Assembly (NCBI GenBank): GCA_902552985.1 | Contig: CACDII010000006.1 | Coordinates: 1-64,000 of the forward strand | Direction of reading: 5' to 3' | From: an uncultured Pelagibacteraceae bacterium | GTDB taxonomy: Bacteria > Pseudomonadota > Alphaproteobacteria > Pelagibacterales > Pelagibacteraceae | Length of the DNA stretch: 64,000 nt | Shown here: positions 1-64,000 of the stretch, piece after piece | Layout: each line of letters starts with the position of its first letter | Numbering within the stretch: position 1 is the first letter of the stretch | Made by a program: the position numbers and the translations under genes | The notes under the pieces: generated by a model | Told to the model about the DNA's origin: nothing | The model's database searches: none | The model's input: only the letters and a program-made list of their open reading frames with translations

Positions 1-217
1 AAGTTGATAATTGATCTATTTTATAACTGTCATTAAATAAAAAAAATTCTTGATCTGAAGGAAATTTAATTAAAGTACCTAATACAATTAATAACGTAAC
101 AACTGATAATGAAAAAACTAAATCTGAACTTTTTGTTTTAAAAACTCCTATTATTAACAAAAACATTATACTTAATGAGATAAAAATTTCCGGATAAATA
201 AAATTTAAATTATTCAT
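1..217 (-). CDS. nuoN: NADH-quinone oxidoreductase subunit N, N-terminal fragment
   Basis: Only the first 72 codons are in the window; the gene runs off the left edge. NuoN is one of three antiporter-like proton-pumping membrane subunits of complex I. The fragment reads MNNLNFIYPEIFISLSIMFL and continues through two hydrophobic stretches, as expected for the first helices of the family. It starts two bases after the nuoM stop codon, which is the usual last position in a nuoA-N operon. The assignment rests on position plus hydrophobicity, because the diagnostic central motifs lie outside the window. Confidence 0.88.
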   Translation of the reverse strand, partial: MNNLNFIYPEIFISLSIMFLLIIGVFKTKSSDLVFSLSVVTLLIVLGTLIKFPSDQEFFLFNDSYKIDQLST

Positions 218-219
218 AA

Positions 220-1707
220 TTATTTTGTTACATTGATTGTATATTTATATGTATCAATTAAATTAGTAATAGATGTTTCAATTGTATTTAATAAAGGTTC
301 TGGGTATAATCCAAAAAATAAAGCTGGTAAAGCAAGACTCGTTAAAATAAATATTTCTGATTTGTTAAGATCAGGCATTTTAAACAAATCTGTATTAATA
401 AGTTTTCCAAAAACAACTCTTTTATAAAGCCAAAGCATATATGCGGCGCCTAAAACAATTCCTAAACTAGCAATTGTTGCTATTAGAAAACTTTCTTTAA
501 AAGCACCCATTAAAATTAAAAATTCTCCAATAAAACCACTAGTACCAGGCAAACCTATAGCTGCCAAAGTAAATACCATAAATAGCACAGCGTATTTTGG
601 CATAATAGTAACAATTCCACCATAATCATTGATTAATCGAGAATGTCTTCTGTCATACACAATACCAACACAAAAAAATAGTGCAGCAGAAACTAAGCCG
701 TGACTTATCATTTGCATGATACTTCCTTCAAGTCCTTGTTGATTTATAGTAAATATACCAAGTGTTACATAGCCCATATGTGCTACAGAGGAATATGCAA
801 TTAACTTTTTCATATCATCTTGCATAAGAGCTACGAAAGAAGTGTAAACAATTGCAACTAAACTTAAAATATAAATTAGGAAAGTAAAATTTTCTGATGC
901 TATGGGAAATAAACCTATTGAAAATCTTATAAAACCGTAACCCGCCATTTTAAGTAAGATTGCTGCTAACAAAACAGATCCAGCTGTTGGAGCTTCCACA
1001 TGAGCGTCTGGTAGCCAAGTGTGAACAGGCCACATAGGTGTTTTCACAGCAAAAGAGCTAAAAAAGGCCAACCATAATAAATTTTGATATTTTGCTTCGA
1101 TTCCTAAATTATATAATTCAGTGACATCAGTTGTTCCGGTAATCCAATAAATAGAAATGATTGCTACTAACATTAATACTGAACCTAACAAAGTGAACAA
1201 GAAAAATTTAAATGCTGAATAGACTCTTCTTGAACCACCCCAAATTCCTATTATCAAAAACATAGGAATTAAACCTCCCTCAAAAAATAAATAGAAAATA
1301 ACTAAATCTAATGAACAAAAGACACCAATCATTAAACTTTCCATCACTAGTATAGCTATCAAAAAATCTTTTAATCTGACTTTGATAGTTCTATTAACCG
1401 AAATAATGCAAAGAGGAGCTATAAAAGTTGACAAAATGATAAATAAAATTGAGATTCCATCTATTCCAACTTTATAATTAACAAAACCTTGTAACCAAAA
1501 TCTATTTTCAACAAATTGAAACGATGTAGAATTGGGATCAAAAATATACCAAAGATAAATTGAAATAAAAAAATTTACAAATGAGACAAATAAAGCTACA
1601 TACTTTGAACTTTTAAAATTATATTTTTCACTTGATTTAGATAGTAAAATAAAAAGAGCTCCTACTGTAGGCAGTAGGATTAACGAAGATAAAATAGGAA
1701 AGTCCAT
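220..1707 (-). CDS. nuoM: NADH-quinone oxidoreductase subunit M
   Basis: Antiporter-like proton-pumping subunit of the complex I membrane arm, 495 residues, almost entirely transmembrane helices. The family signature is visible near residues 220-240 as KTPMWPVHTWLPDAHVEAPT, containing the conserved lysine and the HTWLPDAH helix-break motif. A glutamate in the fifth helix region (VMESLMIGVF, near residue 122) matches the conserved transport-channel glutamate. The length is normal for NuoM. The start codon overlaps the nuoL stop by one base (TAATG), so translation is probably coupled. It is the penultimate gene of the operon. Confidence 0.96.
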   Translation of the reverse strand: MDFPILSSLILLPTVGALFILLSKSSEKYNFKSSKYVALFVSFVNFFISIYLWYIFDPNSTSFQFVENRFWLQGFVNYKVGIDGISILFIILSTFIAPLCIISVNRTIKVRLKDFLIAILVMESLMIGVFCSLDLVIFYLFFEGGLIPMFLIIGIWGGSRRVYSAFKFFLFTLLGSVLMLVAIISIYWITGTTDVTELYNLGIEAKYQNLLWLAFFSSFAVKTPMWPVHTWLPDAHVEAPTAGSVLLAAILLKMAGYGFIRFSIGLFPIASENFTFLIYILSLVAIVYTSFVALMQDDMKKLIAYSSVAHMGYVTLGIFTINQQGLEGSIMQMISHGLVSAALFFCVGIVYDRRHSRLINDYGGIVTIMPKYAVLFMVFTLAAIGLPGTSGFIGEFLILMGAFKESFLIATIASLGIVLGAAYMLWLYKRVVFGKLINTDLFKMPDLNKSEIFILTSLALPALFFGLYPEPLLNTIETSITNLIDTYKYTINVTK

Positions 1708-3644
1708 TAAATAATTATTAAATATGTAAGTAAAGCTGAAAAGCCAAGAAGCATTATATATGCATATTTATATATATAACCACTTTGAAATTTAACAGCA
1801 TTGTTTGATAATTTGGTAATAAAATTAGAAATTCCATCCGGACCAAATCTATCAATAGTTTTTAAATCAATATTTTTCCAAAAGAAATTTCCAAGTTGCT
1901 TAGATGGTTTTACAAATAAATAATCATACAACTCATCAAAATACCATTTATTGATTAAAAAATTGTAAATAGGTTTGTTTTCATTTGCAAGCCAATTAGT
2001 AATTTTTCTGTTTTTTACAAATAAGTAATAGGATATTGGGATAGATAAAACTACTAATATTGGTGTTGAATAAACAATCGAAAGAGGAGGATGATCAGTA
2101 CTTAACGGATTTAAAAATTTAATTGAATTTTGCCAAAAATCACTATCTATATTAGCACCTATAAATAATTCTTTAAAAAGAAACCCTGCAAATATTGAGC
2201 CAATTCCTAGAACTATCAATGGGATTATCATTACATAAGAAGACTCATGAATCGATTCTAATTTTAAATTTTTATTTTCATAACTACCATGAAAGGTTTT
2301 AAAAATTAGTCTCCATGAATATATAGCTGTCAGTAATGCAGTAAATATTCCAATCAAAGCTGCCCAATATCCAAATGAGTTACCTCTCATATAAGCAAAT
2401 TCAATTATTGCATCTTTAGAATAGTATCCTGATAAAAAAGGGAAACCTGTTAAAGCTAGCGTACCTATTATCATTAGTATCCATGTATACGGTAGTTTTT
2501 TCCAAACCCCTCCCATATTTCTAATATCCTGCTCTTCTTTAAATGAATGTATAACTGATCCCGACCCTAAAAAAAGCAAAGCTTTAAAGAAGGCATGAGT
2601 AAATAGATGAAACATAGCTGCATTATAAGCTCCTACTCCTGCTGCAAAGAACATATATCCTAATTGGCTGCATGTAGAATATGCAATAATTTTTTTTATA
2701 TCATTTTGTACAAGAGCTACTGTTGCTGCAAAAAAAGCTGTTGTTATTCCAACTAAACAAATGATATTCAAAACTAATTGGGAATACTCAAAAATTGGAG
2801 AACATCTTACAATTAAAAAAACTCCTGCTGTGACCATAGTTGCTGCGTGAATTAATGCAGAAACCGGAGTTGGTCCTTCCATTGCATCAGGCAACCATGT
2901 GTGAAGTAAGAATTGAGCAGATTTGCCCATAGCTCCAATAAATAAAAGTATACAAATTAAGTCAATCGCTTTAAAATTTACTCCTAAATATACTAATTTT
3001 CTGTTAAGGAAGGGTGTAACATCAGCATTAGCTACTGACGGAATTTGTTTGAAAACTTCGTCATAATTTACGGTTCCAAATAAATAAAATATTAAAAAAA
3101 TTCCTAAAGCAAATGCTAAATCGCCAACTCTATTAACTAGAAATGCTTTTATTGCTGCGGCATTTGCACTTTCTTTTTTAAACCAAAAACCAATCAAAAA
3201 ATAAGAACATAAACCGACACCTTCCCAACCAAAAAAAAGTTGTAAAAAATTATCAGAAGTAACCAAAATAAGCATTGCAAAAGTAAATAAAGATAGAAAA
3301 GCCATAAATCTGGTTTTATGAGGATCGTGTGACATATAACCAATTGAATAAATGTGTACTAATGAAGAAATTAAACAAACAACAACTAACATAACTGAAG
3401 ATACAGCATCTACTTTAATTGACCAGTTTACGTTTAAAGTTCCTGAACTAATCCAGTTAAAAATAACAAGATTATTTTCATAATTATAAAGCACAACTTC
3501 TTTGAAAATTATCAAAGATAACAATGCAGAAATTGAAACTAAAAGTGATGTAATAATTTCAGAGTTTCTATCACCAATATAACGTCCAAAAAAACCTGAC
3601 ATTATTGCTCCTAATAATGGAGAAAAAACTAATGTATATTCCAT
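1707..3644 (-). CDS. nuoL: NADH-quinone oxidoreductase subunit L
   Basis: The largest antiporter-like membrane subunit of complex I, 645 residues. It carries about 16 helices and the C-terminal extension that forms the lateral helix along the membrane arm. The motif FLLHTWLPDAMEGPTPVSAL near residue 245 and the early FFGWEGVGLCSYFLIGFW motif near residue 137 are diagnostic. The region after residue 480 is less conserved and richer in charged residues, matching the lateral helix part. It lies two bases after the nuoK stop and overlaps nuoM by one base. Confidence 0.97.
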   Translation of the reverse strand: MEYTLVFSPLLGAIMSGFFGRYIGDRNSEIITSLLVSISALLSLIIFKEVVLYNYENNLVIFNWISSGTLNVNWSIKVDAVSSVMLVVVCLISSLVHIYSIGYMSHDPHKTRFMAFLSLFTFAMLILVTSDNFLQLFFGWEGVGLCSYFLIGFWFKKESANAAAIKAFLVNRVGDLAFALGIFLIFYLFGTVNYDEVFKQIPSVANADVTPFLNRKLVYLGVNFKAIDLICILLFIGAMGKSAQFLLHTWLPDAMEGPTPVSALIHAATMVTAGVFLIVRCSPIFEYSQLVLNIICLVGITTAFFAATVALVQNDIKKIIAYSTCSQLGYMFFAAGVGAYNAAMFHLFTHAFFKALLFLGSGSVIHSFKEEQDIRNMGGVWKKLPYTWILMIIGTLALTGFPFLSGYYSKDAIIEFAYMRGNSFGYWAALIGIFTALLTAIYSWRLIFKTFHGSYENKNLKLESIHESSYVMIIPLIVLGIGSIFAGFLFKELFIGANIDSDFWQNSIKFLNPLSTDHPPLSIVYSTPILVVLSIPISYYLFVKNRKITNWLANENKPIYNFLINKWYFDELYDYLFVKPSKQLGNFFWKNIDLKTIDRFGPDGISNFITKLSNNAVKFQSGYIYKYAYIMLLGFSALLTYLIII

Positions 3645-3646
3645 TT

Positions 3647-3958
3647 TTATCCTTTTAAATTTCTTATATCTTCAACATTGATAGTTCCCGCATTTCGATA
3701 ATAAGTAACTATAATCGCAAGTCCTATAGCTGCTTCTGCAGCAGCTACAGTTAAAATAAATAATGTAAATATTTGACCATTTAAATCGTTTAAAAAAATA
3801 GAGAAAGAAACTAAATTTATGTTAACAGCTAACAAAATTAATTCTATGCTCATTAATATCACAATTACATTTTTTCTATTTAAAAAAATACCTATTACAC
3901 CTATTGTAAAAATTATTGCTCCTGATATTAAATAATGAATTAAAGTAATTTCAGTCAT
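3647..3958 (-). CDS. nuoK: NADH-quinone oxidoreductase subunit K
   Basis: Small membrane subunit of complex I, 103 residues with three helices. Two conserved membrane glutamates are visible in [13 protein letters not shown] and [13 protein letters not shown], both needed for proton translocation in the family. An in-frame ATG exists at 3976, but the downstream ATG at 3958 is preferred: it gives the usual length and lies nine bases after an AAGGAG ribosome binding site, which would itself be inside the coding region of the longer version. With this start the gene overlaps the end of nuoJ by eight bases. Confidence 0.95.
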
Positions 3959-4583
3959 CAATTTTAACTCCTTCATTAGTTTTTACTTCAACTAATTGAA
4001 CACTTTCTAATCTCTCTCTAGAAATTTGTTTTGTGTAACTTTGTCTTTTAATTCCTGATCTTTTTCTAAAAGTTAAAACAATAGCACCTATCATTGCTAC
4101 CAATAAAATAATCCCGCTTAGTTGAAATAAATGAATATAATCAGTATACAAAACATTACCTATTGAATGAGTGTTTGTAACTTCTTGATTAATATTTATT
4201 GAAGAAGAAGAAATTAGATTTGGTTTATATTTCCAGCCACCTACAACAATTATTAATTCAAAGAGAATAACTAAACCTACAATAAGACCTATGGGCATAT
4301 GAGAATATCCTGTTCTTGACTCAAACCATTGATTTTTTTGTTGAGCAACATTAAGCATCATAACAACAAATAAAAACAGTACGGCAACTGCTCCAACATA
4401 AACAATTAGCATAATCATTCCTAAAAATTCTGCCCCAATCATAATGAACAGACAAGAAACACTAATAAAATCCAAAATTAAAAAAAAAACAGAATGAACA
4501 GTATTTTTTGAAACTATTACCATAATTGATGAAAAAACTGCTATTAGTGAAAATGTATAAAAAAAAATCGTATGAGCTATCAT
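3951..4583 (-). CDS. nuoJ: NADH-quinone oxidoreductase subunit J
   Basis: Membrane subunit of complex I, 210 residues with five hydrophobic segments. The stretch [20 protein letters not shown] near residues 52-71 is the conserved NuoJ helix 3, which contains the flexible glycine region implicated in the coupling mechanism. The C-terminal 40 residues are hydrophilic, a typical variable tail. The gene sits between nuoI (4-base gap) and nuoK (8-base overlap). Confidence 0.95.
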
Positions 4584-4587
4584 AATA

Positions 4588-5073
4588 TCATCTATATGGT
4601 TTATCTGCTCTTATATTGGCAGCCAAAATATTCTCCCATCTATCGCCATTCTCTAAAAGTTTTTCTTTATTGTAATAAAGCTCTTCTCTTGTCTCTGTTG
4701 AAAATTCAAAATTAGGTCCTTGAACTATCGCATCTACAGGGCAAGATTCTTCACATAAACCACAATAAATACATTTCATCATATCAATATCGTATCTGGT
4801 TGTTTTACGACTTCCATCTTCTCTCTCCGCAGATTCAATTGTTATTGCTTGAGCTGGACATACTGCTTCACACAACTTACAAGCAATGCATCTTTCCTCT
4901 CCATTTGGATATCTTCTAAGAGCGTGTTCACCCCTAGCTCGTGCACTTATTTTCCCTTTTTCAAAAGGATAATTTATTGTTTTCTTAGATTTAAATATTT
5001 CTTTAAAAGCTATTAATAAACCTCCTAAAAAATCTAATAAAAATATAGTTTTAAGTAATCTAGAAATTTTCAT
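4588..5073 (-). CDS. nuoI: NADH-quinone oxidoreductase subunit I (two 4Fe-4S clusters)
   Basis: Peripheral-arm ferredoxin-like subunit of complex I carrying clusters N6a and N6b. Two complete CxxCxxCxxxCP motifs are visible: [16 protein letters not shown] near residue 61 and [16 protein letters not shown] near residue 100. The hydrophobic N-terminal segment ([15 protein letters not shown]) contacts the membrane arm. At 161 residues its length is normal. It follows nuoH with a two-base gap. Confidence 0.97.
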
Positions 5074-5075
5074 AA

Positions 5076-6077
5076 TCAGTTAGTTGGCAATAAGTCAAAA
5101 TAATATAAATAACTTGCTGTAATTATCACCCAAGTTAAAGATAAAGGTAGAAATATTTTCCACCCTAATTTCATTAATTGATCATATCTATACCTAGGTA
5201 CAATAGCTTTAACCAAAGAAAAAAGTATAAATAAAAATAATATTTTTAAAATCATCCATAATGGAGATGGTATCAAATCAAACAGATACATTTCAGTAGG
5301 TGGCAGCCATCCACCAAGAAATAAAATTGAACCTATGGCGCACATTAATAAAATATTTGCATACTCACCCAACCAAAACATTGCATACATCATGCCAGAA
5401 TATTCTGTTTGATAACCAGCCACTAGTTCTGCTTCCGCTTCTGGAAGATCAAATGGTGGTCTATTTGTTTCAGCTAATGCTGATATAAAAAATATTATAA
5501 ACATAGGAAATAATGGAATTACAAACCAAATTTTTTTTTGAGCCAAAACAATATCACTTAAATTAAGCGATCCAACACAAAGCAAAACATTTATTATTAT
5601 AATACCTATGGAAACTTCATATGAAACCATCTGGGCCGCTGATCTAATAGATCCCAAAAATGGATACTTTGAATTAGAAGCCCATCCACCCATTATTATC
5701 CCGTAAACTCCTAAAGATGAAATGGCAAAAAGATATAAAATTCCAACATTTATGTTTGACAAAACAAAATTTTCACTAAAAGGTATTACGGCCCATGCCG
5801 CAAGTGCCAAAGTCATTGTAATAATTGGAGCAAGAACAAAAATGGTTTTATTTGCACTAGCTGGTATTATTATTTCTTTAAATATATATTTTAAGGCGTC
5901 AGCTAAAGACTGTAATAAACCAAAAGGTCCAACAACATTTGGTCCTCTTCTTTTTTGGACTAAAGCCCAAACTCTTCTATCCAGCCAAACAATCATTGCA
6001 ACAGAGACAAGAATAGGAATTAATAAATACAAAATCTTATAAATTTCTGAAAATATTATATTTAAATACTCAAACAT
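5076..6077 (-). CDS. nuoH: NADH-quinone oxidoreductase subunit H
   Basis: Membrane subunit forming most of the quinone-binding cavity at the junction of the two arms of complex I. At 333 residues it shows about eight helices. Diagnostic motifs are [19 protein letters not shown] near residue 33, [20 protein letters not shown] near residue 202 (the acidic loop facing the quinone channel), and [14 protein letters not shown] near the C-terminus. The operon position between nuoG and nuoI is canonical. Confidence 0.97.
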
Positions 6078-6078
6078 A

Positions 6079-8112
6079 TTATCCTTCAGTCCCAGTTTCT
6101 TTTAATTTCATTTTTTCTTGTCTACATCTACTCATTGTTTTTGATGATCTAGCAATAACATTCGAATAATAATAATCTATTTCATTTAAAATTATTTTTT
6201 CATTAACAAATCTAAAATTTTCAAAATTTTTTTTATTTTTTTCATTATTAGTCAATTTTAAATAATTCATCATAGATTTTTCTAACTCATCTTTGTTTTT
6301 ATAAAGTTTTTTTGATTTTATTTTACTTGCCAATTCATTTAAAATTAACCAATCTTCTTTTGCTTCTCCTGGAGGATATGAAGCTTTATATGCTTTTTGT
6401 ATTTTTCCTTCTAAATTTGTAAAAAATCCATCTTGTTCTGTATAGGCTGCACCAGGCAAAATAACATCTGATATCTCTGCGCCTTTGTCACCGTGACTTC
6501 CAATGTATACGATAAACTCATTATTTTTTTTAAAATTAATGTCATCTAATCCAAGCAAAAATAATATTTTGAATTTATTATTTTCTATTCCATTTAATAC
6601 TTTGTTATTTTTTTCTTTCGAACTTAATATATTAAGATCATATGAGCCAACTGTTGATGCGTTGTTTGACAAAATATTGAAAGCATTCCACTCGTTATTG
6701 ATTTTATTGTTATATTTTAAATACTCCTTAATTTTTTCTATAATGTAATTGGCAGAGTCTAATTTTAATACTGACTGACCAACAATAATAATTGGTTTTT
6801 TTGAATTTTTAATTTTGTTTGAAACTTCGTGTTTATCCTCGATTATTTCTTTAATAATTTCTGTTGTATTTTTTAAAACGGTATAAGGATAAGTTAAATT
6901 TCCTAAATCACCTATTGAATAAATTTCTGTATTATTTTTTAAATAGGATTTTCTTATTCTTGCGTTCAAAATTGTTGCTTCATATCTTGGATTAGATCCT
7001 ACTAATAAAATAAAATCACTTTCTTCTATAGCATTAATTGTTGAATTAAATAAATAATTTGATCTTTCATCATTGTTTACAAAAATGTGTTCTGCTCTTG
7101 AGTCTAAATTTGAAGATTTTATTGTTTTAGAAAAAAATTCTTTTGTTATAAAAAGAGTTTCCATGTTAGTTAAATCTCCAGTTAAGCCTGCTATTTCATC
7201 TGATGATGTAGAATAAATTTTTTTGGAAATAATTTCATAAGCTTCTTCCCAAGAACTTTTTTCAAAAATTCCATCCTTTTTAATATATGGTATGTCTAAT
7301 CTTTGGTTTTGTAGCCCATCACATGCATAACGAGATTTATCTGAAATCCATTCTTCATTAATATCCTCATTTATTCTAGGTAAAATTCTTTTTACTTCCC
7401 ATCCATAAGTATCAACTCTAATATTTGATCCTACCGCATCCATTACATCTATGGTTTCTGTTTTTTTAAGTTCCCATGGCCTTGCTTCAAAAACGTATGG
7501 TTTTGAAGTTAGTGCTCCAACTGGACATAAATCGATTACATTAGCTGACAATTCTGACTCCATGGATTTTTCTAAATAAGTAGTTATTTGCATATCCTCT
7601 CCCCTACCTATTGCTCCTAATTCAGGAACTCCAGCAACTTCGGTGGCAAACCTTATGCATCTTGTGCAGTGTATGCATCGAGTCATTTGAGTTTTAATAA
7701 GTGGACCCATATATTTTTCAGGCACATATCTCTTATTTTCTTTATATCTAGATTTGTCTATTCCATAAAACATTGATTGATCTTGCAAATCACATTCGCC
7801 TCCTTGGTCGCAAACTGGGCAATCTAAAGGGTGGTTAGCTAATAAAAACTCCATCACACCTTTTCTTGCTTTTTCTACCTTGGATGTGTTTGTTTTTATA
7901 TTCATTCCTTCGGTAGCTGGCATCGCGCATGAAGCAATGGGTTTTGGAGATTTTTCTATTTCTACAAGACACATTCTACAATTGCCGGCTATAGAAAGCT
8001 TTTCGTGATAACAAAATCTTGGTATTTCGACTCCTGCTTGTTCACATGCTTGAAGCACCGTCAAGCCTTCTTCTACTTCTATATCAATTTCATTAACTTT
8101 TAATTTAAGCAT
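6079..8112 (-). CDS. nuoG: NADH-quinone oxidoreductase subunit G
   Basis: The 677-residue iron-sulfur subunit of the peripheral arm. The N-terminal 2Fe-2S ferredoxin domain shows cysteines in [19 protein letters not shown]. The HxxxCxxC motif [16 protein letters not shown] near residue 93 and [13 protein letters not shown] near residue 143 provide the next clusters. The rest is a molybdopterin-oxidoreductase-like domain that has no catalytic role in complex I. This C-terminal half is lysine- and asparagine-rich and looks poorly conserved, as is common in SAR11. It overlaps the end of nuoF by eight bases. Confidence 0.96.
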
Positions 8113-9436
8113 TTTCTTTTTCCAAAAGATGTTGGTCTACTAAATAAGGTATATTTTTATTTTTACTTATTAATGGTTTAAAGTTATTTTTTTTAACTAT
8201 TTCTTTTTTAAAATGTCTTAAAAGTCCCTGGACTGGCCAAGCAGAACCTTCACCAAAAGCGCATATTGTGTGTCCTTCTATTTGCTGTGTGACACCCATC
8301 AGCATATCAACTTCTTCCCTTGAGGCTTCTCCTTTTGCCATTCTTTCTAACATTCTCCACATCCACCCCGAACCTTCACGACAAGGTGTACATTGTCCAC
8401 AACTTTCATGTTTATAAAATCGTGCAATTCTTGCTATACATTTAACTATATCTTGATCTTTATTGATAACAATTACTCCTGCTGTACCTAATCCACTTTT
8501 TTGTTCTATCAATGAATCAAAATCCATTTTTATTGTTTCGCATATATTTTTGGGCAAAAGTGGCATTGAAGATCCACCAGGAATAACTGCTTTAAGATTT
8601 TCCCATCCTCCTACTACTCCGCCCGCATGTTTTTCTATTAAGTCCTTTAATGAAATACCCATTTCTTCTTCAACATTGCAAGGTTTATTGACATTTCCTG
8701 AGATGCAAAAAATTTTAGTTCCAGTATTTTTTGGGCTACCCAATGATGAAAACCATTTAGCTCCTCTTCTTAAAATTGTAGGTACTACAGCAATTGTTTC
8801 AACATTGTTCACAATTGTTGGACAGCCATACAATCCTATTAAAGCTGGAAAAGGTGGTTTTAATCTTGGTAATCCCTTTTTACCTTCTAAACTTTCTAAT
8901 AATGCGGTTTCTTCGCCGCAAATATATGCTCCTGCTCCATAATGTATAAAAATATCTAAATCCCAACCAGTATTAGATGCATTTTTACCAATTAATTTTT
9001 TTTGATATGCTTCATCAATAGCGTTTTGAAGTTTTTGACCCTCGTTAAAATATTCACCTCTAATGTATATATAACATTTATGAGCATTAACCGCATATGC
9101 AGCTATTAAACAACCTTCAATAAGTTTATGTGGTTCAAATCTCAAAATATCTCTATCTTTACAAGTCCCTGGCTCGGATTCATCAGCATTAATGACTAGA
9201 TAATGCGGTCTAGATCCAAGCTCTTTAGGTGCAAAAGACCATTTTAGTCCAGTTGGAAAACCTGCTCCACCCCTTCCTCTTAATTCTGAAGTTTTTATTT
9301 CATTAATAATCCAATCTCTACCCTTAGAAAAAATTTCTTTAGTATTTGACCAATCACCTCTAGATTGAGCAGAAACAACATCTGAACCTTTGTCGTTGTA
9401 TAAATTTAAAAATATTCTGTCTTTATCGTTAAGCAT
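8105..9436 (-). CDS. nuoF: NADH-quinone oxidoreductase subunit F (NADH/FMN binding)
   Basis: Entry subunit of complex I that binds NADH and FMN and carries the N3 4Fe-4S cluster, 443 residues. The glycine-rich nucleotide site [15 protein letters not shown] is near residue 54, the acidic NADH site [14 protein letters not shown] near residue 84, and the cluster ligands in [12 protein letters not shown] near residue 345. It overlaps nuoE and nuoG by eight bases on each side, which suggests translational coupling. Confidence 0.97.
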
Positions 9437-10037
9437 TTTTCAAATCCATTAATGTTTGTCTATTATTTTCTGGTTCGCTATTAATACGACCTCTATAAGA
9501 ACCAGGTTTTGGTTTTATTCCATTCAATATTTGATCTATAATTTTCTCTGCTGTTTTTTCATCTAAATCTTCATAATAGTCGTCGTTAATTTGCATCATA
9601 GGAGCGTTAACACATGCTCCTAAACACTCAACTTCAGTCCATGAACAACTTTTATCTTTTGATAAAATATTTTGGTCATCGGATATTTTTCTTTTACATA
9701 TATCAACTAATTTATAAGCACCTCTCAGCATGCATGGTGTAGTTGTACAAATTTGTATAAAATGTTTTCCTACAGGAGTTAGATTATACATTGAATAAAA
9801 TGTAGCTACTTCAAAAACTTTTATGTAAGGCATTTCTAAAAATTTAGCTATATATTTCATCGCAGCAAGCGGTATCCAATTATCATTTTGACGTTGAGTC
9901 AAATAAAGTAAGGCCATAACGCCACTTTGTTTTTTATCTTTTGGATATTTTGCTAAAATTTTTTCTGCTAACTCTAAATTTTTTTCACTAAAAACAAAAT
10001 CTTTTGGTTGATCTTTTGATATTTTTTTAATACTCAT
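9429..10037 (-). CDS. nuoE: NADH-quinone oxidoreductase subunit E (2Fe-2S)
   Basis: Thioredoxin-fold subunit of the NADH dehydrogenase module, holding cluster N1a. The four cysteine ligands are seen in [11 protein letters not shown] (near residues 96-101) and [15 protein letters not shown] (near residues 138-142), with the normal spacing of five between each pair. At 202 residues, it has a short C-terminal extension. It starts inside the last four bases of nuoD. Confidence 0.96.
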
Positions 10038-11209
10038 CTGTCAATTTCTCCAAAAACTATATCTAAGGACCCTAGAACAGCTGGAACATCAGCTAGCATG
10101 TGTCCTTTAATTAGATAATCCATAGCTTGTAAATGTGAAAAACCAGGAGCTCTAATTTTGCATTTGTATGGTTTATTAGACCCATCAGAAACTAAATAAA
10201 CACCAAACTCGCCTTTTGGAGCTTCAACTGCTGTATAGATTTCGCTTTTATCGACACGATATCCTTCACTAAATAACTTAAAATGATGAATTAAAGCTTC
10301 CATAGACTCTTTGATTTCATCTTTTGGAGGAGGACTAATTTTACCATCATCAGTTTTTATTAATCCTTTTGGCATTTTATCTAAACATTGATTTATAATT
10401 TTTACACTTTCCTGCATTTCTTCAATTCTACATAAATAACGATCGTAACAATCACCATTTTTTCCAATTGGAATCTTAAATTCCATTTGATCATAGCAGT
10501 CATAAGGTTGTGATTTCCTTAGATCCCACGGAACTCCAGATCCTCTTAACATGACTCCAGAAAATGAATAATCCAATGCATCTTCCTTGGAAACAATTCC
10601 TATATCTACATTTCGTTGTTTAAAAATTCTGTTGTCAGTTAAAAGAGTTTCTAAATCATTTATAATTTTAGGGAATTTTTTTGTAAATTTATAAATATCA
10701 TCTTCAAGTCCTCTTGGTAAATCTTTGTGAACACCACCTGCTCTAAAATAATTAGCATGCAATCTTGATCCTGAAACTCTTTCATAAAAAGTCATTAATG
10801 TTTCTCTTTCTTCAAATCCCCATAAAGAAGGAGTTAAAGCACCAACATCTAAAGCTTGTGTGGTTATATTTAAAATATGACTTAAAATTCTTCCTATTTC
10901 ACTAAACATAACTCTTATAAATTGTGCGCGAATAGGTACTTGAATTTTTAATATTTTTTCTAAAGCTAAAGCAAAAGCATGTTCTTGGTTCATTGGTGCC
11001 ACATAATCCAATCTGTCAAAATATGGGACAGCCTGCATATATGTTTTGTTTTCAATTAGTTTTTCGGTGCCTCTGTGTAATAATCCTATATGAGGATCAG
11101 CTTTTTCAACAATTTCACCATCAAGTTCTAAAATTAATCTTAACACACCATGAGCTGCTGGATGTTGAGGACCGAAATTAAGATTTAGTTTTTTCTTTTC
11201 TTTTTTCAT
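10034..11209 (-). CDS. nuoD: NADH-quinone oxidoreductase subunit D
   Basis: The 49-kDa-type subunit of the peripheral arm, derived from the large subunit of NiFe hydrogenase and forming part of the quinone pocket. The motif [17 protein letters not shown] starts near residue 8, and [14 protein letters not shown] follows near residue 41. At 391 residues it has the normal bacterial length and is separate from nuoC, not fused. Its first 32 bases overlap the end of nuoC in another frame. Confidence 0.97.
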
Positions 11210-11798
11210 TATTAGTTGTTTGTTCTTTTATATATTTTGTTCCTTCCCAAGGACTCTCATAATCAAAATTTCTATAATTTTGTTCAAGTTTAACATTTTC
11301 ATAAACAACTTTTTTTTCATTTTCACTATAACGAACTTCATTATGTCCAGTTAAAGGAAAATCTTTTCTAAGTGGATGTCCTTCAAAACCATAATCAGTT
11401 AGTATTCTTCTCAAATCAGGATGATCTTTAAATTTGACACCATACATGTCAAAAACTTCTCTTTCCATCCAATTTGATGATGGAAAAATTTTGGTTAAAG
11501 TTGGTACAATTTCATTTTCGTGTATTAAATAATTAATAATTATTCTTTGGTTAAATTCGTGACTTAATAATAAATATGTCATCTTAAATCTTTTTACTTT
11601 TTCGGGATAATCTGTTGCGGTAATATCAATCAACTGTCTAAATTTTGTATCTTTATTAGTTTTTAAAAACAAAACTACATCTAACAAATCTTCACTATCT
11701 ATATTTAAAAATAGTTGATTGTATTCTGTTCTTGAACTATTAATTTTTGTAGTAAGTTCAGAATTAATTTTTTTTTCTAAATTTTTTAATGTATCCAC
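11178..11798 (-). CDS. nuoC: NADH-quinone oxidoreductase subunit C
   Basis: The 30-kDa-type hydrophilic subunit of complex I, 206 residues. The family signature is clear near residues 113-145: [20 protein letters not shown] followed by [17 protein letters not shown]. The first 45 residues and the last 25 are lysine- and asparagine-rich and variable. It lies six bases after nuoB. Confidence 0.96.
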
Positions 11799-11804
11799 TA
11801 TTAT

Positions 11805-12320
11805 TTATCTTTCTAATGAACCCTTGTTTCTTATTTTTTTTTGTAGTTGTAAAATTCCGTATAATAATGCTTCTGCAGAAGGTGGACACCCAGGTACATA
11901 AATATCAACTGGCACAATTCTATCACATCCTCTGACCACAGAATAAGAATAATGATAATAACCACCACCATTTGCACAACTACCCATAGATATGACATAT
12001 CTTGGTTCTGGCATTTGATCATAAACTTTTCTTAAAGCTGGAGCCATTTTGTTAGTTAAAGTACCAGCTACTATCATAACATCTGATTGTCTCGGGGAAC
12101 CTCTCGGGGCAGCACCAAATCTTTCTAGATCGTATCTTGGCATTGATGTTTGCATCATTTCTACAGCACAGCATGCAAGACCGAAAGTCATCCAATGTAA
12201 AGAACCAGCTCTAGCCCAATTAACTAAATTATCAAAAGATGTTGTGATAAAACCATTATCACTAAAGTCTTTTGCTAATTGCTTAAATTCTTCCGGAATT
12301 TTTTTTTCCTTTAGATCCAT
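11805..12320 (-). CDS. nuoB: NADH-quinone oxidoreductase subunit B (N2 cluster)
   Basis: Subunit carrying the N2 4Fe-4S cluster that donates electrons to quinone, 171 residues. The unusual adjacent cysteine pair is seen in [11 protein letters not shown] near residue 49; the other ligands are in [12 protein letters not shown] near residue 113 and [14 protein letters not shown] near residue 144. It follows nuoA by three bases. Confidence 0.97.
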
Positions 12321-12323
12321 TAT

Positions 12324-12692
12324 TTATTCCCAATCTAGTGCACCTTTTTTCCACTCGTAAATAAAACCTACTGTTAAAATGAAAAGAAAAATCATCATTG
12401 AAGAAAAACCTATAAAACCAATATTGCCTAATGAAATAGCCCAAGGGAATAAAAACGCAATTTCTAAATCAAAAATTATAAACAAAATAGCAACTAAATA
12501 AAACCTTACATCAAACTCCATTCTAGAATCTTCGAAAGGCTCAAATCCACATTCATATGCAGATAATTTTTCAGGATCTGGTTTATTTGTAGATAATAAA
12601 AAGTTCATTAAAATAAAACCAATACTTAAAGATAATGATATTATTAAAAACAAAATAATAGAAAAATAGTCTTTTAAAAAATCTAGTATCAT
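12324..12692 (-). CDS. nuoA: NADH-quinone oxidoreductase subunit A
   Basis: First gene of the complex I operon; a 122-residue membrane subunit with three helices. The conserved loop [20 protein letters not shown] (near residues 42-61) carries the conserved cysteine at the quinone-site entrance, followed by [20 protein letters not shown]. The 96 bases upstream, up to tRNA-Asp, hold any promoter, but I could not pick a convincing one. Read-through from the tRNA genes is possible. Confidence 0.96.
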
Positions 12693-12788
12693 ACTTCACT
12701 TTTATATAAGCTTTTCAAGCAAATGAAAGTGATGTTAATACCGCATTTTAAATATAAATTAATAAATTGAGAATTATTATCAATTTAA

Positions 12789-12865
12789 TGGCGGGAGTGA
12801 CGGGACTCGAACCCGCGACCTATCGCGTGACAGGCGATCGCTCTAACCAACTGAGCTACACCCCC
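12789..12865 (-). tRNA. tRNA-Asp (GTC)
   Basis: A 77-base cloverleaf. The acceptor stem GGGGGTG pairs with CACTCCC through one G-U wobble; the CCA end is encoded. The anticodon arm ATCGC-CTGTCAC-GCGAT gives anticodon GTC, and the T-loop reads GGTTCGAGTCC. It lies four bases downstream of tRNA-Val on the same strand, so the two are probably cut from one precursor. Confidence 0.97.
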
Positions 12866-12869
12866 ATTT

Positions 12870-12945
12870 TGGTGGGCAGTAAAGGACTCGAACCTTTGAC
12901 CCCCTCGGTGTAAACGAGATGCTCTACCAACTGAGCTAACCGCCC
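12870..12945 (-). tRNA. tRNA-Val (TAC)
   Basis: A 76-base cloverleaf with the acceptor GGGCGGT pairing with ACTGCCC and an encoded CCA end. The anticodon arm TCTCG-TTTACAC-CGAGG gives anticodon TAC. It lies 48 bases after the lon stop codon on the same strand and just before tRNA-Asp. Confidence 0.97.
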
Positions 12946-12993
12946 AAAATCAAGCTACTATTACATCAGGGCTATGATAAAGTAAATTGTTAA

Positions 12994-15375
12994 TTACTGT
13001 ACACTTGCTTGTGGTTTTTCTTTCCCAGATCCAGAAATATTTTCAACCTCAGTCCACTCAACTCTTTTTAATTCATTTTTAAGTGCAAGTTTTACTACTT
13101 GATCTACTGAGTCTACTGGAATAATTTTAATATCTTCTCTCACTTTTTTCGGAATATCTACTAGATCTTTTTCATTATCTTTTGGAATAATCACTTTTTT
13201 GATTTCAGCTCTATGCGCAGCTAACAATTTTTCTTTTAAACCACCTATAGGTAAAACTTGTCCAGTTAAAGTTACCTCACCTGTCATTGCAATTTCTCTA
13301 TTTACAGGATTATTTGTTATAGCTGAGACTATTGATGTAACCATTGCTATACCAGCCGACGGTCCATCTTTAGGTGTTGCTCCCTCAGGAACATGGATAT
13401 GAAAATCTCTTTTTTCGAAGAGTGGAGGAATAATTCCATATTCTAGACTCTTAGATCTAACAAATGATTTTGCAGCTTTTACAGACTCCTGCATAACATC
13501 ACCTAATTTTCCAGTAATTTGCATTTTTCCTTTACCCGGCATATGCACAGTTTCAATTTTTAATATTTCTCCTCCAAATTCAGTCCAAGCTAAGCCTGTT
13601 ACTATGCCCACTTTGTCCTCATTTTCCAATTCTCCATATTTAAATCTTTTTACACCTAAAAAATCCGAAAGATTATCCTCATTTACTACAACTTTTTTTT
13701 CTTCTCCATTAACAACTTTTTTAACTACCTTCCTTGCTACTTTTGATATTTCTCTTTCTAGGTTTCTCACGCCAGACTCTCTGGTGTAGTTTCTAATAAT
13801 ATTTTTTATCGTATCTTTAGAAAATTCAAACTCACCTTCTTTAATTCCATTTTCTTTAACTTGTTTCGGTAGTAAAAATTTATTTGAAATATTAATTTTT
13901 TCATCTTCCGTGTAACCTGGAATTCTTATTACTTCCATTCTATCCAAAAGAGGGGGTAAAATATTAAGAGTGTTTGCAGTTGTAACGAACATTACATCAG
14001 AAAGGTCATAATCAACTTCTAAATAGTGATCATTAAAAGTTGCGTTCTGTTCAGGATCTAAAGCTTCTAGTAACGCAGAGGAAGGATCACCTCTGTAATC
14101 ATTTCCTACTTTATCTATTTCATCAAGTAAAATTAACGGATTTTTTTTACCAGCTTTTTTCATCATTTGAATTATTTTTCCAGGCAGTGATCCTATATAA
14201 GTTCTTCTGTGACCTCTAATTTCAGCCTCATCTCTAACACCACCAAGTGACATTCTTACAAATTGTCTATTTGTAGCTTTAGCTATGGATTTACCTAACG
14301 AAGTTTTGCCAACTCCTGGAGGTCCTACTAAGCATAATATTGGACCTTTAATCTTTGCCATTCTTTTCTGAACTGCTAAAAATTCAACAATTCTTTCCTT
14401 AACCTTTTCTAAACCAAAATGATCTTCATCTAATGTTTTTAGAGCTTTGTTCAAATCAATATTCACTTGGTCTTTTTTAAACCATGGAATGTCTATCATC
14501 CAATCAAGATAATTTCTCACAACTGTCGCTTCAGCTGACATTGGACTCATATTTTTTAATTTTTTTAACTCACTCATACATTTCTTTTGAACTTCCTTAG
14601 GCATTTTAGCTTTAAGTATAGCTTTATTTAAATTTGAAGTTTCATCTTTCCCATCCTCAATTTCTCCAAGTTCCTTTTGAATAGCTTTAAGTTGCTCATT
14701 TAAATAATATTCTCTTTGGGTTTTTTCCATTTGTGTTTTAACTCTACCTCTAATTCTTTTTTCAACACCAATAATACTTGTTTCATTTTCCATAATTTTA
14801 ATAATTATGTTAAGCCTTTTTTTTACATCAAGAGTTTCAAAAATTTGTTGTTTCTCTGAAATTGTTGCATTCAAATGTGATGCTATATTGTCAGCTATAT
14901 TTGAAGGACTTTTTAATTTTTTAATTGAATTTATAACTTCTAAAGAAATTTTTTTATTTACAGAAGTTAATTTTTCTAATCTTCTTACAGCAGCTAATGC
15001 CAATGGTAATAAATCCTCTTCTGCAGGATCATCATTTTGATGGGAAAAATCACACGTAATAAATTTTTCGTTATCTATAAAATCTAAAATTTTTACTCTT
15101 TTAATTCCTTCAACAAGAACTTTTACGGTTCCGTCTGGTAATTTGAGTAGCTGTAATATACTGCCTTCGCAACCATAGGTAAAAATATCAGTTTTTTTTG
15201 GATCATCTACCTCAGCATTTTTTTGGGTAACTAAAATAATTTTTTTGTCTTTTTTCATTACCTCATTAAGTGCAGAAATCGATTTATCTCTTCCTACAAA
15301 AAGAGGAATTACCATGCTAGGAAAAACAACAATATCCCTTAGGGGTAGTAACGGTAAATTAATTTTAACATCCAT
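12994..15375 (-). CDS. lon: ATP-dependent protease La (Lon)
   Basis: Cytoplasmic AAA+ serine protease that degrades misfolded and regulatory proteins, 793 residues, the full bacterial length. Domains in order: an N-terminal substrate-binding domain beginning LPLLPLRDIVVFPSMVIPLF; a coiled middle region around residues 210-270; the AAA+ domain with Walker A GPPGVGKTSLGKS near residue 348 and Walker B ILLDEIDK; and the Lon protease domain with the catalytic serine in PKDGPSAGIAMVT near residue 670 and the lysine in GGLKEKLLAA near residue 713. It forms a same-strand block with clpX, clpP and tig, 61 bases after clpX. Confidence 0.97.
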   Translation of the reverse strand: MDVKINLPLLPLRDIVVFPSMVIPLFVGRDKSISALNEVMKKDKKIILVTQKNAEVDDPKKTDIFTYGCEGSILQLLKLPDGTVKVLVEGIKRVKILDFIDNEKFITCDFSHQNDDPAEEDLLPLALAAVRRLEKLTSVNKKISLEVINSIKKLKSPSNIADNIASHLNATISEKQQIFETLDVKKRLNIIIKIMENETSIIGVEKRIRGRVKTQMEKTQREYYLNEQLKAIQKELGEIEDGKDETSNLNKAILKAKMPKEVQKKCMSELKKLKNMSPMSAEATVVRNYLDWMIDIPWFKKDQVNIDLNKALKTLDEDHFGLEKVKERIVEFLAVQKRMAKIKGPILCLVGPPGVGKTSLGKSIAKATNRQFVRMSLGGVRDEAEIRGHRRTYIGSLPGKIIQMMKKAGKKNPLILLDEIDKVGNDYRGDPSSALLEALDPEQNATFNDHYLEVDYDLSDVMFVTTANTLNILPPLLDRMEVIRIPGYTEDEKINISNKFLLPKQVKENGIKEGEFEFSKDTIKNIIRNYTRESGVRNLEREISKVARKVVKKVVNGEEKKVVVNEDNLSDFLGVKRFKYGELENEDKVGIVTGLAWTEFGGEILKIETVHMPGKGKMQITGKLGDVMQESVKAAKSFVRSKSLEYGIIPPLFEKRDFHIHVPEGATPKDGPSAGIAMVTSIVSAITNNPVNREIAMTGEVTLTGQVLPIGGLKEKLLAAHRAEIKKVIIPKDNEKDLVDIPKKVREDIKIIPVDSVDQVVKLALKNELKRVEWTEVENISGSGKEKPQASVQ

Positions 15376-15436
15376 TAGCTAAATATGGATATTAAAACAA
15401 ATTTTGCAATAGATATTTCTTATTTTATTAGAGTTA

Positions 15437-16702
15437 TTATGCAGCAGAGCTCTTATCTGTCTTGCTCTTAGCGTTTTTTGAATGAATAATTATAGGCTGT
15501 GACTGTTCTTTAACTGTATTGGAGTCTATAATTACTTCCTCAACATTATCTTGACTTGGAAGATCATACATAGTTTTTAACAAAATATTTTCTAATATTG
15601 ACCTTAAACCTCTTGCACCAGTTTTTTTATTTATAGCTTTTGTAGCAATTTCTTTGACAGCACTATCTTTGAATGAAAGTTTTACACCTTCAAGTTTAAA
15701 TAGCTCTTGATATTGTTTAATTAGAGAATTTTTAGGTTCTTGTAAAATTTTAACTAATGATTTTTCGTCTAAATCTTCAAGCGTTGCTATCATTGGTAAC
15801 CTTCCAATAAATTCAGGAATTAACCCATATCTTAATAAATCTTCTGGCTCTAATTTTTTCATCCATTCGCCTGTTTTTTTATCTTCAGTATTTTTTACCT
15901 CAGCGCCAAATCCAATTGATGTTCCCTTATCTCTTTGTGAAATAATTTTATCTAGTCCTGCAAAAGCTCCTCCACAAATAAACAATATATTAGTTGTATC
16001 TACTTGTAAAAATTCTTGTTGTGGATGCTTTCTTCCACCTTGTGGAGGAACGCTAGCAATAGTTCCTTCCATAATTTTTAACAACGCTTGTTGTACACCT
16101 TCGCCAGATACATCTCTTGTAATAGATGGGTTTTCAGATTTTCTACTAATTTTATCTACTTCATCAATATAAACAATTCCTCTTTGTGCTTTTTCAACGT
16201 TATAATCAGCAGCTTGAAGTAATTTTAAAATAATATTTTCAACATCTTCTCCAACATAACCAGCTTCAGTTAATGTTGTAGCGTCAGCCATTGTAAAAGG
16301 CACATCTAAAATTCTTGCTAAAGTTTGTGCTAATAAAGTTTTTCCACAACCTGTTGGACCAACTAATAAAATATTTGATTTAGCTAATTCAACATTTTTG
16401 GAAGTTTTATTTTCATAATTTAATCTTTTATAATGATTATGTACAGCAACTGATAGTACTTTTTTAGCATGTTGTTGGCCAATAACATAATCATCAAGTA
16501 CTGAACAAATTTCTTTCGGAGACGGAAGTCCGTCTTGATGTTTTACTAATGTGTCTTTATTTTCTTCTTTAATGATATCCATGCACAACTCAACACATTC
16601 ATCACAAATAAAAACAGTTGGTCCAGCAATTAATTTACGAACTTCGTGTTGGCTTTTTCCACAAAATGAACAGTAAAGAATATTTTTATTATTTGTTGTC
16701 AT
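15437..16702 (-). CDS. clpX: ATP-dependent Clp protease ATP-binding subunit ClpX
   Basis: AAA+ unfoldase that recognises tagged substrates and feeds them to ClpP, 421 residues. The N-terminal zinc-binding domain shows YCSFCGKS and ICDECVELC, a C4 site at residues 11-37. Walker [17 protein letters not shown] is near residue 113, Walker [10 protein letters not shown] near residue 175, the pore-loop GYVG near residue 149, and the ClpP-contacting IGF loop in TSIGFGAEV near residue 265. It sits 91 bases after clpP, so it may have its own promoter in the 16,703-16,793 spacer. Confidence 0.97.
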
Positions 16703-16793
16703 AATTTTTTATTAAACGAATCAATTAAGATACTTTATTACAAAAGACTCGTTCTTATCAAGTATGAGTTGTGGTTGCACCAGATCTTGTGTA

Positions 16794-17417
16794 TTAAATT
16801 CTTTTTTCTACTACTTTATCAATTAATCCAAATTCTTTTGCAGTATTTGGTGTCATAAAATTATCTCTCTCTAGGGCTTTTTTAATATCCTCTGGAGATT
16901 TTCCAGTATGTTTAGAATAAATTTCATTAAGACGTTTTTTTAATGACAAAACTTCATTAGCATGAATTTCAATATCTGTTGCTTGGCCTTGAAACCCCGC
17001 TGACGGTTGATGAACCATAATTCTAGAATTTGGCAAAGAAAATCTTTTTCCCTTTTGTCCAGCAGCAAGAAGAAAAGAACCCATTGAAGCAGCTTGACCA
17101 ATGCACAATGTAGAAACATCTGGTTTAACATATTGCATAGTGTCGTAAATTCCTAAACCTGCTGTAACTAACCCACCAGGACTATTAATATACATAAAAA
17201 TTTCTTTTTTTGAATTCTCAGACTCTAAAAATAATAGTTGAGCAGTAACTAAGGAAGCTACATTATCGTTAATGGGGCCAACAACAAAAATAATTCTTTC
17301 TTTTAAAAGCCTTGAATAAATATCATAAGCTCTTTCACCCCTATTAGATTGTTCTACAACCATAGGAATTAAATTATTCATATGTTCTGATATTTTTGTT
17401 GTCATAAATCGAATCAT
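16794..17417 (-). CDS. clpP: ATP-dependent Clp protease proteolytic subunit ClpP
   Basis: Tetradecameric serine peptidase working with ClpX. The catalytic serine lies in [16 protein letters not shown] near residue 101 and the histidine in [13 protein letters not shown] near residue 126; the aspartate is expected in the following helix region. The annotated start gives 207 residues beginning [12 protein letters not shown]. The ATG at 17405 (203 residues) is equally possible, and no strong ribosome binding site decides between them. It lies 20 bases after tig. Confidence 0.96.
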
Positions 17418-17437
17418 TCAACTTATACAACTTGAGA

Positions 17438-18856
17438 TTACTTTTTGCTAACTTTTTTTGTTTTTTTTTGTTTTGGAGCCCCTGATTTAGGGTTTTTTGT
17501 TTTTTTTAATTTGGAATTGTCGGTTTTTTCACTTTTCGTATGATCGTGTGAATGATCATGTGCATGATCGTGAGAAGATTTTAAAATTTTTTCAGCTTCT
17601 TCTTTAGTAATCTCCTTAGTATTAGCTTTAGCTTTGGTTTTAATTAAATTAATTATTTTTTCTTCATAAATAGTACCTCTTAAACTTGCAAGAGCTGATG
17701 GGTTTTTTTGGTAAAATTCCATAACCATTTTTTCTTGACCGGGCATCATTTTTAGTTGTTTTTGAACTTCCTGTTGAAGCTCTGACTCTTCAACTTTAAT
17801 ATTATTTTTTTCACCAAATTCATTTAAAATTAAACCTACTTTAATTCTTTTTTTTGCCTTCTCTTCGAAATTATATCTATTTTTTTTCGCCTCTTCAGCA
17901 TTCATGCTTTGTGTTAAAATTTTAATTTCTTCTTCAACTAAATTTTCTGGAATTTCATCAACCTTAAACTTTTCTATTTCTTTAAGAATTTGGTTTTTTG
18001 ATAGCATATCTAATGAGTTTTTATATTCCTCATTAATTTGTTTCGAAATTAAAGATTTTAAATCATTTAAATCTTTTGCCCCCAGTGTTTTAGCAAAATC
18101 ATCATCGATCTTAACTTCTTTAGGTTTTTTAACTGCTGTAATTTTACATGCAAATTTTGCTTCTTTTTTTCTAAGTTCTTTTTCAGGAAAATTTTCTGGT
18201 AATATTACTTTAACATTTACCACTTCATCTTTCTTGCTTTTTAATAATTGCTTATCAAAACCTTTTATAAACAAATCTTTTCCAAGTTCTAATTGAGTGT
18301 TTTTTCCTTCTGAGCCTTTAAATTCTTTTCCATCAACTGTAGCTTTATAATCAAATACAACTAAATCTCCTTCATTTGCAACTTTAGACGGGTCTACTTC
18401 AACAAAGTTTTTTTGATTTTTTGCTATTTCTTTAATTCTTTTATCTGTTTCTAATGAATCAATTTTTACTGTATAACTATCAAATTTAATATTCTCTATA
18501 GCTTTGATTTCAACTTTTGGTAATTCGGTTACAGAAATTATATATTCAAGATCTTTACCCTCCCCATAAGTTTTTAGATCTATCTTAGGTTGGCCAGCAG
18601 GTTTTATTTTATTCTCCTCCAAGGCTTTACTACTTGTGTCTTTTAAAACTTTATCTAAAACATCGCCAAAAATTTCTTTACCAAATTGTCTTTTCAAAAC
18701 ATCTTTTGGAACTTTGCCTGGTCTAAAACCTTTTAAAACAATAGTTTTGCCTACTTCTAAATACTTCTCGTCCATATATGAAGCTATTGTTTTTTTATCG
18801 ACAAATATTTTTAAATCTTTGCTTAAACCTTTTTTATTTTGAATTGTAACTTTCAT
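17438..18856 (-). CDS. tig: Trigger factor with a His/Lys-rich tail
   Basis: Ribosome-associated chaperone and peptidyl-prolyl isomerase acting on nascent chains, 472 residues. The N-terminal ribosome-binding domain shows GFRPGKVPKDVLKRQFG near residue 43 (family GFRxGKxP). An FKBP-like domain follows (EGDLVVFDYKATVDG near residue 150), then the helical C-terminal chaperone domain. The tail is odd: HDHAHDHSHDH, then a lysine-rich run to the end. The start was moved to ATG 18856; the longer in-frame version would run into tRNA-Leu. Only nine bases (CTAAAAATT) separate the tRNA 3' end from this ATG, with no ribosome binding site. Confidence 0.94.
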   Translation of the reverse strand: MKVTIQNKKGLSKDLKIFVDKKTIASYMDEKYLEVGKTIVLKGFRPGKVPKDVLKRQFGKEIFGDVLDKVLKDTSSKALEENKIKPAGQPKIDLKTYGEGKDLEYIISVTELPKVEIKAIENIKFDSYTVKIDSLETDKRIKEIAKNQKNFVEVDPSKVANEGDLVVFDYKATVDGKEFKGSEGKNTQLELGKDLFIKGFDKQLLKSKKDEVVNVKVILPENFPEKELRKKEAKFACKITAVKKPKEVKIDDDFAKTLGAKDLNDLKSLISKQINEEYKNSLDMLSKNQILKEIEKFKVDEIPENLVEEEIKILTQSMNAEEAKKNRYNFEEKAKKRIKVGLILNEFGEKNNIKVEESELQQEVQKQLKMMPGQEKMVMEFYQKNPSALASLRGTIYEEKIINLIKTKAKANTKEITKEEAEKILKSSHDHAHDHSHDHTKSEKTDNSKLKKTKNPKSGAPKQKKTKKVSKK

Positions 18857-18865
18857 AATTTTTAG

Positions 18866-18950
18866 TGGTAGGCGAGAAAGGACTCGAACCTTCACATGTT
18901 GCCATATTGGTTCCTAAGACCAACGCGTCTACCAATTCCGCCACTCGCCC
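18866..18950 (-). tRNA. tRNA-Leu (TAG)
   Basis: An 85-base class II tRNA with a long variable arm. The acceptor GGGCGAG pairs with CTCGCCT through a G-U pair, and CCA is encoded. The anticodon arm TTGGT-CTTAGGA-ACCAA gives anticodon TAG. Its 3' end lies nine bases before the tig start codon, so the mRNA and tRNA probably share a primary transcript. Confidence 0.96.
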
Positions 18951-19051
18951 ATTAATTAAGCAGTTTTATATATTATTGATTTAATTTTTCCAACGAGAAT
19001 AATAACAAAATAATAGATATTTTTTTATAAATTACTTATATAGATTGTAAT

Positions 19052-19300
19052 ATGATTGTTTCACCTTGTATTAGCATATGTAAAACTGATCCCTTAACTG
19101 GTTATTGTTATGGATGTGGCCGCAGCGACGAAGAAAAGGCCAAATGGAAAAATCCAGAAACTACTGATCTATGGAAATCTGAAAATCTAAAACTAATAGA
19201 AAAAAGACTTAATGGTTGGCAATTAGAGAGTTTTAGAGAATCTTACAGTCACAAAGTAAATAATGGTATTTCATTATTCAAAAAAAAGAGCTTAAAATAA
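19052..19300 (+). CDS. DUF1289 family small cysteine-rich protein
   Basis: An 82-residue protein with the DUF1289 pattern: CISICKTDPLTGYCYGCGRS near the N-terminus, then EEKAKW. The four-cysteine arrangement (CxxxC...CxxC) suggests a metal site. The function of the family is not established; members are often encoded beside other small housekeeping genes in Proteobacteria. Here it stands 101 bases from tRNA-Leu, which points the other way, and 25 bases before the uracil-DNA glycosylase gene, so the two may be co-transcribed. Confidence 0.8.
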   Translation: MIVSPCISICKTDPLTGYCYGCGRSDEEKAKWKNPETTDLWKSENLKLIEKRLNGWQLESFRESYSHKVNNGISLFKKKSLK

Positions 19301-19325
19301 AAAATTTTATATAAATTTAAGTTTG

Positions 19326-20000
19326 ATGAAAAAAAATTTAGAAAAATTAAATAAAAAAATTATTAAATGTAATAATTGTAAAAGGCTTGTGAATTTTAGA
19401 AAAAAAATATCATTAAAAAAAAGGAAAATGTATGAAAACCAAAAATATTGGGGAAAACCGATAACCGGTTTTGGAGATATCAATGGAAAGATTCTTTTCG
19501 TAGGGCTTGCTCCAGCTGCACATGGTGGAACAAGAACAGGAAGGGTATTTACAGGTGATAAATCTTCTGATTTTTTATATAAATGCTTATATAAAGCAAA
19601 AATATCAAATCAGAGTAACTCCGAACATGTAAATGATGGTTTGAAATTAAATAATGCTTTTATAACTACTGCATTAAAATGTGTTCCACCAGGAGATAAA
19701 CCCTTAAAAAAAGAACTATATAGTTGCTTTAATTTTTTTAAGCAGGAAATAAATCTTTTAAAAAACCTGAAAGTCGTAGTTGCATTAGGTAAAATTGCTT
19801 TTGATGCATGTATAGATTTTTACAAAATAAATCATAATTTTTCAAAAAAAGTCAAGTTTGGTCATAGTTTAATTTATAATTTGCCAAATAATATTCTTTT
19901 AGTTGGTTGTTATCATCCAAGTCCTAGGAACGTGAACACAGGCCGGATTAACGAAAAAAAAATGACTTTATTGTTTAAAAAAGTTTTAAAATTAATTTAA
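19326..20000 (+). CDS. Uracil-DNA glycosylase, family 5 (UDGb) type
   Basis: Excises uracil and related deaminated bases from DNA at the start of base-excision repair. The motif GLAPAAHGGTRTGRVFTGD near residue 60 is typical of family 5 enzymes, and the second active-site motif appears as CYHPSPRNVNTGR near residue 198. An early KCNNC pair, with later cysteines in LKCVPPGD and YSCFNFF, fits the 4Fe-4S cluster of family 4 and 5 enzymes. The start is taken at ATG 19326; a TTG one codon earlier is less likely. It converges with ybgC, overlapping by four bases. Confidence 0.85.
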   Translation: MKKNLEKLNKKIIKCNNCKRLVNFRKKISLKKRKMYENQKYWGKPITGFGDINGKILFVGLAPAAHGGTRTGRVFTGDKSSDFLYKCLYKAKISNQSNSEHVNDGLKLNNAFITTALKCVPPGDKPLKKELYSCFNFFKQEINLLKNLKVVVALGKIAFDACIDFYKINHNFSKKVKFGHSLIYNLPNNILLVGCYHPSPRNVNTGRINEKKMTLLFKKVLKLI

Positions 20001-20404
20001 GAAATATATTTTTTGAAAGCGGACTCTAAAATATCTGGAATTTTAGTTGGTTTCCCCTCTTTATTAACTGTTACAAGATGAATCTCAGACTCAGCAATAA
20101 TCTCCTCTTTTCTTTTTATAGTTTGTTTCATTACGAAAGAAGTCTTTGTAATGGATTGAATTGATGAAAATATATTTAACTTGTCCTCAAACTTGGCTGA
20201 TTTTTTATAGTTAATATTGCATGATTTAACTATAATAAGAATACCATATTTTTTTAATAATTCTTTGTTTGATAAACCTAATTCATAGATTGCTTCAGAT
20301 CTGGCTCTTTCTAAAAATTTTAAATAATTTGCGTAATATACTACACCACCACTATCCGTATCTTCGTAGTACACTTTAATTTGATGAGAAAATTGTTTGC
20401 TCAT
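19997..20404 (-). CDS. ybgC: YbgC-type acyl-CoA thioesterase
   Basis: Hot-dog fold thioesterase of 135 residues, a family often encoded with the tol-pal genes, though none are visible here. The active-site segment YYEDTDSGGVVYYANYLKFL near residue 12 contains the catalytic aspartate, followed by ERARSEAI. The family hydrolyses short- and medium-chain acyl-CoA or acyl-ACP and may act in phospholipid metabolism. It converges with the uracil-DNA glycosylase gene. Confidence 0.88.
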   Translation of the reverse strand: MSKQFSHQIKVYYEDTDSGGVVYYANYLKFLERARSEAIYELGLSNKELLKKYGILIIVKSCNINYKKSAKFEDKLNIFSSIQSITKTSFVMKQTIKRKEEIIAESEIHLVTVNKEGKPTKIPDILESAFKKYIS

Positions 20405-20459
20405 AAATAAATTATATCAAAATACTAATTAATTTTATACAAATCATAAATAAAATTTT

Positions 20460-20597
20460 ATGAAAATATATATTATATGGCTAATAGGAATAATTCTTTG
20501 GAATTTTGGCTATCCAACAGCATCACCAATTGAAGATGTTATTGCTGCTATAGTTTTATCTTTTATTAGCATGAATTTGAAAAAATATCTGAATTAA
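20460..20597 (+). CDS. 45-residue single-helix membrane micro-protein
   Basis: A short open frame coding for 45 residues, starting MKIYIIWLIGIILWNFGYP and ending NLKKYLN. It has one hydrophobic N-terminal helix, the motif ASPIEDVIAAIVLSF that could form a second, and a basic C-terminus. It occupies most of the space between ybgC and the DUF3047 gene and stops three bases before the end of the latter. I do not recognise a family. The composition and lack of alternative content make coding likely, but conservation was not tested. Confidence 0.55.
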   Translation: MKIYIIWLIGIILWNFGYPTASPIEDVIAAIVLSFISMNLKKYLN

Positions 20598-20600
20598 TAA

Positions 20601-21245
20601 TTATTCTGAAGAAAAATAAATATTTTGATAATAAGAAACAGCCTTAAGCTTTGAATTATCAGTATCTGTCATTATGGCTACTCCATTTAATTCATGGACA
20701 TCTAATCCGTGTAAGGTTTTAAAATCCTCTTTAACATTTGCTTTTACAGTTACCCATTCATTCTTATTTTTTTTTGTAGTAGATAAAACATAATCAATCG
20801 ATTTTTTTGTAAATGGACTTGGCCAATTTTCTCCAACACTTTTGTTGCTAGAAAAGACATAATTGATAGCTCTATTAGATAAAGCTGTCGCTCCAGTTTT
20901 TTTTATGACAAATACTCTTGCAGCATAGTCATGTCCTTTTTTACTATTTTCTTCTATTCCAGATAAATCTTCTTCAACTTTCCATGTAATGTTAATGTAA
21001 GGGGTTTTATTTAAGTTGATTTTTAATTCTTTTCCAAGTCCTGATGCAACTCCTTGGGCTTCTGCTTTTAAAAAATTGCCTTTATCATTAGATCCTAAGG
21101 TATAAGTAGTCTTTTTTTTAATCTTTCGCACTTCTAATTTTTTAAATTCATCATCGTTAAACTCAAATACTTTTAAAATTTCATTAGAAAATGAATTTTG
21201 AAAGTAAAAGATAGTCAATATTAGTGGTAAAATTCTTTTTATCAT
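20601..21245 (-). CDS. DUF3047 family exported protein
   Basis: A 214-residue protein with an N-terminal signal peptide (MIKRILPLILTIFYFQNSFS), probably periplasmic. The body matches the DUF3047 pattern: YINITWKVEEDLSG, the HDYAARVFVI segment, then the conserved AINYVFSS and the late GVAIMTDTDNS motif with YYQNIYF. The family has a jelly-roll-like carbohydrate-binding appearance but no established function. It is divergent from the small lipoprotein gene at 21354, with a 108-base spacer in which I see no distinctive element. Confidence 0.75.
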   Translation of the reverse strand: MIKRILPLILTIFYFQNSFSNEILKVFEFNDDEFKKLEVRKIKKKTTYTLGSNDKGNFLKAEAQGVASGLGKELKINLNKTPYINITWKVEEDLSGIEENSKKGHDYAARVFVIKKTGATALSNRAINYVFSSNKSVGENWPSPFTKKSIDYVLSTTKKNKNEWVTVKANVKEDFKTLHGLDVHELNGVAIMTDTDNSKLKAVSYYQNIYFSSE

Positions 21246-21353
21246 TGTGTTCGTATAAACTATCTTAAATCATTTTCAATAAATTATTTAAAATCAAATT
21301 TTAGACAATTTTTAAACAATCAAAATACAAATTTAAATTCTATGTAATAAGAT

Positions 21354-21560
21354 ATGAAATCAATAATTATATTTTTAACTTTAATTTTTTTAACAAACTG
21401 TACCTCTCATTCGGTCAAATTTGGTAAGAAATGTACAAAATTGGCATACGATAATACTTATGAAAAGTCTATGATATGGATAGTTGACAAAAAAAATCTA
21501 ACAACTTTTGAAAGTAAAATAAGCAAAGAAAACTGTATTAAAAATGGAGAAAAGCTTTGA
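21354..21560 (+). CDS. Small lipoprotein of unknown function
   Basis: A 68-residue protein with a lipobox: MKSIIIFLTLIFLTNC, in which LTNC matches the signal peptidase II site, so the mature protein should be anchored at cysteine 16. The mature part has two more cysteines (KCTKLAY and ENCIKNG) that could form a disulfide in the periplasm. I do not recognise a family. The stop codon overlaps a possible TTG start of the next small frame. Confidence 0.6.
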   Translation: MKSIIIFLTLIFLTNCTSHSVKFGKKCTKLAYDNTYEKSMIWIVDKKNLTTFESKISKENCIKNGEKL

Positions 21561-21685
21561 AAATTTCAGCTATCTTTATACTGCTTATTTATTGGTCAGT
21601 AATTATCTTAGCTCCAGTAATGTCAAAAGAATTTAAATTTGGCAAAAGCCCAATTATTTTGCCTAAAGCAAAACCTAGTAAGTAG
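21557..21685 (+). CDS. Possible 42-residue membrane peptide (TTG start)
   Basis: An open frame beginning with TTG, overlapping the lipoprotein stop codon as TTGA. It encodes one N-terminal hydrophobic helix (ISAIFILLIYWSVIILAPV) followed by a basic tail ending KAKPSK. Tight coupling to the previous gene and a membrane-like composition favour coding. The rare start and an 11-base overlap with the convergent dehydrogenase gene are against it. No family is recognised. Confidence 0.4.
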   Translation: MKISAIFILLIYWSVIILAPVMSKEFKFGKSPIILPKAKPSK

Positions 21686-22421
21686 ATCTTCCGCCGCTAA
21701 TATCAAAGATAGCAGCAGTAGAAAAAGAGTTTTCTTCAGAAGAAAGCCAACAAACTAGAGATGACATTTCTTCGACCTCTAGAAGTCTGCCTCTTGGTAC
21801 TTTTGATAACATAAATTTTACGTGTTTTTTTGACATTTGGTTTAAAATTTTAGTTCTAGCAGTAGATGGGGTAACAGCGTTTATTGAAATATTTTTATCT
21901 GCTAATTCTTTTCCTAGGGCTTTTGTTAAAGCTATTACTGCAGCCTTTGCCGAACTATAAGCGCTTGCATTAGCATTACCATCTTTTCCAGATACAGAAG
22001 CTATATTGACTATTCTGCCATAATTACTTTTAATCATAAAAGGAACTATTGCTTTGCAACAATTGAAGGTTCCATTTAAATTTATATCTAAAACTTTATT
22101 CCAATCATTTGATGAGTACTTCCACAGTTTAGCGGTTGGTCCGGTTATACCAGCATTATTTACTAGTATATCTATTTTAGAAAGTTTAGTAATCTTATCT
22201 GTAGCTTTTTTAACTTTTTTAAAATCCGAAACATCAACTATATCAAAAGATAATTTTGAATGATTTATTTTTTGTGCTGCTTTTTTTAATTCTTTTTTAT
22301 TAACATCCCAAATTATAACTTTTGCACCAAAATTTAAAAATTTTTTTGCGATATCAAATCCAAATCCTTGTGCTCCTCCAGTAATTACTGCTGTTTTGTT
22401 TCTAAAATCAAATTTATTCAT
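21675..22421 (-). CDS. Short-chain dehydrogenase/reductase (FabG-like)
   Basis: A 248-residue NAD(P)-dependent oxidoreductase with a Rossmann fold. The cofactor motif TGGAQGFGFDIA is near residue 13, NNAGITG near residue 86, the catalytic serine in IVNIASVSG near residue 138, and the Tyr-Lys pair in SAYSSAKAAV near residue 153. The substrate cannot be read from sequence. The start is placed at ATG 22421 because the family begins just before the Rossmann strand; this leaves a seven-base gap to the NCS1 permease gene. It is the last gene of the TRAP-NCS1 run and may act on an imported compound. Confidence 0.85.
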   Translation of the reverse strand: MNKFDFRNKTAVITGGAQGFGFDIAKKFLNFGAKVIIWDVNKKELKKAAQKINHSKLSFDIVDVSDFKKVKKATDKITKLSKIDILVNNAGITGPTAKLWKYSSNDWNKVLDINLNGTFNCCKAIVPFMIKSNYGRIVNIASVSGKDGNANASAYSSAKAAVIALTKALGKELADKNISINAVTPSTARTKILNQMSKKHVKFMLSKVPRGRLLEVEEMSSLVCWLSSEENSFSTAAIFDISGGRSTY

Positions 22422-22428
22422 ATCTATG

Positions 22429-23886
22429 CTAACGATTTGCCAGTAAATAGTAAACAACTGAAGAGATTAACGCTCCAACTAACCAGGAGTAAGATTGTAA
22501 AAAACTTAAATTCGCATTCCAAATGGTTGATGAAGAAAAAATAAATCCAATAAACAAAGCATATATTGCTTTTATATGCCACCCTCCTGAATAATAGTAA
22601 GTGCTATGACTCAAAGAAGAAAAAATATCTTTATTAACAATTTTACCTTTTTTTAAAAAATAATAGTCTGTAATTACTATCCCAAATATTGGTCCAAACA
22701 AAGAAGCGGCAGTGTCTATAAATGATAAAATTCCTATTTGACTTAATAAAGATTGCCAGAAAGAAGCGATTAAAAATGCCAATAATGCAATTACAATACC
22801 TGAGCTTTTAAGATTCAATCTGTTTGGTAAAAAATTTAATAAAGTATTTTGTGTGGGCACATAATTTGCTATTAAATTTGTAGAAGCAGATGCTAATAAG
22901 ATAAAAAATAACGCTACGACACTTAAAGAAATATTATCAAATTTTCCAATGATATCAGTAGGATTAGTTAAAATTCTCTCTATATTTATTGAATTTTTTT
23001 CTAAAATAATATCTGCTCCCAGCACAATTAAAACAGAAAATATTGAAAAAATAATTAAATTTAGCAAAAGACTTAAATTACCTTTATTTAATTCTTTTTT
23101 ATTCATAACATATCTTGAAAAATCACCAAAATTTACAATTAGAATTGAAAAATATGCAAATATTGTTCCTGTAATTGTTAATATCGGAATTATATTTTCT
23201 TTATAAAAAATATTTTCAAAGACTAAAGTATTTTCAAATGATTCAAATAATTCATTTGAGTATCCTGAAACTATAACTGATAAAAATAAAAGTAAACCCA
23301 AATAAATAAAAATTGCTGAAAAATTTATAAATAATTTGTTAAAGGAATGTCCGTTAGTGAATAAAAAAAATTGAAAGGTAACTGCAATTATAAGAGAAAA
23401 CCAATCTACAATATTCATCTGTAAAAAAAATATAAAGAATAAATCCTGATCCAAAAAAGTATTGTCAAAGACATGCAGGGATATTCTAATTAAATAACCA
23501 ATAGATTTAGATAAAAAATATGTTTGTATACCAAACATAAATATTCCAACGGCTCCTCTGAACAAGGCTACATATCTTGCACCATTAACTCCCATAGAAA
23601 TTCTTAGAAAAACCGGAAATGGAATACCATGTAGCTGAGAAGGTTTCCCAATTAAGCTTGCAAATATATAAACTAAAAAAGAACCTAATAGACAACTTAT
23701 TAATACAATTAAAAAATTTAGATCATAAGCAAGATATAGTGAAGTGATAAGTGAAAAACCAATTATACTTTGAATGCTAACTCCCCAAAAACAAAAAAGA
23801 TCTTTCCAGTCCCACAATTTATCATTAGGATTTACTGAAACAATCTCCCAGTTCGTAAGTTTAATTTTGCCTTTATCCTGAATCAC
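22429..23886 (-). CDS. NCS1 family nucleobase:cation symporter-like permease
   Basis: A 485-residue inner-membrane transporter with about 12 helices. It has the NCS1 hallmarks: NPNDKLWDWKDLFCFWGVSI near the N-terminus, GKPSQLHGIPFPVFLR near residue 79, and GANGAR-like GVNGARYVALFRGAVG near residue 98. The family imports cytosine, uracil, allantoin, hydantoins, thiamine precursors or pyridoxine with Na+ or H+. The substrate here is unknown. It lies 25 bases after the TRAP large permease gene and seven bases before the dehydrogenase start. Confidence 0.85.
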   Translation of the reverse strand: MIQDKGKIKLTNWEIVSVNPNDKLWDWKDLFCFWGVSIQSIIGFSLITSLYLAYDLNFLIVLISCLLGSFLVYIFASLIGKPSQLHGIPFPVFLRISMGVNGARYVALFRGAVGIFMFGIQTYFLSKSIGYLIRISLHVFDNTFLDQDLFFIFFLQMNIVDWFSLIIAVTFQFFLFTNGHSFNKLFINFSAIFIYLGLLLFLSVIVSGYSNELFESFENTLVFENIFYKENIIPILTITGTIFAYFSILIVNFGDFSRYVMNKKELNKGNLSLLLNLIIFSIFSVLIVLGADIILEKNSINIERILTNPTDIIGKFDNISLSVVALFFILLASASTNLIANYVPTQNTLLNFLPNRLNLKSSGIVIALLAFLIASFWQSLLSQIGILSFIDTAASLFGPIFGIVITDYYFLKKGKIVNKDIFSSLSHSTYYYSGGWHIKAIYALFIGFIFSSSTIWNANLSFLQSYSWLVGALISSVVYYLLANR

Positions 23887-23911
23887 AGTTTTTATATTAA
23901 ACTAATAAAAT

Positions 23912-25246
23912 CTACTGTCCATACAGCATCGTAGGCAACCACAACACAATTTTAGGAAAAACTATAATTATAATTAAACCAATGACTTGAAGAACCATAA
24001 ATTGCATCATTCCAAGATAAATATCTTTTAAATCCCATTCTGGAACTACACCTTTTAAAAAATAAGCTGATAGAGCTACCGGTGGTGAGAGCCAGGCTGT
24101 CTGGAGATTAACAGCTACAAGTATAGCAAACCATGTTAAATTAAACCCTAAAGCTTCAACTAAAGGTAAAATTATTGGAACAATAATCATTACAATAGGT
24201 ACCCATTCTAAAGGCCAACCTAAAAGAAAGATCATTACCATTATCATTGCAAGAATTAAATATTTATTCATTTCTAAGCTTAATAAAAACTCGGTTAACA
24301 AAGTCGGGGTTCCAAGCCTAGCAAACACAGCTCCGAAGAAATTTGAAGCAGCCACTAAAACCATTATTAAAGCTGTGATTTCAAGAGTTTTAACTAAAGC
24401 TTCTTGTAATTTTGTCCAACTTAATTTTTTATATGCTAAAGATAAAAGCAAAGCTCCCATTGCTCCACATCCAGCTGCCTCTGTAGGTGTTGCAAATCCA
24501 AACAAAATACTTCCAAGTGCTGCGAAAACTAAAGCTGCCGGTGGCACTAATCCAAGAAAAAACTCAATCCAAACTTCTTTCATGCTTGTTGCTCTCATAT
24601 CTTCAGGTAATACTGGTCCTAATTTAGGATTAATCATACATCTTATTGTGGTGTAAGCTGCGTATAGAGACGCAAGTAATATTCCGGGTAAAATTGCTGC
24701 TGCAAATAAATCAATGACTGGTATTTCCATAATTGGACCCATTACTACTAACATAATGCTTGGCGGTATTAAAATTCCTAATGTTCCTCCTGCAGTAATT
24801 GTACCTGCTGCAAGTTTGACATCATAACCAGATCTATTCATAGATTTAGCAGCCATTATTCCAAGAATGGTCACAGAAGCTCCAACAATTCCTGTAGCCG
24901 CTGCAAAAATCACAGAAACAAATAAAACCGCGTAATATAAAGATCCTCTAACTTTAGATAACATTAATTGAAATGCAGAAAATAATCTTTCCATTAATCC
25001 AGCCTGTTCCATCATAATTCCCATGAAGACAAAGAGCGGAACGGCTGCGAGAGTCTGTTCAGTCATAACCATAGAAAATTGGAGTGTCATCAAATAAAAA
25101 ACTAATTTTCCAAATCCTAGATATCCAAAAACAAAACCAAGAAAAATTAGAGTAAATGAAATTGGAAATCCTACAAAGATTGCAAAAAGCATTACTCCAA
25201 CTAAAATAAATCCTAAAATTGCTGGGTCTATAAATTCTGCAATCAT
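23912..25246 (-). CDS. dctM: TRAP transporter large permease (DctM)
   Basis: Large membrane subunit of a tripartite ATP-independent periplasmic transporter, 444 residues with about 12 helices. The family feature GTLGILIPPSIMLVVMG is near residue 161, and GWPLEWVPIVMIIVPIILP lies near residue 352. The start at ATG 25246 is preferred over an upstream in-frame codon: GGAGG lies seven bases before it, and it overlaps the dctQ stop as ATGA. The last third contains the segment WLSPPVALSAYFLKG. It works with the dctQ and dctP products to import an organic acid with Na+. Confidence 0.93.
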   Translation of the reverse strand: MIAEFIDPAILGFILVGVMLFAIFVGFPISFTLIFLGFVFGYLGFGKLVFYLMTLQFSMVMTEQTLAAVPLFVFMGIMMEQAGLMERLFSAFQLMLSKVRGSLYYAVLFVSVIFAAATGIVGASVTILGIMAAKSMNRSGYDVKLAAGTITAGGTLGILIPPSIMLVVMGPIMEIPVIDLFAAAILPGILLASLYAAYTTIRCMINPKLGPVLPEDMRATSMKEVWIEFFLGLVPPAALVFAALGSILFGFATPTEAAGCGAMGALLLSLAYKKLSWTKLQEALVKTLEITALIMVLVAASNFFGAVFARLGTPTLLTEFLLSLEMNKYLILAMIMVMIFLLGWPLEWVPIVMIIVPIILPLVEALGFNLTWFAILVAVNLQTAWLSPPVALSAYFLKGVVPEWDLKDIYLGMMQFMVLQVIGLIIIIVFPKIVLWLPTMLYGQ

Positions 25247-25857
25247 TTTTTTCCTCCAGGCCATTCACCTTTTTTAGCAGCCCAATAACTTTTTAATAAT
25301 TCAGAAAAACCTTGGATAAGTAAAAATATTATTCCTATTAAAAGACATGTTTTGATTGGCCACATGTATGGCATCCATGTAGTATCCATTCCTCGCTCAC
25401 CTCTTCTTATAGACTCCTCAACAAATCCTATAGTCATATATAAAAAAACTATTAAGCCCGGAAAATAAAATAAAATATATAACCAAAAATCTATTAAACC
25501 TTGAGTTTTGGTTTTAAAATTTCTATATAAAAAATCTGCTCTTATATGAACCCCTTTAGAAAGAGCATAACCTGCACCTAACATAAATAAAGCTCCATAA
25601 AGAAATCGACTTATGTCGTAGGCCCAAATAGTTGGTGCTAAAAATAATTTTCTTGCAAGCACTTCGTATGTCATTGCGAATATTAATGGCATTAATATCC
25701 AACAGACAACACTCCCTACATGTTTGCTAAACTTATCAATTTTTACTATAGATTTAGCCATCCAAGATGGCATATCATCTGGCATCTTATCAGAACCACC
25801 TCGCCTTTCGGCTATCATTTCATCTGAGATATCTAATTTTGATGGTTCGTCTGACAT
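25243..25857 (-). CDS. dctQ: TRAP transporter small permease (DctQ)
   Basis: Small four-helix membrane subunit of the TRAP transporter, 204 residues, on the long side because of a charged N-terminal extension of about 30 residues. The family pattern is visible in YDISRFLYGALFMLGAGYAL near residue 80, followed by HIRADFLYRN. Its stop codon overlaps the dctM start by four bases. Upstream, between it and dctP, lies a terminator-like hairpin, so its expression is probably lower than that of the binding protein. Confidence 0.9.
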   Translation of the reverse strand: MSDEPSKLDISDEMIAERRGGSDKMPDDMPSWMAKSIVKIDKFSKHVGSVVCWILMPLIFAMTYEVLARKLFLAPTIWAYDISRFLYGALFMLGAGYALSKGVHIRADFLYRNFKTKTQGLIDFWLYILFYFPGLIVFLYMTIGFVEESIRRGERGMDTTWMPYMWPIKTCLLIGIIFLLIQGFSELLKSYWAAKKGEWPGGKK

Positions 25858-25879
25858 AAAATTTTTTGTTACAAAAAAC

Positions 25880-25906
25880 TAGAGCGGACTGTAAAAGTCC
25901 GCTCTA
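25880..25906 (-). terminator. Hairpin with U-tract between dctP and dctQ
   Basis: A perfect 11-base-pair stem, TAGAGCGGACT with AGTCCGCTCTA, and a five-base loop. On the minus strand it is followed by G and six T. It is placed 24 bases after the dctP stop and 23 bases before the dctQ start. This is a classic rho-independent terminator shape; inside an operon it would act as a partial terminator or as a 3' stabiliser for the dctP message. Confidence 0.8.
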
Positions 25907-25929
25907 ATTAAATCAAGATTAATTACTGA

Positions 25930-27021
25930 TTACTTTAATGTCGCTGCGTGAGCCATTCCTAGCTTAGCATTTGACATTTGAGCACCAGCCCAGAAAGGTA
26001 CAGCAACATCTGCAAACTCTTTCATAGAGTCATAAACTTTTTTGAAAAATGCATTTTTCTCAGCATTTTTGTTTAAAGTTGCCTTCGCTGCAGCCATATA
26101 CTCTGTGAAATAGTCAGTAGGAGTATCTTCTAAAATAACTCCATGCTTAGTAGTTAACTCTCTTAAAGCTTTTCCATTTTCATAGATTCTGTAGCTTAAA
26201 GATTTTGCTAATGAAGCATTTGCTGCTACTTCAAGAGATTTTTTCTCATGAGCGCTCATAGCATCGTATGTTTTTCCAGTAATATAAAAGTCAGCATTAA
26301 CTACTACTTGGTGAAGTCCTTGTAGATAGTAATGTTTTAAAACTTTTTGGAAACCAAATGTTAAATCTGGTTTAGGGCAACACCATTCTGCTGCATCAAT
26401 TGTACCTGCTTCTAATGCTGGTAAAATATCTCCACCACCCATTGCAACAGATGCAATTCCAATATCTTTATATGTTTGACCTGGAATTCCTGGAGGAGTT
26501 CTGAATTTATATTTTCTAAAATCAGCCATATTTTTAATTGGTTTTGGAAACCAACCTAAAGCTTCTGGGCCAACTGGTTGAAGCATAAATCCTTTTATGT
26601 CTCTTCCCATTTCTTTCCATAATTGGTCGTATAACTCTTTACCTCCACCATACTGAAACCATGATAGGAAAGCTAAGTTATCGATACCAACTCCACCACC
26701 TGCTACTGGCGAACCGAATAGCATAGCTGCTGGATGATCGCCTGACCAATAGTGTGTCCAAGCGAAACCACAGTCAATAAGTCCTTTATCAACTGCATCT
26801 AAAGTTTCTTTAACTCCAACAACAGCTCCTGCTGGTAAAATTTCAAATTTTAAAGAACCATCAGTTAGTGTTGTTACTGTATCAGTAAAGTCTTTTAACA
26901 TTTTAACTTCATCAGCCTTAGTGTTAAGTACTGTCTGACACTTTAATGTTTTAGCATAAGCACTAGAAGCAAAAGAAGCAACTAGGACCACACCAAACAA
27001 CATTGAAATGATTTTTTTCAT
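25930..27021 (-). CDS. dctP: TRAP transporter substrate-binding protein (DctP/TakP-like)
   Basis: Periplasmic binding protein of 363 residues with the signal peptide MKKIISMLFGVVLVASFASS and a likely cleavage after AYA. The body has the DctP layout: a long N-terminal domain with WTHYWSGDHPAAMLFGSPVA, then YKFRTPPGIPGQTYKDIG and the DAAEWCCPKPDLTFGF segment. The last matches the conserved region that positions the substrate-carboxylate arginine. The W-GGG-L arrangement (WFQYGGGKELYDQLW) resembles the TakP type that binds alpha-keto acids, but I cannot assign the ligand. An AAAGGATA ribosome binding site precedes the start. The 146-base divergent spacer to the GMC gene must hold both promoters. 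Confidence 0.88.
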   Translation of the reverse strand: MKKIISMLFGVVLVASFASSAYAKTLKCQTVLNTKADEVKMLKDFTDTVTTLTDGSLKFEILPAGAVVGVKETLDAVDKGLIDCGFAWTHYWSGDHPAAMLFGSPVAGGGVGIDNLAFLSWFQYGGGKELYDQLWKEMGRDIKGFMLQPVGPEALGWFPKPIKNMADFRKYKFRTPPGIPGQTYKDIGIASVAMGGGDILPALEAGTIDAAEWCCPKPDLTFGFQKVLKHYYLQGLHQVVVNADFYITGKTYDAMSAHEKKSLEVAANASLAKSLSYRIYENGKALRELTTKHGVILEDTPTDYFTEYMAAAKATLNKNAEKNAFFKKVYDSMKEFADVAVPFWAGAQMSNAKLGMAHAATLK

Positions 27022-27167
27022 TATATTATCCTTTTATAAGTTAAATTTAACGGTCGCATCCAATCAGAAAAATAAAGCTGATACAAGTGACAATATGAAA
27101 ATATAAGTGTAAAAAACAATTTAATGTTAATTATTTAATAAAAATATAAATCATTTATCAACCATAG

Positions 27168-28781
27168 ATGGAAAACTTTGATTATATAATAATAGGGGCT
27201 GGATCAGCAGGATGTGTTCTAGCAAATCGCTTGTCATCTAATTCTAAAAATAAAGTTTTATTGTTAGAAGCAGGCGGCAAAGATAACTATCCATGGATTC
27301 ACATTCCAGTTGGTTATTACAAAACAATGCACAATCCTAAAGTAGACTGGTGTTTTCATACAGAAAAAGATGAAACAATGAATAATAGATCTATTAGATA
27401 TCCTAGAGGAAAAACTTTGGGTGGAAGTTCATCAATTAACGGTCTTCTTTGGATAAGAGGTCAAAGTAATGATTATGATAATTGGCAACAACAAGGAAAT
27501 AAAGGTTGGGGATGGGATGATGTTCTTCCTTATTTTATAAAATCTGAGAATAATGAATTAGGCAAAGATGAATTTCATAGTGATAGTGGACCAATTATGG
27601 TTGCTAATAAAAAAATCAAACTAAAAATGTTAGAAGAATTTATTAATGCAGCTGAAGAAAAAGGTATACCTAAAGTAATAGATTTTAATAAAGGTGATAA
27701 TTTTGGTATTGGATATTACCAATTTACAACTACACATAGTCGAATTGGATTAAAATTAAGATGTAGTGCTGCAAAAGGATATTTAAACCCTGTTAAAAAT
27801 AGAAAAAATTTAAAAATAACAGTAAATGCACACGTTCAAAAAATAAATTTCGAAAATAAAAAAGCAGTTAGTTTAAACTATTATATTGGAAATGAATTGG
27901 TTACGGTTAAAGCTAATAAAGAAATAATATTATCTGCTGGATCGATCGGATCACCACATATTTTGCAAGTATCTGGTATTGGAAGTAGCAATAAACTAAA
28001 AAAAAATGGAGTTGATATAATTAACGAATTGAATGGTGTAGGAAAAAATTTGCAAGATCATTTAATGTTTAGACCTGTTTACAAAGTCAAAAACCTTAAA
28101 TCTTTAAATAGAAAAATTAATAGTTTGCTAGGAAATATAACCATAGGATTAGAATATTTATTTAATCAAAGTGGTCCAATGACCATGGGAGCTAGTCAAG
28201 TATGTGGATTTGCTAAAAGTGATTCATCAAGAGAAACTCCTAATTTACAATTTCATGTTCAGCCAATTAGCACTGATATTTTGGGTGCATCAAAACTACA
28301 TGACTTTGATGGAATAACTCCTACTGTCGCAAATATCAGACCCACAAGTAGAGGTGAGATAAATATTGTAAGTAAAGATTCCAGAGTTTATCCAAAAATC
28401 AAAATGAACTATCTTTCAACTGAAGATGATAGACGTGTGGCAGCACAAGGTCTGAAACTCGTGAGAAAAATAATGCTTGAGACAGAAACTTTTAAAAAAT
28501 ATGAAACCGAAGAATACAGACCAGGTATTCATATTCAAGATGATGAAGAATTAGTTAAAGCAGGTAGTGATTATACACAAACGATTTTTCATCCAGTTGG
28601 GACTTGTAAAATGGGACAAGATGAAAATGCTGTAGTTAATGACCGACTCAAAGTACACGGTATTGAAAATCTCAGAGTAGTAGATGCTTCTATAATGCCA
28701 AATATTACATCTGGTAATACAAATGCACCAACAATAATGATTGCTGAAAAAGCATCAGACATGATATTAGGAAACACATAA
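27168..28781 (+). CDS. GMC family FAD oxidoreductase (choline dehydrogenase-like)
   Basis: A 537-residue flavoprotein that oxidises an alcohol. The FAD-binding motif [19 protein letters not shown] begins at residue 4. The GMC signature 1 region [19 protein letters not shown] is near residue 77, and signature 2 [15 protein letters not shown] near residue 257. The active-site histidine region is HPVGTCKMG near residue 469, with the second histidine/asparagine in [17 protein letters not shown] near the end. It resembles BetA, but GMC substrates range widely (choline, polyethylene glycol, other alcohols) and cannot be told here. It is divergent from the TRAP operon and may oxidise the imported compound. 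Confidence 0.85.
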
Positions 28782-28783
28782 TA

Positions 28784-29359
28784 ATGAATGAACAAATAAT
28801 AATTTTTTCTCAAATAGTATTGATTGATTTAGTTCTAGCAGGAGATAATGCAATTATAATTGGGATGGTTGCATCGCAATTTCCACCTGAAGAGAGAAAA
28901 AAAATTATTTTTTGGGGAATTGGAGCTGCAGTAATATTAAGAATAATATTGACTTTGTTGACTGCTTATTTGCTTCAAATAACAGGACTAAGATTAATTG
29001 GAGGTTTAGCCCTACTTTATATTTGCTATAAACTTTATACAGACGTTATAAAAAAATCATCCTCTGACAAAGAAAATTTTAAAGTTAATAATTCAAGTTT
29101 TTTAAAAGCAATTTGGACCGTATTAATTGCAGATTTCACGATGAGCCTAGATAACGTTTTAGGAGTAGCAGGAGCTGCAAAAGATCACTACTGGTTATTG
29201 ATATTTGGATTAGTTTTATCAATAGTTTTAATGGCAACGGCTGCAACTTTAATTTCTGGTTGGATAAAAAAATATTCATGGATCGGCTGGTTGGGTTTAC
29301 TTGCAATACTAGCTGTAGCTATTGAATTGATCTATACTGACATAAAATTATTTATATAA
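28784..29359 (+). CDS. TerC/YjbE family integral membrane protein
   Basis: A 191-residue protein with six or seven helices. The two characteristic acidic membrane motifs are present: LIDLVLAGDNAIIIGMVASQ near residue 11 and LIADFTMSLDNVLGVAGAAK near residue 109. Both are DN-containing helices of the TerC superfamily, thought to bind a divalent metal. YjbE-type members have been linked to manganese export, but the role here is inferred only. It begins two bases after the GMC stop codon. Confidence 0.85.
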   Translation: MNEQIIIFSQIVLIDLVLAGDNAIIIGMVASQFPPEERKKIIFWGIGAAVILRIILTLLTAYLLQITGLRLIGGLALLYICYKLYTDVIKKSSSDKENFKVNNSSFLKAIWTVLIADFTMSLDNVLGVAGAAKDHYWLLIFGLVLSIVLMATAATLISGWIKKYSWIGWLGLLAILAVAIELIYTDIKLFI

Positions 29360-29363
29360 AAAA

Positions 29364-30131
29364 ATGTATTTAAAAAAATATAATCTTAAAAATAAATACG
29401 CTTTAGTAACAGGAGCTGGAAAAGGTTTAGGAAAAGCATGTGCTATAGCCTTGGCAGAAGCAGGTTCTAATTTAATAATAATAAGCAGAACTAAAAAAGA
29501 CTTAGACTCTGTTGCAAAAATTATTAAAAAATTTAGGGTTAAATGCAAATCTTATGTCTGTGATGTCACTAATTATAACGAAATAAAATCAATCATTAAT
29601 AAGCAAGTAAGAATAGATATATTGGTAAATAATGCAGGAAATAATATTCCTGAGCATTTTACAAAAGTTAAAACGAAAAATATGGAGTACTTAGTTAAGA
29701 TAAATACTATAGCAGCTTTTAATATAGCTCAATTATGCGCTTTAAAAATGATGAAATTAAAAAATCGTAAAAAAATAGGAGCTTCAATTATTAATATGTC
29801 ATCACAAATGGGTCATGTTGGTGGTCCAATAAGAAGTGTTTACAATATGAATAAATGGGGATTAGAAGGATTAACGAGAGGAATGGCAATTGATTTAGCA
29901 AAATATAATATTAGAGTAAATACTGTAGCTCCAACTTTTGTAGTTACGCCAATGACAAAAAAATTTCTTAAAAACAAAAAATTTAAAAAAGAAACATTAA
30001 ACAATATTCCTTTAGGAAGATTTGCTGAAATGTCAGAGATTGCATCCACAGTCGTTTTTCTTGCCTCAGATGCTTCATCGATGATACATGGCACTTCTAT
30101 ATTAGTAGACGGTGGATGGACAGCAAAATAA
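29364..30131 (+). CDS. Short-chain dehydrogenase/reductase
   Basis: A 255-residue NAD(P)-dependent oxidoreductase. It shows the cofactor motif VTGAGKGLGKACAIALAEAG near residue 15, NNAGNNIPEHF near residue 88, the catalytic serine in IINMSSQMG, and a Tyr-Lys pair in VYNMNKWGLEGL (YxxxK kept). The C-terminus VFLASDASSMIHGTSILVDG is typical of gluconate-5-dehydrogenase-like and related reductases. The substrate is unknown. It lies four bases after the TerC-like gene and overlaps the next gene by 16 bases. Confidence 0.87.
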   Translation: MYLKKYNLKNKYALVTGAGKGLGKACAIALAEAGSNLIIISRTKKDLDSVAKIIKKFRVKCKSYVCDVTNYNEIKSIINKQVRIDILVNNAGNNIPEHFTKVKTKNMEYLVKINTIAAFNIAQLCALKMMKLKNRKKIGASIINMSSQMGHVGGPIRSVYNMNKWGLEGLTRGMAIDLAKYNIRVNTVAPTFVVTPMTKKFLKNKKFKKETLNNIPLGRFAEMSEIASTVVFLASDASSMIHGTSILVDGGWTAK

Positions 30132-30925
30132 TTAAATATTCAATTATATTATTTTTTTTAACTTTTCAGTTGCATGCTATTGAATTTAATGGAAAATTTA
30201 TTCAAGGACACTTTATAGTCGGTAAAACTGATCCAGGCTCAAAAATTATAATAGATAAAAAAAAAATAAAGGTATCTAAAGATGGTTTTTTTGCATTTGG
30301 TTTAGATAGAGACAGAAAATACGACGTTATAATTGAAGTTAAAAAAAATGGTGTAACTGAAAAATTTGTCAAAAAAGTTCAAAAAAGAAAATATAATATT
30401 CAAAGAATCGACGGCCTAGAAGAAAAGAAAGTGACACCACCAGAAGAAGTTTATGAAAGAATAAAAAAAGAAAATAAATTAATTGCAAATGCTAGAGAAA
30501 TAAATTCCGATTTAGATTTTTTCAAGAATAAATTTATTTTACCTCTCGATAATGCAATAATCACTGGTATATATGGAAGTCAAAGAATTTTAAACGGTAA
30601 ACCACGTTGGCCCCATTATGGAATTGATTTTGCTGGAGATCTTGGAACGCCTATAAAAGCTATGGCTGATGGTGTCGTTACTCTTGCTGAAAATGATTTG
30701 TATTTTACTGGTGCAACTTTAATTTTTGATCATGGTCATGGAATTTCAACTTTATATATGCATTTAGATCAAATATTTGTAGATAAAAACGATATTGTAA
30801 AACAAGGAGATATAATAGGTACTGTAGGATCAAGTGGTCGATCTACTGGCCCACATTTAGATATTAGATTAAATTGGTTTGGCACAAGACTGGATCCTGC
30901 TAGTGTATTAGATATAAAATCATGA
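30116..30925 (+). CDS. M23 family metallopeptidase (LytM-like), HxD variant
   Basis: A 269-residue exported peptidoglycan peptidase candidate. The N-terminus has a hydrophobic signal (IIKYSIILFFLTFQLHA), then a short beta-rich domain, then the M23 domain from residue 135. The first zinc motif HYGIDFAGD keeps H and D. The second motif, usually HxH, reads GPHLDIRLNW, with Asp replacing the second His. This HLD form is known in M23-like proteins, and whether it is active is uncertain. The start ATG lies inside the last 16 bases of the dehydrogenase gene. Confidence 0.8.
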   Translation: MDSKIIKYSIILFFLTFQLHAIEFNGKFIQGHFIVGKTDPGSKIIIDKKKIKVSKDGFFAFGLDRDRKYDVIIEVKKNGVTEKFVKKVQKRKYNIQRIDGLEEKKVTPPEEVYERIKKENKLIANAREINSDLDFFKNKFILPLDNAIITGIYGSQRILNGKPRWPHYGIDFAGDLGTPIKAMADGVVTLAENDLYFTGATLIFDHGHGISTLYMHLDQIFVDKNDIVKQGDIIGTVGSSGRSTGPHLDIRLNWFGTRLDPASVLDIKS

Positions 30926-31698
30926 AAAAAAGCCAACAAGAAAAACTATCTGATAAAATAGTTGAAGCCTTTTTAAAAAATAAAACAATTGCACCTCTAC
31001 CAAAAAAACTTACAAAAAAATTAAATAATGCAGATAGATTTAGAAAATTATGTGAAAATAAAATAAAAGAACCAATTATTGGATTTAAAGCTGGAGGAAC
31101 TGCGATTCCAGTAATAAAAAAATTAAAAGAAAAAGAACCTTTTTATGCATCCATATTTAAAAGAAATTTTATTAAAAGCGGAAAAAAAGTTAAAATTAAT
31201 AAATCGATCTTAGGAATTGAATTAGAAGTTTGTTATTTAATTAAAAAAAATTTTTTTAGTTATGAAGGTAAAATAATAAAACAAAATATAACCAGATTCA
31301 TTTCTCATATGGCACCTTGCATTGAAGTCGTGGGATATAGACAAAGAAAAAAAGGAATAACTTCTTTTGGTGATTTATGTAGTGATTTTGGAGCTAATGT
31401 AAAGTTTTTGATTGGTCATAAAAAAAAATTTAAGAAAATAAATATAGGTAATTTAAAAACGAATATTCAAAATAAAAAAATTAAACAAAATGTAAACGGA
31501 AATACTAATACTGTTTATACCAACCCCCTTAACTCACTTACTTTTGTGTTAAAAAAGTTAAAAAAAGATAAAATTACAATGAATAAAGATTTTTATGTAT
31601 TTACAGGTTCAACCATTGGCGTTGTTCCAATACTCAGAAAAGGTCTATACATAGGAAATATAGATAAACTTGGAACAGTAAAAGTTATTATAGTTTAA
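30922..31698 (+). CDS. 2-keto-4-pentenoate hydratase-like protein
   Basis: A 258-residue protein of the fumarylacetoacetate hydrolase/hydratase superfamily. The metal-binding Glu pair expected in the family appears in SILGIELEVCYLIKKNF near residue 95 (GIELEV). An APCIEVVG motif follows near residue 130, and FTGSTIGVVPI near the end corresponds to the family's TGxxxG segment. The N-terminal IVEAFLKNKTIAPLP resembles hydratases of meta-cleavage pathways, but no such pathway is visible nearby. The start overlaps the M23 stop (ATGA). Confidence 0.65.
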   Translation: MKKSQQEKLSDKIVEAFLKNKTIAPLPKKLTKKLNNADRFRKLCENKIKEPIIGFKAGGTAIPVIKKLKEKEPFYASIFKRNFIKSGKKVKINKSILGIELEVCYLIKKNFFSYEGKIIKQNITRFISHMAPCIEVVGYRQRKKGITSFGDLCSDFGANVKFLIGHKKKFKKINIGNLKTNIQNKKIKQNVNGNTNTVYTNPLNSLTFVLKKLKKDKITMNKDFYVFTGSTIGVVPILRKGLYIGNIDKLGTVKVIIV

Positions 31699-32849
31699 TG
31701 AGTCTTCATTTTTCAAAAGAGGAATTTAAATCACGAAAATCTAAAGTTTTAACCTCAATGAAAGAACAAAATATTGATGCTTTATTAATGTTTAGACAGG
31801 AATCTATGTATTGGTTAACTGGTTATGACACATTTGGCTACGTTTTTTTTCAAACCCTAATTTTAGATCAAAAAGGAAATATGATATTATTAACTAGAGC
31901 GCCAGATTTAAGACAAGCACAAAATACCTCTAATATCGAAGATATAAGAATTTGGGTTGATAAAGATAAATCTAACCCAACTAATGATCTTAAAATTATT
32001 TTAGATGAATTAAATCTCAAGGGCAAAAAAATAGGGATTGAGTATGAAGCTTATGGATTAACTGGAAAAAACGCTTTAAAGTTAAATGAAACTCTAGAAA
32101 ACTATTGTGTAATAGAAGACAAATCAACTCTTATCACAAAATTAAGAGTTACTAAATCAAAAGAGGAAATTACTTATGTAAGAAAAGCTGCAGAACTTGC
32201 GGATAAAGCTTTAGATCAAGTTTGGAAACATGCAAAAGCTGGAGTTAGCGAAAGTAAAATTTTAGCAGAAATGCAAAGAGTAATCTTTGAAGGTGACGGG
32301 GATTATCCTGCTAATGAGTTTATAATAGGCTCTGGTCACAATGCTTTACTTTGTAGATATCAGGCAGAAAAAAGGATTCTATCTAAAAATGATCAGTTAA
32401 GTATTGAATGGGCTGGAACTTATAAGCATTATCATTCCGCTATGTTTAGAACAATTATTATAGGAAAATCTAACCCTAAACAAATCAAAATGTATGATGC
32501 ATGCATTGAGGCTTTAACAAATTGTGAAAAAAAATTAATACCAGGAAATTCCGTAGGAGAAGTTTTTAATATTCACGCAAAAACATTTGATGATTTAGGA
32601 TATAATAAAGCAAGAATGAATGCCTGTGGATATTCTTTGGGGGCAACTTTTTCACCAAATTGGATGGATTGGCCAATGCTATATACTGAAAATCCATACG
32701 TAGTAAAGCCAGGTAATGTTTTTTTTATGCACATGATATTAATGGACTCTGTTAATCAATTAGCAATGAACTTGGGTGAAACATATTTAGTTACAGAAAA
32801 TGGTAACGAAAGACTTGGAAAACAAAAACTTGATTTGGTAACTTTATAA
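31698..32849 (+). CDS. M24 family protein without metal ligands (creatinase/ectoine hydrolase-like)
   Basis: A 383-residue pita-bread-fold protein. The N-terminal creatinase domain includes RQESMYWLTGYDTFGY near residue 34. The C-terminal domain has the M24 order of strands, but the two metal-binding aspartates of aminopeptidases are missing: the region reads SIEWAGTYKHYHSAMFRTI near residue 237. This matches creatinase and ectoine hydrolase (DoeA), which hydrolyse C-N bonds without a metal pair. It probably hydrolyses a small amide or cyclic amidine rather than an Xaa-Pro peptide. It starts at the last base of the preceding stop codon. Confidence 0.7.
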   Translation: MSLHFSKEEFKSRKSKVLTSMKEQNIDALLMFRQESMYWLTGYDTFGYVFFQTLILDQKGNMILLTRAPDLRQAQNTSNIEDIRIWVDKDKSNPTNDLKIILDELNLKGKKIGIEYEAYGLTGKNALKLNETLENYCVIEDKSTLITKLRVTKSKEEITYVRKAAELADKALDQVWKHAKAGVSESKILAEMQRVIFEGDGDYPANEFIIGSGHNALLCRYQAEKRILSKNDQLSIEWAGTYKHYHSAMFRTIIIGKSNPKQIKMYDACIEALTNCEKKLIPGNSVGEVFNIHAKTFDDLGYNKARMNACGYSLGATFSPNWMDWPMLYTENPYVVKPGNVFFMHMILMDSVNQLAMNLGETYLVTENGNERLGKQKLDLVTL

Positions 32850-32851
32850 AT

Positions 32852-33070
32852 TTAATAATTCGATTTCGAGTTATTAACCATTTTATTAATCTCTTTTTCA
32901 CATAAAATTTTTGCTTGCTCTGCAGTTAATTCATTAGAGGTTTTTTTTTGGGCTAACATGCACGCTGAGATGGTTTTTTTAAGATTATGACTCTTATATT
33001 GGTCTTTAAATATAAAAAGCAAAACTATTCCAAATATTACTAAGGCTATCATTTTAAAATTATTTGACAT
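32852..33070 (-). CDS. Small single-helix membrane protein, unknown
   Basis: A 72-residue protein with one N-terminal helix (MIALVIFGIVLLFIF) and a hydrophilic C-terminal part with two cysteines (SACMLAQKK and ILCEKEI), likely periplasmic. I recognise no family. It lies nine bases after the FAD oxidoreductase gene on the same strand, so it may be co-transcribed with xsc. It converges with the M24 gene. Confidence 0.6.
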   Translation of the reverse strand: MSNNFKMIALVIFGIVLLFIFKDQYKSHNLKKTISACMLAQKKTSNELTAEQAKILCEKEINKMVNNSKSNY

Positions 33071-33079
33071 ATTTTTAAA

Positions 33080-34384
33080 TCATATTTCATTTCTTGCTTT
33101 AAATCTTTCATAAAATAATCTTAAATATATTCCTATATTTAAAAAAGGCTGAGGTGGTAACCAATTTGGTTTTTTTATCCTTTTTATTGATGATATTTCT
33201 TGGGTATCTTGGTTTAAAATCATTAAAGCTATTTGCTCTCCAAATAAAGTTCCAACTCCAATCCCTGATCCATTATAACAGCCAGCTACGTAAATATTAT
33301 CATCAATTTTGTCAAAAACTTGAGAACTATTTCCACTTCTGCAAACAACTCCTGACCAACTCGACTCAATTAAGTTGTCTGAAATATTTGGGAATCTTTT
33401 TTTTAAACCTATTTGATGTAATTTAATTCTATTTTTCAAATCTTTATTGTTCATAAAATAAGGATTTTTAAGCTCAGCAGTATTTCTAATTAAAATTCTC
33501 CTATCCTTAGTCATTCTTATGGTTGCTCCCATAGGTTTAATAGGTAGTACTCCCCACTCTTTCGGTTCACCTATAGATTTAAATTCATTTTGATTTAAAG
33601 GTCTAGTCATACTTGCAGTAAGTGTTATTGGAAATGTGTACCTAGTTTTAACTTTTTGAGAACTTAAAAAGCCGTTAGTACAAAAAATAATATTATCAGT
33701 TTCAATTGTATTATTTTTAAAAATACAATGAATTTTTTTATTTATTTTATTCCATTTTATTAGATGAGAATTCTCATAAATTTTTACGCTATCTGGAAGT
33801 GTATCGATCATTGCTCTTATAAGTTTTGCTGGATTTAAAAGGATGCCTCCATTAGTATAGACTGCAATTTTGTAAAAATTTGTTCCAAGTTTTTTTTTCA
33901 AATCCTTCTCATATAAAATTCTGTTATTATAACTTAATGATGATAAAATCTTACTGAAGTCCTCTGCTTTTCTACTATCTTTCATTGATGATGAGGCAAA
34001 ATATTTTCCGCACTCATTCCAATCGCAATCTACTTGATATTCTTTAATAAATTTTTTTACTGCTTTAATTCCATGCTCATAAATTTTAACTTTTTCTCTA
34101 TAAGTATTAATATTTTTATTTGAAGTAAAACCATCGTTAAGAGTAGTGTCTACTAGATAACCAGAATTTCTACTGCTCGCTCCCTCTCCAGCTAACTGCG
34201 AGTCAACGATAATTATTTTTTTTCCTTGAGTTAATGTTCCTAATTTTCTAGCAGCTGACAAACCTGTAAAACCAGCTCCGATTATTAAATAATTACATTT
34301 TTCGTTTGTTGATAGTGTTTTTATATTTGTTCTTGGGTGAATGTTGTTAATCCAACCGCATGTTTGGTCGTTTATAACCGACAT
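33080..34384 (-). CDS. FAD-dependent amine oxidoreductase (DAO family)
   Basis: A 434-residue flavoprotein with the dinucleotide-binding motif YLIIGAGFTGLSAARKLG near residue 32. A second FAD contact lies in the GASSRNSGYLVDTTLN region near residue 70, and a C-terminal GxGxG segment near residue 370 (YVAGCYNGSGIGVGTLFGEQ). It resembles gamma-glutamylputrescine oxidoreductase-type enzymes, which convert a primary amine to an aldehyde. It lies only 14 bases after xsc. This suggests it may make sulfoacetaldehyde from taurine, but that substrate is inference from position. Confidence 0.8.
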   Translation of the reverse strand: MSVINDQTCGWINNIHPRTNIKTLSTNEKCNYLIIGAGFTGLSAARKLGTLTQGKKIIIVDSQLAGEGASSRNSGYLVDTTLNDGFTSNKNINTYREKVKIYEHGIKAVKKFIKEYQVDCDWNECGKYFASSSMKDSRKAEDFSKILSSLSYNNRILYEKDLKKKLGTNFYKIAVYTNGGILLNPAKLIRAMIDTLPDSVKIYENSHLIKWNKINKKIHCIFKNNTIETDNIIFCTNGFLSSQKVKTRYTFPITLTASMTRPLNQNEFKSIGEPKEWGVLPIKPMGATIRMTKDRRILIRNTAELKNPYFMNNKDLKNRIKLHQIGLKKRFPNISDNLIESSWSGVVCRSGNSSQVFDKIDDNIYVAGCYNGSGIGVGTLFGEQIALMILNQDTQEISSIKRIKKPNWLPPQPFLNIGIYLRLFYERFKARNEI

Positions 34385-34398
34385 AAAAGTTTTTTCGG

Positions 34399-36180
34399 TT
34401 AAATCAAGGATTTTTGATGTTCCATATCTTCTTTTTTAATACCTGCGACTTTAACTGGTTTTTTCATTGCATCTCTTCTAAATGGTTCGCCTAATTCTTG
34501 ATTTAAAATAACTTCTATAAAAGTTGTAATTCCTTTTTTTTGATCCTCACATGATTGCTTGATCGCTTTAGTAGTTTCTTCCATCGTTTTTACTGTTACA
34601 CCTTTTAAACCACAAGCGATTGCAACTTTTGAATAGCTTAATTCAGGATCTAGTTCTGTTCCAATAAAATTATCATCAAACCAAAGTATGGAATTTCTTT
34701 TTTCTGCACCCCATTGGTAGTTTCTAAAAATTACCATAGTGATTGCTGGCCATTCTTTTCTCGCACATGAACTCATTTCATTCATACTTATTCCAAATGC
34801 ACCATCTCCTGCAAAACCTATCACAGGTGTATTTGGACAGCCAATTTTAGCTCCTAAAATTGACGGAAATCCATAACCGCAAGGACCGAACAAACCTGGT
34901 GCTAAATATTTTCTCCCTTTTTCAAATGTTGGATAAGCATTTCCAATAGCGCAGTTATTTCCTATATCGCTAGATATAATTGCATCATCCGGAATTGCAA
35001 CTTGAATGGCTCTCCAAGCTTGTCTAGGGGACATTCTATCTTTATCTCTTTCTCTTGCTTCTTTATTCCATACTGTTCCAGGATCATCTTCCTCATGATC
35101 TAAACCACTTAATGTTTGTAGCCATGCCGATTTAGTTTGATGAATTAAATTTTTTCTTTCTTCTCTGCCATTATCTCCAGCCTTTTCTGATAATTTTTCT
35201 AATAATTGTTGGGATACCATTTTTGCATCTCCACAAATACCAACGGTAACTTTTTTTGTTAAACCTATTCTATCTGGATTCATATCCACTTGAATAATAG
35301 AAGCTTTTTTTGGCCAATAATCGATACCATAGCCTGGTAAAGTTGAAAAAGGATTCAGTCTTGTTCCTAATGCTAAAACAACATCTGCTTTAGAAATTAA
35401 TTGCATTGCAGCTTTTGATCCATTGTAACCTAACGGTCCAACAGCTAAAGAATGACTTCCTGGAAAACTATCATTATGTTGATAACCACTACATACAGGT
35501 GCATCTAGTTTTTCAGCAAGTTTTTTGCAGTTTTCTATTGCATCACCTATCACAACTCCAGCGCCTGATAATATTACTGGAAATTTTGCCTCAGATAATA
35601 ATTTTGCTGCTCTATGGATTGCATCTTTTCCACCTCCTTGTCTCTCAAATCTTACAATTGGAGGTAAATCAATATCAATAACTTGTGTCCAAAAATCTCT
35701 AGGAACATTTATTTGTGCAGGAGCAGATCCTCTAAAAGCTTTTTCTATAACTCTATTTAATACCTCTGCCATTCTTGAAGGATCTCTTACTTCTTCCTGA
35801 TAACAAACCATATCTTTAAATAGATTCATTTGTTCAACTTCTTGAAACCCTCCTTGACCCATTGTTTTATTAGCTGCTTGAGGTGTTACTAATAATAATG
35901 GTGTATGATTCCAATATGCAGTTTTAATTGGTGTTACCAAACCAGTTATTCCTGGACCGTTTTGAGCTATGACCATTGACATTTTACCTGTTGCTCTAGT
36001 ATAGCCGTCAGCTATCAGTCCACCATTTGTTTCATGGGCAACATCCCAGAATGTTATTCCAGCTTTTGGAAACAGATCTGATATAGGCATAAATGCAGAG
36101 CCTATTATTCCAAATGCGTGTTCTATTCCGTGTTTTTGAAGAACTTTAATAAAAGCCTCTTCAGTTGTCATTTTGGTCAT
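34399..36180 (-). CDS. xsc: Sulfoacetaldehyde acetyltransferase
   Basis: Thiamine diphosphate enzyme that converts sulfoacetaldehyde plus phosphate to acetyl phosphate and sulfite, 593 residues. Recognised from the N-terminal block GIEHAFGIIGSAFMPISDLF and the diagnostic stretches KTAYWNHTPLLLVTPQAANK and GQGGFQEVEQMNLFKDMVCY. The ThDP-binding GDGAFGISMNEMSS segment lies near residue 455. This block pattern separates Xsc from acetolactate synthase. The start could also be the ATG three codons later. It is divergent from suyA with a 90-base spacer. Confidence 0.94.
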   Translation of the reverse strand: MTKMTTEEAFIKVLQKHGIEHAFGIIGSAFMPISDLFPKAGITFWDVAHETNGGLIADGYTRATGKMSMVIAQNGPGITGLVTPIKTAYWNHTPLLLVTPQAANKTMGQGGFQEVEQMNLFKDMVCYQEEVRDPSRMAEVLNRVIEKAFRGSAPAQINVPRDFWTQVIDIDLPPIVRFERQGGGKDAIHRAAKLLSEAKFPVILSGAGVVIGDAIENCKKLAEKLDAPVCSGYQHNDSFPGSHSLAVGPLGYNGSKAAMQLISKADVVLALGTRLNPFSTLPGYGIDYWPKKASIIQVDMNPDRIGLTKKVTVGICGDAKMVSQQLLEKLSEKAGDNGREERKNLIHQTKSAWLQTLSGLDHEEDDPGTVWNKEARERDKDRMSPRQAWRAIQVAIPDDAIISSDIGNNCAIGNAYPTFEKGRKYLAPGLFGPCGYGFPSILGAKIGCPNTPVIGFAGDGAFGISMNEMSSCARKEWPAITMVIFRNYQWGAEKRNSILWFDDNFIGTELDPELSYSKVAIACGLKGVTVKTMEETTKAIKQSCEDQKKGITTFIEVILNQELGEPFRRDAMKKPVKVAGIKKEDMEHQKSLI

Positions 36181-36270
36181 ATATAAAATCTTTCTAAATA
36201 TAATTTTATTTATTATTTTTAATGATTAATATATAAGATCTACCAAAATTCAAATAAAGAAATCGTCACA

Positions 36271-36558
36271 ATGGCAAATACAGATATAATAATACATGAC
36301 CAAAAGGACAATGTTGGTGTTGTAGTTATTGAAAAAATTAAGCCAAATCAAGATTGTAGTTGCTGGGTTATGGAAAATGACTCTTCAGTAAATATTAAAT
36401 CTATAAGTGAAATACTCTTGGGTCATAAAATTGCTATGATTGATTTTAAAGAAGGTGATACAATTATAAAATATGGTCATGATATTGGTAAAGTTGTTAA
36501 GTCTATAAAAAAAGGTGAGCATGTTCATGTTCACAATGTTAAAACAAAAAAGTGGTAG
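36271..36558 (+). CDS. suyA: (2R)-sulfolactate sulfo-lyase, small subunit
   Basis: A 95-residue protein with an SAF-like fold, the small-subunit type of the altronate dehydratase family. The pattern CSCWVMEND near residue 30, the [20 protein letters not shown] segment near residue 50, and [10 protein letters not shown] at the end fit SuyA/UxaA-N proteins. Together with SuyB it splits sulfolactate into pyruvate and sulfite. The sulfolactate role is favoured over altronate because it sits beside xsc, tauE and apr genes. Confidence 0.82.
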
Positions 36559-36559
36559 T

Positions 36560-37726
36560 ATGGAAATTCCAAAAAGTTTTTTAGGTTATAAAAGAGAAAA
36601 TGGTAGAGTTGGAACAAGAAACCATGTGGTAATTTTGCCTGTAGATGATATTTCAAATGCATGTGCTGAGGCCGTCGCCAATAATATCAAAGGCACTTTT
36701 GCAATACCTCATGCTTATGGAAGGTTACAATTTGGAGCTGATTTAGAATTATTTTTTGACACAATGATTGGAACTGGAAAAAATCCAAATGTTGCAGCAT
36801 GTGTTGTTATTGGCATAGAGCCAAAATGGACTAAAAGAATTGTTGATGCAATTGCTACAACTGGAAAACCAGTTGAAGGTTTTAGTATTGAGGGTGCTGG
36901 TGATATAAAAACTATAATGAAAGCTTCTCAAAAAGCACAAGAATTTTCTCAATGGGCTTCAGAAAAACAAAGAGAAGAATGTCCTCTAAGTGATCTTTGG
37001 ATCTCTGTAAAATGTGGAGAGTCAGATACGACTTCAGGAATGGCGGCTAACCCAGCTGTTGGAAACTTAATGGACAAGCTAGAACCATTAGGGGTTCATT
37101 TATGTTTTGGAGAAACTTCTGAACTTACTGGAGCTGAAAAAGTTTGTGCATCAAGAGGTGCTACAGAAGAAGCTTCAAAAAAGTTTATGAAAACATGGAG
37201 CGACTATAATGATTTTATACTTAAAGAAGCAACAAATGATCTCTCTGAAAGTCAACCTACTGCTGGTAATATTGCTGGTGGTCTTACTACAATTGAAGAA
37301 AAAGCCTTTGGTAATTTTCAAAAAATTGGATCAAGAAAGTTTATTGATGTTTTAACTCCTGCCGAAGAACCAAAAAAAGGTCCAGGTCTATATTTTATGG
37401 ATACATCCTCTGCTGCTGGAGAGTGTTTAACTTTACAGGCAGCTGCAGGATTTAATATACATTTATTTCCAACAGGACAAGGAAACATCATTGGGAATGC
37501 TATAGAACCAGTCGTTAAGTTAACAGGAAACCCTAGCACAGCAATAAATATGAAAGAACATATTGATTTAGATGTTTCTAAAATTTTAAAAAGAGAAATG
37601 AATATGGATCAAGCAGGCGATGAATTGATAAAAACAACAATTAGAGCTGCTAGTGGTCGTTTAACTTGTGCTGAAGTGTTAGGTCATAAAGAGTTTATTA
37701 TGACCAAATTATTTAGAAGTGCATAA
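36560..37726 (+). CDS. suyB: (2R)-sulfolactate sulfo-lyase, large subunit
   Basis: A 388-residue protein of the altronate dehydratase large-subunit (UxaA) family. The start is taken at ATG 36560, giving [20 protein letters not shown], the standard N-terminus; an upstream in-frame ATG at 36515 lies within suyA. Family motifs include [20 protein letters not shown] near residue 153 and [18 protein letters not shown] near residue 190, with cysteines suited to an iron-sulfur site. It follows suyA by one base and ends three bases before the convergent tauE gene. Confidence 0.85.
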
Positions 37727-37729
37727 GGT

Positions 37730-38815
37730 TTAAGCTTTGGGTTTTTCCAGTAATTTTTTTCTTAAATCTGAAAAAAATCTTCTAACTATCGCTGCACCAA
37801 CTCCTAAAACCAAGGCAAGTGTAATTGAGGCTAGTCCATATAAAACAGGAACTTCATCTGAAAGTTTTTTAACAAATTGTGAAACTGGTCCAAGAGCTTT
37901 TGTTCCATTATTTATACTCATCGTAACTGTTTCTTCAGAAAAAAAACTATCGTAAGCTATTGCAATTCCAACTAACAATAAAAGTATAGCTAAAATCGTT
38001 TTGAATTGTGAGCTATCAACTTTTTCACCGATCTTTTGTCCTATTTGTACGCCTAATATTGAACCTAATATTAAAACTGTTACTAAAATTAAATCTATTG
38101 AGCCATAGTTAAAAGCATGAAGAATAGTTACAATTGCACTAATAAAAATAGTCACAAATAAAGAAGTGCCGGGAATTAATTTAGTAGGCATTCCAATAAT
38201 ATAAATCATTGCAGGAACTAAAATGAAAGCTCCTCCAATACCCATAATCGCTGCAATAAATCCAACTAATAAACCAATAATTATTGGAGTGAATATACTT
38301 TCGTATAACCTTGATTTTTTAAATCTCATTCTAAATGGCAAACCATGAATCCAATAGTGGGAGTGTAATTTTTGTTTTAAAATTATTTTTTTTCTAGCTC
38401 TATCAATTTCACTTACTCCTTGGACTAACATCATAGTTCCGATAATTGCCAGTATGTACATATAAGATAGTGAAATAACTATATTAATTTTTCCAATGTC
38501 TTGAAAATAAGTAAAAGTTACAATTCCAAGAACTGTACCAACCGATCCACCGGCTACAATCATCAAACCCATCTTATAATCTAATGTTCCTTTTAAATAA
38601 TGAGTAGTCGAACCGGATATTGATGTTCCTAATATATTGTTTGCTTCATTTGGAACTGCATATGCAGGAGGAATTCCTAAAAAAATCAAAAAAGGTGTCA
38701 TTAAAAAACCGCCTCCAACTCCAAATAATCCTGACAAAATTCCAACAACTAAGCTAAGAGTGAAAATTAGTGGCAAACTTACAAAAACTTCTGCAATTGG
38801 AAGAAAATATTCCAT
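37730..38815 (-). CDS. tauE: TauE/SafE family sulfite/sulfoacetate exporter
   Basis: A 361-residue membrane protein with two related halves: VGILSGLFGVGGGFLMTPFL near residue 24 and VGFIAAIMGIGGAFILVPAM near residue 188. These are the GxGGG repeats of the TauE/SafE family. It is longer than the usual 250 residues because of a charged loop (near residues 145-175) and a C-terminal extension. Relatives beside sulfonate genes export sulfite. Its placement three bases from suyB in convergent orientation supports that role. Confidence 0.85.
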   Translation of the reverse strand: MEYFLPIAEVFVSLPLIFTLSLVVGILSGLFGVGGGFLMTPFLIFLGIPPAYAVPNEANNILGTSISGSTTHYLKGTLDYKMGLMIVAGGSVGTVLGIVTFTYFQDIGKINIVISLSYMYILAIIGTMMLVQGVSEIDRARKKIILKQKLHSHYWIHGLPFRMRFKKSRLYESIFTPIIIGLLVGFIAAIMGIGGAFILVPAMIYIIGMPTKLIPGTSLFVTIFISAIVTILHAFNYGSIDLILVTVLILGSILGVQIGQKIGEKVDSSQFKTILAILLLLVGIAIAYDSFFSEETVTMSINNGTKALGPVSQFVKKLSDEVPVLYGLASITLALVLGVGAAIVRRFFSDLRKKLLEKPKA

Positions 38816-38881
38816 GAGTTATAATTATTCCTCTAGAATATTAAAGTCAACTAAATGGTAAAAAAAGATTAAAATTTTAAA

Positions 38882-39031
38882 TTAAACTATATTAAAAAAA
38901 GTGCCTGCAACAATTACAAACCAGTAAACAGCTAAACCAAAATAAATTACTGTTTTTGATGATAAATTAATAAAATTTTCTGGAATAAACTTAATAATTT
39001 TTTTTATGTTTTTGTTTAAATTATCAAGCAT
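38882..39031 (-). CDS. 49-residue membrane micro-protein beside apr genes
   Basis: A short frame of 49 codons in the gap between tauE and the apr block. It has an amphipathic basic N-terminus (NLNKNIKKIIKFIPENFINL) and one clear transmembrane segment (VIYFGLAVYWFVIVAGTFF). I recognise no family. It lies on the same strand as apr, 62 bases after the 116-residue gene. Coding is supported by the sharply bipartite composition and the clean frame, not by homology. Confidence 0.5.
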   Translation of the reverse strand: MLDNLNKNIKKIIKFIPENFINLSSKTVIYFGLAVYWFVIVAGTFFNIV

Positions 39032-39093
39032 AAATTTGAATTACACCTACAGATCAAAATTTGCAAGCTTAATTTCTATAATTAAGAATTTTT

Positions 39094-39444
39094 TTAAAAT
39101 ATCGTAGCTCCAAAAACCTTTGTCAGACCACCTTCCTCTCCTAGAACAAGACGACCTAGAAAATCTCCCGGTATCTTGGTACTAGTCTGTTTGTAAAGAA
39201 TAGTAATATATTGTCCTCTTCTTAAACATCCGATGGGTTTATATTCATTGGATAATGTTGAAATGAGCTCATTACTCGCCCATTGTTTGCCCAGCTCAAC
39301 TTCATTTGCTCCATAAAGCATTTGTGAAGAAAAATCCTTAGTAAAGCTCCCATAATCTTTCATGTTTGAAGATTTGATTAGATTTACCCAGATTGGATCA
39401 GCTATTTTAAAAATTTCTTCGTCAGACTTATCAAGAAGACTCAT
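39094..39444 (-). CDS. Unknown protein encoded downstream of aprA
   Basis: A 116-residue soluble protein that I cannot place in a family. It has no signal peptide or membrane segment. Visible features are a helical N-terminal half (DEEIFKIADPIWVNLIKSS) and a beta-rich C-terminal half with GCLRRGQYITILYKQTST and GDFLGRLVLGEEGG. It starts nine bases after the aprA stop on the same strand, so it is very likely co-translated with the APS reductase. It could be an assembly or accessory factor; that is a guess from position only. Confidence 0.8.
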   Translation of the reverse strand: MSLLDKSDEEIFKIADPIWVNLIKSSNMKDYGSFTKDFSSQMLYGANEVELGKQWASNELISTLSNEYKPIGCLRRGQYITILYKQTSTKIPGDFLGRLVLGEEGGLTKVFGATIF

Positions 39445-39453
39445 TAATTTTTT

Positions 39454-41313
39454 TTATGAGGCTTCTTTTTTCTCTTTTTCATCATCAATAATATGATATA
39501 CGGGCGCCTTCTCCATAGTAAATTTACCAGTTTTTGGGTCTCGTCTTGACAATGTTAAGCAATGCCAATTTTCGTCATCCAATTTCATATAGTCGCCTCT
39601 ATAATAATATCCAGGCCAACGTGTTTCTTGTCTAAAAAGTGTATGTTCAGTTACACACTGTGATGTAAGTGTTCTGTGTTTTAATTCCCACGCTCTCATA
39701 AGCTGATGATAATCTTCAGCGCCAACATTTTCTAGATCTTCTTGTAGCCATTCTAGCAACTCTAGACCTTTTTTAAGTGTATTTTCATTTGTCATATAGT
39801 TATAAGTTATACCACCAACATACTCATCCATAATTTTTTGTAATCTTTGAAGACCTTGTATTGGAGATATATAACTAGGAGATACCGTCCCTCCTGTAAT
39901 TTCATTTCTTCCTACAGTATATGTTTCTAAAGGTTTAAATATAATTTTTTTGAAATCTTCACACTGTTTATCGCTTACTTTAATATCTTTTGCTTTTTTT
40001 TCTTCTATGTATTTTACAGCTGCTTTAGCTGCTAAACGTCCCTCTGTAAAAGAGCCTGATGAAAATTTATGTGCACTTCCTCCAACAGTGTCTCCAGCAC
40101 CAAATAAACCTTCTACTGTAGTCATTCTATTATAACCCCAGAAATATTCAGGAGGAGAAATATCTTCAGGACCACTAACCCATGCTCCAGAACAAGTTGC
40201 ATGAGAACCCATTACATAAGGTTCTGATGTAGTTAATTCTGGATTTGTATATTTAGGATCAATATTTTGCGATGCCCAAACCACTGCTTGTCCAACTGTC
40301 ATACCAAGAAAATTTTCCCACCCTACTGTTTCTAAATGTGGATCTTGGAATGCTTCTTTGGTAACCATATGTATTGGCCCGCCTCCTGCCATTACCTCTT
40401 GAATAAAAGCATGGTTTCTTAAACAGGTCGGTGTTGGGTGGTGATCTATATATTCGCCAACAAGTTTTTTAGTTTGTTCATACCATTTTTTTTCGTAATT
40501 CTCTCCATTTGCATTTTGAGTATAAGTTTTTAAATGTAAAAAATAAGCTCCTACTGGACCATAACCATCTTTAAATCTACAAAGAACAATTCTATTTTCC
40601 ATTTGAGTCATTTTAGCTCCAGCTGCAATTGGAAGAGCATAAGCTGAACCGTTGCTCCAAGGAGCATACCAAGTTCTTCCCATTCCTTCTCCAACAGCTC
40701 TAGGTTTAAAAATATGAGATGCACCACCAGCAGCAACTATTACAGTTTTTGCTCTGAATACGTAATAGTCCCCCGTTCTCATATTAAATCCAACAGCACC
40801 ACCTACTCTATTTTCTTTGGTTTCGTCCATAAGCAAATGAGTAATCATAATTCTGTTGTAAATCTTGTCAGCAGACTTTTTTGCAGCTTCAGCAACTATT
40901 GGTTTATAACTTTCTCCATGAATCATTATTTGCCATTTACCTTCACGTTGGTAACGTCCTGTTTGCTTATTTTTCATCATTGGAAGACCCCATTCATCAA
41001 ACATATGAACCGTTGAGTCTACGTGACGAGCCATATCATAACCAAGATCTTCTCTAACTAATCCCATCAAATCATTTCTAGCATAACGAACATGATCCTC
41101 TGGCTGATTTTCACCCCATTGCATTCCCATATAACAATTTATTGCATACAAACCTTGAGCAACCGCTCCACTTCTATCTATGTTAGCTTTTTCTACACAA
41201 ATAATTTTTAAATCTCTTCCCCAGTGCCTTGCCTCAAAAGTAGCTCCAGTTCCTGCCATGCCTCCGCCAACAACAAGAATATCACAATCTTCAAAAATAG
41301 TTTTTTTTGCCAT
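39454..41313 (-). CDS. aprA: Adenylylsulfate reductase subunit alpha
   Basis: The 619-residue FAD subunit of dissimilatory-type APS reductase. The FAD motif CDILVVGGGMAGTGATFEAR is near residue 9. The AprA-type segments RSGAVAQGLYAINCYMG near residue 48, EGRLAAKAAVKYI near residue 430, and the late TRWPGYYYRGDY are recognisable. In sulfur oxidisers the enzyme runs from sulfite plus AMP to APS. In this organism it is more likely a sulfite disposal route than sulfate respiration, since no dsr genes are present. The start overlaps the aprB stop by one base. Confidence 0.93.
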   Translation of the reverse strand: MAKKTIFEDCDILVVGGGMAGTGATFEARHWGRDLKIICVEKANIDRSGAVAQGLYAINCYMGMQWGENQPEDHVRYARNDLMGLVREDLGYDMARHVDSTVHMFDEWGLPMMKNKQTGRYQREGKWQIMIHGESYKPIVAEAAKKSADKIYNRIMITHLLMDETKENRVGGAVGFNMRTGDYYVFRAKTVIVAAGGASHIFKPRAVGEGMGRTWYAPWSNGSAYALPIAAGAKMTQMENRIVLCRFKDGYGPVGAYFLHLKTYTQNANGENYEKKWYEQTKKLVGEYIDHHPTPTCLRNHAFIQEVMAGGGPIHMVTKEAFQDPHLETVGWENFLGMTVGQAVVWASQNIDPKYTNPELTTSEPYVMGSHATCSGAWVSGPEDISPPEYFWGYNRMTTVEGLFGAGDTVGGSAHKFSSGSFTEGRLAAKAAVKYIEEKKAKDIKVSDKQCEDFKKIIFKPLETYTVGRNEITGGTVSPSYISPIQGLQRLQKIMDEYVGGITYNYMTNENTLKKGLELLEWLQEDLENVGAEDYHQLMRAWELKHRTLTSQCVTEHTLFRQETRWPGYYYRGDYMKLDDENWHCLTLSRRDPKTGKFTMEKAPVYHIIDDEKEKKEAS

Positions 41314-41783
41314 TAGTAATAAACACCTTTTTTGAATGCACTTTTTTCTACTTTTGGTAATTCTTTATTCGTATTCAAACCTTTAGGTTCATTATATAAA
41401 GTTTGAGAATTAATTTCCCCTTGGTTTGGTTTGTCTCCTTCTGCTAGTTTTGGTATAAATTTTCCCCAAGGTTTTGTTGTAATTGGAGAAACAAAATCTT
41501 TTACTGTTCCATTTCTGAATTTAATTTTCCAGGAAATAGTTCCTTTTTCTTCTTCTCTTCTAACTCTTACGCTGTGACCCATTGGTGCAAAATCTGCATA
41601 ACCACGAACATCAATTGCATGATTTGGACATGCCTTAACGCAAGAATAACATTCCCAACAAAAATTTGGCTCTATATTTTTTGCTCTTCTTATGGTTTCG
41701 TCAATATGCATTATATCAGAAGGACATATATCAACACAATGCCCACAACCATCGCAACGCGTCATATAAACAAAAGTTGACAT
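41313..41783 (-). CDS. aprB: Adenylylsulfate reductase subunit beta
   Basis: A 156-residue ferredoxin-like subunit with two 4Fe-4S clusters: CDGCGHCVDICPSDIM at residue 10 and CWECYSCVKACPNHAI near residue 42. It passes electrons between AprA and the membrane partner. The C-terminal half, which wraps around AprA, includes RFRNGTVKDFVSPI-like beta strands. It lies 28 bases after aprM and overlaps aprA by one base. Confidence 0.94.
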   Translation of the reverse strand: MSTFVYMTRCDGCGHCVDICPSDIMHIDETIRRAKNIEPNFCWECYSCVKACPNHAIDVRGYADFAPMGHSVRVRREEEKGTISWKIKFRNGTVKDFVSPITTKPWGKFIPKLAEGDKPNQGEINSQTLYNEPKGLNTNKELPKVEKSAFKKGVYY

Positions 41784-41811
41784 AATTTATTTTTTTCCTT
41801 TCAATATCATA

Positions 41812-42612
41812 TTAATAATGTTTTGGATCTTCTCTAGTTATACCTAATCCAAACTGTTTTGGGGCATCGGATTCAGGTGGCAAATTGTCTCTAGATCCAT
41901 CAGCCTCCGCTAGATTTTTTTGAATTGCCGCTCCTGGTTTATAAAACATGTGAGCAAATTTTGACCAATACACTCCTCCGAATAACACTAGATTAGAAAC
42001 AATATATAAAACTAAAAAAACTTTATCATCCCATCTATCATTTAAATTTAAAGATTGTAAATAAGACCAAATTAATCCAAATAACGATGATGCAATCAGT
42101 GCAAGTACAAATAAATCTGCTTTTATTATTCTATACCAAGGCTGTGCTTCTGAATAAACATCTACTCTTAAGAAAAACCAAAACCACCCTCCGCCTACAA
42201 CTGTCATGATTGCGCCAATGTGCCAAATCATTGGCCAAAATGTTGGAGTGATTGAAGAAGGATTTGAATAGCAAAATATCATTATAACTGAACCAAGCCA
42301 AAATAAAATTGTTCCATACATGCCAAGAAGATGAGCTACTCTTCTTTTTCCAGCACCTAACTCAGATGTAGTAGCTATATCACTTACTATTGTTTTTGAA
42401 ATTACAGTTATTTTTTCACCTGTACTTAAATTTTTTGTAGCAGATAATTTTGCTTTTTTAGCATTTTCAAAAAAATACTTAACATTTTTTTTATGAATAA
42501 TATCTAGAAGAGTCCCTACGGCAACCATCACAGCCATTAAAATAACAAATGATTGCATGAATATAGGAGATACCGTTCCTGATAAGACTGAAAATGGATT
42601 TAATGATAACAT
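41812..42612 (-). CDS. aprM: APS reductase membrane anchor (AprM)
   Basis: A 266-residue inner-membrane protein with about six helices. Upstream of aprB it fits AprM, the anchor found in some sulfite-oxidising lineages, including Pelagibacter, where it links AprAB to the quinone pool. Histidine-containing helices (AHLLGMYGTILFW, WPMIWHIGAIMTVVGG) could bind heme or quinone. The start is ATG 42612, six bases after AAGGGA; the longer frame would need a TTG at 42666. It ends at PKHY, with a hydrophilic, proline-rich tail. Confidence 0.82.
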   Translation of the reverse strand: MLSLNPFSVLSGTVSPIFMQSFVILMAVMVAVGTLLDIIHKKNVKYFFENAKKAKLSATKNLSTGEKITVISKTIVSDIATTSELGAGKRRVAHLLGMYGTILFWLGSVIMIFCYSNPSSITPTFWPMIWHIGAIMTVVGGGWFWFFLRVDVYSEAQPWYRIIKADLFVLALIASSLFGLIWSYLQSLNLNDRWDDKVFLVLYIVSNLVLFGGVYWSKFAHMFYKPGAAIQKNLAEADGSRDNLPPESDAPKQFGLGITREDPKHY

Positions 42613-42662
42613 ATTGCTTTTTCCCTTGTGATAAAAGTTTTTAGTATAGTTGTCTAAAGAGA

Positions 42663-43436
42663 TCAACCGTTATATCGTGGACAGTTCGTAACAGCTTTTG
42701 AGTAAATTTTTGATAAAATTCTATAATTTTTTAAACTTTTTCTTTTCCAGTGTGATTTTTCAATAGATTTTACAGAAACAACGCCTTTTCCTGAACCAAT
42801 AACTATAATTTCATCATACTCGTGTAGAGAATCGATTTTTATGTTTTTCTTTTTTATTTTTTTTAATTTATTCGAAAAAAATCTTAAAGTTGTTCCTTTA
42901 TAAAAATTGTTAATCGGTGAATATATTTTATTTTTTTTACAAAATAATAGATTAGAAGTTCCAGTTTCTAATATAGTCTTATTCTTATACAATGCTATAT
43001 CAAATTTTGTTGTATCCATTTTTTTTAGATGGAATAAAATTTTTTTGTACTTTAAATTTTTATATTCTGGGTCAATCCTTTTATAGTTAATCAATTTAAG
43101 ACTAAAATTTAACTTAGGTTTCAATTTTTTTCTTAACGAGATTGATATCATTTTATTATTTGATGCTACTCTTAATAAATGATCATATTTCCTTTTTTTA
43201 TTTATATTCATTTTAATTAGTTTAAGAATATTTTTTCTAATATTCATTTTATTAATTTTATAAATCTTTAAAGATTTAAATAAATTATTTATATGACTTT
43301 TAAAAAATAAAATTTTTGCTGGTTTACCTATGATTCTCATTGTAGTAAAAACTCCGTATGAGTTCCATAGATCGTTAAATTTTATTTCTTTAAGATCTTT
43401 ATGCCGATAGGATTTTTTTAATAATAATGTTGCCAT
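42663..43436 (-). CDS. pabC: Aminodeoxychorismate lyase-like (class IV aminotransferase fold)
   Basis: A 257-residue PLP enzyme of the class IV aminotransferase fold, which releases pyruvate from 4-amino-4-deoxychorismate to give p-aminobenzoate for folate. The N-terminal segment LWNSYGVFTTMRI matches the family's active-site strand (YGxFTTxR). A later ILETGTSNLLF segment corresponds to the ExxxxN motif that holds the cofactor, and YDEIIVIGSGKGVVSV lies near the end. The assignment is supported by adjacency to pabA and pabB; branched-chain or D-amino acid aminotransferase is the alternative. It overlaps pabA by 38 bases. Confidence 0.78.
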   Translation of the reverse strand: MATLLLKKSYRHKDLKEIKFNDLWNSYGVFTTMRIIGKPAKILFFKSHINNLFKSLKIYKINKMNIRKNILKLIKMNINKKRKYDHLLRVASNNKMISISLRKKLKPKLNFSLKLINYKRIDPEYKNLKYKKILFHLKKMDTTKFDIALYKNKTILETGTSNLLFCKKNKIYSPINNFYKGTTLRFFSNKLKKIKKKNIKIDSLHEYDEIIVIGSGKGVVSVKSIEKSHWKRKSLKNYRILSKIYSKAVTNCPRYNG

Positions 43437-43956
43437 TTTCTGTTAAAAAAGATTCTGGATGAAATTGAAAACCATATACACTATTTTTTTTATCTTCAAT
43501 AGCCATCGGAATATTTGATTTTAAACATCTCATCGTTATTTTTAAATTATTCGATTTATAGGGTTCGTATAATTTTAAAGAGTGATATCTGCCAACTTTA
43601 AATATTTTATTTTTTTTAAATAGTTTACTTTCTTTTGTTACTTTAACTTCTGATTGATAACCATGAAAAATATTTTTTTGTTGTACTATCTTGCCTTTTT
43701 CATTAAACAAAATTTGCTGATAACCTAAACATATTCCAATTATTTTTTTTTTTCCTTTATACTTTTTATAAATTTTTGATGTTAACGGGTAATCTTTTGG
43801 AGAACCTGGTCCCGGTGATAAAACAATAACGTTAGATTTATCTAATTTTTTTTTATCAATATTAAAAAAATTAGAACAATAAACTTTACTAAATTTTGAA
43901 AATTGATGAACAACATTCCAGGTGAAAGAGTCTTGATGATCTATTATATATATCAT
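43399..43956 (-). CDS. pabA: Aminodeoxychorismate/anthranilate synthase glutamine amidotransferase
   Basis: A 185-residue class I glutamine amidotransferase that supplies ammonia to PabB. The N-terminus IYIIDHQDSFTWNVVHQF is canonical; the nucleophile cysteine lies in IIGICLGYQQILF near residue 76; and the His-Glu pair in YGFQFHPESFLTENG near residue 165. The partner encoded next door is a PabB-type enzyme, so p-aminobenzoate synthesis is favoured; sharing with tryptophan synthesis cannot be excluded. It overlaps pabB by four bases. Confidence 0.88.
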   Translation of the reverse strand: MIYIIDHQDSFTWNVVHQFSKFSKVYCSNFFNIDKKKLDKSNVIVLSPGPGSPKDYPLTSKIYKKYKGKKKIIGICLGYQQILFNEKGKIVQQKNIFHGYQSEVKVTKESKLFKKNKIFKVGRYHSLKLYEPYKSNNLKITMRCLKSNIPMAIEDKKNSVYGFQFHPESFLTENGNIIIKKILSA

Positions 43957-45167
43957 TTGTATAATTCTAATAATGATTTTGCTTTAATAAAGTTTTCATT
44001 AAATTCTTTTTTTGGAGAACTGTCTAGTACTACTCCAGATGCCGCAGATATTTCAGAAATATTTTTATAGTTTAATATTGATCTTATAATTATATTGAAT
44101 CTCATATCTTGATTAAATTTTATATAACCAAAACTTCCAGTAAATATATTTCTATCTTCAATTTCTTGTTTGTTTAAAAGTTCTAATGTTCTAATTTTTG
44201 GACATCCAATAACTGAGCCTCCTGGCATCATTGACTTTATTATATTTTTAACTTTAGTTTTATTTTTCAATAATCCCTGAATTGTAGTTACATAATGAAA
44301 CAAATGTTTGTATTCTTCTACATATTTTTGTTTAGAAATTTTAACCGTCCCAGGTCTACATATTCTGGATAAATCACTTCTTTCCATATCCACAATCATA
44401 TTGTGTTCTTTCGTTTCCTTATCATTATTTTTAAAAAAATTAAGTGCTTTGATTTTATTAATATTTTTCTTTTTTTTTAAAGTACCTGCAATTGGCTTAG
44501 TAAAAATAGCATTTCCTTTTTTGTAAATTAATGTTTCTGGTGAACAACTAACTATAGAAAAATTTTTATCTCTGATCATAAAAGACTCTGGCGATGAATT
44601 TATCTTCATTAACTTCCAAAAAAAATTAATAGGGTTAATTTTTGATTTATTTTTATACTTTGTGCAAATTTTTATTTGGTAGGTTTCACCTTGTTTTATT
44701 TTTTTTGAAAATAAGTTAAATATTTTTTTATATTTTTTATAGTTAATGTTGATTTTAAATGGACTTAAAATTTGAGTTTTATTGAAGAATTTTTTAAAAT
44801 TTTTTTTTTTTATAGAACTAATTATTCTTATATTTTTTCTTATTTTAATTAATGTTTCCGGTTTATAAAATACCCCTTTATGAAAATTCAATTTTTTTTG
44901 ATTTTTGATATTAATCTTAAGTAAATTACAAAGTATTTCATAACCAAAAAAACCAATATACAAATCGGTTTCTTTTTTATTTTTTTTTTTATTAAATAAT
45001 TTAAAAAAATTATTTAAATTATTGTTTGTAAGTATTATTTTTTTTGAAAAGTCTGTATATAAATTATAACCATCTTTAACTTTGTATATAACTAAAGGCC
45101 GATCGGAATTATATAGTTCTTCCAGATAAGGACTAAATCTTAGTTTATGCTGATTGGAATCTTTCAA
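43953..45167 (-). CDS. pabB: Aminodeoxychorismate synthase component I
   Basis: A 404-residue chorismate-binding enzyme. The C-terminal catalytic domain shows RDKNFSIVSCSPETLIYKKG near residue 198, the KPIAGTLKKK segment (PIAGT motif) near residue 222, the MMPGGSVIGCPKIRTLELL stretch near residue 316, and the AASGVVLDSSPKKEFNE end. The PIAGT form (T versus the PIKGT lysine of PabB) deserves note: the lysine distinguishes PabB from TrpE in Escherichia coli, so TrpE-like activity is possible. The N-terminal domain is short and very lysine-rich. It overlaps the MFS gene by 23 bases. Confidence 0.82.
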   Translation of the reverse strand: MKDSNQHKLRFSPYLEELYNSDRPLVIYKVKDGYNLYTDFSKKIILTNNNLNNFFKLFNKKKNKKETDLYIGFFGYEILCNLLKINIKNQKKLNFHKGVFYKPETLIKIRKNIRIISSIKKKNFKKFFNKTQILSPFKININYKKYKKIFNLFSKKIKQGETYQIKICTKYKNKSKINPINFFWKLMKINSSPESFMIRDKNFSIVSCSPETLIYKKGNAIFTKPIAGTLKKKKNINKIKALNFFKNNDKETKEHNMIVDMERSDLSRICRPGTVKISKQKYVEEYKHLFHYVTTIQGLLKNKTKVKNIIKSMMPGGSVIGCPKIRTLELLNKQEIEDRNIFTGSFGYIKFNQDMRFNIIIRSILNYKNISEISAASGVVLDSSPKKEFNENFIKAKSLLELYK

Positions 45168-46365
45168 TTGCTTTCTCTTTTATAGGTAAATGTATCAAGG
45201 CAGCATACAAAGATAAAGCGATAGAAATGTACCAGGCATAATCAAGCGAACCATATAAATCATGAAATAAACCGCCTAGATAAGCACCAAGAAAAGATCC
45301 AACTTGATGGCTTAAAAAAACAAAACCATATAACAAAGATACATATTTAGTTCCAAAAATGTGTCCTACTATTCCACTTGTAGGTGGAACTGTTGATAAC
45401 CATAAATAACCAAATGTAGCTCCAAAAATTAATGCATTAATAACTGTTGCTGGCATAAATACAAAATACATTAATGAAAATCCCCTCAGCAAATAAATCG
45501 CACTTAATAATTTTTTTTTACTTATTCTTGTAGATAAATATCCGCTTGTTAAAGTTCCAAAAACATTGAATAAACCAATTAAAGCTAAAATTGCAGTTGC
45601 TGTCCAATCTTCAAGTCCTTTATCCCTTATATGCATTGGTATATGCGTTGCTACAAGTGCAATATGCCAACCACAAACAAAAAAGCCAAGTGTAAGGAAA
45701 TTAAAACTTTTATTGGAAAAAGCTTCTTTTAAAGCTTCTACAGCAGTTTGGTTATTAGCTGTTTCGGTATTAAATTTACCCATAGGTGTTGATAAAAATA
45801 ACGAGACGACTAAACCAATTAAAATCATTACTCCAAAAATAACTAAAGTTGTATTCCAACCAAATTCTAACAGTGCAAATCTTGTGTACATAGGAGATAT
45901 AAAATATCCAAAAGATCCAGCTGCTGTAACTATTCCTATTGCAATAGTTCTAGTATTTAATGGAAAATGTTTTGATACGATTGAAACTGGAATACTTATT
46001 GCAGTTGCCGCCAATCCAATTCCAATTAAAACTCCTAAATCGAAAGTAAACCAAAATCCTGTATTTGGTCCATAATTTAAAAAATAAATTCCAGCTAAAT
46101 AAAATAAAAAACCTATAAATACAGCAACTCTTCCACTAAATTTATCAGTAATTATTCCAAAAATTGGGCCAAATAGTCCCCAGAAAAATAACTGGATACC
46201 CATTGCAAAACCAAACTCTGTTTGGGTACAACCAAGATCAACCTCAAAGTCGAAAAAAAAAAGTCCGAAGGTTTGCCTTATCCCCAATGAAATTATAACT
46301 ACTAAACACGCTGATATTAAAGTAATCAGGGCAACTTTGTTAGGTATAAATTTTTCTGAACTCAT
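45145..46365 (-). CDS. MFS transporter, unknown substrate
   Basis: A 406-residue protein with 12 helices of the major facilitator superfamily. The loop 2-3 signature is visible as GPIFGIITDKFSGR near residue 61, and a related one after helix 8 as FGTLTSGYLSTRISKKKL. It resembles the monocarboxylate/oxalate-formate type (IRQTFGLFFFDFEVDLGCT at the start), but the substrate cannot be predicted. It overlaps metC by four bases (ATGA) and pabB by 23 bases, so all belong to one operon. Confidence 0.85.
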   Translation of the reverse strand: MSSEKFIPNKVALITLISACLVVIISLGIRQTFGLFFFDFEVDLGCTQTEFGFAMGIQLFFWGLFGPIFGIITDKFSGRVAVFIGFLFYLAGIYFLNYGPNTGFWFTFDLGVLIGIGLAATAISIPVSIVSKHFPLNTRTIAIGIVTAAGSFGYFISPMYTRFALLEFGWNTTLVIFGVMILIGLVVSLFLSTPMGKFNTETANNQTAVEALKEAFSNKSFNFLTLGFFVCGWHIALVATHIPMHIRDKGLEDWTATAILALIGLFNVFGTLTSGYLSTRISKKKLLSAIYLLRGFSLMYFVFMPATVINALIFGATFGYLWLSTVPPTSGIVGHIFGTKYVSLLYGFVFLSHQVGSFLGAYLGGLFHDLYGSLDYAWYISIALSLYAALIHLPIKEKAIERFQSA

Positions 46366-47537
46366 TTAATAAATTTTAAAGAACTTTTTAAATCTTGAAT
46401 TAAATCTTTTGGATCCTCAAGACCTATATGCAGTCTTACTAAATGTTCATTTTTTTCTAAACCTAAATATTTTCTGTTTCCTAGCTCTCTAAACTCTTGT
46501 TGTAGTGCAAGACTTTCAAATCCACCCCAGCTATAACCATATCCAAATAATTTCAATGAATTTACAAATTTAAGAACTGATTTTTTATTTTTTGCTTTAA
46601 TTTTTAAACCCATTAATCCAGAAGCTCCAGAATAATATTTATTCCACATTTTATAATTATATGATCCTTTTTTATACGGATATAAAAGTTTAACTTTTTT
46701 ATGCTTAGATAAAAAACTTGCAACTTTTTTAGCATTCTCTTGATGCTTGTCCAAACGAATATCTAATGTTCTTAGACCTCTTATAATAAGATAAGCATCG
46801 TCTGGTCCTAATCTTAAACCTGTAATTTTGTTTGCTCTTTCAACATATTTAAAAACTCTTTTATTAACTGCTAAACTTCCTCCCATAACATCAGAATGAC
46901 CAGAATAATATTTTGTTGCTGATACGATAGACATATCGAATCCTAATTTAATAGGTTTTAGAAAGTAAGGTGTGGCCCAAGTATTGTCTATTGCTGTAAA
47001 TAATTTATTTTTTTTTGCTATAGATACAATTTTTGACAAATCCTGAAATTCAAAAGAGTTGCTTCCTGGGCTTTCAACATAAATTAATTTTGTCTTTTTT
47101 GTAATTTTATTTTTTAATGTATTTAAATTATGCGGATCATAAAAAATTGTTTTAATTTTAAATGGTTTCAGAAAATCCTCTGTTAAAAGTCGCGTTGGGT
47201 AATAAACAGGATCCGCAACCAAAATTTCATCACCGGGTCTTACGATGCTAAAAATAGATAAAAAAACCGATCCAAAACCTGTTGGTGTCAAAAACACATG
47301 GTGACATTCTTCCATTTCTTTTAACATTTTTTGTAATATAAATGTTGTTGAAGTTCCCTGTCTTCCATAATCAAAATGTCCACCAGTTGGATTCTTCTTA
47401 CCTTTAGCTTGAGTTTTTCTAAGTTCATTCATAGTCTTAAAAATAATCGTTGATGCTCTAACCACTGGAGGGTTTACGGACTGGTTATAGTAATCTTTAG
47501 CTGTATGTTTTAAGAATGTTTTAAAAGATTTATCCAT
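46362..47537 (-). CDS. metC: Cystathionine beta-lyase
   Basis: A 391-residue PLP enzyme of the Cys/Met metabolism family. The PLP lysine is in SIVSATKYYSGHSDVMGGS near residue 208. Upstream are GRQGTSTTFILQKMLKEME near residue 54 and the SPGSNSFEFQDL segment near residue 153, which fit MetC rather than cystathionine gamma-synthase. It converts cystathionine to homocysteine, or degrades cysteine-like substrates. It heads the run metC-MFS-pabB-pabA-pabC. Confidence 0.85.
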   Translation of the reverse strand: MDKSFKTFLKHTAKDYYNQSVNPPVVRASTIIFKTMNELRKTQAKGKKNPTGGHFDYGRQGTSTTFILQKMLKEMEECHHVFLTPTGFGSVFLSIFSIVRPGDEILVADPVYYPTRLLTEDFLKPFKIKTIFYDPHNLNTLKNKITKKTKLIYVESPGSNSFEFQDLSKIVSIAKKNKLFTAIDNTWATPYFLKPIKLGFDMSIVSATKYYSGHSDVMGGSLAVNKRVFKYVERANKITGLRLGPDDAYLIIRGLRTLDIRLDKHQENAKKVASFLSKHKKVKLLYPYKKGSYNYKMWNKYYSGASGLMGLKIKAKNKKSVLKFVNSLKLFGYGYSWGGFESLALQQEFRELGNRKYLGLEKNEHLVRLHIGLEDPKDLIQDLKSSLKFIK

Positions 47538-47609
47538 AAAAAATTTGATATGTATTTATGAGAATGCTATATCCATTGTATATGTCAACAAAAAGAATCG
47601 AAAGAAAAT

Positions 47610-47693
47610 ATGGGATATCCAAAAAAACATAGAGGCCGAAGAAAAATGGGCTCAAAAAAGAGAAGAGCAAGAAAAAAGAATAAAAAAAAATAA
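47610..47693 (+). CDS. 27-residue highly basic peptide (candidate ribosome-associated)
   Basis: A short frame of 27 codons: it starts MGYPKKHRGRRKMGSKKRRA and ends RKKNKKK, so about two thirds of residues are Lys, Arg or His. It sits alone between the divergent metC start (73 bases away) and the membrane protein gene 12 bases downstream. The composition recalls tiny ribosomal proteins such as bTHX or COX24-like tails, but I do not recognise a match. GC content is locally higher than its surroundings. No strong ribosome binding site is visible. Confidence 0.45.
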   Translation: MGYPKKHRGRRKMGSKKRRARKKNKKK

Positions 47694-47704
47694 TTCAGCT
47701 TTAA

Positions 47705-48412
47705 ATGGATAATATTTTAAAAGTAAAATCCATAAGCATCTGGATATTTATAGTTCCTTTTTTTGCAGTTAACGCTTGTCTAATTCTAATCACTAATTTT
47801 CACGATTTATTTCCTAATAGAGGAGATATTCTTCATAACACAATTCCATATATCGATGGTGGAGCATCAATAAGTAGAACAGCTAGAGTATTTCCTACTT
47901 ATTTAATTTTTAAACCAGCAATGTTTTTAACTTCTTATCTATTGATTAAATATTGGCTTTTTAACAAAGCAATTATTCAAGAAATAAATGGCGATCATAA
48001 AAATATAAAAAAATTTGTATTTTTTGGTGTTGGTTCTGCAATATGTTTGGTGCTTCATTCAATTTTTTTAGGGATTAAATTTGATTATGATTTATATAAA
48101 TTATTCCGAAGAGTTATTATGCTTCTTTTCATAATTTTTGAAATTGTAGCTCAAGCTTATTTAGTTTCAGCACTATATTCGCTTAGAGGAAAATTATTAA
48201 ATTTTATAAATCCTAAAATACTTAAGCTTAAGATTATTTTAGTATCAAGTCTAATTATTGTTGCTGTAATTAGTATTCCTATAATAAGCTTACCTGGAAA
48301 TGATTTCTTAGGCTTTAATCTTAAGTTTTTTAAACATGCCTTAGAATGGGACTATTTCTTAGGTGTAATTTCTTTTTATTTGTTAACTTTTTTTATGTGG
48401 AAAAAAAATTAA
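47705..48412 (+). CDS. Six-helix membrane protein, possibly Frag1/DRAM-like
   Basis: A 235-residue membrane protein with six predicted helices. The first extracytoplasmic loop contains [18 protein letters not shown], and the following helix [16 protein letters not shown]. The arrangement (helix, long loop with a Y-I-D-G-G-like motif, five helices) is reminiscent of the Frag1/DRAM/Sfk1 family, but I am not confident. It ends with the convergent mnmA gene, overlapping by four bases. Confidence 0.7.
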
Positions 48413-49524
48413 TTTTTTGAAATCCATCCCCCACCAAGAACTTTGTCCCCTAGATCATCTTTTAAATAAAATACACAGGCTTGCCCAGGTGAAATACCAA
48501 ATTCATCCTCTAAAAGTTCTAAAGAAGCATTATTACCATTAAGTTTAACTTTTGATTTTAAAAGTTTTCCAGTGGACCTTATTTTAACCAAAATTTCTTT
48601 TTCAAAAATTTTTTTGTCACACAATAAGTTAATATCTCTTAGTATTATATTTTTTTTAATTAAATTTTTTTTTACACCAACTATAATTTCATTTAATTTG
48701 GGGTTTATATCAATTACGTACAAAGGTTCCTTTGCTGCTATTTTGATTCCTTTTCTTTGTCCAATTGTAAAATTAATTATACCATCGTGAACACCTAAAA
48801 CTTTTCCATTAACATCTTTTATATTTCCTTTTTTAAACGAGTTGGGTTTTAATTTTTTAATTACCGAAACATAATCACCATTAGGCACAAAACATATGTC
48901 TTGGCTATCAGGTTTGTCTGCTACATTTAAATTTAATTTTTTAGCGATTTCTCTAGTTTCTGATTTGAGCATTGCACCCAATGGAAATCGCAAATAATTT
49001 AATTGTTCTCTTGTCGTGTTAAATAAAAAATAACTTTGATCTCTATTTTTATCAATCGCTCTATACATGTTGGTAATTTTATTATTTGTAATACTTTTTA
49101 CATAATGGCCAGTTATAAGCGCATCAGCATTTAATTTTTTTGCTTCATCAAATAAATCATTAAACTTAACTGTTTTGTTGCATTGTATACAAGGTATTGG
49201 AGTTTCGCCTTTTAAATAACTTTCAACAAAATTATCAATCACTCCGTTTTTAAACTTATTTTGATAAAACAAAACTTTATGATTTATATTAAGTTGATGC
49301 GCTACTCTTTTAGCATCCATTATGTCTTGTCCAGAACAACATTGTTTAGATTTTGCAACTTCCTTGCTGTTATCATATAATTTAAGAGTTATACCTAAAA
49401 CTTTGTATCCTTCTTTTTTCATCATTCCTGCAACTGTAGATGAATCTACTCCACCTGACATGGCAACAACAACAAATGTGTCTTTTGGCTTTTTATCTAT
49501 ACCTAATGAGTTAATTCTTTTCAT
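48409..49524 (-). CDS. mnmA: tRNA-specific 2-thiouridylase
   Basis: Installs 2-thiouridine at wobble position 34 of Lys, Glu and Gln tRNAs, 371 residues. The PP-loop ATP motif is [18 protein letters not shown] near residue 18. The catalytic cysteine lies in [13 protein letters not shown] near residue 111 and its partner in [15 protein letters not shown] near residue 212. The tRNA-binding LITGHYVK segment is present. It is divergent from cysQ with a 42-base spacer. Confidence 0.95.
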
Positions 49525-49566
49525 ATTTTATGATATTTGTTTATAAATTTATTATAATTAAATTAA

Positions 49567-50337
49567 ATGCAAATAGAAGAATTAAAGAAAATAGTTCAAA
49601 ATTTAATAAGCACGTTTGAGGAAGCTGGAAACATTTCTTTAGAATTAAGAAAAAAAGGTTTAAAAAAAGAGCTTAAAGAAGATAATACACCCGTAACTAA
49701 TGGAGATATAGCTGTTAACGATATTTTATTAAAAAAAATTTCAGGCTTAACTCCTGGTATTCCTATAGTTTCTGAAGAAACATCGAAAAATAAAAATAAC
49801 AAAGATTTAAAAGATTTTTGGTTAATAGATCCGATAGATGGCACTTCCTCATATATTAATAACAAAGATGAATTTACAATTAATGCTGCTCTAATTATTA
49901 ATAAAAAACCAGTCGCTGGTATAATTAATGCTCCAGAAAAAGGTAGGCTATTTTATTCTTATGGTCATACTAAAAGTTTCGAATTAATTAATAATAAAGA
50001 AATAAAATTGTTTGATATTAAAAAAAAAGGAAATGAAATAACAGCAGTAACTTATTCCGATTCACCGAAGCCAGAAATATTAGAATTTCATAAAAAATTT
50101 AATGTAACCAAATTCCAAAAAATGAAAAGCTCACTAAAGTTTTGTGCTGTTGCTGCTGGTGAATTTGATTTGTATATTGCCGACGCTAGAGCTTGTGAAT
50201 GGGATATTGCAGCAGGTCACGCTATTCTTGAACATTCAGGAGGCTCCTTAAATGATTTTAATGGAAATGAAATAACTTATGGAAAACCAAATTTTAAAAA
50301 TTCCTCTCTAATAATAAAAAATAAAAATTTAGTTTAA
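49567..50337 (+). CDS. cysQ: 3'(2'),5'-bisphosphate nucleotidase (CysQ-like)
   Basis: A 256-residue Mg-dependent, lithium-sensitive-type phosphatase of the inositol monophosphatase superfamily. Metal-ligand motifs: PIVSEET near residue 63, DFWLIDPIDGTSSYIN near residue 84 (DPIDGT), and ACEWDIAAGHAILEHSGG near residue 217. CysQ removes toxic 3'-phosphoadenosine 5'-phosphate. Inositol monophosphatase is the alternative, but the PIVSEE form and overall length favour CysQ. Its stop overlaps the next small frame as TAATG. Confidence 0.87.
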   Translation: MQIEELKKIVQNLISTFEEAGNISLELRKKGLKKELKEDNTPVTNGDIAVNDILLKKISGLTPGIPIVSEETSKNKNNKDLKDFWLIDPIDGTSSYINNKDEFTINAALIINKKPVAGIINAPEKGRLFYSYGHTKSFELINNKEIKLFDIKKKGNEITAVTYSDSPKPEILEFHKKFNVTKFQKMKSSLKFCAVAAGEFDLYIADARACEWDIAAGHAILEHSGGSLNDFNGNEITYGKPNFKNSSLIIKNKNLV

Positions 50338-50477
50338 TGGACGAACAAATTAGAATCATATTAATTATAATCATTTCAGTATCGATTTTTGGATTAGTAA
50401 TTTTTGTAATCGTAAAAAATTTTATTAAAAATAAAATTTCATATTACTTAGATAAAAAAAATAAAAAATTAAAGTAA
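50337..50477 (+). CDS. 46-residue single-helix membrane peptide
   Basis: A short frame that begins in the cysQ stop codon (TAATG) and encodes 46 residues: a hydrophobic helix (IILIIIISVSIFGLVIFVIV) followed by a basic tail ending KKNKKLK. Translational coupling with cysQ and the membrane-plus-basic layout support it. It overlaps the end of the convergent recX by nine bases. No family is recognised. Confidence 0.5.
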   Translation: MDEQIRIILIIIISVSIFGLVIFVIVKNFIKNKISYYLDKKNKKLK

Positions 50478-51032
50478 ATTAATAATTTTTAAATAGTCAT
50501 CTTTATTAAGTTCCATTACTCTTTTTGAAATTTCAAAACTAAATCCATTTCTTGCAAGTATAGAAATATCTTTTTTATAAAATAAAGGTCTATTATCTTC
50601 TACTCTAGATGGGCCTATTCTTTTTTTTTTACATAATTTAATAGCTGAAAAAAAATCCTGATCTTCATTATTTTCATTAATTTTATCAATTGTTTCTTTA
50701 ATTTGTTTGTCTTTGATTCCTTTAGAAATTAAGTAATTTCTAATTTTATTTATCGAACTACCTCTCTGGATTAAACTTTTTGCTTTTGACTCTGAATAAA
50801 ATTTATCGCTAAGAAATTTAGATTTTTCCAAATCGTCCGTAACAACATCAATTAAATCTTTTATATCTTGTTTTTTTACTTTTTCAGTTTTTAATTTTAA
50901 ATATTTTTTTAATAAATATGTTTTTAACTGTTGTTTTGATGGAGCATATTTTTCTATATAGGAAAATGAGAATTTTCTCATTTCTTCTACTGTAGCTTCT
51001 AGGTTTTTTTTATTATTTTTAATAGGAATCAT
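50469..51032 (-). CDS. recX: Regulatory protein RecX
   Basis: A 187-residue all-helical protein of the RecX family, which caps RecA filaments and limits recombination. The family pattern of three-helix repeats is visible: FSYIEKYAPSKQQLKTYLLK near residue 24, the FYSESKAKSLIQRGSSINKI stretch near residue 80 (Ar-x-R-x3-G type), and ISKGIKDKQIKETI. A late RNGFSFEISKRVME segment fits the third repeat. No recA is present in the window. Confidence 0.83.
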   Translation of the reverse strand: MIPIKNNKKNLEATVEEMRKFSFSYIEKYAPSKQQLKTYLLKKYLKLKTEKVKKQDIKDLIDVVTDDLEKSKFLSDKFYSESKAKSLIQRGSSINKIRNYLISKGIKDKQIKETIDKINENNEDQDFFSAIKLCKKKRIGPSRVEDNRPLFYKKDISILARNGFSFEISKRVMELNKDDYLKIINLL

Positions 51033-51061
51033 GGTACTTTTTAATATAATATACTTTATTT

Positions 51062-51535
51062 ATGGTCGAAGAAATTTATACATATTTTACAATTGAAATG
51101 ATCTATCTATGGTTGAACATTGGAGTTTTACCTTTTTGGTTCATGCTAATTTTTTTTCCACAATCAAAAATATGTAAAATTTTTATTTCTTCAATTTTTC
51201 CAACTTTTATATTTACCACAATATATTGCTATCTGATTTATACAATTTTTAAAAGTGGTTATAATTTTTTAAATAATTTTAATTTATATTTCGGTATTAA
51301 TGATCTCGTTGCATTATTTTCCGACGATTCATTTTTAATATTGTTCTGGATACATTTTTTAGCAATTAATTTATTTTGTGGAAGTTGGATTGCGCATGAC
51401 TGCCAAAAATTTGGTATTTCAAAATTTTTAGTTTTTATTCCTTTGATTGTAACTTATTTTATTGGACCCTTAGGTATTTTTTTATACTGGATTATAAGAA
51501 TTTTTTATGCCAAAAAAATTAATCTTTTCGATTAA
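51062..51535 (+). CDS. ABA4-like (DUF4281) membrane protein
   Basis: A 157-residue protein with four helices. It follows the ABA4-like pattern: PFWFMLIFFPQSK near residue 24, a middle motif with GINDLVALFSDDSF near residue 80, then WIHFLAINLFCGSWIAHDCQ near residue 97 and a final IGPLGIFLYWIIR. Plant ABA4 is needed for neoxanthin formation; the bacterial role is not established. It is divergent from recX with a 29-base spacer and converges with the rhodanese gene, overlapping by four bases. Confidence 0.75.
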   Translation: MVEEIYTYFTIEMIYLWLNIGVLPFWFMLIFFPQSKICKIFISSIFPTFIFTTIYCYLIYTIFKSGYNFLNNFNLYFGINDLVALFSDDSFLILFWIHFLAINLFCGSWIAHDCQKFGISKFLVFIPLIVTYFIGPLGIFLYWIIRIFYAKKINLFD

Positions 51536-51915
51536 ATTACTTTAAAACCTGATTGTTCCATTAGCCCAAATCCACCTTCAACATGTGATACATTGTTAAA
51601 ACCCATTTCCTGTAGAGACTTTGCCGCAAGTGCAGATCTAGCTCCACCAGCACAAAATAATACAATTTCTTTACTTAAATCCAGATTGTTATTTTGAACA
51701 AAAACACTCTCTGGATGGATAGAAAACTCTAACATTCCTCTAGGTATAGGAAAAGAATTTTCAATCCTTCCTTGCTTCTCAAGCTCTATTTCTTCTCTAA
51801 TATCTATTAAATGGCATTTATTTTCGTTATTTAATTTTAAAGCTTCATCTGGAGAAATGGTTTTTACCGTTTTTATGGCTTCAGCAACTAGAGTTTGTGG
51901 TGATTTAATAGTCAT
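51532..51915 (-). CDS. Single-domain rhodanese-like sulfurtransferase
   Basis: A 127-residue protein with one rhodanese domain. CDC25-like and rhodanese motifs are visible: CHLIDIREEIELEKQGRIEN near residue 34 and the active-site loop VLFCAGGARSALAAKSL near residue 85, in which cysteine 88 is the predicted persulfide carrier. The loop CAGGARS matches thiosulfate or protein-persulfide sulfurtransferases. The substrate is unknown. Confidence 0.85.
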   Translation of the reverse strand: MTIKSPQTLVAEAIKTVKTISPDEALKLNNENKCHLIDIREEIELEKQGRIENSFPIPRGMLEFSIHPESVFVQNNNLDLSKEIVLFCAGGARSALAAKSLQEMGFNNVSHVEGGFGLMEQSGFKVI

Positions 51916-51947
51916 AATATTGTAAATAATTTATTATAAACAATATA

Positions 51948-52937
51948 ATGAAAAAAAACATCATAAAAAACTTATTCATTAAATTTTCAAGAATTTTAGG
52001 ATACGAAATTATTGATCAAAATAGATTTGTATCTCCAACGCTTAATAAAGAACTTAACAAAGATTTATCAATCCTAAATGATAAATCTATTATACTTCCC
52101 TTGGGTGAAGTTAAAATATCAAGAAAAATTAAATCTATACTGATTTTGTTCAGAACAAATAGCAATGTAGAAATTTGGGATCAAAATAAAAAACGACTTT
52201 TTGAATTACCTAAAATTGATTATACGTTAAGATCATTAAATTCACTAATAAAATCAATTAGTTTTTGTAAAATTAAATATCCCGCTCTTAAAATTAAATT
52301 AATTATTGTTGATGACAAAACTGATGAAACCAACTTAAACAAAATTAAAAATTTAATAAATAAAACTGATATAAATATAGTTTTTTCTAAAGTTGAACAT
52401 GAAAAATATAGAACAATAATAAAAAAACAAAAAAATGATGAAACTTATTCTAATCTTGCAAGTTTGCTTTGCTCCTATGAAATTGCTAAGGAAAAAACTG
52501 ATGATTTAGTCTTTTTTGTTGAAGACGATTATGTTCATTTTGAACCTATGATGGAAGAAATGATTGCTTCTTATGAAAGAGTATCTTCTCAATTAAATAG
52601 AGACTTTTTTATGTGTCCGGCTGATTACCCTTATTTATATATGAATAATGAAAAAACCAACGTTTTAATTGGGAATAAAAGACACTGGAGAACAGTAAAT
52701 CAAACATTGTGTACATTCATGACAAGTAAGAAATTTATAAATAAGTATTGGGATAATTTTTACAAAACTTGCTTGGACCGAAATGATCCTTTCGAAAAAT
52801 ATATTAATGAAATTTATAAGAGTGAAATTTGTATCTCACCTCTAAAAAGTTTATCGATACATTTCACAAATATTAATTCTAGCTACGGTTTATCACCTTT
52901 TATCGATTATAAAAAATTGTGGGATGAAAATGAATAA
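51948..52937 (+). CDS. Glycosyltransferase-like protein (GT-A type)
   Basis: A 329-residue cytoplasmic protein without membrane helices. A Rossmann-like pattern appears in YPALKIKLIIVDDKTDETNL near residue 110 and an acidic DxD-type motif in VFFVEDDYVHFEPMMEEM near residue 189. Together these suggest a GT-A nucleotide-sugar glycosyltransferase. A conserved-looking CPADYPYLYM segment and a late HFTNINSSYG histidine follow. No other envelope sugar genes are adjacent, so the acceptor is unknown. Confidence 0.6.
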   Translation: MKKNIIKNLFIKFSRILGYEIIDQNRFVSPTLNKELNKDLSILNDKSIILPLGEVKISRKIKSILILFRTNSNVEIWDQNKKRLFELPKIDYTLRSLNSLIKSISFCKIKYPALKIKLIIVDDKTDETNLNKIKNLINKTDINIVFSKVEHEKYRTIIKKQKNDETYSNLASLLCSYEIAKEKTDDLVFFVEDDYVHFEPMMEEMIASYERVSSQLNRDFFMCPADYPYLYMNNEKTNVLIGNKRHWRTVNQTLCTFMTSKKFINKYWDNFYKTCLDRNDPFEKYINEIYKSEICISPLKSLSIHFTNINSSYGLSPFIDYKKLWDENE

Positions 52938-52940
52938 ACT

Positions 52941-52983
52941 CTAAAACCTTTCTTATAAAGGATACAAAGAAGAAAGGTTTTAG
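52941..52983. terminator. Long hairpin after the glycosyltransferase gene
   Basis: A perfect 14-base-pair inverted repeat, CTAAAACCTTTCTT with AAGAAAGGTTTTAG, and a 15-base loop, starting just after the glycosyltransferase stop codon. It lies between two convergent genes and can end transcription from the left. It lacks a clean U-tract on either strand, so it may act as a 3' stabiliser. Confidence 0.65.
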
Positions 52984-52993
52984 AATTTTAGTA

Positions 52994-53035
52994 AGAGGCT
53001 TTCCTAGACCATGAAAGGGGGGAAGAAAAGCCTCT
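52994..53035. terminator. Second hairpin, after the amt gene
   Basis: An inverted repeat with a nine-base-pair stem, AGAGGCTTT with AAAGCCTCT, lying 23 bases after the amt stop codon (minus strand). The loop is 24 bases and includes a run of G. With the neighbouring 52,941 hairpin it forms a back-to-back pair between convergent genes. Confidence 0.55.
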
Positions 53036-53058
53036 CTATCATATTGTTATATGATTCC

Positions 53059-54360
53059 TTAATCTCTGATAGCGTAAGCTATTACGCCTGTTTCAGTTAC
53101 GTCAGTACCTTTAGTCTCACCTTCTTTACTTAATCTAATACCAATCGTAGCTTTCATAATTGTCCATATGATGTAAGCAACTACAAACACAAATACGTTA
53201 ACTGATACAACACCAATTAATTGAGTGCTGAATGAAGTATCTGGATTTGTAATTGGAACTGCTAAAGTTCCCCAGATTCCTGCAAACAAATGCGCAGGTA
53301 TAGCACCAACCACATCATCAATTTTTACTGAAAATAAAAACTTAGTACCAAAAACAACAATTACACCTCCAATACCACCAATTAATATAGCTGCAAACGG
53401 TGAAGGCATTAATGGTTCAGCTGTGATCGCTACTAATCCACCAATACATCCATTAAGCATTTGTATAACATCAGTTTTTCCAAATCCTAATCTAGTAACA
53501 AAAGCTGCTGCCATTACACCACCAGCTCCTGCTAAAAATGTATTTATAAAGATTGTAGAAACTGCAATAGCATCATTCGCTGTACCCATTGCAAGTTGTG
53601 AACCACCATTAAATCCAAACCAACCTAACCATAAAATAAATATTCCTATTGTTATAAGTGGAATTGATGAGGCTGCAAAAGGTTTCATAGGAGCTGGAGC
53701 ACCAGATTTTGTAAATCTTCCTAATCTAGGTCCTAAAATCATTGCACCTGCTAGTGCTGCCGCACCACCTGTTGAGTGAACAAGTGTAGATCCTGCAAAA
53801 TCTGAGAAACCAATTGTAGCTAACCATCCACCTCCCCATTGCCATCCCATTACGATTGGATATATAATTCCTGATAAAATCGCTGCAAATAAGAAAAATG
53901 GCCATAATTTAATCCTTTCGGCCAACGTACCTGATACAATAGATACTGTTGTTGCACAAAATACCATTTGGAAATACCAATCAGATCCATCTGAATAACC
54001 GGTATCTACTGCACTAGAATCAGACCATGGTGTGAAACTACCAATATAACCGCCCTCTGGAATTCCATACGCAAGATTATATCCAACCATCCAGAACATA
54101 ATTCCAGCTATTGAAAATAGTCCAATATTTTTTGCACAAATTACTGATACACTTTTTGATGTAACACTTCCTGCTTCTAGCATTGCAAAACCAGCAGCCA
54201 TAAACATGACTAAAAATCCGCAAATCAAGAATAAAAGCGTATTAAAAATAAATCCAACTTCTGCAGAAACTGTTGTTTCTGCATAACCAGCACTTGTCAT
54301 ATTTAATAAGAAAAATAAACTCACTAAAGGACCAGCTAGTTTTTTAAAATGTTTTTTCAT
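53059..54360 (-). CDS. amt: Ammonium transporter (Amt)
   Basis: Inner-membrane ammonium channel of 433 residues. An N-terminal signal-like segment ends TSAGYAETTVSAE, after which 11 helices follow. The Amt signature is visible as FAGSTLVHSTGGAAALAGAM near residue 186, containing the conserved pore histidine; the second pore histidine is expected in VVGAIPAHLFAGIWGTLAVP near residue 350. The start is preceded by GGAGGATTT. No glnK is adjacent. It carries the only ammonium uptake gene in the window. Confidence 0.95.
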   Translation of the reverse strand: MKKHFKKLAGPLVSLFFLLNMTSAGYAETTVSAEVGFIFNTLLFLICGFLVMFMAAGFAMLEAGSVTSKSVSVICAKNIGLFSIAGIMFWMVGYNLAYGIPEGGYIGSFTPWSDSSAVDTGYSDGSDWYFQMVFCATTVSIVSGTLAERIKLWPFFLFAAILSGIIYPIVMGWQWGGGWLATIGFSDFAGSTLVHSTGGAAALAGAMILGPRLGRFTKSGAPAPMKPFAASSIPLITIGIFILWLGWFGFNGGSQLAMGTANDAIAVSTIFINTFLAGAGGVMAAAFVTRLGFGKTDVIQMLNGCIGGLVAITAEPLMPSPFAAILIGGIGGVIVVFGTKFLFSVKIDDVVGAIPAHLFAGIWGTLAVPITNPDTSFSTQLIGVVSVNVFVFVVAYIIWTIMKATIGIRLSKEGETKGTDVTETGVIAYAIRD

Positions 54361-54426
54361 AAATCCTCCAAATAATTATTTTTTATATTTATGAAAATTT
54401 TTAACCACTGCTGATAGGGAAAAATA

Positions 54427-54446
54427 GATATGCAGGATATGCATAT
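54427..54446. repeat. Tandem GATATGCA motif upstream of amt
   Basis: GATATGCA occurs twice, separated by one base, and the second copy extends into the palindrome ATATGCATAT. The pair lies about 70 to 85 bases upstream of the amt start. It could be an operator for a nitrogen regulator, but it does not match the classical NtrC box, so function is open. Confidence 0.35.
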
Positions 54447-54449
54447 AGT

Positions 54450-54485
54450 AACAGCCTTATTACATATTTCTGTAATAAGGCTGTT
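54450..54485 (-). terminator. Perfect 15-bp hairpin after hupB
   Basis: AACAGCCTTATTACA and TGTAATAAGGCTGTT form a perfect 15-base-pair stem with a six-base loop, ten bases after the HU stop codon. No U-tract follows on the minus strand, so it may be a terminator that depends on other factors or a processing/stability element at the hupB mRNA end. Confidence 0.7.
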
Positions 54486-54495
54486 AAAACTTAAG

Positions 54496-54771
54496 TTATT
54501 TATTGAAGATTTCTTTAAGTGCTTTTGCGGGTAAAAATTTTACTTTTTGTGAAGCTGCAATTTGGATTTGTTCCCCAGTTCTCGGATTTCGTCCAATTCG
54601 AGCTTTTCTTTTAGCAACTTTGTAAGTGCCAAAACCTGCAATTTTCACTGAATCATCATTTTTTAATGCATCTAAAATTGTGTTGGTAATAGTATCAAAA
54701 GTACGCTCAGCGTCAGCTTTGCTTTGATTCAAGGAACCAGCCAATTTAGCTACTAATTGTTTTTTGTTCAT
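54496..54771 (-). CDS. hup: HU family DNA-binding protein
   Basis: A 91-residue nucleoid protein. It opens MNKKQLVAKLAGSLNQSKAD, and the family signature GFGTYKVAKRKARIGRNPRT near residue 47 includes the proline at the tip of the DNA-bending arm. It is a single-copy-type HU, with a GGAG ribosome binding site upstream. The 148-base spacer to rseP includes the palindrome CACAATATATTGTG (54,860-54,873) and a DnaA-box-like AGTGGATAA (54,839-54,847). Confidence 0.95.
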   Translation of the reverse strand: MNKKQLVAKLAGSLNQSKADAERTFDTITNTILDALKNDDSVKIAGFGTYKVAKRKARIGRNPRTGEQIQIAASQKVKFLPAKALKEIFNK

Positions 54772-54859
54772 TTTAGCTCCGGTTTTAAAGGTTATTTTTC
54801 ATATTTAACAAAATCGTTGATAATTCAAGCTTTTTTTTAGTGGATAACTTTCTTTTCCC

Positions 54860-54873
54860 CACAATATATTGTG
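54860..54873. promoter_or_regulatory. 14-base perfect palindrome in the hup-rseP spacer
   Basis: CACAATATATTGTG is a perfect palindrome, 89 bases upstream of the HU start and 46 bases after the rseP stop on the same strand. It may be a regulator site for hup or part of the rseP transcript end. No known operator was matched. Confidence 0.3.
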
Positions 54874-54919
54874 TTAAAAAACATTGATTTTATTGATTAA
54901 TTTAAGGACTAAAAACCCC

Positions 54920-56029
54920 TTAAAATAAGCCTAAATCTTTAAGATCATTAAAAGTTGCAAAAAACATTAGTGATAATAGTAAAAACATTCCGATTCGAAA
55001 GAAGCCTTCTTGAGTTTTTTGGCTTAAAGGTCGTCCTAAAATTTTTTCGAAACCATAAAACATTAAGTGTCCTCCATCTAATAGCGGAATTGGAAACAAA
55101 TTAATTAAACCTAAACTAATTGAAATGTAAGCCATTATATTTAAAAAAGGAATAATTCCAAATTCAGCAACTTGTCCTGTTATTTTTGCTATTCTAATTG
55201 GTCCTCCTAATTGAGAACTATCACCTTTTCCTACCAACATTGAACCTAAGTATTTAAGGGTAGATGATGATACAAAATATACTTCCTTTATAGAGTGATA
55301 AAGTGCTTTTCCTGGTCCTAATTTTACGTGTTTAATTTCGTTATTATATGGAATTAATTTAATTCCAATCATCCTTTTATTAACTTTGTTGCCAAGGTTG
55401 TCTACAGACTCAACGATATTGGGTTTAATCTTAAGCAAAATATCTTGTTCATATCTTGAAACTTTAAAATCAATAAATTCAGAAGTTGACATAGTTATTA
55501 ATTTTGAAACATCTAATATACTTTTTACTTTTGTGCCGTCGATTTCCAGAATTATATCATTTTTCATAAGTCCAGCTACATGAGCTGGGCTGTCTTTTTG
55601 AACTTCATTAATTACAGCAGGTGTAAAATCTTTTCCTATAAACATATATATTGAAGCAAAAATAAAGACTGCTAAAAGAAAATTTGCTAATGGTCCACCA
55701 AAAACAATTAAAGATCTTTGATATAAAGGTTTCAAAATAAACAATTTTTTTTGGTCTTCTTCTTTATATTTCTTTAATATTTTTTCTTGGTCACTTTGAG
55801 AAAATACGTTTCTATCACCGAAAAATTTAACATAACCTCCTAGAGGCAGTAAGCAAATCTTCCATCTTGTTCCTGATTTATCATTCCATCCAAATAATTC
55901 TTTTCCAAAACCTATGGAAAAATCTGTAACACCCACACCATATTTTTTTGCAAAATAATAGTGACCATATTCATGAATAAAAACCACTACAAGTATAAGC
56001 ACTAAAAAAGGAATCAAGGTATTCATCAT
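54920..56029 (-). CDS. rseP: RIP zinc metalloprotease RseP (site-2 protease)
   Basis: Intramembrane protease that cleaves membrane-bound regulators such as anti-sigma factors, 369 residues. The HExxH zinc motif appears in VFIHEYGHYYFAKKYG near residue 18. A PDZ domain spans about residues 130-215, with VNEVQKDSPAHVAGLMKNDI (PDZ GLxxGD-like). The second zinc motif is in LLDGGHLMFYG near residue 320 (LDG form). The start may be the first or second of two adjacent ATGs. No bamA, cdsA or dxr, its usual neighbours, is next to it. Confidence 0.94.
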   Translation of the reverse strand: MMNTLIPFLVLILVVVFIHEYGHYYFAKKYGVGVTDFSIGFGKELFGWNDKSGTRWKICLLPLGGYVKFFGDRNVFSQSDQEKILKKYKEEDQKKLFILKPLYQRSLIVFGGPLANFLLAVFIFASIYMFIGKDFTPAVINEVQKDSPAHVAGLMKNDIILEIDGTKVKSILDVSKLITMSTSEFIDFKVSRYEQDILLKIKPNIVESVDNLGNKVNKRMIGIKLIPYNNEIKHVKLGPGKALYHSIKEVYFVSSSTLKYLGSMLVGKGDSSQLGGPIRIAKITGQVAEFGIIPFLNIMAYISISLGLINLFPIPLLDGGHLMFYGFEKILGRPLSQKTQEGFFRIGMFLLLSLMFFATFNDLKDLGLF

Positions 56030-56047
56030 TAATATATAATAGTCATT

Positions 56048-57484
56048 TTATTTTAATTTCCAAGTCAGAACAGGTGCAAAAGTTGCAACTAAAAAAGAAA
56101 AAAATAACAAAGATTGAGATACCATTGCTGGAAATAAATCAGTCGAAAACAATATTCCTACTAATATTGATTTTGAAAAGTCTGGACTAGGAAATAGTAA
56201 AAATCCACAAATTAATCCAACTATAATTGAAACATAAGCATTTTTTTCATTAATATTTTTATTATAAAAGCTATAAAAAATAGTTAATACAAAGGCGCAA
56301 CAAAGTAAATCAGCTAATAAAAATAGATATAAAATATCAAATCCTTTAGATGCAACAATGAATGAAATTAAAGATAAAAATAAAATTAAATATTTAGAAA
56401 AATTTAAATAATTTATTTTTTTATTTATATTAAATGTTGCCTTGCCATCAACAACAATTAAGCTTGATATTGCATTTACTAAAGTATCTACAGTAGAAAT
56501 TGTTAATGCCAAACCAAGTATAATTATAAGTAAAGATAAAAATTCTGATTTTTCTTTGAGCAATAAGCTAAAAAATCCAAGATCGGGCCTAATTGTTGGA
56601 TTAATTGAAAAAGCTACCATTCCTGTGAAACCCATATAAAAAATTACTGGTATAATTACAAAAAAAGAAATGATTAGACTTTTTTTTAATGTTTCAAAAT
56701 TTTTTGCTGCATAAACGCGTTGCCAATTACCTTGATGAAATAAATTAGTTGCAGCTACAGCGATAAAAAAAGTTAAACCAGCTGTATAATTAGGTATGTA
56801 AGATGGACTTAAAAGATGTGGGTTTTTTTGATTTATAAATTCAAAAGAAAATTTATTTCCTATAAAAGAAGTTATTAGTAATAAAGATAATAACAAAAGA
56901 ACTACTATAACAGCCATTTGAATATTATCAGTAAATATAGAAGCTCTTAACCCTCCGTATAAAGTATAAATTAATGTGGAGATTAAAACAATAAATGCTG
57001 TGATCCAAAGTTCAGTACCAGAAATATAATTAATTAAAACCGCTATTGCTGTAACTTCTGCACATAAGAAAATGAACATATAAAAAATTGTCATTAACAA
57101 GATTAGTTTAAATAAATTTTTTCCAAACTTTTTTCGCATAAACTCAATTAAAGATGATCCTTTAGGAAATTCTTTTCTAATTTTTTTTCCTAAATAAATT
57201 AAAAAAAACATTGGGAACGCTGTACCTAATGAATAGCCAATTACAGCGCCGATTCCTCCCCACGTTGCAGCAGAAGTTGGGCCAAATAGAATCCAAGCAC
57301 CTAGTGCTGATGCAGTTAAACTTGTGGTTAGAGAAAATAATCCAACATTTCTATTTGCCGTTAAATAGTTATTTAAACCTTGATATTTTTTTGAATGATA
57401 CAGGCCTAAAAGTACAAATATTAAACTTATAATAATGACTAATATTAACGATGAAGATTTACTTAGAAAATATATTTTATCCAT
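56048..57484 (-). CDS. thiV: Sodium:solute symporter, thiamine-precursor type (ThiV-like)
   Basis: A 478-residue transporter of the sodium:solute symporter family with 13 to 14 helices. Family pattern: LSLTTSLTASALGAWILFG near the N-terminus, GSSLIEFMRKKFG near residue 107, and TLYGGLRASIFTDNIQMAV near residue 172. A TPP riboswitch immediately upstream indicates control by thiamine diphosphate, which fits the thiV gene known in SAR11 for uptake of a pyrimidine precursor of thiamine. Without the riboswitch it would be an unspecific SSS transporter. Confidence 0.85.
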   Translation of the reverse strand: MDKIYFLSKSSSLILVIIISLIFVLLGLYHSKKYQGLNNYLTANRNVGLFSLTTSLTASALGAWILFGPTSAATWGGIGAVIGYSLGTAFPMFFLIYLGKKIRKEFPKGSSLIEFMRKKFGKNLFKLILLMTIFYMFIFLCAEVTAIAVLINYISGTELWITAFIVLISTLIYTLYGGLRASIFTDNIQMAVIVVLLLLSLLLITSFIGNKFSFEFINQKNPHLLSPSYIPNYTAGLTFFIAVAATNLFHQGNWQRVYAAKNFETLKKSLIISFFVIIPVIFYMGFTGMVAFSINPTIRPDLGFFSLLLKEKSEFLSLLIIILGLALTISTVDTLVNAISSLIVVDGKATFNINKKINYLNFSKYLILFLSLISFIVASKGFDILYLFLLADLLCCAFVLTIFYSFYNKNINEKNAYVSIIVGLICGFLLFPSPDFSKSILVGILFSTDLFPAMVSQSLLFFSFLVATFAPVLTWKLK

Positions 57485-57487
57485 TAT

Positions 57488-57552
57488 TTCCCTTTCTGAA
57501 TTACCGGACAGGTTCTTAGGGTTTAATCTCAGTCTTTCGACACCCCTAATTT
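57488..57552 (-). promoter_or_regulatory. TPP riboswitch (THI element)
   Basis: The minus strand between the ABC ATPase and thiV genes carries the THI-box landmarks in order: TTAGGGGTG (57,541-57,549), CTGAGA (57,527-57,532), ACCCTAA, GAACCTG (57,509-57,515), CCGGTAAT and AGGGAA before the start codon. TTAGGG can pair with CCCTAA to form P2, with a small GTC-GAAA-GAC hairpin (P3). The AGGGAA ribosome binding site lies at the 3' end of the element, so translational control is likely. Confidence 0.93.
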
Positions 57553-57574
57553 TTAAATTTATATTATGATAAAA

Positions 57575-58636
57575 TTAAAAGCAAACTATATGATCAATAT
57601 TAATTGGTCTTTTAATACCAAATTTTTCATCTACTTCATGTTGATGAATATGATGTGAATGAACAAAGACAGGTATTAATTTATTGCTAGGTGTTTTAAG
57701 CGTATAAATAAAATTAGTTCCTCTAAATTTTCTATCCACTACTTCAAGTTTAAGATTGCTTTTGTCATCATGCTCTAAATCTTCAGGTTGTAGTAATAAC
57801 TGAACTTTTGATCCTTTTTGGTAATGTTTAACAAAATTTCCTTTAATTGTTCCCAGGTCCTCATTTTCAAGACTGTTTTCACCCGTAACTTTTGCAGGTA
57901 TAAGAATTCCTCTATTAAGAAAATTTACTACCTCAATGGAGTTTGGGAAATGATACACATTATATGGATCATCAAATTGCTTAAGTTTTTCTTCCAAAAT
58001 TAAACCACATTTATTTCCTAAATAAAAAGCTTCGTAAGAATCATGAGTAACTACAATGGTTGTTATTTTTAAATCATTTAAAAGTTTTTTAAGTTGAACT
58101 TGTATTTCTTCTTTAAAGCTTTGATCAACATTTGATAGTGGTTCATCTAATAACAAAAGATCGGGCTGTGTAACTAATGATCGGGCAAGAGCTGCTCTTT
58201 GTGCTTCTCCAGCGCTAATTTGATGAGGATATTTAGTTAATATTTTTTCTATGTTTAACAATTTAATTATTTTTTTTGGGCTTATTTTCTTTTTTCCGTT
58301 TAGTTTTTTTGCTTCAACACCTAAATATATATTTTTTTCAACTGTATAATGAGGAAATAAACTATTTTCTTGAAATGATAGAGATATATTTCGGTTTTCT
58401 GGTTCAATATGGTCTTTGGCAGAAGATAAAATATTACCTTTGAGTTTTATTGATCCTGATGAGATTTTTTCTAATCCTGCAATTGTTCTAAGGATTGTAG
58501 TTTTGCCGACGCCAGATGGTCCCAAAAGACAGATAATATCTCCCTTATTTTCAATATTAAAGGAGACATTTCTTACTTTAGTTTTACCTCCTGCTCTAAA
58601 ACTAACATTTTTAATTTCTAAAAAATTTTTATTCAT
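57575..58636 (-). CDS. fbpC: Fe(III) ABC transporter ATP-binding protein
   Basis: A 353-residue ABC ATPase that energises iron import. Walker A is LLGPSGVGKTTILRT near residue 34; the signature is SAGEAQRAALARSL near residue 141 (variant of LSGGQ); Walker B is DLLLLDEPLSNVD near residue 160; the switch histidine is in TIVVTHDSYEAF. A C-terminal TOBE-like domain follows from about residue 250. It overlaps the permease gene by eight bases. An iron substrate is inferred from the fbpA homologue. Confidence 0.88.
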   Translation of the reverse strand: MNKNFLEIKNVSFRAGGKTKVRNVSFNIENKGDIICLLGPSGVGKTTILRTIAGLEKISSGSIKLKGNILSSAKDHIEPENRNISLSFQENSLFPHYTVEKNIYLGVEAKKLNGKKKISPKKIIKLLNIEKILTKYPHQISAGEAQRAALARSLVTQPDLLLLDEPLSNVDQSFKEEIQVQLKKLLNDLKITTIVVTHDSYEAFYLGNKCGLILEEKLKQFDDPYNVYHFPNSIEVVNFLNRGILIPAKVTGENSLENEDLGTIKGNFVKHYQKGSKVQLLLQPEDLEHDDKSNLKLEVVDRKFRGTNFIYTLKTPSNKLIPVFVHSHHIHQHEVDEKFGIKRPINIDHIVCF

Positions 58637-60257
58637 CTCTATCTCTTAAAATATAATTAGATGTAAGTAAAATAAAGAAACTTGCAATAATTATCAAACA
58701 TAATGATGGGACGGCAGCAGCTTCTAATAAATCCTCAGATGCAGAAATATAAGCTGTTGTTGCAAAAGTCTCAAAATTAAAAGGTCTTAAAATTAGCGTA
58801 ATTGGTAATTCCCTGATTATTTCTAATGAAATTAATATAACTACAAACAAAAGTGAATTTCTTAAGTAAGGAATGTGAATATTGAAAAAAGTTTTACTCT
58901 TGGAGTATCCGAGAAGATAAGAGCTCTCATCCACAGCTATGTTGATTTTTTCATAACCCGATTTTATTCCATTGAAAGCCAATGAATAAAATCTTACAAA
59001 ATAAACAAGGACTAAACCTAAAACCGAACCAATAAATATTTTTTTTATTGATAAAAATCCTAATGATTTTAATATGTAATCATCAAACCATGCAACAAAA
59101 GTTATAAAAGCTATAGCTAAAATTACTCCTGGTATTGCATAGCCAGAAATTGATAAAGTTGATAATAAATTCAAAAATTTTTTATTTGAAACTCTATTTC
59201 CATAATTAGATATTAAGGCGAAAAAAACTAAAACTAAGCTTGATAAAGATACTAAATATAGCGTATTTATTAAAAGATCAATTATTTGTAAATCGATTAA
59301 ATTTTCAGGGAATTTAATTGTCCAGTACAACATTTGGCTTAATGGAAATAAAAAACTAAGAAAAAACAAAATAAAACAAAATAAAAATGCAAAAAAAGAT
59401 TTCCCACCACAAAGTTTAATTTTTTCTTTTTTTTTAAATCCACCTTTTGTTTCAAGATGATACTTAGCTTTTTTTCGAGATAAGTTTTCAGTTAAAAATA
59501 AAATGAAGACAAATAATAAAAGAAAGAAAGATATTCGATTTGCGAATGCTAAATCATCAAAAGTTATCCAAGCATTATAAATACCAGTTGTTAAAGTATT
59601 TACAGAAAAAAAATCTACTGCACCAAATTCAGCTAATGTTTCCATTGCAACGAGCGATAAACCGGCAACAATAGCAGGACGAGCGGCTGGTAATATGATT
59701 GAGTAAAAAGATTTAAATTTTGAAAAACCTAGATTTTTACCTAATTCTATTAAATTTTGTGATTGATACAAAAATGATGATCTAGCAAGTATATATACAT
59801 AAGCAAAGAGGGAGAAAGAAATCGACAATATCAAACCAAACATCCCACTAAATTTTGGTATATGTCTGTTATATTCACCATCTCCAAATAAAAATTTTAA
59901 GATCGTAAATGCAGTCCCATAATTTTCAAAAAAAGCGAATAAAGAATAAGCATAAATATAAGGAGGTACTGCAAAAGATAGAATTAAAGACCATTTAAAA
60001 AAATTGACACCTGGAAATTGATAAAAAGAAACTAAATATGCCGATCCCACACCAAAAATAAATGTTAAAAATAAAACTCCAATTAAAAGAATTAAAGAGT
60101 TAAATATATATTCAAGAAAAAAAGTTTTTTTAAGTATTTCAAAATATTGAGAAGTATCCTCAAAAAAACTTATAAAAACTGTTATTATTGGAACAATCAC
60201 AACTAAAGAAATTGCAAAAGATGTGAGGTACCAGATGCTTAATTTACCATTTAACAT
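58629..60257 (-). CDS. fbpB: Fe(III) ABC transporter permease (fused double permease)
   Basis: A 542-residue membrane protein with two duplicated permease halves of about six helices each. Coupling-helix EAA motifs appear twice, near residue 175 (LGKNLGFSKFKSFYSIILPA) and near residue 458 (SYLLGYSKSKTFFNIHIPYL), both contacting the ATPase. This double form is the FbpB/FutB type. It starts 58 bases downstream of the terminator-like hairpin at 60,315 and overlaps the ATPase gene. Confidence 0.9.
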   Translation of the reverse strand: MLNGKLSIWYLTSFAISLVVIVPIITVFISFFEDTSQYFEILKKTFFLEYIFNSLILLIGVLFLTFIFGVGSAYLVSFYQFPGVNFFKWSLILSFAVPPYIYAYSLFAFFENYGTAFTILKFLFGDGEYNRHIPKFSGMFGLILSISFSLFAYVYILARSSFLYQSQNLIELGKNLGFSKFKSFYSIILPAARPAIVAGLSLVAMETLAEFGAVDFFSVNTLTTGIYNAWITFDDLAFANRISFFLLLFVFILFLTENLSRKKAKYHLETKGGFKKKEKIKLCGGKSFFAFLFCFILFFLSFLFPLSQMLYWTIKFPENLIDLQIIDLLINTLYLVSLSSLVLVFFALISNYGNRVSNKKFLNLLSTLSISGYAIPGVILAIAFITFVAWFDDYILKSLGFLSIKKIFIGSVLGLVLVYFVRFYSLAFNGIKSGYEKINIAVDESSYLLGYSKSKTFFNIHIPYLRNSLLFVVILISLEIIRELPITLILRPFNFETFATTAYISASEDLLEAAAVPSLCLIIIASFFILLTSNYILRDRDE

Positions 60258-60314
60258 TTATAATTAATTTATATCAGGAAATACAACTTATGATAATTTA
60301 TTTAAATAAAAAAA

Positions 60315-60359
60315 AGTGCCCGTACAAAAAAGGGGGTAAACCTATATTATACGAGCACT
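60315..60359 (-). terminator. Terminator hairpin inside the iron operon
   Basis: On the minus strand AGTGCTCGTA pairs with TACGGGCACT (ten base pairs, one U-G) and is followed by seven T. It lies 18 bases after the stop codon of the cysteine-rich micro-ORF and 58 bases before fbpB. This is a rho-independent terminator between binding-protein and permease genes. Confidence 0.82.
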
Positions 60360-60376
60360 ATATGTTATCAAAGGAA

Positions 60377-60544
60377 CTAATATCTCTTATTAAAAAGATT
60401 TAAGATTTCGTGGATCTCACTTTTTTTAAGATCTGCAAGTTCTCTTTTATTTATCATCTCTTCAACTTTTTTACACTCTGAGCTGCAAGGAAGGCAACAC
60501 TCAGAAGAATTATTATAATCAAAGTTAGACAAATTTTTTTTCAT
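60377..60544 (-). CDS. 55-residue cysteine-rich protein in the iron operon
   Basis: A 55-codon frame between fbpA and fbpB on the same strand. It starts MKKNLSNFDYNNSSECCLPC, continues SSECKK and then becomes helical and charged (EEMINKRELADLKKSEIHEI). Four cysteines sit in a CCxxCxxxC cluster near residues 16-24, suited to bind iron, zinc or a cluster. No family is recognised. It starts 22 bases after the fbpA stop and precedes the terminator, so it should be expressed with fbpA in iron-limited cells. Confidence 0.6.
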   Translation of the reverse strand: MKKNLSNFDYNNSSECCLPCSSECKKVEEMINKRELADLKKSEIHEILNLFNKRY

Positions 60545-60565
60545 AGTATTACTCAACTATTAACT

Positions 60566-61594
60566 CTATTTCCAACCTGCTGCAGTCATTACTTCTAATG
60601 CTGCTGCTTGGTTTTTTCCATAAGTAGAAACTTTTGTTTTTAGATCTTGTTTAAAATCTAATCCCAAATTGTTCACTACTAATGGGCTTGGTGATACACC
60701 AGCAATCATAGGAAATTCAAAAGTATTATTAGTAAAGTGTTCTTGAGCTGAAGGTGACAATAAATAGTCAACAAGAGCAATAGCATTTGCTTTGTTTGGA
60801 GCACCTTTAACTAAAGCTGCACAACTAATATTCATATGTGTTCCTCTTCCATCTTGATTTGGAAAGAATGCTTTAACTTTTTTTGCAGCTTCTTGTTGTT
60901 CTGCACCTTTTTTGCCAGATAACATTAGAGCTAAATAATAAGTATTAGCAACAGCGATATCAGCTTCTCCAGCGGCTACAGCCATTATTTGAGCTCTATC
61001 GTTTCCTTCAGAGTCTCTTGCCATATTAGCAACAACGCCCTTTGCCCATTCAGCAGTAGCTTTTTTTCCATTATTTGCAATTAGTGAAGCTACAAGAGAT
61101 TTATTGTAAATGTTGCTAGATTTTCTTATTACCAATCTGCCTTTCCATTTTGGATCAGCTAGACCTTCATATGTCATTCCAGATAGCTCCGCACCATTAA
61201 CTCTTTCTGGTGAGTAATAAATTATTCTTGCTCTTTTTGCTACTCCAACCCAGTGCGATGTTCTAAAGTTTTTTGGAACAGATGATTTAATTGTTGATGA
61301 AGTTAAACCACTTTGCGTCATTCCTTTTGCTTGAAAAGCACCACATCTTCCAGCGTCAGCTGTAATGTAAAGATCTGCTGAAGAATCAACACCTTCTTCA
61401 ATCATTCTTTTTTCTAAAGCTCCTGATTTTCCGTTGATTAAATTTACCTTAATTCCAGTCGCTGCTGTAAACTTATCGTAAAGTTCAGCATCGGCTTTAT
61501 AATGTCTTGCATTGAAAATGTTTACTTCGTTTGCGATTGCAAAAGTCGACATTAACAATGAAAAAATTAAACTTAAAATTGATATTTTTTTCAT
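60566..61594 (-). CDS. fbpA: Fe(III) ABC transporter substrate-binding protein
   Basis: Periplasmic iron-binding protein of 342 residues with the signal peptide MKKISILSLIFSLLMSTFAI and cleavage after AIA or ANA-like sites. The N-terminus of the mature protein reads NEVNIFNARHYKADAELYDK, typical of FbpA/FutA proteins (NxRHYxxD). Tyrosine ligands are expected in VANTYYLALMLS near residue 218. A ribosome binding site AAGGAG lies upstream. Its promoter region contains a perfect Fur-like palindrome. Confidence 0.92.
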   Translation of the reverse strand: MKKISILSLIFSLLMSTFAIANEVNIFNARHYKADAELYDKFTAATGIKVNLINGKSGALEKRMIEEGVDSSADLYITADAGRCGAFQAKGMTQSGLTSSTIKSSVPKNFRTSHWVGVAKRARIIYYSPERVNGAELSGMTYEGLADPKWKGRLVIRKSSNIYNKSLVASLIANNGKKATAEWAKGVVANMARDSEGNDRAQIMAVAAGEADIAVANTYYLALMLSGKKGAEQQEAAKKVKAFFPNQDGRGTHMNISCAALVKGAPNKANAIALVDYLLSPSAQEHFTNNTFEFPMIAGVSPSPLVVNNLGLDFKQDLKTKVSTYGKNQAAALEVMTAAGWK

Positions 61595-61635
61595 AATTCT
61601 CCTTTTATTTTAATGTAAATGAGAACTATTCGCAA

Positions 61636-61650
61636 TGATAATGATTATCA
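61636..61650 (-). promoter_or_regulatory. Fur-like operator upstream of fbpA
   Basis: TGATAATGATTATCA is a perfect 7-1-7 inverted repeat (TGATAAT, one base, ATTATCA) in the spacer between lysR and fbpA, 41 bases upstream of the fbpA start. This equals the core of the Fur-box consensus. It supports iron-repressed expression of the transporter. Confidence 0.75.
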
Positions 61651-61681
61651 ATCGCACAGTGTGACGCACCCTATGATTTAT

Positions 61682-62572
61682 CTAAAACTCCCACTCAGAT
61701 ATCTTGCTATATAGAAAATTTCTAAAAGCTTGGACCCTAGCCACATTTTTTAAAGATTGAGGGTAAACAAAATGAGCTTCGGTTATTGGACCCTCGCATT
61801 TAGGAAGAACTTTTAATAGATTTTTTGATTGAAAAACAAGATAATCTGGTAACGCGGCCAATCCCACACCACTTTCAACGGCCAAAAGAAGTCCCATTAC
61901 ACTATTAACTTTCATTATTGGTTTTCTCTTTTTGTTATCTTTCATTCCAATTTTTAATGCCCAATCTGGGTTATACACTGGAGAAGGCGCACCTTTGCCA
62001 AACGAAATAAATCTATGTTTATTTAAATCCCCCACCGATTTCGGCATTCCATATTTTTCAAAATATTTATTGGAACCATAAATGTGGTAATTTATGTCTA
62101 TTAGTTTTCTTTGTATGTAATTTAATTGTTTTGGTCTTCTCATAAAAATACCTATGTCTGCTTGTCTTGTGCTCAAATCTAATTCTTTATCGTCAAAAAT
62201 AAGTTCCACCTCAATTTCCGGATGAATACTCATAAATTCTTGTATTCGTGGTGTTAACCAGTGTGTCCCAAAACTTCTAACAGTTGTAATTGTTAGTTTA
62301 CCTGTCGGTTTATTTTTTTGATCACCTAATGAGGTTTCTACATCTTTAAGCTTACTTATCACCTCATGAGCAGTTTTATATAGGTATTCACCATTTTCAG
62401 TTAATGCAAGTCCTCTTGCATGCCTTTCAAATAATTTCACATTTAGATCTTCTTCTAATGACTGAATTTGCCTGCTTATTGCAGATTGACTTATATTTAA
62501 AACTACAGTCGCACTAGTGAAACTTCCTGCTTCAGCAACTGCATGAAAAATTTTTAACTTATCCCAATCCAT
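61682..62572 (-). CDS. LysR family transcriptional regulator
   Basis: A 296-residue regulator with an N-terminal winged HTH: FHAVAEAGSFTSATVVLNIS, then SAISRQIQSLEEDLNVKLFE and LTENGEYL, followed by the periplasmic-binding-like effector domain (LTITTVRSFGTHWLTPRIQE near residue 92, and SVMGLLLAVESGVGLAALPD near the end). The start codon overlaps the acuI stop by one base. Targets are unknown; acuI and the fbp genes are neighbours. Confidence 0.9.
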   Translation of the reverse strand: MDWDKLKIFHAVAEAGSFTSATVVLNISQSAISRQIQSLEEDLNVKLFERHARGLALTENGEYLYKTAHEVISKLKDVETSLGDQKNKPTGKLTITTVRSFGTHWLTPRIQEFMSIHPEIEVELIFDDKELDLSTRQADIGIFMRRPKQLNYIQRKLIDINYHIYGSNKYFEKYGMPKSVGDLNKHRFISFGKGAPSPVYNPDWALKIGMKDNKKRKPIMKVNSVMGLLLAVESGVGLAALPDYLVFQSKNLLKVLPKCEGPITEAHFVYPQSLKNVARVQAFRNFLYSKISEWEF

Positions 62573-63573
62573 TACTTGTTTAAGTTTACGATATATCTTC
62601 CTGAGGTTTCCCCTTTTAGCATTTTTGGATAAATATCTATCAATTCTTCAAGTTTTATTTCTTTGATCGATTTATTTAATAAATCAAAATCAATTAAATT
62701 TGACGCTTCATTCCAAATAAATTCTCTTCGTTTAATTGATGTATTAACTGAGTTTATTCCCCAAAGTTTCACTCCTCTAATAATAAAAGGCATTACCGTA
62801 GTATTTAACTTTATATCAAGAGCATTTCCACAAGCTGCAACTATTCCAGTTTCTTTAATATGAGATAAAATCTTAGCGAGAACATTTCCTCCGACTGTAT
62901 CTACACCTCCATCGTATAGTCCTTTATCTAATGGTCTTGCTTCAGTATTTAAATCTTTAGTATCAATAATGCTTTTAGCCCCTAAAGATTTTAAGTAATC
63001 ATTATTACTTTTTTTACCTGAAGCAGCGGTAACATTATAACCAAACTTATTAAGTACCATTACCGCGATACTGCCTACACCGCCTGATGCTCCACTTACT
63101 ATAACATTTTCGACCTTCTCTCCTAATAACAATTCTTCTCTTGCTTTTATTGCAAATGCACATTGTAAAGCTGTAAGTCCTGCAGTTCCTAAAATCATTG
63201 CTTGCTTAGAGGTCAATGCTTTAGGTTTTTTAACCAAAAAATTTCCATTAACTTTTGCATATTGTGAATAGCCTCCATAATATATTTCGCCAACTCTCCA
63301 ACCAGTTAAAATAACTTCATCTCCAGCTTTATAATTATTATTCTGACTTTCTGCTACTGTACCTGAAAAATCTATACCTGGAATGTGTGGAAACTCTTTA
63401 ACTAATCTAGCACCATTTTTTAATATTAGAGCATCTTTGTAATTTAATCCTGAATAGTCAACTTTAACTAAAACATCTCCATGTTTTAAAAAACTTTTAT
63501 CTATTGATTTAACTTCGCGACTAAAATTTTCACCATCTTGGTTTATAACCAGAGCTTTAAAATTATCAGACAT
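62572..63573 (-). CDS. acuI: Acrylyl-CoA reductase-like MDR oxidoreductase (AcuI)
   Basis: A 333-residue NADPH-dependent medium-chain reductase of the YhdH/AcuI type, which reduces acryloyl-CoA to propionyl-CoA. Seen: VDYSGLNYKDALILKNGARL near residue 37, FPHIPGIDFSGTV near residue 61, and the Rossmann motif VSGASGGVGSIAVMVL near residue 159. No zinc-binding cysteine cluster is present, as expected. It may detoxify acryloyl-CoA from DMSP or 3-hydroxypropionate metabolism. No dmd or ddd genes are in the window. Confidence 0.85.
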   Translation of the reverse strand: MSDNFKALVINQDGENFSREVKSIDKSFLKHGDVLVKVDYSGLNYKDALILKNGARLVKEFPHIPGIDFSGTVAESQNNNYKAGDEVILTGWRVGEIYYGGYSQYAKVNGNFLVKKPKALTSKQAMILGTAGLTALQCAFAIKAREELLLGEKVENVIVSGASGGVGSIAVMVLNKFGYNVTAASGKKSNNDYLKSLGAKSIIDTKDLNTEARPLDKGLYDGGVDTVGGNVLAKILSHIKETGIVAACGNALDIKLNTTVMPFIIRGVKLWGINSVNTSIKRREFIWNEASNLIDFDLLNKSIKEIKLEELIDIYPKMLKGETSGRYIVNLNK

Positions 63574-63588
63574 AAATGCTAATAAATA

Positions 63589-64000
63589 TTATTTTGCGAT
63601 AAATCTCAAATATCTATTTTGATAACTTAAATCTTCCTTAAATTGACCTAAGTAATAATTTGTTACTGTTGTTGCTTGTTCTTTTTTAATTCCTCTCATG
63701 GTCATGCAATGATGAGTTGAATCAATTGTTACTGCAACACCTTTTGCGTCAAGTGACTCCATTAATGTATTGGCAATTTGCACAGTTAATCTTTCCTGAG
63801 TCTGAAGTCTTTTTGAAAAAACTTCTACCACTCTTGCAATTTTACTTAATCCAACAACTCTCTGATTTGGTATATATGCTACGTGAGCAATTCCAATTAT
63901 TGGTGCCATGTGATGTTCGCAATGACTCTGTACTGAAATGTTTTTTTGAACAACCATGTCGCTATAACCTTCTACATCACCAAAGGTCTTTTCTAGAATT
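63589..64000 (-). CDS. folE: GTP cyclohydrolase I, C-terminal part (truncated by the window edge)
   Basis: The frame enters from the right edge and reads ILEKTFGDVEGYSDMVVQKN, continues SVQSHCEHHMAPIIGIAHVA and ends RFIAK. The zinc ligands are visible: cysteine and histidine in SHCEHH, and the second cysteine in HHCMTMRG near the end. The loop VGLSKIARVV and the TVQIANTL segment are characteristic. It forms dihydroneopterin triphosphate for folate. The ATG at 63957 is an internal methionine, not the start; the true N-terminus is outside. Confidence 0.96.
   Translation of the reverse strand, partial: ILEKTFGDVEGYSDMVVQKNISVQSHCEHHMAPIIGIAHVAYIPNQRVVGLSKIARVVEVFSKRLQTQERLTVQIANTLMESLDAKGVAVTIDSTHHCMTMRGIKKEQATTVTNYYLGQFKEDLSYQNRYLRFIAK

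Follow-up and report, generated by a model that had tools for sequence, protein, structure and literature searches.

The window analysed here, a stretch of 64,000 nucleotides from an uncultured Pelagibacteraceae bacterium, encodes a periplasmic iron-binding protein and its permease. The 308 bases between fbpA and fbpB are mostly occupied by an open reading frame of 55 codons. Is this frame a gene and, if so, what does its product do beside an iron importer? A sequence-only reading had proposed that the product binds or senses iron or regulates the importer. The clean frame it described is present in the gap, 21 nt separating the fbpA stop codon from the ATG of the small gene, and the order along the minus strand is fbpA, the 55-codon frame, a hairpin, fbpB and fbpC (Table 1). 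The iron specificity of the FbpA protein of the window would follow by analogy with SfuC of 'Ca. Pelagibacter ubique' HTCC1062, as treated in an excerpt of PMC2864753. Just 3' of fbpC, positions 57472-57557 of the minus strand give a full-length match to a diverged TPP riboswitch aptamer (45.3 bits, E 2.8e-7); the score is below the Rfam cut-off of 54.3, and the aptamer is hence missing from the Rfam scan at cut-off.

Table 1. Features of the fbp locus, in positions of the window
Feature	Positions	Strand	Basis and remarks
55-aa cysteine protein gene (motif CCLPCSSEC)	60377..60544	minus	ATG at 60544, stop codon 60377-60379; conserved family and coding test
fbpA/sfuC-type periplasmic iron-binding protein, 342 aa	60566..61594	minus	Pfam SBP_bac_6/11/8/1, all above cut-off
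fbpB/sfuB-type permease, 542 aa	58629..60257	minus	Pfam BPD_transp_1 above cut-off
fbpC-type ABC ATPase, 353 aa	57575..58636	minus	ORF list; ABC motifs and place, read by eye
Fur-like 6-1-6 box GATAATGATTATC	61637..61649		exact match, upstream of fbpA
Intercistronic hairpin followed by a T run, after the small frame	60315..60359	minus	RNA folds

One answer would be a chance frame without a product. Frames of similar length are common in this AT-rich DNA, with many others of 30-77 aa in the ORF list for the surrounding 6.5 kb, and length alone is no argument for a gene here; conservation makes the case. In a first search, which covered the window's own genome and 100 relatives (101 in all), the small protein was matched in 43 at E <= 0.1. 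Forty-one of these belong to the same genus, the window's own included, with E-values of 3.4e-5 or better; the matches in the other two genomes (G014 and G090) look like chance. Five named SAR11 contigs yielded further copies. We read 46 loci, namely the window and 45 relatives picked for having a match. The small frame lies directly 3' of fbpA in all 35 loci read at first and likewise in the 11 further ones, and it is open, with no in-frame stops, in 46/46; the apparent stops within four matches of the first search fall at the frame ends. Downstream, fbpB follows on the same strand in 45 loci, the contig of the remaining one ending before fbpB, and seven of the 46 carry another gene between the small gene and fbpB.

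Pairwise pN/pS of the small gene was noisy (median 0.54, with dN/dS above 1 in some close pairs), which we put down to few changes and the extreme AT content. Because pairwise dN/dS is unclear in this AT-rich DNA, a shuffle test and a codon-position test were used instead, on a codon alignment of 45 distinct sequences and 53 columns. The alignment contains no stops and has a mean pairwise BLOSUM score of 3.12. Over 200 column shuffles, scores averaged 1.36 (sd 0.25) and peaked at 1.96, with no fewer than 86 stops, and the other five reading frames contain 30-473 stops. Parsimony changes at codon positions 1, 2 and 3 numbered 208, 98 and 315, respectively. The 55-codon frame is a genuine protein-coding gene under selection.

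A profile of 44 members was then searched in 300 genomes of the same SAR11 genus and matched 203, with one copy per genome among the matches listed. With a frame open at all 46 loci, a protein-type substitution pattern and this breadth of occurrence, a chance ORF retains next to no probability. We found fbpA in 213 of the 300 genomes: together with the small gene in 201 and alone in 12, two further genomes having the small gene only. Among genomes at least 90% complete, the small gene was present in 41/44 (counting the fragment in G054) and fbpA in 42/44. Four of the 12 genomes with fbpA only (G020, G025, G494 and G583) have a contig that breaks off within fbpA or immediately after it. Seven others have spacers of 1-70 nt from which the small gene is absent (G007, G012, G500, G506, G532, G696 and G722), and in the last, G488 (L134), the 126-nt spacer holds no more than a degenerate piece of the C-terminal end. 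The gene is likewise missing from G397, which is not one of the 300; G012, G397 and G506 are complete or near-complete genomes. In the two genomes with the small gene only, a contig end cuts fbpA beside an intact small gene (G674) or falls inside the small gene (G054). In G638 (L129), one of the 201, the copy stops after the Cys motif and the usual hairpin is not evident by eye. The remnant in G488 and the short copy in G638 represent natural decay of the small gene.

Beyond the genus, the genomes sampled gave no convincing match to the protein. Class-wide, 3/385 genomes matched: two of the same genus strongly, the window's own included, and one other weakly. The weak match, in G255 (E 0.007), covers 24 residues of a 187-aa frame. 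In a sister family of the same order, fbpA was found in 34/40 genomes, none of which gave a convincing match to the small protein, and the gene was absent from the fbpA spacers of all seven sister-family loci read. A 56-aa frame in one sister-family genome (L092, E 0.076) was judged a chance match. No relative was found in viral contigs, searched for close relatives only, or in phage records. The sequence-only reading had named absence of the frame, or of its conserved cysteines, from related fbp loci as what would count against it; most loci of the genus carry both, but the frame is missing from some, including those of the sister family. The small gene appears to be an innovation of this genus that accompanies fbpA and that a few lineages lost or never acquired.

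The signals around the gene bear on when and how strongly it is expressed. A Fur-like core, GATAATNATTATC, lies 55-87 nt before the fbpA start in 46/46 loci, exactly in 17, with one mismatch in 20 and with two in nine; shuffled upstream regions reach two or fewer mismatches in about 5%. Across the whole window, about 0.5 matches with at most one mismatch are expected and two were found. Between the fbpA stop codon and the chosen start of the small gene, the distance is -1 to 21 nt, and 0-7 nt in 42/46 loci. As the start falls at or just after that stop, the small gene is probably coupled to fbpA in translation. At the level of sequence, these signals support the earlier proposal of co-expression, as a putative message shared by fbpA and the small gene and controlled through a Fur-like box. 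Given this box and the position behind fbpA, the small protein would be produced together with the iron-binding protein under iron limitation. In HTCC1062, SfuABC is strongly induced by iron limitation; according to the excerpt of PMC2864753 used here, sfuC mRNA rises 16-fold, sfuB 10-fold and sfuA 5-fold, and SfuC protein is up to 27-fold higher.

A hairpin starts 0-21 nt after the stop codon of the small gene in 46/46 loci. Its energy, with the best local fold chosen at each locus, has a median of -20.4 kcal/mol and a weakest value of -11.8 kcal/mol, and the first 75 nt after the small frame have a z-score below -2 in 41/46 loci. A terminator had been claimed at this point. The strong inverted repeat and the T run after it are there, but a simple terminator scan found none in 60200-61800. 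The hairpin is likely a stabiliser or partial terminator that separates fbpA and the small gene from fbpB. Such an order points to a level of the small protein like that of FbpA, and to a lower one for fbpB; the hairpin should hold the small protein at the former level rather than the latter.

In several lineages (L013, L015, L038, L041, L067, L126 and L135-L137), loops of the hairpin that separates the small gene, or fbpA, from fbpB can pair with the ribosome-binding or start region of fbpB, in duplexes of about 7-14 base pairs and -9.8 to -15.9 kcal/mol that are weak or absent in many others. Own loops averaged -5.43 over 119 distinct pairs, against -4.78 for permuted ones (0 of 5000) and -4.88 for shuffled ones, a comparison that shared ancestry confounds. 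The window's own loop pairing, at -7.7, is not kept in L031 and L032. The pairing is a possible pseudoknot that would throttle fbpB. Separately, a conserved AAGGCGGA stands before fbpB, within 95 nt after the small frame, in 21/46 loci, and many copies lie inside TTATAAGGCGGATTATAA; the ribosome-binding site presumed here would then fall within the loop of a second, small hairpin.

Could the frame then serve only as a leader acting in cis, whose translation opens or closes the hairpin and sets fbpB expression while the peptide itself is inert? The closeness of the hairpin to the stop codon and the capacity of some loops to pair with the fbpB start region would suit such a role. However, amino-acid conservation spans the entire frame, hairpins are also present in spacers without the frame, and in the window more than 90 nt separate the cysteine codons from the hairpin that follows. 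We regard an inert leader as improbable.

Attention therefore turns to the protein. From 212 loci, some of which repeat one genome, 143 distinct sequences were obtained; one is a tail fragment, and counts are given for the other 142. The conserved motif is CxPCxxEC. CxxC is kept in 142/142, and the third cysteine in 138/142, valine standing in its place in the other four (L074, L076, L127 and L128). The CCxxCxxxC cluster reported from the window is literally right (C16, C17, C20 and C24), but conservation extends to C17, C20 and C24 only. Immediately ahead of the first conserved cysteine stands alanine or glycine in 107/142 and cysteine in 4/142, and the doubled cysteine of the window is local. 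The proline of CxPC is present in 39/46 loci. Other near-invariant positions are a lysine two residues after the third cysteine, Ile/Val-Asn-x-Arg, a serine, an isoleucine and a C-terminal phenylalanine. Five residues before this phenylalanine, histidine occurs in 107/130 distinct cores and glutamate or aspartate in 14 more (121/130); the window protein has glutamate there, with a histidine adjoining. Two of the four sequences with valine also have serine at the histidine position. The window protein is hydrophilic (GRAVY -0.85) and no signal peptide or membrane segment is visible in it by eye, so it should be cytosolic.

AlphaFold models of the window protein and of a relative (L033) were built from six sequences. 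Two helices are predicted in the former (22-31 and 41-50) and three in the latter, at mean pLDDT values of 66 and 69. The helix that the sequence-only reading placed after the cysteines is thus predicted with moderate confidence, and the first two conserved cysteines sit just before a helix in these models. Neither model contains beta strands, at this modest confidence, and a fold search of the first model against the PDB gave no usable match. The models are too weak to place ligands and are silent on metal.

Library searches did not place the protein in a described family, in agreement with the earlier remark that no described counterpart was known. It matched no library family above cut-off in a search in which the FbpA and FbpB products did. 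For 44 members, Pfam gave scattered weak matches only (best E 0.005, in 4/44), as did NCBIfam (best E 0.004, in 5/44) and PHROGs (best E 0.007, in 1/44). We took these as noise because each touches at most five of the 44 members. DUF1289/YdhL (PF06945), a predicted Fe-S protein, was suggested by its opening SPCxxxC, to which the PCxxxC of the small protein is similar, but the second CxGC motif of DUF1289 is missing here. Profile comparison aligns only eight columns (probability 16%), and the 15 Pfam families that one or more of the 44 members match at E <= 1 do not include DUF1289. It occurs separately in 27/31 genomes searched, the window's own included; a DUF1289 domain (E 2.9e-13) is encoded at 19061-19207 of the window, on the plus strand. 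Heavy-metal-associated domains of the CopA type share with the small protein a CxxC that leads into a helix, and CopA was the best match of a sequence profile search of the PDB, at a non-significant E of 0.31. This identity was also rejected, as the domain is absent from the Pfam matches of the 44 members, only helices and no beta strands are predicted in the small protein, and the third cysteine and the histidine pattern differ.

The protein is not evidently a domain of something larger either. Five weak matches of the first search fell in frames of 594-598 aa, and the three that were read, which we take to be an aspartyl-tRNA-synthetase-like protein, lack the Cys motif. Three further weak matches, presumably to ThiF-like, polynucleotide-phosphorylase-like and phytoene-synthase-like proteins, look like chance. 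No earlier description was found in the literature searched; subscription journals, protein databases and small-protein catalogues lay outside its scope, and the protein may well be deposited without a name as a 'hypothetical protein'.

Taken with the conserved candidate ligands, these observations lead us to favour, tentatively and at a little under an even chance, a cytosolic thiolate metal-binding accessory of the FbpABC (SfuABC) importer in most of one SAR11 genus, which would accept imported iron, buffer it or sense it. The roles first proposed for the protein, binding or sensing of iron or regulation of the importer, are plausible. Iron starvation would induce the importer and, with it, bulk production of the small protein, which would work in the cytosol, where its thiols would be kept reduced. 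Its metal site would consist of the three cysteines that open one helix and the histidine or acid of the next, and might hold Fe(II), an Fe-S cluster or zinc. At the inner face of the transporter, the protein would take up, buffer or sense the incoming iron. The main doubts about this metal-binding accessory are the sequences with valine for the third cysteine and the lineages without the gene. With three cysteines the site is incomplete, and a fourth ligand or dimerisation would have to fill it; the valine in four sequences, two of them also with serine at the histidine position, indicates that the site is not absolutely required.

Three cysteines and one histidine are also a usual ligand set of zinc, which fits a structural mini-subunit, a zinc-held knot that would dock from the cytosol on FbpB or FbpC and stabilise or gate the transporter. 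The small gene is tied to fbpA in its occurrence, and at 45/46 loci it stands between the genes for the binding protein and the permease (at the other locus the contig ends). However, the hairpin comes after it and leaves it on the side of fbpA, a place that better fits a soluble, abundant protein than a subunit made at the level of FbpB, and related fbpB genes occur without it. We consider a subunit of this kind rather unlikely.

The CxPC at a helix start, present in most members, recalls thioredoxin-like proteins and would allow a thiol-disulfide partner that guards against the peroxide chemistry of incoming iron. Eight of the loci read have an insert between hairpin and fbpB, of which seven hold a peroxiredoxin-like gene and L018 a diverged one. 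The gene, of about 180 codons and named by sequence reading, is found in L024, L068, L070, L071, L074 and L127, and has an in-frame stop in L072. On the other hand, 39/46 loci have no such insert, and the peroxiredoxin-like gene also occurs in sister-family spacers without the small gene (L082, L083 and L085). No strands are predicted, so no thioredoxin fold is either, and the third cysteine is needless for a dithiol. A redox role appears to us less probable than that of a subunit.

The principal competitor of the metal-binding accessory is a small Fur-controlled regulator like FbpA/FbpB/FbpC of Bacillus subtilis, which would aid an iron-sparing response through an RNA or protein partner, with the cysteines tuning it by redox or iron state. 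The gene lies downstream of a Fur-like box, and the protein is small, helical by prediction and usually basic (median pI 8.9 and net charge +3 over 140 distinct sequences). Excerpts of PMC2864753 also report that SAR11 protein levels are largely uncoupled from mRNA under iron limitation and recall a putative structured RNA that precedes the sfu operon, so that control at the RNA level is also possible. Nevertheless, a pI of 7.6 and a net charge of +1 make the window protein nearly neutral, and family members range from pI 4.6 to 10.0 and from -4 to +10 in net charge: charge is not conserved, the cysteines are. Families of the Bacillus FbpB type were absent from the Pfam and NCBIfam matches of the 44 members and were rejected as an identity. 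Even for Bacillus FbpB, PMC7430163 states that RNA binding lacks experimental evidence. A regulator thus seems unlikely, if less so than the mini-subunit, which in turn stands ahead of the redox partner.

A narrower version of the metal-binding accessory is more doubtful than the accessory as such, though better placed than these three: an undescribed family of cytosolic iron chaperone or sensor peptides (CxPCxxEC...[H/D/E]), coupled in translation to the periplasmic iron-binding protein, that hands over or reports imported iron in a SAR11 genus. HTCC1062, which belongs to this group, has no ferritin according to the excerpt of PMC2864753. Replacement of ferritin by the small protein was considered and dropped: PF00210 matched 31/40 sister-family genomes, 9/61 of the same genus and 3/18 more, and the two matches read look rubrerythrin-like by our own sequence reading. 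If the chaperone or sensor proposal is true, an FbpABC importer would have a dedicated 'inside partner'. A conserved unnamed partner right behind fbpA, matched in 201 of the 213 fbpA-bearing genomes of the genus sampled, would also serve as an additional marker and offer a concrete way into how iron is handled inside these bacteria, which are very abundant in the ocean.

Among known systems, Bacillus FbpA/FbpB/FbpC share with the SAR11 fbp genes the letters 'Fbp' by a coincidence of naming. To our knowledge, the Bacillus proteins belong to no importer operon and have no conserved CxxC. The likeness is one of working, as they too are small, often basic and made under iron limitation (PMC7430163, in part). 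Much closer is SfuABC/FbpABC of HTCC1062 (SAR11_1236-1238), where the same binding protein, permease and ATPase are encoded side by side. This operon is already known, and it is the extra conserved small protein that appears undescribed; its absence from G012, G397 and G506 and the gapless numbering of HTCC1062 may explain why it was overlooked. By their tags alone, sfuB (1237) and sfuC (1238) of HTCC1062 apparently have no annotated gene between them, whereas the window and most of its relatives in the genus carry the additional small gene at this place.
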